From Rhodospirillales bacterium (GTDB taxonomy: Bacteria; Pseudomonadota; Alphaproteobacteria; Rhodospirillales; Magnetospirillaceae), in NCBI GenBank assembly GCA_014380005.1, contig JACMKT010000090.1:1-35145 (forward strand): a DNA stretch of 35,145 nucleotides, in the 5' to 3' direction. This document shows positions 1 through 35,145 of this stretch, piece after piece. The translations under genes and the position numbers were made by a program. A model generated the notes under the pieces. The model was not told the origin of the DNA. It worked only from the letters and a program-made list of their open reading frames with translations, and ran no database searches. Each line of letters begins with the position of its first letter. Positions within the stretch are counted from its first letter, which is position 1.

Positions 1-332
1 CGGTGGACAAGGCCGTCGCCGATGCCGCCCTGACCCGGCTGGAGGTGGACCAGATGGGCCTGGATGCCATGGATCGCCGCTATCTGTCGTGCATCGCCGA
101 AAATTACGGCGGCGGGCCGGTGGGCGTGGATACCCTGGCTGCCGCCTTGTCGGAACAGCGCGACACCCTGGAAGAGGTCATCGAGCCCTATCTGCTGCAA
201 CAGGGCCTGATCCAGCGCACCCCGCGTGGCCGCATGCTGTCGGCAAATGGGTTCAAGCATATCGGCCTCAATCCCCCGCGCGAGCTGCTGATCCAACTGG
301 ATCTGCTGTCGCAGCCGGAGGATGAGGAATGA
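1..332 (+). CDS. ruvB: Holliday junction branch migration helicase RuvB, C-terminal fragment
   Basis: This is the last ~109 residues of RuvB, cut by the window start. RuvB is the hexameric AAA+ motor that drives Holliday junction migration with RuvA. What remains is the C-terminal winged-helix DNA-binding domain. The family's closing motif is visible as [17 protein letters not shown] around residues 62-78 of the fragment. The true start lies outside the window; the GTG at position 3 is simply an in-frame codon. The stop overlaps the ybgC start (ATGA), so the two are translationally coupled. A ruv block upstream of tol-pal is a common alphaproteobacterial arrangement. Confidence 0.93.
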
Positions 333-742
333 TCCACCGTCACCAAATCCGCGTGTACTGGGAAGACACCGATGCCGGCGGCATCGTTTACCACTCCAAT
401 TACCTGAACTTCGCCGAGCGCGGCCGCACCGAAATGGTGCGCACGCTGGGGCTGAAGCAGTCGGAATTGGCGGATGACGGCTTCGTTTTCGCCGTCCGCC
501 ATATGGATGTGAATTTTCTGAAATCGGCCAAATTGGACGATCTGCTGGAGGTCGAATCCACCTTTACCTCGGTGAAGGGGGCCTCGATGGAGGTTGGTCA
601 GGTCATTCGACGACTTGACGATGACGCGATTTTAGTGCGTCTCGATGTACGATTGGCGTTCATCAGTCGCGACGGCAAGCCGGCACGCATTCCGGCGGAT
701 TTGAAAAACTCATTGCAGGCTTTGGTTAGCGAAAGGCTTTAG
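329..742 (+). CDS. ybgC: Tol-Pal-associated acyl-CoA thioesterase YbgC
   Basis: This 137-residue protein is a single hot-dog-fold thioesterase, the usual length for YbgC. The signature [16 protein letters not shown] starts at residue 13. Asp15 and His22 have the same seven-residue spacing as the catalytic Asp/His pair of E. coli YbgC. The family hydrolyses acyl-CoA and is the standard first gene of tol-pal operons, probably linked to phospholipid metabolism at the inner membrane. It overlaps the ruvB stop by four bases and ends 4 bases before tolQ. No promoter is evident between ruvB and ybgC, so it may be read from upstream. Confidence 0.95.
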
Positions 743-746
743 TGTC

Positions 747-1471
747 ATGGATCCTGTTCAGACGGTTCAACTGGCCGGCGCGGTGGCCGACCACGACTTG
801 TCCATGTGGGCCTTGTTCCTGCGGGCCGACATCATCGTCAAGTTCGTGATGCTCGCCCTGATCGGCGCGTCGTTCTGGTGCTGGGCAATCATCTTCGACA
901 AGCTGATGCGGCTGCGCACGCTGTGGCAGCGCGCCGAGCAGTTCGAGGAATCGTTCTGGTCCGGCGGCTCGCTGGAAGAGCTGTACGACCGTATCGGTTC
1001 GCGACCGCTCGACCCCATGTCCTCCATCTTCGTCGCCGCCATGCGTGAATGGCGCCGTTCCGCCGCCAAGGGCTTGGCCGACCGCGAGACCACCCGCGTC
1101 AGCCTGCCCCAGCGCATCGACCGCGTCATGCATGTGACCCTGGGCCGCGAGATGGACATCCTGGAACGCAGCCTGGGCGTGCTCGCCTCGGTGGGTTCCA
1201 CGGCGCCGTTCATCGGCCTGTTCGGCACGGTGTGGGGCATCATGAACTCGTTCCAGTCCATCGCCGCCACCAAGAATACCTCGCTGGCCGTGGTGGCGCC
1301 CGGTATCTCGGAAGCCTTGTTCGCCACCGCCCTGGGCCTTGTGGCCGCCATCCCGGCGGTGATCGCCTATAACAAGATTTCCAGCGATTTGGACCGTTAT
1401 TCCAAGCGCCTGGAGAACTTCTCGGGCGAGTTCGGCGCCATTCTGTCGCGCCAGCTGGAGGAGAAGGCCTG

Positions 1472-1472
<1 letters not shown>
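747..1472 (+). CDS. tolQ: Tol-Pal system inner membrane proton channel subunit TolQ
   Basis: This 241-residue MotA/TolQ/ExbB family protein has three predicted membrane segments: one near residues 30-52, and two after about residue 145 around the motif GLFGTVWGIMNSF. TolQ forms a pentameric channel around a TolR dimer, and proton flow through it drives TolA across the periplasm during envelope constriction. Its stop codon shares a base with the tolR start (TGATG), as expected for subunits made in fixed ratio. The start at 747 follows the ybgC stop closely and gives the expected family length. Confidence 0.97.
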
Positions 1473-1939
<467 letters not shown>

Positions 1940-1949
1940 GGGCGATCCC

Positions 1950-2897
1950 ATGGCGGTGAAGCGCAACAGCTACATCTACTCGGGCGTTTTGCACGTGGCC
2001 ATCGCGGCGGTCGCGATTCTTGGCCTGCCCAATCTGTGGAAGCCGCCGGAGGTGGTCGAGACCGCCCTGGTGGTGGACCTTGTCCCCATTGGCCTGAAGA
2101 CCAACCCGCCGCCCAAGCAGGCGGAAGCGCCGCAGCCCGAGCCGGCCAAACCCGAGCCGCCCAAGGCCGAGGAGCCCAAGCCCGAGCCGCCCAAGCCCGA
2201 GCCGGTGAAGGCACCGCCTCCGCCGCCGCCACCACCACCGCCGCCGCCCAAGCCGCCGGAGCCCGAACCCGCGCCGCCGGTGCCCAAGCCTGAGCCCAAG
2301 CCCGAGCCGAAGCCGGAACCCAAACCGGAACCAAAGCCCGAGCCTAAGCCCGACACCCAAAAGATGCTCAACGATCTGAAGCCGCCGCCCAAGCCTAAGA
2401 ACTCGGTGGACGATCTGGATTCGTTGCTGAAATCCGTGGACAAGCAGAAGCCCAAGCCGGCCAACCCGCTCGACGATCTGATGAAGGCCGCCGACAAGGC
2501 CAAGCCGACCCCGGCTTCGACCGAGCAGGGCACTCAGCCCAAGCCGTCCAGCATCAAGGGGTCGGACCAGCACAATCCCAACGAGCCCATCTCCATGACC
2601 GAGATGGACCGTATCCGCAAGCACGTGTCCGACAGGTGGAATATCCCTGCCGGTGCCAAGGACGCGGCCAATCTGCTCATCGAGATACGGGTAAGCGTCC
2701 AGCCGGATGGCACAGTGACGGATGTTCGCATCGTCAATCAGCCGATGATGGCGGATTCCTATTGGATTGCCGCCGCCGAATCGGCGCGCCGCGCCGTCCG
2801 GGTGGCGAGCCCGCTGCCCATACCGCGTGATAAATACGAGCAGTTCAGGGATTTCGTCATGACGTTCAACCCCAAGCAGATGCTGGGGGCTCGCTGA
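1950..2897 (+). CDS. tolA: Tol-Pal system protein TolA
   Basis: TolA spans the periplasm from the TolQR motor to TolB and Pal. This 315-residue protein has an N-terminal membrane anchor at about residues 8-27. A very long Pro/Glu/Lys stretch follows (about residues 52-135, coding 2110-2360, with many KPEP-type units and a run of prolines). An Asp/Lys/Pro linker leads to a C-terminal TonB/TolA-like domain from about residue 215 that begins ISMTEMDRIRKHV and ends with ASPLPIP. The ATG at 1950 is preferred over an in-frame start at 1896, which would lie inside tolR and add basic residues before the anchor. The repetitive DNA could be length-variable between strains. Confidence 0.93.
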   Translation: MAVKRNSYIYSGVLHVAIAAVAILGLPNLWKPPEVVETALVVDLVPIGLKTNPPPKQAEAPQPEPAKPEPPKAEEPKPEPPKPEPVKAPPPPPPPPPPPPKPPEPEPAPPVPKPEPKPEPKPEPKPEPKPEPKPDTQKMLNDLKPPPKPKNSVDDLDSLLKSVDKQKPKPANPLDDLMKAADKAKPTPASTEQGTQPKPSSIKGSDQHNPNEPISMTEMDRIRKHVSDRWNIPAGAKDAANLLIEIRVSVQPDGTVTDVRIVNQPMMADSYWIAAAESARRAVRVASPLPIPRDKYEQFRDFVMTFNPKQMLGAR

Positions 2898-2899
2898 TC

Positions 2900-3271
2900 A
2901 TGTCCTGCCGTTTCTTCGCCATCGCTGCGATTATGGGGCTCATGGGCTTTTCCGCCTGTGCGGCGCAGCCCGTGAGCATGGCGGAGATGGACCGGCTCCG
3001 TGCCCATGTGACCCGCTTTTGGGTTCCACCGGATGGCCTGACGGAGACCATCGACGTGCGGGTGAAATTGGCGCCCGATGGCAAGGTACTGAGTGCGGTG
3101 GTCGATGACGAGGCCACGCGTGCGCAGGATGAACTCTACGGGGCCGCCGCTCGCGCGGCGCGCCAAGCGGTGCGGTCGGCTAGCCCGCTGCCGATCCCGC
3201 CGGAAAAGGCTAGCCAGTTTGAAAAACTGGTTCTTTCATTCGCTCCACGAAACATACAGGGAAGGCGCTGA
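2900..3271 (+). CDS. Stand-alone exported TolA C-terminal-domain paralogue
   Basis: This 123-residue protein has an N-terminal export signal with a short hydrophobic stretch ending GFSACAAQ. The Cys could be a weak lipobox or part of a signal peptidase I site. The rest aligns over its whole length with the C-terminal domain of the preceding Tol[13 protein letters not shown] against SMTEMDRIRKHV, and [13 protein letters not shown] against VRVASPLPIPRDK. The membrane anchor and Pro-rich rod are missing. It starts 2 bases after the tolA stop and precedes tolB, so it is expressed with the Tol system. By inference it is a tandem duplicate of the TolA domain that could bind TolB or Pal in the periplasm; the actual role is unknown. 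Confidence 0.85.
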
Positions 3272-3332
3272 GCATGTACTGCCACGCTTGCCTCGTTCTT
3301 TCGCAATCAAGACCACACCAAGACTTGGGACG

Positions 3333-4676
3333 ATGACCATGCTCACGCGCCTTCGCCTTGCGGCCGCCGCCCTGGCCGTTGCCCTCATGGGAATGTTGGC
3401 GGTATCGCCGGCTTCCGCCGAGGTCCGCATCGACATCACGCGCGGCCATATGAAGCCGCTGCCCATCGCCATTCCCGACATCTTTGGCAACACGCCGCAG
3501 GAAAGTCAGGCGGGCAAGGACATCGCCCGCGTGGTGGCTGCCGATCTGGAGCGCTCGGGCCTGTTCAAGCCCATCGACCAGCGCGCCTTCATCCAGACCA
3601 GTGCTGCCTTGCAGGCCGGACCGCGCTTCCCCGATTGGAAGCAGATCAACGCCGAGGCCCTGGTGCAGGGCAAGGCCGAGATCGGCCCGGACGGCCGCAT
3701 GCGGGTGGAATTCCGGCTGTGGGACGTGTTCAACGAACAGCAGATGACCGGTCAGGCCTATACCGCTACGCCCCAGGGCTGGCGCCGGGTCGCCCATCTG
3801 ATCGCCGATTCCATCTATAAGCGGATCACCGGCGAGGATGGCTATTTCGATACCCAGATCGTCTATATCTCGGAATCCGGTCCCAAGAACGACCGCAAGA
3901 AGCGCCTCGCCATCATGGACCAGGACGGCGAGAACCATCGCTTCCTGACCGCCGGCGAAGAACTGGTGCTGACGCCGCGCTTCTCGCCGACCGCGCGCGA
4001 GATCACCTACATGTCCTATTACAAGGGCACGCCGCGCGTCTATGTGCTGCAGATCGACACCGCCCGGCGCGAGCTGCTGGGTGATTTTCCCGGCATGACC
4101 TTCGCCCCGCGCTTCTCGCCCGACGGTAACAAGGTGGTCATGAGCCTTGCCCAGGATGGCAATACCGAGATCTACGAGATGAATTTGATGACGCGCCAGA
4201 AGCGGCGCCTCACCAACCATATGGCCATCGATACCTCGCCCAGCTTCTCGCCGGATTCCCAGCGCATCGTCTTCAACTCGGATCGTGGCGGCGCCCAGCA
4301 GCTTTATGTGATGGACGCCGACGGCGGAAACGTCAGCCGCATCAGCTTTGGCGATGGCCGCTATGCAACGCCGGTATGGTCGCCGCGCGGTGATCTCATT
4401 GCCTTCACCAAGATGAAGAGCGGCGAATTCTTTATCGGCGTCATGCGTCCCGATGGCTCCGACGAGCGCCTGCTGGCCTCGGGATACCTTGTGGAAGGCC
4501 CCACATGGGCGCCCAATGGCCGCGTTCTGTCATTCTGGAAGGAGACCCAGTCGGACGAGCGGGGAAGGGGCGGTACATCCAAACTCTACACCGTCGACCT
4601 GACTGGCTTTAATGAAAGACAGGTAGTCACTCCGCTTGACGGGTCGGACCCTGCGTGGTCCCCCTTGATTCCTTAA
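3333..4676 (+). CDS. tolB: Tol-Pal system periplasmic beta-propeller protein TolB
   Basis: TolB is the periplasmic protein that links TolA to Pal. This 447-residue reading has a cleavable signal peptide ending SPASA, then the TolB N-terminal domain. A six-bladed WD40-like propeller follows, with repeated blade motifs such as [19 protein letters not shown] and [13 protein letters not shown]. The longer in-frame ORF starting at 3093 would run through the previous gene and is rejected. ATG codons at 3333 and 3339 are both possible: a GGGA lies 2 bases before the first and 8 before the second, so 3339 may be the real one. The 61-base gap after the TolA-like gene shows no terminator. Confidence 0.95.
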
Positions 4677-4693
4677 AACTTACTGAGTATAGT
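4665..4693 (+). promoter_or_regulatory. Probable sigma-70-type promoter for pal
   Basis: TTGATT at 4665-4670 and TATAGT at 4688-4693 are separated by exactly 17 bases. The -35 box lies in the last codons of tolB. Transcription would start near 4700 and give pal a leader of about 145 bases. Pal is normally far more abundant than the other Tol proteins, so a dedicated promoter makes biological sense. The call rests on sequence match only. Confidence 0.55.
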
Positions 4694-4717
4694 CCGCGCC
4701 GATTAGGATTTTTCCGA

Positions 4718-4747
4718 TGACAACGGGTCCTGCCGCGTGCGTTGTCA
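4718..4747 (+). other. Hairpin in the pal leader
   Basis: TGACAACG at 4718-4725 pairs perfectly with CGTTGTCA at 4740-4747 across a 14-base loop. It lies just downstream of the predicted pal transcription start. No T-tract follows, so it is not a terminator. It may stabilise or regulate the abundant pal mRNA; this is inference. Confidence 0.4.
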
Positions 4748-4843
4748 GAGGAAGCTCGCGTCGTCTCCGCATGGGGGCGGCGCGGCGTCCCTAAAGGTTC
4801 AAACTGCATCCCATACGGCGTTCCATTGAGGGGGTCCTCAAAT

Positions 4844-5338
4844 ATGAAACTGCGTTTCCTGAGCATTGTTGCCGCTGCCGCCCTGCTCGCGGCTTGTGAG
4901 TCGGCCCCCGAGGCCACCACCACCAACACCGGTACCGGTGCTGCCGCCCCGGCGGCTTCGAACACCAAGGCCATCGTTCCGGGCTCGGTTGAAGACTTCA
5001 TCGCCAACGTTGGCGATCGCGTGTTCTTCGACTACGACAAGTACTCGGTGCGTGCCGACGCCAAGGCGACTCTGGACAAGCAGGTTGCTTGGCTGAAGAA
5101 GTACCCGACCTACAACATCACCGTTGAAGGTCATGCCGACGAGCGCGGCACCCGTGAGCACAACCTTGCCCTGGGCGAGCGTCGTGCGAACTCCGTCAAG
5201 GAATACCTTGCCGCCAACGGCCTGCCGGCCGCTCGCGTCAAGACCATCTCCTACGGCAAGGAGCGCCCCGTCGCTCTGGGTTCGAACGAGGCCGCTTGGT
5301 CGCAGAACCGCCGTGGCGTGACCGTCCTCAGCAAGTAA
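4844..5338 (+). CDS. pal: Peptidoglycan-associated outer membrane lipoprotein Pal
   Basis: This 164-residue lipoprotein has a lipobox LLAAC (Cys18 becomes the acylated N-terminus) and a short Thr/Ala-rich linker. The OmpA-like peptidoglycan-binding domain carries the motif EGHADERGTREHNLALGERR. Pal ties the outer membrane to peptidoglycan and binds TolB. The start at 4844 has a strong ribosome site (GAGGGGG at 4828-4834). A longer in-frame ORF from 4742 is rejected because it would bury the signal peptide. Codon use favours common codons (for example gcc, ggc, aag), consistent with high expression. It has its own promoter and terminator. Confidence 0.97.
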   Translation: MKLRFLSIVAAAALLAACESAPEATTTNTGTGAAAPAASNTKAIVPGSVEDFIANVGDRVFFDYDKYSVRADAKATLDKQVAWLKKYPTYNITVEGHADERGTREHNLALGERRANSVKEYLAANGLPAARVKTISYGKERPVALGSNEAAWSQNRRGVTVLSK

Positions 5339-5367
5339 TTTGCTGAGCCGTTCGCGGACGTAAGTGG

Positions 5368-5426
5368 GGCGCCCGCCCTTCCGATGGTCATATAGACCGC
5401 CGGAACGGGCGGGCGCCTTATTTTTG
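5368..5426 (+). terminator. Intrinsic terminator after pal
   Basis: GGCGCCCGCCC at 5368-5378 pairs with GGGCGGGCGCC at 5407-5417. The pairing continues inside the stem through TTCCG/CGGAA and GGTC/GACC. The tail is TTATTTTT. It sits 30 bases after the pal stop and probably separates most pal transcripts from cpoB. Confidence 0.88.
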
Positions 5427-5489
5427 CCCGCATGATGGGCTAAGCCCATCTCCATGAATTTCCCGCCCGCAACGCCTCGCGAGGTTCCC

Positions 5490-6494
5490 GTGCGCCGCAT
5501 CGTCCTCATCCCCGCGCTTGCCGTGCTGCTTTCGCTTGGAGCAGGTGCCGCGCATGCTCAATACGACAACCGTGGTGTCTATGACCGCATCGACCGCCTA
5601 GAGCGCGATTTGCAGGTCATGCAGGCCCAGGCCGCCCGCGGCGGCCCCATGGTGGTCACCTCGCCCGCGCTTGGCGGTGGTGCTGGACGCGGTCCGGTCT
5701 CGTCTTCCTCGGAGCAGGCGCCCATGCCCGCCGGCCTTGCCGCCCGCCTGGACGACCGCGTCGATCAGCTGGAAGAGATGGTCCGCCATCTGACCGGCAA
5801 GCTTGAAGAAAACCAGTTCAAGACCGCCCAGATCGCCAAGCAGCTTGAACGCATGCAGGCCGACATGGAACTGCGCTTCAAGGATCTGCAGGCTGCGCAA
5901 GCCCCCGCCGCTACCATGCCGGGCGCCACTGCCACTGCGCCCGCCGCCGGCGACAAGATCAATCTGACCCCGCCCAAGGGCACCAACGGCGCCGATGCCG
6001 CCGGTCCGGCTCCCGGTCCGCAGACCTTGGGCACCATGCCTGAAAAGGACATGAAGAAGCTGCTGGCCCCGCAGACCGCCGCTGCCCCTGCGGCCCCGGC
6101 CAAGGCGCTGGACCCGCAGGCGGTGTATGAAGGCGCCTACGCGGCGGCCCAGTCGGGCGATTATGCCAATGCCGAGCGCGGCTTCACCGATTTTCTGGCC
6201 AAGAACCCCACCCACCAGCTGGCCGGCAACGCCCAGTACTGGCTGGGCGACATCGCCTATTCCAAAAAGGATTTCGGCACCGCCGCCGGCACCTTCCTGG
6301 ACGCCTACAAGAAGTTTCCCAAGCACACCAAGGCGCCGGACATGATCTACAAGGCCGGTTCCTCCTTCGGCCAATTGGGCAAGAAGAAGGAAGCCTGCAC
6401 CGCCTTCACCATCTTGTTCAACGACCACCCGCAGATGCCCGACCGGGTCAAGCGCGCGGCGGTGGCCGAAAAACAGAAATACGATTGCAAGTGA
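5490..6494 (+). CDS. cpoB: Tol-Pal coordinating periplasmic protein CpoB (YbgF)
   Basis: CpoB coordinates Tol-Pal constriction with septal peptidoglycan synthesis in the periplasm. This protein of about 334 residues has a signal peptide ending GAAHA, then an N-terminal coiled coil (heptad-like stretch from YDRIDRLERDLQ, then LDDRVDQLEEMV). An Ala/Pro-rich linker leads to C-terminal TPR repeats from about residue 210 (YEGAYAAAQSGDYANAERGF and following). The GTG at 5490 is chosen because GAGG lies 5 bases upstream and it places the signal peptide at the very N-terminus. The ATG at 5454 adds 12 residues and has no clear ribosome site. It is the last gene of the tol-pal cluster. Confidence 0.92.
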   Translation: MRRIVLIPALAVLLSLGAGAAHAQYDNRGVYDRIDRLERDLQVMQAQAARGGPMVVTSPALGGGAGRGPVSSSSEQAPMPAGLAARLDDRVDQLEEMVRHLTGKLEENQFKTAQIAKQLERMQADMELRFKDLQAAQAPAATMPGATATAPAAGDKINLTPPKGTNGADAAGPAPGPQTLGTMPEKDMKKLLAPQTAAAPAAPAKALDPQAVYEGAYAAAQSGDYANAERGFTDFLAKNPTHQLAGNAQYWLGDIAYSKKDFGTAAGTFLDAYKKFPKHTKAPDMIYKAGSSFGQLGKKKEACTAFTILFNDHPQMPDRVKRAAVAEKQKYDCK

Positions 6495-6500
6495 TGACAG

Positions 6501-6527
6501 AGCCCCTCTTCGGAGGGGCTTTTGTTT
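6501..6527 (+). terminator. Intrinsic terminator after cpoB
   Basis: AGCCCCTC (6501-6508), tetraloop TTCG, GAGGGGCT (6513-6520), then TTTGTTT. The 8-bp stem is perfect and lies 6 bases after the cpoB stop. It closes the tol-pal cluster. Confidence 0.93.
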
Positions 6528-6553
6528 ATGGCCGGCATCCCGTGAGATTTTTT

Positions 6554-6650
6554 ACACGAATGAACACGAATGAACACGAATAGGAGGGGCGATACGGTGG
6601 TGCGCCCGGAATTCGTTCTTATTCGTGTTTATTCGTGTTCATTCGTGTTC
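6554..6650. repeat. Inverted array of 10-base units (ACACGAATGA type)
   Basis: The left arm has three head-to-tail units (ACACGAATGA twice, then ACACGAATAG) at 6554-6583. The right arm has four units in the opposite sense, of the form TTCGTGTTCA, at 6612-6650. About 28 unique bases lie between the arms. The transcript could fold into a long hairpin. A close relative lies at 17240-17330 and an analogous element at 11295-11376. The element ends about 23 bases before tilS, which has no obvious ribosome site. Confidence 0.85.
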
Positions 6651-6673
6651 CCGTTATCCAACGGTCGCTGCCC

Positions 6674-7987
6674 ATGACACCCATCACCGCCGCCGAATTC
6701 GCCGCCCTTATGTCCCCGCTGGGGCCGTTCGAGGCGCGCCTGCGCGTCGCCGTGGCGGTGTCCGGCGGCGCCGATAGTTTGGCTCTGGCCCTGCTGGCCG
6801 ACCAATGGGCCAAGGCATTGGGTGGCGAAGTGATCGCCCTCACCGTGGACCACCGTCTGCGCGCCAATTCCGCCACGGAAGCGGCGCGGGTCGGGCAGTG
6901 GCTGGCCGCGCGTCATATTCCCCACCGCATCCTGTCCTGGGACGGCCCCAAGCCCGCCGCCGACCTTCAGGCCCAAGCCCGCGCCGCCCGCTACCGCCTG
7001 CTGGAGGAGTTCTGCCGGGCGGAGGGTGTGCTGCATGTCCTGTTGGGCCATCACCGCGACGATCAGGCGGAAACCCTGTTGATGCGCCTGGGGCGCGGTT
7101 CCGGCGTGGATGGGCTGGCGGCCATGGCGTCCGTGCAGGAGGGCTTTGCCCTGCGCTGGCTGCGTCCGCTTTTACCCCTGCCGCGCGCCCGCTTGGCTGC
7201 CACCCTGATCGCCCTGGGCCAGGATTGGGTCGAGGACCCGTCCAACGCCAATGACGCCTTCGCCCGCGCCCGCTTGCGCAAGCTGATACCGGTGCTGGCC
7301 ACCGAAGGCCTGTCGCCCGAGCGCCTCGCCGCCACCGCCAAGACCATGGGCCGGGCGCGGGTGGCGCTGGAGACCATGGTGGCGGAAACCGCCGCCCGTT
7401 GGGTCACGCTCCATCCCGCCGGTTTCGCCGTGGCCGATCCCCAGGCATTCGCCCATCCCCCCGATGATGTGGGCTTGCGTTTGCTCACCCGCCTGTTGAT
7501 GTGCGTGGGCGGGGGCACTTATGCGCCTCGGGCAGAGCGCAGTGAAAAATTGTTTTGGCAGCTGAAACATGGCCTAACCAAAGCGGTTACGTTGGGCGGC
7601 TGCCGTATCGCCCCCTGTTCCGAAGGCCTGCTGTTCAGCCGCGAGCCTGCCCGCATGGCCCCGCCGGTGGCCTTGGTCCCAGGCGCGGAATTGAGCTGGG
7701 ACGGGCGTTTCCGGCTGAAAGTGGCGGAAGATGCACCCATTGGACTGGTTCTCGGTGCCCTGGGCGTCACCGGCTGGAATCGGGTGGCGGGGATGGTCAA
7801 ACCGCGCCGGCTGCCCGTTTTGCCGGCTGCCGTGCGGGCAACATTACCCACCATATACGGCGATGATGCTATTTCCGCCGTTCCCCACCTCGGCTATAAC
7901 CGATCCTTGGATACGGTATGTGCGCTTCGATGGATCGTAGCGGTGCCGTCCAGCCCACTGACGGTGGCGGGCCATTGCCTTGTCTAG
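6674..7987 (+). CDS. tilS: tRNA(Ile)-lysidine synthase TilS
   Basis: TilS modifies the wobble cytidine of tRNA-Ile(CAU) to lysidine using ATP and lysine, so that AUA is read as isoleucine. This 437-residue protein has the N-terminal PP-loop SGGADS near residue 32, the HRRDDQAET-like signature (HHRDDQAETLLMRLGRG) and a diverged C-terminal substrate-binding region. The ATG at 6674 is chosen because the in-frame upstream codons derive from the repeat array. It lies upstream of ftsH, as in many alphaproteobacteria; 95 bases separate them. Confidence 0.94.
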   Translation: MTPITAAEFAALMSPLGPFEARLRVAVAVSGGADSLALALLADQWAKALGGEVIALTVDHRLRANSATEAARVGQWLAARHIPHRILSWDGPKPAADLQAQARAARYRLLEEFCRAEGVLHVLLGHHRDDQAETLLMRLGRGSGVDGLAAMASVQEGFALRWLRPLLPLPRARLAATLIALGQDWVEDPSNANDAFARARLRKLIPVLATEGLSPERLAATAKTMGRARVALETMVAETAARWVTLHPAGFAVADPQAFAHPPDDVGLRLLTRLLMCVGGGTYAPRAERSEKLFWQLKHGLTKAVTLGGCRIAPCSEGLLFSREPARMAPPVALVPGAELSWDGRFRLKVAEDAPIGLVLGALGVTGWNRVAGMVKPRRLPVLPAAVRATLPTIYGDDAISAVPHLGYNRSLDTVCALRWIVAVPSSPLTVAGHCLV

Positions 7988-8082
7988 GGCAAGGACCGCA
8001 TTATCTCTAGGGAAGCGCATTTCGGCGAAGTAGGTTGTCTCCCAACGGGGAGTTGCCGCGCCAAACGAGGAAGGGCCTGACC

Positions 8083-10002
8083 TTGAACTTCAGCAAGAAC
8101 CTGGCGCTGTGGATCATCATCGCCCTGCTGCTGGTGATGCTCTTCAATCTGTTCCAGACGTCCACGCCGCAGCGTGGGGTCGGGCAGACCGCCTTTTCCG
8201 ACTTCATAACCGAAGTCGATCGTGGCCAGGTGGCTGACGTCACCATCCAGGGCTATACCGTTTCGGGTCATTTCTCCGATGGCCGTCCGTTCAGCAGCTA
8301 TCTGCCGCCGGAAGCCAACATCGTGCCCAAGCTGCGCGAAGCGGGCGTCCGTATCTCGGCGGTGCCGCCGGCGGATGACCAGCCGACCCTGTGGGGCGTG
8401 CTGGTGTCATGGTTCCCCATGCTGCTGCTCATCGGTGTGTGGATCTTCTTCATGCGCCAGATGCAGTCCGGCGGCGGCAAGGCCATGGGCTTCGGCAAAA
8501 GCCGCGCCCGCCTGCTGACCGAGAAGACGGGCCGCGTCACCTTCGAGGACGTGGCGGGCATCGATGAAGCCAAGCAGGAGCTTGAGGAGATCGTCGAATT
8601 CCTCAAAGACCCGCAGAAATTCCAGCGCCTGGGCGGAAAGATCCCCAAGGGCTGTCTGCTGGTCGGCCCGCCCGGCACCGGTAAGACGCTGCTGGCCCGC
8701 GCCATTGCCGGTGAAGCCAATGTGCCGTTCTTCACCATCTCGGGCTCCGATTTCGTGGAAATGTTCGTGGGCGTCGGCGCCAGCCGCGTGCGCGACATGT
8801 TCGAGCAGGGCAAGAAGAACGCCCCCTGCATCATCTTCATTGACGAAATCGACGCTGTCGGCCGCCATCGCGGCGCCGGCCTGGGCGGCGGCAATGACGA
8901 ACGCGAGCAGACCCTGAACCAGTTGCTGGTGGAGATGGACGGCTTCGAATCCAACGAAGGCGTTATCCTGATCGCCGCCACCAACCGTCCCGACGTGCTG
9001 GACCCGGCCCTGCTGCGTCCGGGCCGCTTCGACCGTCAGGTGGTGGTGCCCAACCCGGACATCCTGGGCCGCGAGAAGATCCTCAAGGTCCATATGCGCA
9101 AGGTGCCCTTGGCCCCCGACGTGGAGCCCAAGATCATCGCCCGTGGCACTCCCGGTTTCTCCGGTGCCGATCTGTCCAATCTGGTCAACGAAGCCGCTTT
9201 GCTGGCGGCGCGCGCCGGTAAGCGGGTGGTGACCATGGCCGAGTTCGAATCGGCCAAGGACAAGGTGATGATGGGTGCGGAACGCCGCTCCATGGTCATG
9301 AGCGACGATGAAAAGCGTCTGACCGCCTATCACGAAGCCGGTCACGCCGTGGTGATGATGCATGCGCCGGGGCACGAGCCCCTGCACAAGGTCACCATCA
9401 TCCCCCGTGGCCGCGCCCTGGGCGTTACCATGTCGCTGCCCGAGCGTGACCGGTTGTCCATGAGCCTGCGCCAGTTGCGCGCCCTGATCGCCGCCTTCTT
9501 CGGTGGCCGCGTTGCCGAGGAAATGATCTTCGGTGCGGATTCGGTCACCACCGGCGCTTCCAACGATATCCACCGGGCCACCGATTTGGCCCGTAAGATG
9601 GTCACGGAATTCGGCTTCTCCGATAAGCTGGGGCCGTTGCGCTATGGCGATAATCAGGAAGAAGTGTTCCTCGGCCACTCGGTCACCCAGCACAAGAGCG
9701 TGTCGGACGTGACCGCCGGCCTGATCGATTCCGAAGTCCGCCGGTTCGTGGAGGAGGGCGCCGAGGCTGCCCGCAAGATCCTCACCGATCATATGGACGA
9801 GCTGGAGGCCATCGCTAAGGGTCTGCTGGAATACGAAACCCTGTCCCGCGACGACATCGACATCCTGATCCGGGGCGAAGCCCTGGTGCGCGAGGGGGGC
9901 TATGGCCGTCCCAAGGACGCACCGCGCCGGTCTTCGGTGCCCAGTTCGGGTCCGCAGCCGGGCGGGTTCGGCACCGACCCGGAGCCGTTGCCGAACCAGT
10001 AA
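8083..10002 (+). CDS. ftsH: ATP-dependent zinc metalloprotease FtsH
   Basis: FtsH is the membrane-anchored AAA+ protease that degrades unassembled membrane proteins and some regulators (RpoH and LpxC in relatives). This 639-residue protein has membrane helices near residues 7-24 and 105-125. Walker A GPPGTGKT is at 195-202, followed by Walker [12 protein letters not shown], the second region of homology ([19 protein letters not shown]) and the zinc site HEAGH at 417-421. A TTG start at 8083 is chosen because AGGAAGGG lies 7 bases upstream and it gives the usual N-terminus [10 protein letters not shown]; no ATG fits. An rpoH gene, encoding a classical FtsH substrate, lies about 21 kb downstream. 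Confidence 0.97.
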
Positions 10003-10013
10003 GTGGACTGAAG

Positions 10014-10092
10014 CGTCATTCCCGCGAAAGCGGGAATCCATGGCTGCCGTTTCCCGGTTCGGGCATGGACCCCCGCTTTCGCGGGGGTGACG
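10014..10092. repeat. REP-like palindromic repeat pair
   Basis: CATTCCCGCGAAAGCGGGAATCCATGG-type palindrome at 10014-10042 faces an inverted, diverged copy (CATGG, then CCCCCGCTTTCGCGGGGG, then TGACG) at 10065-10092. CGTCA and TGACG mark the outer ends. Each half has its own small hairpin. This CGTCATTCCCGC class is a well-known dispersed intergenic repeat in many proteobacteria. It lies just after the ftsH stop. Confidence 0.88.
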
Positions 10093-10104
10093 AGTGAATG
10101 AGAG

Positions 10105-10131
10105 ACGGGGCGGTCCATTGGGCCGCCCCGT
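10105..10131 (+). terminator. Terminator-like hairpin between ftsH and folP
   Basis: ACGGGGCGGTCC and GGCCGCCCCGT form an 11-bp stem around an ATTG loop, with one G-U pair. The tail CGCTGTTT is poor in T, so termination would be weak or absent. It ends 19 bases before the folP start and partly overlaps an in-frame upstream extension of folP, which argues against that longer start. Confidence 0.5.
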
Positions 10132-10150
10132 CGCTGTTTGGGAGAAGCCC

Positions 10151-11284
10151 ATGACCTCCGCCTTCCGCCGCAGCGCCGGCTTGCCTCGCGGGCTTGAGTG
10201 GCAGGACAAGCTGTCCGGCCTGTATCTGCTGCCCAGCGGCATCGTTTCCGGCGAACAGGCCGCCGCCGCCATCATCTCGGGCAATGGCTGGCCCATCGCC
10301 GACGGGCAACTGGCGTTCACCGCCGGGGCGGTGCTGCTGCGTGACGGCGCGCAGACGTGGCTGTCCATGGCGTCCTATTCCGAACTGGTGGATTGGGCCA
10401 ATATGGAGGGTGAGGACGTCGCCCGTCACATGGGCCAATTGGTCCGCCGTGTGGGCGCCCGCCGCCCTGCTTGGGCCGGGTTGGCGCTGGATAAGCCGCT
10501 GGTCATGGGCATCGTCAACACCACCCCCGACAGCTTCTCGGATGGCGGCGTCAATCTGGACCCGCGCGTCGCCATGGACCACGCCTTCGCCATGGTGGAG
10601 GCCGGTGCCCGCATCATCGACGTGGGCGGCGAATCCACTCGTCCCGGCGCAGCCCCGGTGCCCCACGAGGTGGAACTGGCCCGCGTGCTGCCGGTCATCC
10701 GTGCCCTGGCGGAAAAGGGCGTGGTGGTCAGCATCGATACCCGCCACGCTGCCGTGATGGGGCCGGCGGTGGAAGCCGGTGCCCGCATCATCAACGACGT
10801 CACCGCCCTGGAAGGCGACGGCGCGCTGGAGGTGGCCGCAAGCAGCGGCGCGGCAATCTGCCTGATGCACATGCAGGGCGAGCCGCAGACCATGCAGGCC
10901 GATCCCAGCTATGTTTGTGCCCCGTTGGACATCTACGATTATCTGGCCGGGCGCATTGCCGTGTGTGAAGCCGCCGGCATCCCCCGCGCCAAGATCGCCA
11001 CCGATCCCGGCATCGGTTTCGGCAAGACCATGGACCACAACGCCCAGCTTTTCGCCGCGCTGGCCCTCTACCACGGCCTGGGCTGCCCCATCCTGCTGGG
11101 CGCCAGCCGCAAAAGCGTCATCGCCAAAATGAGCAAGGGTGAGGGGGCGGGCGACCGCCTGCCCGGCACCCTGGCCGCCCATTTGTCCGGTCTGGATGCG
11201 GGCGCCCAGATTATCCGCGTGCATGACGTGGCCGAGACCGTGCAGGCGGTTAAGGTGTGGCAGGCGATCCGGGCGGGGGGGTAG
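10151..11284 (+). CDS. folP: Dihydropteroate synthase FolP with N-terminal extension
   Basis: FolP condenses p-aminobenzoate with hydroxymethyl-dihydropterin diphosphate in folate synthesis. At 377 residues it is about 100 longer than the typical enzyme. The TIM-barrel core starts near residue 117 with GIVNTTPDSFSDGG and continues with DVGGESTRPGA, SIDTRHA, INDVTAL, DPGIGFGKT and LLGASRKS. All family motifs are present. The first ~115 residues form a separate segment I cannot assign. The ATG at 10151 has GGGAG six bases upstream; an earlier in-frame ATG at 10094 would read through the hairpin. The order ftsH-folP-glmM matches that of E. coli. Confidence 0.93.
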   Translation: MTSAFRRSAGLPRGLEWQDKLSGLYLLPSGIVSGEQAAAAIISGNGWPIADGQLAFTAGAVLLRDGAQTWLSMASYSELVDWANMEGEDVARHMGQLVRRVGARRPAWAGLALDKPLVMGIVNTTPDSFSDGGVNLDPRVAMDHAFAMVEAGARIIDVGGESTRPGAAPVPHEVELARVLPVIRALAEKGVVVSIDTRHAAVMGPAVEAGARIINDVTALEGDGALEVAASSGAAICLMHMQGEPQTMQADPSYVCAPLDIYDYLAGRIAVCEAAGIPRAKIATDPGIGFGKTMDHNAQLFAALALYHGLGCPILLGASRKSVIAKMSKGEGAGDRLPGTLAAHLSGLDAGAQIIRVHDVAETVQAVKVWQAIRAGG

Positions 11285-11294
11285 AAAAACTATT

Positions 11295-11376
11295 CACCAC
11301 AAAGGCACAAAGGACACGAAGACACCTGCTGAACTCTCTTTGTGTTCTTTGTGTTCTTTGTGTCTTTGTGGTGGAA
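11295..11376. repeat. Inverted array of short units (ACACAAAGA type)
   Basis: The left arm at 11295-11325 begins CACCACAAAGGCACAAAGG and continues with diverged units. The right arm at 11339-11376 consists of tandem CTTTGTGTT units and ends CTTTGTGGTGG, the complement of the left outer end. The architecture matches the ACACGAATGA arrays at 6554 and 17240, but the unit sequence differs. It fills the gap between the folP stop and the end of the reverse-strand gene at 11382. Confidence 0.82.
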
Positions 11377-11381
11377 CCTTC

Positions 11382-12149
11382 CTACCGCACAACCAACGCC
11401 GCCAACGGCGCCGGCGATACCGCGCTGGGCTGCAGATACGGATTGCCCTGCACCAGCACGATGGCGGCGGTCGGCGCGGCTGCTGCGGCGAACAGCAGGA
11501 CGGCCAGGAATTCGGCCTTGGGCTGGTCCACATAGACCATGGCGATGGAGATCATGGTCAGCAGGCCCAGGAAGGCCATGCCCAGCCATTTCAGTGGGTT
11601 GACGTGGGTTTGGCTCAGCGCGATGCGCTGTTCGCGGGCGCCGCGCGCCAAAATGGCCTGTTCCAGCAGATGGGCGTGGGAGGTGGCGCTCAGTGCCTTG
11701 GCGACCTCGGTGCTGGACAGTACTTCCAGCAGACCGGCCAGGGCCTCGCCGGTATCGGCGCTGCCTTGGCGGTCGGCGAGGCGGGGCCATTCCTCGTCCA
11801 CGCTCAGGCGCACATAGCGTTGCAGCGCCCCGTCCACTTTGTCCCGCGTGACCGTGGGCAGATGGCGCGACAGGGCCTGGATGCTGCGCAGAGAGCCCGC
11901 TTCCTGGAAGGTGGTGTTGGTGGCGCGGTCGTGGGCGTTCCAGGTGTCGTTGGCCAGGAAGGCCAGGGTCAGGGCGAACAGCACGCCGATGACGTTGACG
12001 AAGGGCGGCGACAGACCGCGGAACTGACGGATAAAACTGGCGTGACGCGAATGCCCCAACCACAGCAAGACCGCACCGGCTCCTAATGTTCCGAACAGGG
12101 CGATGGCCGCCAGCAGGTAATGGTCATAGGCATGGAGCATTTGGGGCAT
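11382..12149 (-). CDS. Membrane protein, bestrophin-like (DUF4239 type)
   Basis: This 255-residue protein has two N-terminal membrane helices (around YLLAAIALFGTLGAGAVLLW and PPFVNVIGVLFALTLAFLA). A soluble helical middle region follows, then two C-terminal helices (LKWLGMAFLGLLTMISIAMVYV and AEFLAVLLFAAAAAPTAAIV). The layout and the FRGLSPPFVNVIGVLFAL stretch resemble DUF4239 proteins, a bestrophin-like family of unknown function. The start at 12149 has AAGGA 8 bases upstream on the reverse strand. It lies against the direction of its neighbours and splits the otherwise conserved folP-glmM pair. Family assignment is from memory and moderate. Confidence 0.72.
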   Translation of the reverse strand: MPQMLHAYDHYLLAAIALFGTLGAGAVLLWLGHSRHASFIRQFRGLSPPFVNVIGVLFALTLAFLANDTWNAHDRATNTTFQEAGSLRSIQALSRHLPTVTRDKVDGALQRYVRLSVDEEWPRLADRQGSADTGEALAGLLEVLSSTEVAKALSATSHAHLLEQAILARGAREQRIALSQTHVNPLKWLGMAFLGLLTMISIAMVYVDQPKAEFLAVLLFAAAAAPTAAIVLVQGNPYLQPSAVSPAPLAALVVR

Positions 12150-12325
12150 CAGGCACGTCCTTATAGGCAAGCCGCCCATGGTGCCTCCCCAACCGCGCCC
12201 TGTCGAGCGGGTGAACAGGCAAACTGTACGGCTTGGCGTCCATGTGGACCTCAAATTCCTTCCCTTTGCGGGTGGAGTCGCGTTATGCCAATGCCACTCG
12301 TGGACGACAGGGATTAATGACCGGC

Positions 12326-13678
12326 ATGACTCGCAAGCTTTTCGGCACCGACGGTATTCGTGGCACCGCCAATGTGGACCCCATGACCGCCGAAATGGCG
12401 CTGAAGCTGGGCATGGCCGCCGGCACCCATTTCACCCGCGGCAGCCACCGCCACATGGTGGTGATCGGCAAGGATACCCGCTTGTCCGGTTATCTGTTGG
12501 AACCGGCCCTGACCGCCGGCTTCATCGCCGTGGGCATGGACGTGGTGCTGCTGGGGCCGCTGCCCACGCCTGCGGTCGCCATGCTGACCCGGTCGCTGCG
12601 CGCCGATCTGGGCGTGATGATTTCCGCCTCGCACAACGCGTATCAGGATAACGGCATCAAGTTGTTTGGCCCCGACGGTTTCAAACTGTCGGACGAGGAC
12701 GAGATCGAGATCGAGCACAAGATGTTCAACGGCCTGGAAACCTACCGGGTCGGCTCGGACCATCTGGGTAAGGCCAAGCGCCTGGACGACGCCGCAGGCC
12801 GCTATATCGAATACGCCAAGAATTCCTTCCCACGCGGGCTGCGCCTGGATGGCCTGAAGATCGTGTTGGATTGCGCCAACGGCGCCGCCTACAAGGTCGC
12901 CCCCACCGTGCTGTGGGAATTGGGTGCCGAGGTCATTCCGGTGGCTGTCACCCCCGATGGCTTCAATATCAACAAGGATTGCGGCTCGCTGCACACCGAG
13001 GCTCTGCGCACCCAAGTGGTTACCCACGGCGCCCATCTGGGCATTGCGCTGGACGGCGACGCCGACCGCTTAGTGCTGTGCGACCAGCACGGCGTGATCG
13101 TGGATGGCGACCAGCTTATGGGCCTGATCGGCGCCAGCTGGAAGCAGACGGGCCAACTGAGGGGCAATGCCGTGGTTGCCACGGTCATGTCCAACATGGG
13201 CCTGGAGAAATATCTGGCCGGCCAGGGCGTCACCCTGCACCGCACCGCCGTGGGCGACCGCTATGTGCTGGAGCGCATGCGCAAGGACGGCTTCAACGTG
13301 GGTGGCGAGCAATCGGGCCACATCATCCTGTCCGACCATTCCACCACCGGCGACGGCCTTGTGGCGGCGTTGCAGGTGCTGGCGGCCTTGGTCCAATCGG
13401 GCAAGACCGCGTCCCAGATGCTGCGCCTGTTCGAACCATTCCCCCAGATCCTCAAGAACGTCCGCGTCGCAGGCGCACCCAATGTGATCCTGGAAAACAC
13501 CAAGGTCATGGCCGCCATCGCCGCCGGCGAGGACAAGCTGAACGGCTCGGGCCGGGTGCTGATCCGCAAATCGGGCACCGAACCGCTGATCCGCGTCATG
13601 GCGGAAGGGGAGAACTTGACCCTGGTGGGCGCCGTAGTGGATGACATTGTCGGTGCCATTACGGTGGCGGCGGGTTAA
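12326..13678 (+). CDS. glmM: Phosphoglucosamine mutase GlmM
   Basis: GlmM converts glucosamine-6-phosphate to glucosamine-1-phosphate for UDP-GlcNAc, and so for peptidoglycan and LPS. This 450-residue enzyme starts [13 protein letters not shown]. The phosphoserine loop SASHN puts the catalytic Ser at residue 102, the same number as in E. coli, which supports this start. The metal site DGDADR and the C-terminal phosphate-binding [12 protein letters not shown] are present. An ATG nine bases upstream (12317) is a possible alternative; the AGGGA there is spaced poorly for both. The 176 bases upstream are shared with a divergent membrane gene. The stop is 3 bases from the convergent ferredoxin gene. 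Confidence 0.96.
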
Positions 13679-13681
13679 GGG

Positions 13682-13984
13682 TTATTTGCCGGGCAGTCTG
13701 ACCACCACATCCGTCCGCGCCCTGCTTTGGCACGCCAAGACCGTGCCCTCGGCTATCTCGCGCGGCGACAGCACGTAGCCGAAATCGGTGAGTGGTTTGA
13801 CGCTGCCTTCCACCACTTTGCAGCGGCAAACCCCGCATGAGCCTACCTTGCAGCGGTGGGGCCATGGGATGCCGGCGGCCAGGGCTGCGTCCAGCAGCGA
13901 CTGACCACCAGCGGCGGTGAATTCGCCCCCCTCCGCGTCCAGGCGGATCGAGAGGGGGGCTTTCTTCTTAAAGAGGCTGAACAC
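13682..13984 (-). CDS. 2Fe-2S plant-type ferredoxin
   Basis: This 100-residue ferredoxin has the cluster motif CKVGSCGVC (CX4CX2C) near residues 45-53 and the distal Cys in LACQS near 84. Such proteins pass single electrons to oxygenases or reductases in the cytoplasm. It starts with GTG, 5 bases after the truncated haemoglobin stop, and is the last gene of a three-gene reverse cluster headed by an AlkB-like monooxygenase. A role as electron donor to that monooxygenase is plausible but inferred; AlkB partners are more often rubredoxins. No reductase gene is nearby. Confidence 0.88.
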   Translation of the reverse strand: MFSLFKKKAPLSIRLDAEGGEFTAAGGQSLLDAALAAGIPWPHRCKVGSCGVCRCKVVEGSVKPLTDFGYVLSPREIAEGTVLACQSRARTDVVVRLPGK

Positions 13985-13989
13985 GGGGC

Positions 13990-14346
13990 TCAGACACGAA
14001 TGATGTCTTTGCGGACCGAGAACAGGATGGCGAGGATTTCATCCTTTTCCTTCTGTCCGATGCCGTTCTTGTCCAGCGCGTCCAGCACGTCTTCCACCAC
14101 CGCCAGGAATTCCTGTTCGCTGACGTTCAGCCCGCGATGGGATTCCAGCATGGTACGACCGGTATAGGTCTCCGGCCCGCCGGTGGCGGCGCCCAGTTGC
14201 TCACGCACCAAGCGCTTGATCTTTTCCGGGTCGCTATTGATGTAACGCAGGGCGACCAACGGGTTGTTGGTGTGGTTGGTCCAGATATCGTCGGTGATGG
14301 CGGCTACGCCGGCGGCACCGCCCAGGCGGTCGTATAGGGTGCTCAT
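13990..14346 (-). CDS. Truncated (group I-like) haemoglobin
   Basis: This 118-residue protein begins MSTLYDRLGG, the usual opening of truncated globins. The likely proximal haem ligand is His70 in MLESHRGLNV. The family binds O2 and NO in a 2-on-2 helical fold. An AAGGA ribosome site precedes the ATG. It starts 12 bases after the monooxygenase stop and is followed by a ferredoxin, so the three are probably cotranscribed. It might supply O2 to, or protect, the diiron enzyme; that is inference from position. Assignment to group I is from overall look and length. Confidence 0.88.
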   Translation of the reverse strand: MSTLYDRLGGAAGVAAITDDIWTNHTNNPLVALRYINSDPEKIKRLVREQLGAATGGPETYTGRTMLESHRGLNVSEQEFLAVVEDVLDALDKNGIGQKEKDEILAILFSVRKDIIRV

Positions 14347-14358
14347 GGGGATGTTTCC

Positions 14359-15525
14359 TTAGGCGGCTTCGGGCAGCGGGGTGGCGATAAAGCCGACCCG
14401 TGCGTTGTGTTCCTGGGCGATGGCCCGTTCTCCGGGGGTGGCGAAGTCACGTTCCCACGCGGCCAAGCGGCTGCGCATGAAGACGTGCCAGACGGGCGGG
14501 ACCAGGGCGATCAGCAGCAGGGTCAGATAGCCCGCGCCGTAGCTGGGCGCCTTGGTCGGCTGCAATTCCCAGAAGCGGGTTTCGCCGCGCACATGGTGGT
14601 CGCCGTGCAGGGCGATCTCGATGAAAAAGATGCTGGTCAGCACGGTGTTGTTGTTCCACGAATGCCGGTCCTCGACCGGCTGGCCGGGAACCCGGATCAG
14701 GCCGTAATGTTCGATGTAGTTCAGCATCTCGAGTTCGAAATTCGAGATCACCCAAACCACGGCCAGGATGCCCAACCCGACCCAGCCGCCCGCATAGGCG
14801 AACAGTGCCACGGTGGGGATGCTCATCAGGTAACCGCGAATCCAGCGGTTGCTCAGGCTGATGGTGGCGCGGCCCTGGCTTTCCAGGCGGCGGTGCTCGG
14901 CGCGGGCGACGAAGGCCGACTGGCCCACATGGGACAGGATGAAATGGGCGTACAGACTGCGGCCACGTGGCGAGCTGGCGGCGTCGGCGGAATCAGCCAG
15001 ATCAATGTGGTGGTTCAGGATGTGGGCCAGCGAGAAATTGGCCGAACCCGACAGGGACATGATCCATCGCGACAGCACGAAGCTCCAGCCCTTGGTGTGG
15101 GACAGTTCGTGTCCATAAACAATGCCCATGCCCTGCCAGATGCCGGCGGACACGGTGGCGCCGACCAATTCCCAATTGCTGGTGGCTGTTGCGATGGGCA
15201 GGCCCCAAAGCTCCAACTCGCCGATGGGGGCGCCGGTCACCCAGGAATGGACCCGCCACGCCAGCGCCACTTGCTGAAGGATGTAAATGGGCAGCACGGA
15301 ATACAGCACGCTGTTCAGGAACCACGGGCTGCCCAGCCAGCGGCCCTTGCCGTCCTTGCCGGTGCCATTGCGCAGCACGGGGAACAAAGTGTCGGCCACT
15401 ACCAGTCCGGCCATCAGGGCGGCACCAAGCCAAACCCATCCACCACCACGGCTGATGCCCAGGATGCTGAGGCCGATGAAGGCCGGCGTAGCCAAATATT
15501 GAACGTTTGCCAGGATTTTGCGCAT
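14359..15525 (-). CDS. AlkB/XylM-like membrane diiron monooxygenase
   Basis: This 388-residue integral membrane protein has at least six hydrophobic segments. It carries the His clusters of the alkane/xylene monooxygenase family: HELSH at 139-143, H168 with HH at 172-173, EHYGL at 272-276 and HGDHH at 307-311. These bind two irons that activate O2 to hydroxylate a hydrocarbon. Substrate cannot be told; some positions differ from classical AlkB (HILNHH instead of EHNxGHH). The ATG at 15525 has GGAG about 8 bases upstream; a much longer in-frame reading starting at 16422 is a shadow of thiD. It heads a cluster with a truncated haemoglobin and a ferredoxin and diverges from thiD. Confidence 0.88.
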   Translation of the reverse strand: MRKILANVQYLATPAFIGLSILGISRGGGWVWLGAALMAGLVVADTLFPVLRNGTGKDGKGRWLGSPWFLNSVLYSVLPIYILQQVALAWRVHSWVTGAPIGELELWGLPIATATSNWELVGATVSAGIWQGMGIVYGHELSHTKGWSFVLSRWIMSLSGSANFSLAHILNHHIDLADSADAASSPRGRSLYAHFILSHVGQSAFVARAEHRRLESQGRATISLSNRWIRGYLMSIPTVALFAYAGGWVGLGILAVVWVISNFELEMLNYIEHYGLIRVPGQPVEDRHSWNNNTVLTSIFFIEIALHGDHHVRGETRFWELQPTKAPSYGAGYLTLLLIALVPPVWHVFMRSRLAAWERDFATPGERAIAQEHNARVGFIATPLPEAA

Positions 15526-15639
15526 CTGTTGTCTCCAGTCTACTGGTCTATAGATTAATGGGGGATTTAACGATGTCAACACCCTTTGCGCGTTCGTCGT
15601 GCATGCCCATAATGGCGTTATCACAGGGGGAGGAAGCCC

Positions 15640-16446
15640 ATGAACGGTCGCGTTCTCATCATCGCGGGGTCCGACTCGGGCGGTGGCGCCGGCATTCAGG
15701 CCGATATCAAGACGGTCTCGGCGCTGGGCGGGTACGCCGCTACTGCCGTCACCGCACTGACCGCGCAAAATACCCAAGGCGTGTTCGCCGTTCATGAGGT
15801 GCCGCCCGATTTCGTGGCGCGGCAGATGGAACTTGTGCTGAGCGATATCGGCGCCGATTGCCTGAAAACCGGCATGTTGGCGACGGTGCCCATCATCGAG
15901 GCGGTGGCCGATGCCATCGACCGCTTCGCCCCTAACGTGCCCCTGGTGGTGGACCCGGTCATGGTGGCCAAGGGTGGTGCCGCACTGCTGGCGAACAATG
16001 CCGCCTTGGCCCTGGTGGACAAGCTGGTGCGCCGTGCCACATTGGTCACTCCCAACATCCCCGAAGCCGAAGTGCTGCTGGGCCGCGCTATCCCCGACCG
16101 CGCCGCCATGGACGATGCCGCCCGCGACCTGCTGGCGCTGGGGGCCAAGGCGGTGCTGTTGAAGGGCGGCCATATGGAGGGTGACGAGTTGGTGGATTTG
16201 CTGGCCCAGGCCGATGGCACCCTGACCGCCTTTACCGGCGCCCGCATCCATAGCCGCTCCACCCACGGCACCGGTTGCACTCTGGCGTCCGCTATCGCCT
16301 GCGGGCTGGCTCAAGGGCTGGATTTGGTTCCGGCGGTGGCGCGGGCGCGGGCTTATGTGCGCAAGGCCATCGAGACCGCTCCGGGTTTGGGCAGCGGCCA
16401 CGGCCCGCTGAACCATCTTCACACAGTGGCGGAGTTCCAGCCATGA
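15640..16446 (+). CDS. thiD: Hydroxymethylpyrimidine/phosphomethylpyrimidine kinase ThiD
   Basis: ThiD phosphorylates HMP and HMP-P in thiamine synthesis. This 268-residue ribokinase-family protein begins with IIAGSDSGGGAGIQADIKT, the family's opening motif. It has the phosphate-binding GTGCTLASAIA near residue 209 (STHGTGCTL, anion hole). A very strong ribosome site, GGGGGAGGA, precedes the ATG. The stop overlaps the phzF-like gene by four bases (ATGA). No other thi genes are nearby. It diverges from the monooxygenase cluster; the 114-base gap should hold both promoters. Confidence 0.95.
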   Translation: MNGRVLIIAGSDSGGGAGIQADIKTVSALGGYAATAVTALTAQNTQGVFAVHEVPPDFVARQMELVLSDIGADCLKTGMLATVPIIEAVADAIDRFAPNVPLVVDPVMVAKGGAALLANNAALALVDKLVRRATLVTPNIPEAEVLLGRAIPDRAAMDDAARDLLALGAKAVLLKGGHMEGDELVDLLAQADGTLTAFTGARIHSRSTHGTGCTLASAIACGLAQGLDLVPAVARARAYVRKAIETAPGLGSGHGPLNHLHTVAEFQP

Positions 16447-17240
16447 GAGCGCCCCTGTGGCAGGTGGATGCCTTCACCGACTGCCCGTTCACCGGCAATC
16501 CGGCGGCGGTTCTGGTTCTGGAAAGCTGGCTCGACGACGTGGTCATGCAATCCATCGCCGCCGAAAACAATCTGTCCGAAACCGCCTTCCTGGTGAAGGA
16601 GGCCGAGGGCTGGCGGGTGCGCTGGTTCACGCCCAAGGTGGAGGTGGATTTGTGCGGCCATGCCACCCTGGCCTCGGCCTGGGTGGTGCTGAACAAGGTG
16701 GAACCGGGCGACGCGGTCACCTTTGCGTCGCGCAGCGGCCCGCTGCCGGTGACCCGTGAGGGCGGCCGGCTGGTGCTGGACTTCCCCAGCAACCCGCCCC
16801 GCGCCACCATGTTCCCCGAACACATCGAACGCATCCTGGGCAAACAGGTGCGCGAGGTGCTGGCGACCAAGGATCATCTGGTGTGCGTGCTGGATTCGGT
16901 GGACGCGGTGGCGACGCTGACCCCGGATATGGGCGGCATCGCGTCGCTGTCCAAATGGGCCGTGATCGTCACCGCGCCGGGAGGTGTGGGGCCGGGTGAG
17001 GGCGAGGTGGATTTCGTCTCACGCTTCTTCGCCCCCAAGAAAGGCGTGGGCGAGGACCCGGTCACCGGCTCGGCCCATTGCGTGCTGGTGCCGTTCTGGG
17101 CCAAGCGGCTGGGCAAGAAGACCATGGTGGCCCGTCAGGTTTCCAAGCGCGGCGGCACCCTGTTCGTGGAAGATTGCGGCGAGCGAATCCGCATCGGCGG
17201 TAACGTGGCGCCGTACCTGGAGGGGTGGGTAAGTGTCTGA
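16443..17240 (+). CDS. PhzF family isomerase/epimerase
   Basis: This 265-residue protein has the PhzF two-lobe diaminopimelate-epimerase-like fold. Visible motifs are VDAFTDCPFTGNPAAVL at the N-terminus, NNLSETAFL carrying the family's catalytic Glu, and EDPVTGSAHC in the second lobe. PhzF itself isomerises a phenazine precursor, but most family members outside phenazine clusters have unknown substrates, and there are no phenazine genes here. The start overlaps the thiD stop; a longer in-frame ORF from 16275 lies inside thiD and is rejected. The stop codon runs directly into a repeat array. Confidence 0.9.
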   Translation: MRAPLWQVDAFTDCPFTGNPAAVLVLESWLDDVVMQSIAAENNLSETAFLVKEAEGWRVRWFTPKVEVDLCGHATLASAWVVLNKVEPGDAVTFASRSGPLPVTREGGRLVLDFPSNPPRATMFPEHIERILGKQVREVLATKDHLVCVLDSVDAVATLTPDMGGIASLSKWAVIVTAPGGVGPGEGEVDFVSRFFAPKKGVGEDPVTGSAHCVLVPFWAKRLGKKTMVARQVSKRGGTLFVEDCGERIRIGGNVAPYLEGWVSV

Positions 17241-17330
17241 CACGAATGAACACGAATAAACACGAATGAAGGCAGTATGCCGACCCGTTCCGTGTGCCTA
17301 AAATTCGCGTTCATTTGTGTTCATTCGTGT
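17240..17330. repeat. Second inverted array of 10-base units (ACACGAATGA type)
   Basis: The left arm 17240-17269 holds ACACGAATGA, ACACGAATAA and ACACGAATGA. The right arm 17302-17330 holds TTCGCGTTCA, TTTGTGTTCA and TTCGTGT in the opposite sense. It starts at the last base of the phzF-like stop and ends 5 bases before the stop of the convergent gene, so it fills the whole intergenic space. The unit is the same as at 6554. Confidence 0.85.
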
Positions 17331-17335
17331 AAAAA

Positions 17336-18076
17336 CTATTTCCGCTTGCGCACCACCTTGGGAAACCAATCCAGCCGCGCCGCTTCCGGGAACACCGTTT
17401 CCCCCTGCCACCAGCATTCCGCCGCGTCGGGCTTATCCGCCACCGCCTGCAAACCGGGCATCAACTCGATGCCGGGGCAGTCGCGGCCCGCCTTGATCAG
17501 GGGCAGGGCCAACCCCTTCAGCGCGCCCTCATAAATCATCTTGGGTTCCAACTGGAACGCCGCGTTGGCCGTGCCGCCCATGGTGGGCATGGTGGCGTAT
17601 TTGGCCATGCAGTGGCGTTCGTCCACATGCCACAGGCTGCGGCATTTCAACGGGCGGATGTCGTAGACCGAGCAGGCGCCGTCCTTCAGAAACGCGCAGG
17701 GCTTGCCTGGGCTCCAGGCGGCCAAAGCGGCGCGCGCCTCGGGGCGGTCCACCAAGGCGCGGGAGATTGCCAGCACCTCCACGGCGGCAGCGCCCACCCG
17801 CTGGTGGCAGCACCAGCCACAGCCCTTGCGGCAGGCGGCGGGCGGGGTGCCCAGGGCGAAGGCGGGGGTGGCGCGGATGCTGGACCACAGGGAATCGGCC
17901 TGGCCCCATACGGCGGTGGCGGCGTCCAGGGCCGCGGCAGCGCCTTTGGCACTCACCACCAGGGCATGGGCGGCGTCGAACGCGGCTTGCTCCAGCGGAG
18001 GGGGTGGCGGGCCGTTGCGGCTGGCGGCGCGCAAAGCGTGGAGGGCGGAATCGGCGTTGAAGGCGTTGGTGCTCAT
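17336..18076 (-). CDS. YkgJ-type Cys-cluster (zinc/iron-chelating) protein
   Basis: This 246-residue protein has an N-terminal helical region, then the Cys cluster CRKGCGWCCHQ near residues 82-92. Further Cys residues follow in PCAFLKDGACSVYDIRPLKCR, the pattern of the YkgJ/UPF0153 zinc- or iron-chelating family. The biochemical role of the family is not established, so no specific function is claimed. The start at 18076 gives MSTNAFNAD. It is transcribed toward the repeat array at 17240-17330 and diverges from the transporter gene at 18170 across 93 bases. Confidence 0.82.
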   Translation of the reverse strand: MSTNAFNADSALHALRAASRNGPPPPPLEQAAFDAAHALVVSAKGAAAALDAATAVWGQADSLWSSIRATPAFALGTPPAACRKGCGWCCHQRVGAAAVEVLAISRALVDRPEARAALAAWSPGKPCAFLKDGACSVYDIRPLKCRSLWHVDERHCMAKYATMPTMGGTANAAFQLEPKMIYEGALKGLALPLIKAGRDCPGIELMPGLQAVADKPDAAECWWQGETVFPEAARLDWFPKVVRKRK

Positions 18077-18169
18077 GGGGCCGCATCATACCCGTCCTTT
18101 CCCTTATGGGGTAGTGGCCCAACCATATTGATGGTATCGAAGACCTGACCTTTCGTCGGGAGATATCGG

Positions 18170-20050
18170 GTGGAACACGCTGCTGCCGCCGTGAGTGCCA
18201 GTCCGCAAATGTGGCTGACCCTGGGTCTGCTGGCCCTGGCGCTGGTGCTTTATGTCAGCGAAAAGCTGTCGGTGGAGGTCGTCTCCATCGGCATGCTGTC
18301 GGTGATGATGCTGGTCTTCCACCTGATGCCGGTGACCGGCCCCACCGGCAAGAACCTGCTGTCTCCCGAGGTGCTGCTGGGCGGCTTCGGCAATCCGGCG
18401 CTGCTGACCGTCATGGCCTTGCTGGTGGTGGCCGAGGCGCTGACCCGCACCGGGGCTTTGGACCGGCTGGCGGACCGGGTCGGCCATCTGAAATTGCCGC
18501 GCTGGGGTGTGGTGCTGGCCGCGCTGACCGTGGTCTGCGTCACCAGCGCCTTCATCAACGATACTCCTGTGGTTGTCATGTTCCTGCCGGTCATGCAGGC
18601 CCTGGCCATGCGCGGCGGCATGTCGCCGTCCCGCGTGATGATGCCGCTGTCCTTCGCCGCCATCCTGGGCGGCATGACCACCTTGATCGGTTCCAGCACC
18701 AATCTTTTGGTGTCGTCGTCGCTGATCGCCCAAGGCGTGCCCGGTCTGGGCTTCTTCGAGCAGACTCCCATGGGCGTGCTGCTGGCGGGAGTGGGCTTTG
18801 CCTACATGGTGCTGGTCATGCCCCGGTTGCTGCCGCGCGGACCCATGGGCCATGCCGGTCATTTGCTGACCCAGGGCAAGCAATTCGTGTCCCAATGCAC
18901 AGTGCCCGCCGGTTCAGTGCTGGAAGGCGAGGTCGCTGCCGCCGGCACCTTCCGCTCGCTGCCCGACATCACCGTGCATCTGATCGTGCGCGATGACGAT
19001 CCGGTGTTCCCGCCCTATGACGACGTGCAGCTTAAGGCCGGCGATGTGCTGATGCTGGCCGGCACGCGCAAGGCCCTGGCCGACACCGCCGCCCATTTCC
19101 CCGGTTTGCTGTCCCTGCCCGAACGGACCGATGATGACAAGTCCGAGGAAGACGACGACCGCCCCATCCGCATCCGCGAAACCGACGCCTCCGCCGATGA
19201 AAAGGTGCTGGTGGAGGCCATGATCCCGCCGACCTCGCGCTTCACCGGCTTCTCGGTGGATCAGTTGGGGCTGCAACGGCAAAATCTGGTGGTGGTGGGC
19301 ATCGAGCGCCGTGCCCGCATGATGCGCGGCCCGACCACGGAAATCCGCCTGCAAGCGGGCGACGTGCTGCTGCTGCTGGGCCGCTGGGGCGACATCGACG
19401 AATTGCGGGCCGAGCGTGATCTGGTGGTGGTCTCCGGCACCGCCGGGACCCTGGCCAAGGTCCACCACGCCGGCACCGCCGGCCTGATCTTCCTGGGCAT
19501 GGTCGCCCTCTCGGCCTTCGGCATCCTGCCCATCGCCATCGCCGCCTTGGGTGCCGCCACCTTGCTGGTGGCCCTGAAAGCCCTAAGCCCGCGCCAAGCC
19601 ATCCGCGCCATCGATCACAAAGTGGTCCTGCTGGTGGGCAACGCCCTGGCCCTGGGCGAGGCTCTGGACGCCACCGGCGGCGCCGCCTATCTGGCCCACC
19701 ACATGCTGGCGGTCATGGGCGATGTGGGGCCGTGGGGCGCCATGGTGGCCTTCTTCGGATTGGTGGCCGTGGTCACCAACGTGCTGTCCAACAACGCCTG
19801 CGCCGTCCTGTTCACCCCCATCGGCATCGGCATCGCCCGCCAATTGGGCGTGGACCCCCATCTGTTCGCCATCGCTACCATCCTGGCGTCCAATTGCTCT
19901 TTCGCGACCCCCATCGGCTATCAGACCAATCTGCTGGTCATGGGACCGGGCCATTACCGCTTCGCCGATTATGCTAAGGCGGGATTGCCGTTGATGCTGC
20001 TGTTGTGGGCGGTGTTCGCATTGGGGGCGAAGGTGGTTTGGGGGCTGTGA
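18170..20050 (+). CDS. SLC13/DASS-type ion transporter with two RCK_C domains
   Basis: This 626-residue inner membrane transporter has about five N-terminal helices and a cytoplasmic insert. The insert holds two TrkA-C (RCK_C) domains at about residues 240-305 and 343-420, separated by an acidic linker. More helices follow. NDTPVVVMFLPV (130-141), GSSTNLL (174-180) and the C-terminal ATPIGYQTNLLV are the paired substrate/Na-binding motifs of the divalent anion:Na symporter family. Proteins of this layout are often labelled sulfate or citrate permeases; the substrate here is unknown. A GTG start is used, with GGGAG seven bases upstream. Confidence 0.88.
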   Translation: MEHAAAAVSASPQMWLTLGLLALALVLYVSEKLSVEVVSIGMLSVMMLVFHLMPVTGPTGKNLLSPEVLLGGFGNPALLTVMALLVVAEALTRTGALDRLADRVGHLKLPRWGVVLAALTVVCVTSAFINDTPVVVMFLPVMQALAMRGGMSPSRVMMPLSFAAILGGMTTLIGSSTNLLVSSSLIAQGVPGLGFFEQTPMGVLLAGVGFAYMVLVMPRLLPRGPMGHAGHLLTQGKQFVSQCTVPAGSVLEGEVAAAGTFRSLPDITVHLIVRDDDPVFPPYDDVQLKAGDVLMLAGTRKALADTAAHFPGLLSLPERTDDDKSEEDDDRPIRIRETDASADEKVLVEAMIPPTSRFTGFSVDQLGLQRQNLVVVGIERRARMMRGPTTEIRLQAGDVLLLLGRWGDIDELRAERDLVVVSGTAGTLAKVHHAGTAGLIFLGMVALSAFGILPIAIAALGAATLLVALKALSPRQAIRAIDHKVVLLVGNALALGEALDATGGAAYLAHHMLAVMGDVGPWGAMVAFFGLVAVVTNVLSNNACAVLFTPIGIGIARQLGVDPHLFAIATILASNCSFATPIGYQTNLLVMGPGHYRFADYAKAGLPLMLLLWAVFALGAKVVWGL

Positions 20051-20068
20051 GGGGAGCCGCGTCCGGTC

Positions 20069-20074
20069 TATAAT
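20069..20074 (+). promoter_or_regulatory. Possible -10 box upstream of the nucleotidyltransferase gene
   Basis: A perfect TATAAT lies 27 bases before the gene at 20101, just after the transporter stop. No good -35 hexamer is seen at 16-18 bases spacing, so this is only a weak promoter candidate. Confidence 0.35.
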
Positions 20075-20100
20075 CCCCGCAGGCAGAACGGTGAACCGCC

Positions 20101-20394
20101 ATGCGTACCCTCGACGACATCATGAGCCAGCTTCGGGCGTTGCAACCCGACCTCAAACGCCGATACCCCATCCACGAGATGGGCGTGTTTGGCTCGTATG
20201 TGCGGGGCGAGCAGCGCGACGACAGCGATCTCGACGTGCTGGTGGAGCTGGGTGATGGGGTCACCTTGATCGATTACGTCGGTCTTCAGCTTGAGCTGTC
20301 GGATGCGCTGGGGCTCAAGGTTGATCTTGCCAACAAGAAGATGCTGAAGCGACGGATCGGGCAGAGGATTTTGTCCGAGGTGAGGACGCTGTGA
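20101..20394 (+). CDS. MNT-type minimal nucleotidyltransferase (antitoxin-like)
   Basis: This 97-residue protein is a minimal nucleotidyltransferase domain. GSYVRG at residues 31-36 is followed by the metal-binding DSDLDVLVE (Asp43, Asp45) and a third Asp at 75 (LKVDLANKK). Proteins of this type usually act as the antitoxin of HEPN/MNT pairs, adding AMP groups to the HEPN toxin. The HEPN partner is normally the next, overlapping gene. Here the overlapping GTG at 20391 runs only five codons to a stop, and no HEPN protein follows. GC content is near that of the housekeeping genes, unlike the next gene. Confidence 0.88.
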   Translation: MRTLDDIMSQLRALQPDLKRRYPIHEMGVFGSYVRGEQRDDSDLDVLVELGDGVTLIDYVGLQLELSDALGLKVDLANKKMLKRRIGQRILSEVRTL

Positions 20395-20462
20395 TTCGGG
20401 GGCTGTAGAGATGCTTGTGAAGCAGAAAGATCATCTTGGCATTGTTAATGGATTAATCGGCA

Positions 20463-21425
20463 ATGGAAGATAATAAGAGGGTTATCAAGGCTAGAGATAG
20501 GCTTGCTCACCTGCTTAGCTTGGAAAATCCTGTTGAGGCGGAGTTCCAATCTCTTTTCAATGAAAATAAATTTATTTTAACTAGTTCGTTGCTTCTTGGT
20601 TTGCCGGAGGATAAGTTAAAGTCCGCGCGTCCAGGCAGAGCAGAAGCTGACTTTTATTTTTACCAAGACAGCCTGCTATCTCCATATGGCGTAATTGAAC
20701 TTAAGAGGCCGTCTGCGCAAATTTGGATGTCGCCTCGGAAAGGTGTTTTTTGCTTGCACTCTGACGCCTATAAGGCGCTTTCCCAGGCTGGAAAGTATTG
20801 TGATGACATAAAGAATAATATTATAAATCACAGAAGAAACAAGCGGGTGATTGGTGATAACCGTTTAATGTTTGTTATTGCTGGTCGATGCGGTGAGGCG
20901 GAGCGGAAATTTGGTGATAATTTCATTATGCCAGAGCGCCATTTGATTCTTCCAGGTGGTGGTGCTATTTACACATATGATCAAGTTTTTGAATTTTTAG
21001 ACGAACAATGTCCTGAGCTAATAAGTGTTATTTATCCACTTCAAGAGTTTTCTCTGGATCAGGCTGTTTTTTTATCCAAACAAGTGGGTGATATGTTTTC
21101 TAAATTTAATATTTTAGAAGATGAAAAATATATCTATGGAGCTTATGGCAATTACACTTCTAAGCATCTAGTGTGCGGAGATTGTGGGGCGGATTATGTA
21201 TTTTCTGCTGCGGAGCAGGAATTTTATGCATCAAAAGATTTGTCAGCGCCGAGGCGGTGCGGAAATTGCAGAAAAACGAAAAGAGCTATGAGAGCGATTG
21301 CACCGCGTAGAGATACTATTACAACATGTGTTCAGTGTGGAACATATATTACTGTGCCGTTTGTCCCTGATGGGACGAGGCCAATTTTGTGCCGTGATTG
21401 CTTTGCAGCGTCGCGTACTCGATAG
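20463..21425 (+). CDS. Shedu-like (DUF4263) nuclease with two C-terminal zinc ribbons
   Basis: This 320-residue protein opens with a helix and NPVEAEFQSLFNENKFIL, the style of DUF4263 N-termini. A probable PD-(D/E)XK core follows: Asp63 in EADFYF and Glu79-Leu-Lys81 in GVIELKRP. Two zinc ribbons end the protein: Cys238/241/266/269 in a zf-trcl-like module (DYVFSAAEQEFY) and Cys289/292/310/313 in a second ribbon ending PILCRDCF. Shedu proteins are single-gene phage-defence nucleases; the double ribbon tail is unusual to me. Sampled stretches are 27-33% GC, against over 70% in serC, and codons are AT-rich, so recent transfer is likely. The start has no strong ribosome site. Not matched to a database. 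Confidence 0.75.
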   Translation: MEDNKRVIKARDRLAHLLSLENPVEAEFQSLFNENKFILTSSLLLGLPEDKLKSARPGRAEADFYFYQDSLLSPYGVIELKRPSAQIWMSPRKGVFCLHSDAYKALSQAGKYCDDIKNNIINHRRNKRVIGDNRLMFVIAGRCGEAERKFGDNFIMPERHLILPGGGAIYTYDQVFEFLDEQCPELISVIYPLQEFSLDQAVFLSKQVGDMFSKFNILEDEKYIYGAYGNYTSKHLVCGDCGADYVFSAAEQEFYASKDLSAPRRCGNCRKTKRAMRAIAPRRDTITTCVQCGTYITVPFVPDGTRPILCRDCFAASRTR

Positions 21426-21534
21426 TTGTTCGTAGTATCTAATAAAATATTTTTTTCCTGGAGTATGTTGGCGGTAGTCGCTGTTGCATGGCCCCCACCC
21501 CCGCCACCATCCCAAAATGTCTCCAACACGCCGC

Positions 21535-21562
21535 TTGCGCCCCCCTCACGCCCTGCTACACT
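21535..21562 (+). promoter_or_regulatory. Candidate promoter for serC
   Basis: TTGCGC at 21535-21540 and TACACT at 21557-21562 are 16 bases apart, 60 bases before the serC start. The fit is moderate. The rest of 21426-21622 holds an AT-rich tail of the nuclease gene and C-rich DNA without an ORF I can support. Confidence 0.4.
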
Positions 21563-21622
21563 CCCCGCCGGGCCACGGCCCCCCAACGGGCCGCGTCCCT
21601 TCTGTGAGGGAGGGTTACCTTT

Positions 21623-22801
21623 ATGACTGAGCTTTCGCGGCCGGCTGTTCGGCCCGCTAATCCCAATTTTTCGTCCGGTCCCTGCGCCAAGCGTCCCGGT
21701 TGGTCCCTTGAGGTCCTGTCCGATACGCCCGTGGGCCGGTCCCATCGTGCCAAGATCGGCAAAGCCAAGCTGGAAGAGGTGATCAACCGCACCCGCTCCG
21801 TGCTGGGCATTCCCGCCGATTACCGCATCGGCATCGTGCCGGCCTCGGACACCGGTGCCGTCGAGATGGCGCTGTGGTCGTTGCTCGGCCAGCGCGGCGT
21901 GGACATGTTGTCGTGGGAAAGCTTCGGTGATGGCTGGGTGACCGATGTCACCAAGCAGCTGAAGCTGGAAGACGTGCGCGTGTTCAAGGCGCCCTACGGC
22001 CAGCTGCCCGATCTCTCCCAGCCCGACTTCGACCGTGACGTGGTGTTCACCTGGAACGGCACCACCGGCGGCGTCCGCGTTCCCAATGGCGATTGGATCA
22101 AATCCGACCGCCAGGGCCTGACCATTTGCGACGCCACCTCGGCGGTGTTCGCCATGGACATGCCGTGGGACAAGCTGGATGTGGTCACGTGGTCGTGGCA
22201 GAAGGTGCTGGGCGGCGAAGGCGCGCACGGCATGCTGGTGCTCAGCCCCCGCGCCGTGGAGCGTCTGGTCACCTACAAGCCGTCTTGGCCGCTGCCGAAG
22301 ATTTTCCGCCTGACCTCGGGTGGCAAGCTTTCGGAAGGCATCTTCAAGGGCGAGACCATCAACACCCCGTCCATGCTGGCCGTCGAAGATCAGATCGACG
22401 CGCTGAAATGGTCGGAATCCCTGGGTGGTCTCAAGGGTCTGATCGCCCGTTCCGATGCCAACCTCAAGGCGTTGCAGGCTTGGCTGGACAAGTCCGCCTG
22501 GGCCGAGAATCTGGCTAAGGATCCGGCGGTGCGTTCCACCACCTCCATCTGCATCGCCATCAAGGCGCCGTTCTTCGCCAAACTGTCCGCCGACGATCAG
22601 GCGGCGGCGGCCAAGAAGATCGTCACCTTGCTGGATAAGGAAGCGGTGGCCTATGACATCGGCGCCTATCGCGATGCCCCTCCGGGTCTGCGCGTGTGGG
22701 GCGGTGCCACCGTGGAAACCAAGGACATCGAAGCGTTGACGCCGTGGCTGGACTGGGCCTTCGCCCAGGTCGAAGCGGAGTTCGCGCCCAAGGTTCAATA
22801 A
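21623..22801 (+). CDS. serC: Phosphoserine aminotransferase SerC
   Basis: SerC is the PLP enzyme that converts 3-phosphohydroxypyruvate and glutamate to phosphoserine. This 392-residue protein is of the longer alphaproteobacterial/archaeal-like type. The N-terminal [12 protein letters not shown] is the substrate-side motif. Asp in [11 protein letters not shown] contacts the PLP ring, and the Schiff-base Lys lies in [14 protein letters not shown] strong ribosome site, GAGGGAGGG, lies 8 bases before the ATG. It is followed by serA 69 bases later, so the two successive enzymes of serine synthesis probably form one operon. Confidence 0.96.
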
Positions 22802-22817
22802 ACCAAATCCAGGGATT

Positions 22818-22843
22818 GGGCGCCGCCTGAAACGGTGGCGCCC
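22818..22843 (+). other. Hairpin between serC and serA
   Basis: GGGCGCCGCC pairs with GGTGGCGCCC (one G-U pair) around a 6-base loop. No T-tract follows, so it is more likely an mRNA-processing or stability element than a terminator. Confidence 0.5.
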
Positions 22844-22870
22844 AAGATCTCTCGGGGGAAAGACAAAGCT

Positions 22871-24448
22871 ATGCCCAAGGTTCTGATCAGCGACAAGTTG
22901 AGCCCCGCCGCCGTCCAGATCTTCAAGGATCGCGGCATCGAAACCGACGTCAAGGTGGGTCTCGCCCCCGATGAGCTGAAGGCTATCATCGGCAATTACG
23001 ATGGCCTTGCCATCCGCTCCAACACCAAGGTCACCGCCGACATTCTGGCTGCCGCCACCAATCTGAAAGTGGTTGGCCGCGCCGGCATCGGCGTCGATAA
23101 CGTGGACGTGCCCGCCGCCACCGCGCGCGGCATCGTCGTCATGAACACCCCCTTCGGCAATTCGGTGACCACCGCCGAGCACGCCATCGCCATGATGTTC
23201 GCCCTGGCCCGCGACATTCCCCAGGCCAATGCCTCGACCCATGCGGGCAAGTGGGAAAAGTCCAAGTTCATGGGCGTCGAACTCACCGGCAAGACCCTGG
23301 GCATCATCGGCTGCGGCAATATCGGCGCCATCGTTGCCGACCGCGCCCTGGGCCTGCGCATGAAGGTGGCGGCCTATGATCCCTTCTTGTCCGCCGACCG
23401 CGCCAAGGATCTGGGCATCGAGAAGGTCGATCTGGATGGCCTGTTCGCCCGCTCGGACTTCATCACCCTGCACACGCCCCTGACCGAGGCGACCAAGAAC
23501 ATCATCAGCGCCGAGTCCATCGCCAAGATGAAGAAGGGCGTGCGCATCATCAATTGCGCCCGTGGCGGTCTGGTGGTGGAAGACGACCTCAAGGCGGCCC
23601 TGGATTCGGGCCAGGTTGCCGGTGCCGCGCTGGATGTGTTCAAGGCCGAACCGGCCAAGGAAAACCAGTTGTTCGGCAACGACAAGGTGGTGTGCACGCC
23701 CCATCTTGGCGCCTCCACCTCGGAAGCCCAGGAGAACGTCGCGCTTCAGGTGGCCGAACAGATGGCCGACTACCTGCTGTCGGGCGCCGTTACCAACGCC
23801 CTGAACATGCCGTCGGTGTCGGCTGAGGACGCGCCCAAGCTGCGCCCCTACATGCAGCTTGCCAGCCAGATGGGCGGCTTTGCCGGCCAGTTGACCGAGC
23901 ACGCCATCACCGCCGTTTCCATCGAGTATGAAGGCGTCGTGGCCGGCCTCAACACCAAGCCGCTGACCGCCATCATCCTGGAAGGGCTGCTCAAGCCCAT
24001 GGTTGAGGCGGTGAACATGGTCAACGCCCCGGTGCTGGCCAAGGACCGCAATATCGACGTGTCCGAGACCAAGAACGAGCGGGAAGGGGATTATCACACC
24101 CTGATCCGCGTCACGGTGACGACCGAAGCCCGTTCGCGTTCGGTGGCCGGCACCCTGTTCGGCGGCGACAAGCCCCGTGTGGTCTCCATCAAGGGCATTC
24201 CCATCGAGGCCGAGTTGGGCAAGCACATGCTGTACGTCACCAACCAGGACAAGCCGGGCTTCATCGGCGCCCTGGGCTCGTTGCTGGGCAAGCACGGCGT
24301 CAACATCGCCACCTTCCATCTGGGCCGTGCTTTGGCCGGCGGCGACGCCATCCTGCTGACCCAAGTGGACCAGCCGCTGACCGACACCATCTTGGAAGAA
24401 GTTCGTGCCCTGCCGCAGGTAGTGCAGGCCAAGGCGCTGTCGTTCTAG
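22871..24448 (+). CDS. serA: D-3-phosphoglycerate dehydrogenase SerA
   Basis: SerA oxidises 3-phosphoglycerate with NAD, the first step of serine synthesis. This 525-residue long-form enzyme has the NAD-binding LGIIGCGNIG near residues 144-153, the active-site region CARGGLVVEDDL and the catalytic His of HLGASTSEAQ. An intervening (ASB) domain and a C-terminal ACT domain follow (from about 450, VTNQDKPGFIGALGSLLG), the usual site of serine feedback. The ATG at 22871 gives MPKVLISDKLS; an in-frame start at 22835 lies within the intergenic hairpin. A strong terminator follows. Confidence 0.97.
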   Translation: MPKVLISDKLSPAAVQIFKDRGIETDVKVGLAPDELKAIIGNYDGLAIRSNTKVTADILAAATNLKVVGRAGIGVDNVDVPAATARGIVVMNTPFGNSVTTAEHAIAMMFALARDIPQANASTHAGKWEKSKFMGVELTGKTLGIIGCGNIGAIVADRALGLRMKVAAYDPFLSADRAKDLGIEKVDLDGLFARSDFITLHTPLTEATKNIISAESIAKMKKGVRIINCARGGLVVEDDLKAALDSGQVAGAALDVFKAEPAKENQLFGNDKVVCTPHLGASTSEAQENVALQVAEQMADYLLSGAVTNALNMPSVSAEDAPKLRPYMQLASQMGGFAGQLTEHAITAVSIEYEGVVAGLNTKPLTAIILEGLLKPMVEAVNMVNAPVLAKDRNIDVSETKNEREGDYHTLIRVTVTTEARSRSVAGTLFGGDKPRVVSIKGIPIEAELGKHMLYVTNQDKPGFIGALGSLLGKHGVNIATFHLGRALAGGDAILLTQVDQPLTDTILEEVRALPQVVQAKALSF

Positions 24449-24472
24449 GCTACAGAAATTGGTTGTAAAAGG

Positions 24473-24502
24473 GGCCCCGCAGTTCGCTGCGGGGCCTTTT
24501 TT
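24473..24502 (+). terminator. Intrinsic terminator after serA
   Basis: GGCCCCGCAG, TTCG loop, CTGCGGGGCC, then TTTTTT: a perfect 10-bp stem with a UUCG-type tetraloop, 24 bases after the serA stop. An upstream A-run makes it potentially bidirectional. Confidence 0.95.
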
Positions 24503-24588
24503 GTGCGGGCTGCGGCTTTATCTATTTCTTGTGTATTAGCTCTGGGTAAATTATGCCTTAGTATGGGATTTTAAGCGCCGGAGACGGT

Positions 24589-25935
24589 ATGGCTAATATT
24601 AATGCGGTCGATGCAAGTGACGACAATTTAGTCATTATCGAGTCCATGATCGACATGGTCCTGGCCGGGCGCTACCACTCGGTGCCCGAGGGCCGGTGCC
24701 CCATCACCCAGAAGATCAAGGACATGGCGCGGCAGCTTGAGGGTCAAGCCCAGGGGTTGCTCAAGCAGAACGTGGCTATGTCCATCAACGTGAACGAGGC
24801 GGTGACCCAGACCGCCACCATGATGCGTGACATCCACGAAGTGGATCGCCGCAGCCAGTCCATCGCGGCGGCGTCCGAGGAAATGGTCGCCAGCGTGGGC
24901 GAGATTGCCCGCAGCTCCAGCGAGGCCGCCACCGATGCGCGGTCCGCTCATGAGGCTGCCGTGGATGGGCAAGCGGCGGCGGATCAGGCGGTCGCCAGCA
25001 TGTCCACCATCGCCCGCGCGGTGGAAGAGGCGGTGACCAAGGTGGATGCGCTGGCTCAGGCCTCGGCCCAAATCGGCGGCATCATCAATCAGATCGAGGC
25101 CATTGCGCGTCAGACCAATCTGTTGGCCCTGAACGCCACCATCGAAGCCGCCCGCGCCGGTGAGGCCGGCAAGGGCTTCGCCGTGGTCGCCCATGAGGTC
25201 AAGGGGCTGGCCAACCAGACCGCCAAGGCCACCGTGGATATCCGCGCCCGCATCGAGCATCTGCGCGAGGAAATGGGCGCCATCGTCAAGACCATGGAGG
25301 AGGGCGCCCGCGCCGTCGAACAGGGCCAAGACGTCATCTTGTCCACCGGCGGCACCATGCGCCAAGTGGCCGATCAGGTGGCCCATGTCACCCACCGCAT
25401 GGCCGATATCGCCGCGATCCTGACCCAGCAAACCAGCGCGTCCCATGAAATCGCCGAGGGCGTGGCGGTTATCGCCGATATGTCCAGCCGCAATGTGGGC
25501 TCCATCGCGCGGGTGGCCGATGTCATGGACAATTCGTCCAAGCTGATCGCCTCGACGCTGCAGGAGATGTCCAAGCTGGAGATCGAGGACCTCACCATCC
25601 ACATAGCGAAGTCCGACCACATGATCTGGCGCAAGCGCCTGTCCGACATGCTGGTGGGCCGCGAAAGCCTGAACCCGGCGGAATTGTCCGACCACACCCA
25701 ATGCCGCCTGGGCAAGTGGTGCGCGACCCTGACCGACCCGTCGATCCTGAACCATCCCGCCTACAAGGCCATGGAGGAACCGCACCGTCTGGTCCACATG
25801 CACGGCATCGAAGCGGCCCGGCGCTATCAGAAGGGCGACATGGACGGGGCGCTGGATTGCGTCGCCAAGGCGGGCGAGGCTTCCAAGGGGGTCATGTCCG
25901 CGCTGGATGCCCTTGGCACGCGTGGGAAGTTCTAA
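24589..25935 (+). CDS. Soluble methyl-accepting chemotaxis protein with CZB domain
   Basis: This 448-residue chemoreceptor has no membrane segment. A short N-terminal region leads to a long coiled-coil signalling domain, with the conserved hairpin tip [20 protein letters not shown] (residues 169-188) that binds CheA/CheW. A C-terminal chemoreceptor zinc-binding (CZB) domain follows from about 344 ([14 protein letters not shown] at 372-377, [17 protein letters not shown]). CZB domains bind zinc through conserved His/Cys residues and sense metal or oxidants in the cytoplasm. GGAGA lies just before the start. No other chemotaxis gene is nearby, so it probably joins a cluster encoded elsewhere. 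Confidence 0.93.
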
Positions 25936-25937
25936 CC

Positions 25938-25993
25938 GGAGCACATTGTGTTTGCTGTCCTCAAGCAAACACGATAAACCGGGCTGATGCTCC
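25938..25993. repeat. Nested palindromic intergenic element
   Basis: GGAGCA at 25938-25943 and TGCTCC at 25988-25993 form the outer ends. Inside is a perfect 9-bp hairpin: GTGTTTGCT (25948-25956) with AGCAAACAC (25964-25972). A further GC-rich inverted sequence (CCGCC/GGCGG) follows. There is no T-tract. It lies between the chemoreceptor and hisZ. The layout recalls dispersed alphaproteobacterial GAGC-ended palindromes. Confidence 0.65.
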
Positions 25994-26044
25994 TCCGCCG
26001 CCCCGGCGGAAGGCCGCTCTAAACACCGGGCCAGACGTCTTCGA

Positions 26045-27175
26045 ATGAACGATTTTGCCAACCGGGCGCTGCTTCCCGCGGGCCTGCGCGACATCCTTCC
26101 CCTTGATGCCGAGCATGAAGCCGGTGTCGTTGGGCGCCTGATGGCGCATTTTGCCGCCCAGGGCTATGAACGGGTGAAGCCCCCGCTGATCGAGTTCGAG
26201 GAAACCCTGCTGGCCGGCGCGGGTGCCGCCACCTCGTCCCAATCGTTCCGCGTCATGGACCCGTTGTCGCAAAAGATGATGGGCGTGCGCGCCGACATGA
26301 CTCCCCAGGTCGCCCGCATCGCGGTGACCCGGCTGGCGGGCTCCGCTCGTCCGCTGCGTCTGTCCTATGCCGGTCAGGTGCTGCGGGTGAAGGGGTCCAT
26401 GTTGCGGCCCGAGCGCCAGTTCGGCCAAGCCGGTATCGAACTGATCGGCACGGATTCCGCCGCCGCCGACGCCGAAGTGGCGGTGCTGTCGGCTGAGGCC
26501 CTGGTGGATTTGGGCGTGGCCGGCGTCTCCATCGATTTGTCGCTGCCCACTTTGGTGCCGATTCTGCTGGACGAATTGAAGCTGAACGCGGGCGAGTCCC
26601 TGCGCGGCAGCCTGGACCACAAGGATGCCGCCGCCGTGGCTGCCATGGGCGGTCCCGCCGCGCCGTTGTTGTCGGCTTTGCTGTTGTCCGTCGGTCCCGC
26701 CGACCGCGCCTTGTCCATCCTGGCCGGGCTGGATTTGCCGCCCGCCGCTGCGGCCGTGCGTGAGCGCCTGACCCAAGTGGTGGCGCTGATCCGCGAGGCG
26801 GCGCCCGATGTGGTGCTAACGGTGGACCCGGTGGAAAACCGGGGCTTCGAATATCACACCGGTATCGCCTTCACCCTGTTCGGCCGTAATCTTTCGGGTG
26901 AGCTGGGCCGGGGCGGGCGTTACCTTGCCGGCGGCATGGAGCCTGCGGCGGGTGCCACGGTGTTCATGGATTCGGTGCTGGCCGCGTTGCCGGGGTCAAA
27001 CCCGCCGCGCCGCATCTTCGTTCCCGCTGGAACGCCCAGGCCGTGGGCCCAGGCGTTGCGCGCCCAGGGTTGGGTGACGGTGGCGGGGTTGGTGCCAGTG
27101 GCCGATGATGAGGCCGAGGCGAAACGATTGGGTTGCGGCCACGTCCTCGCGGCCGATGGCGTCAAGTCTGTTTGA
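26045..27175 (+). CDS. hisZ: ATP phosphoribosyltransferase regulatory subunit HisZ
   Basis: HisZ is a catalytically inactive HisRS paralogue that binds the short form of HisG and confers histidine feedback on the first step of histidine synthesis. This 376-residue protein has class II synthetase-like motifs: LLPAGLRDILP at the start, motif 2-like LRLSYAGQVLRVK and the late GFEYHTGIAFTLF. It lacks the C-terminal anticodon-binding domain of a true HisRS. It sits 16 bases upstream of purA, an arrangement common in alphaproteobacteria. The ribosome site is weak. Confidence 0.93.
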   Translation: MNDFANRALLPAGLRDILPLDAEHEAGVVGRLMAHFAAQGYERVKPPLIEFEETLLAGAGAATSSQSFRVMDPLSQKMMGVRADMTPQVARIAVTRLAGSARPLRLSYAGQVLRVKGSMLRPERQFGQAGIELIGTDSAAADAEVAVLSAEALVDLGVAGVSIDLSLPTLVPILLDELKLNAGESLRGSLDHKDAAAVAAMGGPAAPLLSALLLSVGPADRALSILAGLDLPPAAAAVRERLTQVVALIREAAPDVVLTVDPVENRGFEYHTGIAFTLFGRNLSGELGRGGRYLAGGMEPAAGATVFMDSVLAALPGSNPPRRIFVPAGTPRPWAQALRAQGWVTVAGLVPVADDEAEAKRLGCGHVLAADGVKSV

Positions 27176-27191
27176 GTAGGGGACCTTAAGA

Positions 27192-28481
27192 ATGGCGAAT
27201 GTTGCGGTGGTCGGCGCCCAGTGGGGCGACGAAGGCAAGGGCAAGGTCGTCGATTGGCTGAGCGAGCGCGCCGACGTGGTCGTGCGCTTCCAGGGTGGCC
27301 ATAATGCCGGCCACACCCTGGTCATCAATGGCGTTGTTTACAAGCTGTCGCTGCTGCCTTCGGGCGTGGTGCGCGGCAAGCTGTCCATCATCGGCAACGG
27401 CGTGGTGGTCGATCCGTGGGCGCTGCTGTCCGAGATCGAGCGTATCCAGGGTCAGGGCGTGTCCATTACCCCCGACGTGCTCAAGATCGCCGAAAACGCC
27501 TGCCTGATCCTGCCGTTGCACGGCCATCTGGACCGCGCCCGCGAGGAAGCTTCGGGCTCGGCCAAGATCGGCACCACCGGCCGCGGCATCGGCCCGGCCT
27601 ATGAAGACCGCGTTGGCCGCCGCGCCATCCGCGTCTGCGATCTGGCCGACAATCAGATTCTGGAAGAGAAGCTGGACAAGCTGCTCAAGCACCACAACGC
27701 TCTGCTGGCCGGCCTGGGCGCCGCGCCGCTGGACGGCGAGGAAATGCTGCGCCAGATCAAGGAAGTCGCCCCCAAGATTCTGCCCTTCGCCGATGTGGTC
27801 TGGCAGCGCCTGGACGAAATCCGTCACACCCGCAAGCGCGTGCTGTTCGAAGGCGCCCAGGGCGCCATGTTGGACGTGGATCACGGCACCTATCCCTTCG
27901 TTACCTCGTCGTCGACGGTGTCGGGCAATGCCGGCACCGGATCGGGTGTCGGCCCTGGTCAGGTCGGTTATGTGCTGGGCATCTGCAAGGCCTACACCAC
28001 CCGCGTCGGCTCCGGTCCGTTCCCCACCGAGCTGGATAACGAGATCGGCAATCTTATCGGTGATCGCGGCCACGAATTCGGCACCGTCACCGGCCGCCGC
28101 CGCCGCTGCGGCTGGTTCGACGCAGTGCTGGTCCGTCAAGCCGTCAAGGTCGGCGGCATCAACGGCATCGCTTTGACCAAGCTTGACGTGCTGGACGGCT
28201 TTGACGAGCTGAAGATCTGCACCGGCTACAAGTACAAGGGCGAGATCATCCACCACCTGCCCGCCGGCCAGAACGCCCAGGCGGAAGTGGAGCCCATCTA
28301 TGAGAGCATTGAGGGCTGGAAGGATTCTACCCGTGGTTCTCGCTCGTGGAAGGATCTGCCGGCCACCGCCATCAAGTATGTGCGCCGCATCGAAGAACTG
28401 ATCGACGCCCCGGTGTCGCTGCTGTCCACCAGCCCCGAGCGCGACGACACCATCCTGGTCAACGACCCCTTCGCGTCGTAA
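27192..28481 (+). CDS. purA: Adenylosuccinate synthetase PurA
   Basis: PurA joins IMP and aspartate using GTP, the first committed step to AMP. This 429-residue enzyme starts [18 protein letters not shown], containing the GTP-binding loop. [12 protein letters not shown], the IMP-site [24 protein letters not shown] and the base-recognition TKLDVL are all present. Length matches the family. It follows hisZ closely and is probably cotranscribed with it. It is followed by a palindromic element and then by an intrinsic terminator over 100 bases downstream. Confidence 0.97.
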
Positions 28482-28487
28482 CCGGTT

Positions 28488-28523
28488 AGAGCGCCGAGCC
28501 TCAAATCTGAGGCACGGTGCTCT
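28488..28523. repeat. Palindromic element with AGAGC/GCTCT ends
   Basis: AGAGC at 28488-28492 pairs with GCTCT at 28519-28523, CCG with CGG, and GCCTCA with TGAGGC around an AATC loop. It forms a nearly perfect 36-base palindrome directly after the purA stop, without a T-tract. It may belong to the same class as the element at 25938. Confidence 0.65.
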
Positions 28524-28598
28524 TGCGAGCATTGAGCGAGCGGCCAAGCGGGCGGATGCCCGCGCCCGGCGAGGGCTAAACATAAAGCTAGAGCATCA

Positions 28599-28633
28599 GG
28601 CCGGACCCGAGCGATTGGGTCCGGCCTTTTGCT
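28599..28633 (+). terminator. Intrinsic terminator downstream of purA
   Basis: GGCCGGACCC (28599-28608) pairs with GGGTCCGGCC (28617-28626) around an 8-base loop, then TTTTGCTTT. An AGAGCATC just upstream echoes the palindromic element at 28488. It ends the hisZ-purA unit 117 bases after the purA stop. Confidence 0.88.
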
Positions 28634-28713
28634 TTGCCGCTTGAGCCTAGGCCCGCTGCCCCGTACAAAGGGGGCAGCGCCGAGAAGCGGCGCACTTGAG
28701 GACGGTCGCGAGA

Positions 28714-30756
28714 ATGGCGGAAGCCGCTGTGGAACAAGAGCAGGAGGTGGCAGCACCAGCCGGCCCGCCGGGCGTGCTGCGCGACCGCTTTACCATTCGC
28801 TCGAACCAGCCGCTGCCCGAATTTTCCACGCCCAACGCCGAAGCCTATGTGGCCGAGGATAAGCGCGACCCCAAGCGGCCCCTTTATGCCCTGATCTGCC
28901 GTCCCGATCTGCCGGTGCGCGTCAACGTCATGCGTGCGCTCAAGGGCATGCTGAACCCCGGCTTGGTGCAGTTGGTGGAGTGGGGGGCCATGACGTGGCC
29001 ACCCGCCGGGCGCCAATGCATGACCGTGGTGTACGAGCGCCCCATCGGCAAGCGCCTGATGGCCAGCAACCGCTCGCCCGATTGCCGCCGGGTGGACGAA
29101 TACGACATCAGCCGCAAGGTGGTGGAGCCGCTGGTGGCCGCCATCAAGGAATTGACCAACCGCGGCATCACCCACCGCTCCATCCGCGCGTCCAACCTGT
29201 TCTTCATGGATGAAGGGGGCGAGCGTATCGCGCTGGGCGATTGCGTGACCTCTCCGCCTGCCTTTGATCAGCCCTTGGCGTTCGAGACCGTCGAATCGGG
29301 CATGTCCAACAATGTGGCGCGTGGGTCCGGCACGTTCTCCGACGATTTGTATTCCCTGGGCGTCACCCTGGTCTTCCTGTATCTAGGTCGTAATCCGGTC
29401 GCCCATATGGACGACGAATCCCTGCTGAAGATGAAGATCCAGCAGGGCAGTTACTCCACTTTGGTGGGCGACGAAAGACTGCCGCTGGCCTTTATCGAGC
29501 TGCTGCGCGGTCTGCTATGCGACGACCCCGACCAGCGCTGGGACATCGAGTCTCTGGATTTGTGGCTGTCGGGCCGGCGCCTGTCGCCCTTGCAGCAGCG
29601 CCATGAAAAGCGCGCGGCGCGCGGCTTTCCGTTCAACGGCAAGGAATATCTGAACTGCCGCGAATTGGCCGCCGCCATGTCGCGCAACTGGGATTTGGCC
29701 ATTCCGCCGGTGCTGGAAGGCAAGCTGGAGCTGTGGCTGCGCCGCGCCGTCGAGGATAAGGAACGGGCCCAGGCGGTGGCCGACGTGGTGCGCATGGCGC
29801 TGAATGGCGGCGACAAGCGTGTGGTCGCCGATCTCATGCTGTGCAAGGTCCTCATCATGTTGGATCCCACGGCGCCCATTCGCTACAAGGGCTTCAACTC
29901 CATGCCCGACGGCGTGGGCTCGGCCTTGGCGGCGGTCATGGCGCAGAAGGGCGATACCAAGCTGCTGGTGGAGGTCATCCTGCGCGAGGTGCCCCGTCTG
30001 TGGTTCGAGGCGCGTAAGCAATACTTGCCCGACAATTCGCTGATGGACAGCAACTTCAAGGAATTGAAGAACTACCTGACCCAGACCGGCATGGGCTTTG
30101 GTCTGGAGCGTTGCCTGTACGAGATGAACGACGCCCTGCCGTGCCAAAGCAGTCTGCTGGGCGAGGAATACATCGTCGAATTGAAGGAGCTGCTGTCGGC
30201 TCTGAACGCCGCAGCCGCCAAGCGCACCGATTCCAAGCAATGGCCGGTGGACCGCCATGTGGCCGCCTTCATGGGCGCCCGTGCCCGTTCCGACATCGAC
30301 CGCAACCTGACCCAGCTGAGCGACCCCGAACCGTCGCGGGCGTTGATGGCGCTGCTGAACCTGTTCGCCGTGTTCCAGTACCGCCTGGGGCCGGAGCAAT
30401 TGCCCAATCTGGCCGCTTGGGTGGGCGCCTTGGCGGAACCGGCGGTGGCGGCCTTCCATTCCCGCGACAAGCGCAAGGAATTGGAAAAGGAAATCCCCAA
30501 GCTGGTCCGCAAGGGCTCGGTGGTGGAAATCTATAATTTGTTGGATAATCCCGGCGAACGCGACAAGGACCACAACGAATTCGCCTGGGCTCAGGCCCAG
30601 TATCAGGCCGCCGAGGAAGAAATCCGCCGCGTTCAGAACAACGAAGACGACCGCAGCAAGGAAGCCGTGCGTATCGGCAAGCAGACGGCGGCGGTGACCG
30701 GCATCGTCATCGCATTGCTGTCCACCACCATCACCGTCATCCTGAAGGTATGGTGA
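28714..30756 (+). CDS. Tail-anchored pseudokinase-like protein
   Basis: This 680-residue protein has an N-terminal protein-kinase-like fold (about residues 25-290) with degraded active site. The HRD motif reads HRS (154-156), so the catalytic Asp is Ser; the following Asn161 and the DFG-type Asp176 (as GDC) remain. No beta-3 Lys is evident around YALICRP. The F-helix motif SDDLYSLGVTLVFL is normal. A long alpha-helical region of unknown type follows, then a charged stretch and a single C-terminal membrane helix (AAVTGIVIALLSTTITVIL), placing the bulk in the cytoplasm. An in-frame TTG at 28696 is an alternative start. The next gene follows after 3 bases and encodes a membrane protein. Confidence 0.8.
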   Translation: MAEAAVEQEQEVAAPAGPPGVLRDRFTIRSNQPLPEFSTPNAEAYVAEDKRDPKRPLYALICRPDLPVRVNVMRALKGMLNPGLVQLVEWGAMTWPPAGRQCMTVVYERPIGKRLMASNRSPDCRRVDEYDISRKVVEPLVAAIKELTNRGITHRSIRASNLFFMDEGGERIALGDCVTSPPAFDQPLAFETVESGMSNNVARGSGTFSDDLYSLGVTLVFLYLGRNPVAHMDDESLLKMKIQQGSYSTLVGDERLPLAFIELLRGLLCDDPDQRWDIESLDLWLSGRRLSPLQQRHEKRAARGFPFNGKEYLNCRELAAAMSRNWDLAIPPVLEGKLELWLRRAVEDKERAQAVADVVRMALNGGDKRVVADLMLCKVLIMLDPTAPIRYKGFNSMPDGVGSALAAVMAQKGDTKLLVEVILREVPRLWFEARKQYLPDNSLMDSNFKELKNYLTQTGMGFGLERCLYEMNDALPCQSSLLGEEYIVELKELLSALNAAAAKRTDSKQWPVDRHVAAFMGARARSDIDRNLTQLSDPEPSRALMALLNLFAVFQYRLGPEQLPNLAAWVGALAEPAVAAFHSRDKRKELEKEIPKLVRKGSVVEIYNLLDNPGERDKDHNEFAWAQAQYQAAEEEIRRVQNNEDDRSKEAVRIGKQTAAVTGIVIALLSTTITVILKVW

Positions 30757-30759
30757 GCC

Positions 30760-31248
30760 ATGGCTAAAAAGAAATTCCAGGCGGCGCCCGTCAAGAAGGG
30801 CGGGGGTGGCGGCGGCGGTTCCGGCATGAACAAGGCCGTGGTGCTGACCATCCTGGCTGCCCTGGTGCCGTTCTCGCTGCCGACCGTGGTGCTGCTGGCC
30901 TTCACCATGCTGCCCACCATCGGCGCCTGGGCCAGCGAGCGCGGCAACAACAAATACGCTTGGCTATGCGTCGGCGGTCTGAACTTCGCCGGCGTCATCC
31001 CCTATCTGTTTACCCTGTGGTTCGGCGTGCACACCCTGGACGAGGCGTTCAACCTGTTGTCCGAGGCCAGTGTGCTGCTTTGGGCCTATGGCTCCTCGGC
31101 CATCGGCTGGCTGCTGTATACCGCCATGCCGCCCATGGTGTCGTCCTGGCTATCCTTCACCACCGACCGCCGCGTCGCCGCCCTGAAAGCGGCCCAGAAG
31201 CGGCTGGTGGAGGATTGGGGCGACCCGGTGAGCAAGAAGGGTAACTAG
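30760..31248 (+). CDS. Small membrane protein paired with the pseudokinase
   Basis: This 162-residue protein has a basic, glycine-rich N-terminus (MAKKKFQAAPVKKGGGGGGG). Three or four membrane segments follow, around residues 24-50, 66-88, 100-125 and a weaker one. The C-terminus is a charged helix. It resembles no family I recognise. Starting 3 bases after the pseudokinase stop, it is almost surely cotranscribed, and the two may form a membrane complex; this is inference. It converges on rpoH. Confidence 0.82.
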   Translation: MAKKKFQAAPVKKGGGGGGGSGMNKAVVLTILAALVPFSLPTVVLLAFTMLPTIGAWASERGNNKYAWLCVGGLNFAGVIPYLFTLWFGVHTLDEAFNLLSEASVLLWAYGSSAIGWLLYTAMPPMVSSWLSFTTDRRVAALKAAQKRLVEDWGDPVSKKGN

Positions 31249-31253
31249 AAAAA

Positions 31254-31272
31254 GGGCGCCAACCCGGCGCCC
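31254..31272 (-). terminator. Intrinsic terminator of rpoH
   Basis: Read on the reverse strand, GGGCGCC, loop GGGTT, GGCGCCC is followed by TTTTT. It lies 28 bases after the rpoH stop. On the forward strand the tail is CTTCC, so it should work mainly for rpoH and only weakly for the converging membrane-protein gene. Confidence 0.8.
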
Positions 31273-31300
31273 CTTCCTCCCTGACCGGTTTTGTTGGGCT

Positions 31301-32185
31301 TCAGACGTGGCCCAAGGCCTCGATGGCGGAGTTCTTCATGGACTTCTGCAGTTTCTCGAAGGCGCGCACCTCGATCTGGCGCACCCGCTCGCGGCTGATG
31401 CCGTATTGCTGGGACAGGTCTTCCAGGGTCACCGGATTGTCCTTCAGCCGGCGCTGGGTCAGGATGTGGCGCTCGCGTTCGTTCAGCGAGGTCAAGGCCG
31501 AGGTCAGCATCTTGCGGCGGCGGCCCAATTCCTCGCGTTCCGCCAGTTCGGTTTCCTGATCGTCGCGGTCGTCCACCAGCCAATCCTGCCATTCGCCTTC
31601 ACCATCGGCCCGCACCGGGGCGTTCAGGCTGTGGTCGGGACTGGACAGGCGGCGGTTCATGCTGACCACGTCGGTCTCGGCCACGTCCAGCGCTTCGGCG
31701 ATGGCGCGCACGTTCTCGGGGCTGAGGTCGCCCTCTTCGATGGCCTGCATCTGGCCCTTCAGCTTGCGCAGGTTGAAGAACAGTTTCTTCTGGGCGGCGG
31801 TGGTGCCCATCTTCACCAGCGACCAGGAATGCAGGATGTACTCCTGGATGGCGGCGCGAATCCACCACATGGCATAGGTGGCAAGGCGGAAGCCGCGGTC
31901 GGGGTCGAACCGCTTGACCGCCTGCATCATGCCCACATTGCCTTCAGAGATCAGTTCGCCCATGGGCAGGCCGTAGCCGCGATAGCCCATGGCGATCTTG
32001 GCGACCAGTCGCAGATGGCTGGTGACCAGCTTGTTGGCCGCGTCATAGTCGCCCTGCTCGCGATAGTTCTTCGCCAGGATGTATTCTTCTTCCGGCGGCA
32101 GCATGGGGAATTTGCGGATTTCTTGCAGATAGCGCGAGAGGTTGCCCTCGGGCGCCAGGGATAGGCTGGGAGATATGGCCGTCAT
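31301..32185 (-). CDS. rpoH: Heat shock sigma factor RpoH (sigma-32)
   Basis: RpoH directs RNA polymerase to heat-shock promoters. This 294-residue sigma-70 family factor has region 2 (LRLVAKIAMGYRGYGLPMGELISEG and the -10-reading FRLATYAMWWIRAAIQEYI). QKKLFFNLRKLK is the RpoH box that distinguishes sigma-32 from other sigmas. Region 4 ends in the helix-turn-helix SQQYGISRERVRQIEVRAFEKL. AGGAG lies 7 bases before the ATG. It follows rluD on the same strand with a 148-base gap containing its own promoter candidate and a hairpin. A paralogue elsewhere is possible, as many alphaproteobacteria have two. Confidence 0.95.
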   Translation of the reverse strand: MTAISPSLSLAPEGNLSRYLQEIRKFPMLPPEEEYILAKNYREQGDYDAANKLVTSHLRLVAKIAMGYRGYGLPMGELISEGNVGMMQAVKRFDPDRGFRLATYAMWWIRAAIQEYILHSWSLVKMGTTAAQKKLFFNLRKLKGQMQAIEEGDLSPENVRAIAEALDVAETDVVSMNRRLSSPDHSLNAPVRADGEGEWQDWLVDDRDDQETELAEREELGRRRKMLTSALTSLNERERHILTQRRLKDNPVTLEDLSQQYGISRERVRQIEVRAFEKLQKSMKNSAIEALGHV

Positions 32186-32235
32186 CTCTCATTCTCCTCT
32201 CTCTTGCGCGACCGGTTGACCCTTCCGCGCTCAGC

Positions 32236-32263
32236 CGCCCCTCGAAAGAGTTTCAAGGGGGCG
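32236..32263 (-). other. Hairpin in the rpoH leader
   Basis: GCCCCTCGAAA and TTTCAAGGGGGC (forward-strand reading) pair with one bulge and one mismatch around a GAG loop, 51-78 bases before the rpoH start. There is no T-tract on the rpoH strand, so it is probably a 5' leader structure rather than an rluD terminator. Confidence 0.45.
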
Positions 32264-32291
32264 ACTGGGAATCATTATCACATAATCCTAG

Positions 32292-32320
32292 ATAAAAGAA
32301 TGCCACAGCCGTATGGTCAA
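32292..32320 (-). promoter_or_regulatory. Candidate rpoH promoter
   Basis: On the reverse strand TTGACC (complement of 32315-32320) and TTTTAT (complement of 32292-32297) are exactly 17 bases apart. The predicted transcript has a leader of about 100 bases that includes the hairpin at 32236-32263. The -35 match is good, the -10 fair. Confidence 0.5.
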
Positions 32321-32333
32321 GTATAGAAGGCTT

Positions 32334-33314
32334 TTAAAGTGGCTCTAAAAATTTAAGTAATGTGCTGATATCATTCGGAATAGTGCTTTCGAAGCGAATC
32401 GCCTCACCGGTCCCGGGATGGGTAAAGCCGAGTAGGTAGGCGTGAAGGGCTTGGCGTGGAAACTCGGCCAGGATTTGCCGGCCGGGGTCTGGTATATGCT
32501 TCAACCGGGCGGCACGCGAGCGACCGTAAGTCTGATCCCCCACAAGAGGATGGCCGATGGAGGTCATGTGGACGCGGATCTGATGGGTGCGCCCGGTGGA
32601 CAGGCGGCATTCCACCAAGCTGACAGTCCCCCCGGCGAATGGCCTGATCAGGCGGTAATTGGTGTGCGCATGTTTGCCGCCATGGCTGACCACCGCCATC
32701 TTCTTGCGGTCCTGAGGCGACCGCCCGATCAGCCCCCTGATTTCGCCGCGCGGCGGGGTCGGGACGCCCCACACGACCGCCTGATAGGCCCGCTCCAGGG
32801 TGTGGGCGGCGAATTGCTCGCATAGGGAATGGTGGGCGCGGTCGGTTTTGGCCACCACCAGCAGGCCGCTGGTGTCCTTGTCGATGCGGTGGACGATGCC
32901 GGGCCGCCGCACCCCGCCGATGCCCGACAGGGACTCGCCGCAATGGGCCAGCAGGGCGTTGACCAGGGTTTGGTCAGGGCTGCCGGGGGCAGGGTGGACC
33001 ACCATGCCCGCCGGCTTGTCGATGACGATCAGCTCGTCATCCTCATAGACCACCACCAGGGCGATCTCCTGGGCTTCCGGTTCGGCGGGCAGGTCGGGGG
33101 GCACCACCACGGTAAAGGCTTGGCCGGCTTTGACCTTGACCGAGGCGTCGGCTATGGTCGCACCCGCCGAGACCACTTGACCTTGCTCGATCAATGCCTT
33201 GATGCGCGTGCGTGAAAATTCCGGCAGGCGCGCAGACAGCCATTTGTCCAATCGGGTGCCCGATTCCTCGGGGTTGACGGGGGCGGGGTCAAAATTCGTG
33301 GAGGCGGAGGACAT
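32334..33314 (-). CDS. rluD: 23S rRNA pseudouridine synthase RluD-type
   Basis: RluD makes pseudouridines in helix 69 of 23S rRNA. This 326-residue protein has an N-terminal S4 RNA-binding domain (TRLDKWLSARLPEFSRTRIK). The catalytic domain carries HRIDKDTSGLLVVAKT; the Asp in RIDKDT is the nucleophile. C-terminal motifs LSTGRTHQIRVHM and HPLVGDQTYG also fit. RluA/C/D family members are hard to tell apart by eye; RluD is preferred on domain layout and on its place next to rpoH, common in alphaproteobacteria. It diverges from the small gene at 33359. Confidence 0.9.
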   Translation of the reverse strand: MSSASTNFDPAPVNPEESGTRLDKWLSARLPEFSRTRIKALIEQGQVVSAGATIADASVKVKAGQAFTVVVPPDLPAEPEAQEIALVVVYEDDELIVIDKPAGMVVHPAPGSPDQTLVNALLAHCGESLSGIGGVRRPGIVHRIDKDTSGLLVVAKTDRAHHSLCEQFAAHTLERAYQAVVWGVPTPPRGEIRGLIGRSPQDRKKMAVVSHGGKHAHTNYRLIRPFAGGTVSLVECRLSTGRTHQIRVHMTSIGHPLVGDQTYGRSRAARLKHIPDPGRQILAEFPRQALHAYLLGFTHPGTGEAIRFESTIPNDISTLLKFLEPL

Positions 33315-33358
33315 TAATGATTCTCGACGGTTTCTCTAGCGGGATTGAAGTGTAAGCC

Positions 33359-33688
33359 ATGAAAGCTATCAAGGCCCTGGTTGTGTTCATGGGCATTTTG
33401 CTGGTCGTCGGTTTGGGCCTGATCGGTTACGGCGTCGCTACCAGAACCGGCAAACCCGAAACCGCCGCCAAGCCCCATGCGGTGGCCACCGGCGCCGCTG
33501 CCGAGTTTGGTGTCGTCACCATCCCCGTGCCCGCCGGCGCCCGCCTGGACCAGACCCTGGTGGTCGGGGAAAAGGTAGTGCTGCGCGTCACCGGCGGTGG
33601 CGCCGAACGCCTGATCGTCCTTGACCCGGCGGACGGTCGTATCACCGGCAGCTTCGTGCTGTCGCCAGAAAATACTAAAGGGCGCTAA
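33359..33688 (+). CDS. Small membrane-anchored protein (DUF6476-like)
   Basis: This 109-residue protein has one N-terminal membrane helix (residues 5-27, ALVVFMGILLVVGLGLIGYGV). A short linker leads to a periplasmic beta-rich domain ending with LIVLDPADGRITGSFVL. The arrangement upstream of and divergent from rluD, and the LDPADGR motif, recall the DUF6476 family seen in alphaproteobacteria. Function is unknown. It starts 44 bases from the rluD start and ends 4 bases before the JAMM gene. Confidence 0.75.
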   Translation: MKAIKALVVFMGILLVVGLGLIGYGVATRTGKPETAAKPHAVATGAAAEFGVVTIPVPAGARLDQTLVVGEKVVLRVTGGGAERLIVLDPADGRITGSFVLSPENTKGR

Positions 33689-33692
33689 TTCC

Positions 33693-34169
33693 ATGATCCT
33701 ACAAACCGATTCCGCCCTGCTGAAGGCCATGGCCGATGCCGCCGAAGCCGCCTTTCCCGCCGAATGCTGCGGACTGATCATCGGGCGCGGCAAAGGCCAA
33801 TTGGTCCGCGTGACCCAGCTGGTCCCCGCCACCAATTTGCTGGCCGAAACCGGTGACCGTTTCGAGCTGGACCCTGCCGTGCGTTTGAAGGTGGAGCGTG
33901 ACCTGCGCGAGACCGGCACCAAGGACCGCATCATCGGCCATTACCACTCCCACACCGACGGCACCGCCGACCCGTCCGCCACCGACCGCGCCATGGCGTT
34001 CGAGCCCAATCTGGCCTGGATCATCGTCGGCGTGGTGGACGGTCAAGCCGTCCAAACCCTGGCCCACCGCCTGGACGAGAAGCACGGCAACTTCCGCCCG
34101 GTGCAAATTCGTACGCCGAAGCCCATTGTGAAAAATAGTGCTTGCGCGGAGCCCAGCCTTTCGGCATAA
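33693..34169 (+). CDS. JAMM/Mov34-type metalloprotease-like protein
   Basis: This 158-residue protein has the JAMM zinc motif. A Glu lies early in AFPAECCGLIIG, and the metal site is GHYHSHTDGTADPSATDRAMA (H-x-H, then S and D). Bacterial stand-alone JAMM proteins include C-terminal processing peptidases for sulfur-carrier proteins, but no ThiS/MoaD-like gene is near, so substrate is unknown. The ATG at 33693, 4 bases after the preceding stop, is chosen; an in-frame upstream extension from 33621 lies in the previous gene. The last residues after IVKNSACAEPSLSA look unstructured. Confidence 0.88.
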   Translation: MILQTDSALLKAMADAAEAAFPAECCGLIIGRGKGQLVRVTQLVPATNLLAETGDRFELDPAVRLKVERDLRETGTKDRIIGHYHSHTDGTADPSATDRAMAFEPNLAWIIVGVVDGQAVQTLAHRLDEKHGNFRPVQIRTPKPIVKNSACAEPSLSA

Positions 34170-34190
34170 AGCGGGCCTCGCGCCGAAGAC

Positions 34191-34266
34191 GTCCCCATCG
34201 TCTAGAGGCCTAGGACACCGCCCTCTCACGGCGGCAGCAGGGGTTCGAATCCCCTTGGGGACGCCA
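34191..34266 (+). tRNA. tRNA-Glu (anticodon CTC)
   Basis: The acceptor arms GTCCCCA and TGGGGAC pair, with discriminator G and an encoded CCA at 34264-34266. The D-arm is TCTAGAGGCCTAGGA, and the anticodon stem CCGCC/GGCGG encloses the loop CTCTCAC (anticodon CTC). The T-arm is AGGGG-TTCGAAT-CCCCT. It is nearly identical to E. coli tRNA-Glu in the conserved positions. An integrase gene starts 66 bases downstream on the same strand. Confidence 0.97.
34238..34266 (+). other. Likely attachment site in the tRNA-Glu 3' end
   Basis: The T-arm and acceptor 3' half of the tRNA sit just upstream of a tyrosine integrase gene pointing away from the tRNA, the usual layout at the left end of an integrated element. 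The second copy (attR) would be outside the window, so the exact core cannot be defined here. Confidence 0.4.
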
Positions 34267-34331
34267 ATTTCCTGGATTTTCCGGGACAATTTCGGGACAC
34301 TCTCCTTCGTGAAGACACGGAGGAGCCCCCT

Positions 34332-34838
34332 ATGGCGACGATCTGCGAGCGCACCAACAAGCAGGGCCAGTTGATCGGCTACCAAGCCAAGGTCCGTCGC
34401 CGGGGCGAAGCGCCCGTATCCAAAACCTTCACCAAGAAATCCGACGCCGAACGCTGGGCACGCCAGATCGAGAGCGAGATGGAGCAGGGTGTTTTCGTCT
34501 CGCGCGTCGAGGCTGAAAGCAACACCCTAGGCGATCTGGTGGACCGCTACAGCCGGGAGGTGGCGCCGACCCACAAAGGTGCCAAGCAGGAAGGTCAGCG
34601 TCTGGCCCAGTTGCGCCGTGACGCGCTCTGTTTCCGCATCGTCGCCACCCTGAAGGGGCAGGACTTTGCCAACTGGCGCGACAGCCGCCTTGAGCAAGTG
34701 TCCCCAGGGACAGTCATCCGTGAATTGAATATGTGGCACGCGGTCATTGAGACGGCGCGGCGGGAGTGGGGCATACATTTGCCGAGCAATCCCGTCAGCC
34801 TGGTGCGCCGGCCACGCGCGAATGCGTCCCGCGCCCGC
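34332..34838 (+). pseudogene. Tyrosine integrase, N-terminal part truncated by an insertion sequence remnant
   Basis: From a well-placed ATG (GGAGGAG seven bases upstream) about 169 codons encode a phage/island-type tyrosine recombinase. An N-terminal arm-binding-like region (MATICERTNKQGQLIGYQAK, then KTFTKKSDAERWAR) leads to the SAM-like core-binding domain and NPVSLVRRPRANASRAR, the family's linker into the catalytic domain. The catalytic R..H..R..Y domain is absent. At about 34835 the sequence changes to transposase. The reading frame stays open, so a chimeric ORF runs to the window end. The integrase cannot be active. Confidence 0.82.
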
Positions 34839-35145
34839 CCACGATCATCTGGGCGACATCTTCGCGACGCTGGACGCGGAGCAGTTCCAACGATGCTTCG
34901 TCGCCTGGGTCGCCTCGCTGACCGGCGCTCCGCCGACAAGAAGGGGGCGAAAGCGGCGATCCATATGGTTTCGGCCTTCGCGGCTCGCCAACGGCTCGTG
35001 CTCGGCCAAGTCAAGGTGGCGGAAAAATCGAACGAAATCGTCGCGATCCCCCGTCTGTTGGACATGATGTCCGTCGAAGGGGCGGTCGTGACCATCGACG
35101 CCATGGGCTGCCAACGCGGAATCGCCAAGAAAATCATCGACAAGA
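34834..35145 (+). pseudogene. ISAs1-family transposase remnant, internally deleted
   Basis: Two pieces of an ISAs1 (H-repeat) type transposase are visible. In one frame AHDHLGDIFATLDAEQF continues to FVAWVASLTG, ending near 34926. From about 34923, in another frame (the integrase frame), RRSADKKGAKAAIHMVSAFA continues through GQVKVAEKSNEIVAIPRLL to VTIDAMGCQ and beyond the window. In family members these blocks are joined by a segment carrying IDGKT, which holds the first catalytic Asp; it is deleted here along with the frame. The N-terminal part is missing too. The copy is therefore dead; it continues past 35145. Confidence 0.82.

Follow-up and report, generated by a model that had tools for sequence, protein, structure and literature searches.

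A Shedu-type nuclease with its catalytic domain at the N-terminus and a double zinc-ribbon tail in a Rhodospirillales genome

A 320-aa protein encoded in a Rhodospirillales genome joins an N-terminal Shedu/SduA-type nuclease domain to a C-terminal double zinc ribbon, an arrangement opposite to that usual in Shedu. The gene lies at 20463..21425 (+; ATG start, stop included) of the window, the 35,145-nt stretch of contig JACMKT010000090.1 that was analysed, and forms one frame without stops across 320 codons. Its product is probably a Shedu effector of nuclease-first type, acquired by horizontal transfer and acting as a single protein; a role in defence, DNA cleavage, gating and zinc binding are predicted for it. 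Counted in favour of this reading are the SduA homology, the intact motifs, the reversed order, the foreign composition, the absence from the relatives searched, and an upstream nucleotidyltransferase that is itself a PADLOC candidate; the fusion is known here from a single protein and the nuclease-first plan from a single further relative, which counts against it.

The preliminary description of this locus had named a Shedu-like nuclease fused to two different zinc ribbons. The open reading frame, Asp63 and Glu79-x-Lys81 that it listed are present in the sequence, while the reversed order, the derivation of the tail from a complete free-standing family and the existence of a distant nuclease-first relative with another tail go beyond it.

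The nuclease domain and its position

The nuclease domain, with D63, E79 and K81 as putative catalytic residues and with Q108, spans approximately aa 7-181 (20481..21005, +; hhalign columns 7-181). PADLOC SduA matched aa 9-125 (8.6e-6), after which 193-195 residues remain in the fusion protein, against 63-76 positions in the five profiles listed. The DUF4263 profile check proposed in the preliminary description also returned a match, SduA_C (PF14082) at aa 25-122 (1.9e-5), but with 25.3 bits, just below the curated cut-off of 27. In hhalign, a profile of the window protein and its nuclease-first relative (L034, from a Planctomycetota MAG, JAJFFG010000093.1; 27% identity over aa 4-220, E 5e-15) aligned with ten SduA-family domains over 169 columns at a probability of 98.6% (E 4.9e-16). 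The window sequence alone reached 97.2% (E 3.5e-11) against the same set, which includes two rows (L029 and L031) without the usual E-x-K, and an earlier run with two extra wrong-frame rows gave 98.5%. Across 100 column shuffles the best probability was 5.3% and the best E 0.0074, with 0.1% for reversed rows; a chance match to SduA is ruled out by the shuffles, and the Shedu-like character claimed for this half is borne out.

E25, Q29, F32, L39, G58, D63, E79 and K81 were invariant in all six aligned sequences, and Q108 matches the Shedu rows wherever these extend to its column. Neither of the structural outcomes that were to discredit the initial reading, a missing DUF4263/PD-(D/E)XK match or an unconserved Asp/Glu/Lys triad, was found. 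Profile A9, comprising three of the Shedu rows, matched solved SduA structures (8ti8, E 5.3e-38; 8ps4, E 1.9e-7). Among PDB sequences, neither the window sequence nor the two-row profile gave an SduA match, which counts against the Shedu reading. Judged from these alignments, the nuclease half is a divergent SduA/DUF4263 PD-(D/E)XK domain in which the predicted catalytic residues are present.

Structure prediction was poor in both attempts, a point against the Shedu reading. A first AlphaFold model (pLDDT 44.6) was uninformative for the nuclease half, with pLDDT 78-88 in the last 40 residues. A second model reached pLDDT 48.7 and pTM 0.45; because Shedu sequences were part of the input alignment, its resemblance to Shedu is not independent evidence. 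With this low-confidence model, Foldseek placed chains of Bacillus cereus Shedu at ranks 1-7 (best E 6.6e-4), and the top VIA-align row was 8ti9 (Z 5.3, rmsd 4.1, 144 aligned), and the nickase Nt.BspD6I (Z 5.0) scored on a par with it; a Z below 8 can mean no more than a common arrangement.

Two accounts (PMC12904381, PMC12137116) describe Shedu as a single nuclease core under the control of diverse N-terminal domains. The window protein shares with Shedu/SduA (PF14082, DUF4263; B. cereus 8ti8/8ti9, E. coli 8ps4/8ps5) the PD-(D/E)XK domain with D, E-x-K and Q; unlike them, it carries the nuclease N-terminally, has no N-terminal sensor, ends in zinc ribbons and falls below the Pfam cut-off. The position of the motif was measured in 13 proteins. 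E-x-K starts at residue 77 of 320 in the fusion protein, leaving 243 residues, and at residue 81 in L034, leaving 273, whereas in 8/8 complete Shedus with the motif it starts at residue 205-370, 113-139 residues from the C-terminus; this count leaves out L029 and L031, in which the search pattern used detected no E-x-K, and the interrupted L032. Type I Shedu is recognised by an N-terminal sensor domain ahead of the nuclease, which the fusion protein lacks; it belongs to the Shedu nuclease superfamily but not to Type I as defined by that domain. A Vibrio cholerae Shedu, VcSduA, likewise joins the nuclease to an unrelated module, which is N-terminal and enzymatic (PMC12137116), whereas the module of the window protein is C-terminal and of zinc-ribbon type. 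Literature searches that did not extend to Gu 2025 and Loeff 2025, the principal papers on Shedu, where C-terminal modules may already be catalogued, returned no paper joining DUF4263 with a zinc ribbon and nothing under the name type II Shedu.

Among the other proteins gathered for these comparisons, L029 and L031 match PF14082 with an E-x-E-like sequence in place of E-x-K and are possibly inactive or altered Shedu relatives. L032 (1-1374) is a Shedu gene on an IMG/VR contig, broken by an in-frame stop inside the nuclease domain.

The zinc-ribbon tail

The eight cysteines noted initially are arranged, as described, in two CxxC...CxxC modules, and the modules indeed belong to different families, with all three profile matches above their cut-offs. 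The first zinc ribbon/treble clef (aa 234-276; 21162..21290, +; C238, C241, C266 and C269, CxxC-x24-CxxC) matches zf_Tbcl PF13451 (1e-13, 51.4 bits, cut-off 24). The second (aa 286-317; 21318..21413, +; C289, C292, C310 and C313, CxxC-x17-CxxC) matches zf_Tbcl_2 PF23477 (3.3e-11, 43.1 bits, cut-off 27) and the TIGR04272 CxxC-x17-CxxC model (7.2e-12, 44.8 bits, cut-off 36). Between nuclease and tail lies a segment (aa 182-230; 21006..21152, +) that can be aligned to L034 until about aa 205; its remainder is read as a linker of approximate extent. A relationship of the tail to RNase P component 4 was dropped (E 0.093, below significance).

From aa 231 to 320 (21153..21422, +), the tail aligns end to end with two free-standing double zinc-ribbon proteins at 42-47% identity, and the eight cysteines are invariant in 3/3 aligned sequences. 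The EQEFYA and RPxxCxxCF motifs are common to the tail and the free-standing protein (e.g. WP_187028406.1 from Pusillibacter faecalis), which occurs in Clostridia and on viral contigs. All five free-standing homologues read are short unfused frames, whereas the tail here is fused to a nuclease; four of them measure 99-104 codons from stop to stop, and the fifth 156 codons, with an annotated gene of 279 nt. By homology the tail corresponds to an entire free-standing double zinc-ribbon protein and would be expected to bind zinc. zf_Tbcl is present in 6 of 299 genomes of the phylum; in the five proteins other than the fusion, zf_Tbcl was the sole Pfam match and PADLOC gave none. Name-based literature searches returned no paper on the function of this free-standing family.

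Genomic setting and distribution

The AT-rich patch reported earlier is evident, as GC content is about 0.41 (41.4%) in the fusion gene and about 0.64 (61-67%) in the flanks. Third-codon-position GC in three parts of the gene is 0.37, 0.21 and 0.36, against 0.82 in the gene at 21623 and 0.86 in the gene at 18170. A promoter scan gave one site, at the end of the fusion gene, where 2.0 were expected, and five terminator-like sites were found against 2.1 expected. PHROGs held no family for the fusion protein.

The gene order is a CitMHS-type transporter, a nucleotidyltransferase, the fusion gene, serC and a D-3-phosphoglycerate dehydrogenase gene, serC being so called from its size and place, with no Pfam match. 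The loci of 19 relatives were compared over approximately 1.5 kb on each side of serC, and a transporter match stood upstream of serC in eight. The transporter-serC gap, transporter stop codon included, measures 1575 nt in the window against 125 nt in one of these relatives (L041); it is 68-125 nt in six of the eight; L040 has 1007 nt filled with other content, and the more distant L057 (transporter match 54% over 48 aa) has 1355 nt. At 1e-5, none of the 19 loci gave a match to the nucleotidyltransferase or to the fusion protein. Because the gaps differ and both proteins lack matches there, a stretch of approximately 1.45 kb (~20051..21496, right edge by eye), absent from the gap of the relatives, looks lineage-specific. 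A plain assembly artefact was ruled out, as the transporter and SerC flanks share 80-90% identity with their counterparts in the two closest loci of the same genus that have both genes together. The approximately 1 kb of different content at the same site in the close relative L040 suggests that the site may be a variable spot.

The upstream gene (20101..20394, +) encodes a 97-aa MntA-like nucleotidyltransferase (PF01909, 4e-14; PADLOC PDC-S09, 4e-26) with a GS..DxD motif recognised by eye. It scored 43.4 bits against the MntA model, below the cut-off of 60, and no HEPN gene lies next to it, its neighbours being the transporter and the fusion gene; it thus lacks both features by which an MntA-HepT type VII toxin-antitoxin pair would be recognised. 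That the fusion protein is instead a toxin-like nuclease regulated by this nucleotidyltransferase, in a two-gene unit, appears very improbable. The two genes share their orientation, are 68 nt apart and lie within the lineage-specific stretch, and no HEPN gene stands directly beside the nucleotidyltransferase, all of which speaks for such a unit. The third-position GC of the nucleotidyltransferase is however host-like (0.79) and that of the nuclease is not, so that the two may have arrived separately. At the L034 locus, an ORF at 797-1732, approximately 6 kb upstream, shows a nucleotidyltransferase-like GS..DxD stretch by eye, but has no Pfam or PADLOC support as such, and five to six other ORFs scanned there (with Pfam and/or PADLOC, one with PADLOC only) include no nucleotidyltransferase.

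At E 1e-3, the only genome that matched the window protein was its own, both among 385 genomes of the class and among 55 of the family. Four of 398 phylum genomes matched at E 0.01, its own included; of the other three matches, L021 is a zinc-ribbon protein, L022 a conventional Shedu and L023 is interrupted by a stop. Searching 199 genomes of the order gave 41 matches at the loose limit of E 1 and only its own below 0.001, and a profile search of 190 class genomes at E 0.01 gave three matches, one in its own genome, one to a conventional Shedu (L036) and one interrupted by stops. No like fusion was present among the relatives read, the weak order-level matches having been read in part. In tblastn searches, the full protein found zinc-ribbon matches only (three plasmid records and one phage record), and the tail alone three plasmid and two phage records; among plasmids, neither the nuclease half nor L034 had a match. 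In IMG/VR no relative was confirmed with the window protein, A1, A7 (window and L034 nuclease domain) or L036 as query; A2 and A4 led to one conventional Shedu on one contig, profile A9 to three conventional Shedus, and the tail to L038. L034 itself, one of 187 candidate stretches, is the sole relative confirmed by a single genome-collection scan, which undersamples relatives because its two patterns omitted the E-x-K motif. Pfam family searches undercount as well, since they missed the window's own gene at first look.

This sparse distribution bears on whether the gene is a recent chance fusion or degenerate cargo without present function. Such an origin would account for a single fused sequence that is absent from all other genomes searched with it and whose composition is far from that of its host, yet it seems improbable, given that both halves are complete, the catalytic residues and all eight cysteines are intact, and the frame is open without stops.

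Proposed mechanism and the nuclease-first relative

In the nuclease-first effector favoured here, the SduA-type PD-(D/E)XK domain would cut DNA through D63, E79 and K81, as their alignment suggests, and the double zinc ribbon would most likely act as the sensor. Its ligand may be a protein or, as a first guess, a nucleic acid, in either case one that becomes available when a phage or plasmid enters the cell. For E. coli Shedu, PMC12904381 describes a tetramer whose N-terminal clamp binds DNA ends, which releases the nuclease to cut at a fixed distance. By analogy, as the window protein has no room for an N-terminal sensor, its C-terminal zinc tail is the likeliest candidate for that role.

The L034 protein shares with the window protein the nuclease-first plan, 27-30% identity over aa ~4-205 and the GR.E.DF and ELK motifs; it differs in its C-terminal part, which has no CxxC modules and, scanned alone (137 aa), no Pfam match. 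Because the same plan is combined with a different C-terminal part, the C-terminus is suggested to be a swappable sensor position in the nuclease-first branch. The earlier proposal of a distinct Shedu subtype has behind it two nuclease-first sequences whose tails differ, one of them carrying the zinc-ribbon fusion. We regard as evenly poised the broader proposal of a separate nuclease-first Shedu branch, in which the place of the N-terminal sensors is taken by exchangeable modules at the C-terminus (here a captured double zinc-ribbon protein) and the zinc module reads the trigger from the other side of the nuclease. If true, the nuclease core of Shedu could be gated from either side, wider search models would be called for, the window protein and L034 both lying below the Pfam cut-off, and a testable function would be offered for the free-standing zinc-ribbon family.

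The genes scanned around the lineage-specific stretch are metabolic, transport and chemotaxis genes, with no large defence island, which counts against the defence reading. As an alternative, an SduA-type nuclease might have been co-opted for work outside defence, for instance in DNA repair or mobile-element upkeep, its zinc tail simply serving to bind DNA. In keeping with this, the gene is isolated, the six flanking genes scanned being metabolic, transport, chemotaxis or unassigned, and on a clostridial plasmid one homologue of the free-standing zinc-ribbon type is encoded two genes past ruvB. Recruitment of this kind is nevertheless unlikely, as the gene is sporadic, foreign-looking and not found in the relatives searched, a conflict-system protein lies near L034, and the DUF4263 nucleases whose function is known to us, EcSduA and VcSduA, act in defence (PMC12904381, PMC12137116). 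In the latter, VcSduA has an N-terminal GHKL ATPase, and the nuclease substitution K557A abolishes protection.

For the nuclease-first effector, the main hint of a conflict setting comes from the surroundings of L034, a single locus. They include a GT4-conflict/trypsin-like/phosphorylase protein (2921-5929, -) that also has a PADLOC effector match (6e-18), and a serine recombinase (9684-11588, +) within approximately 8 kb of the nuclease-first relative. The ORF adjoining the L034 gene gave a weak PADLOC match only (E 0.004) and no Pfam match, which counts against the effector reading. A radical-SAM protein (1653-2726, +) matched PADLOC viperin (3e-14), which perhaps reflects just the common radical-SAM core.
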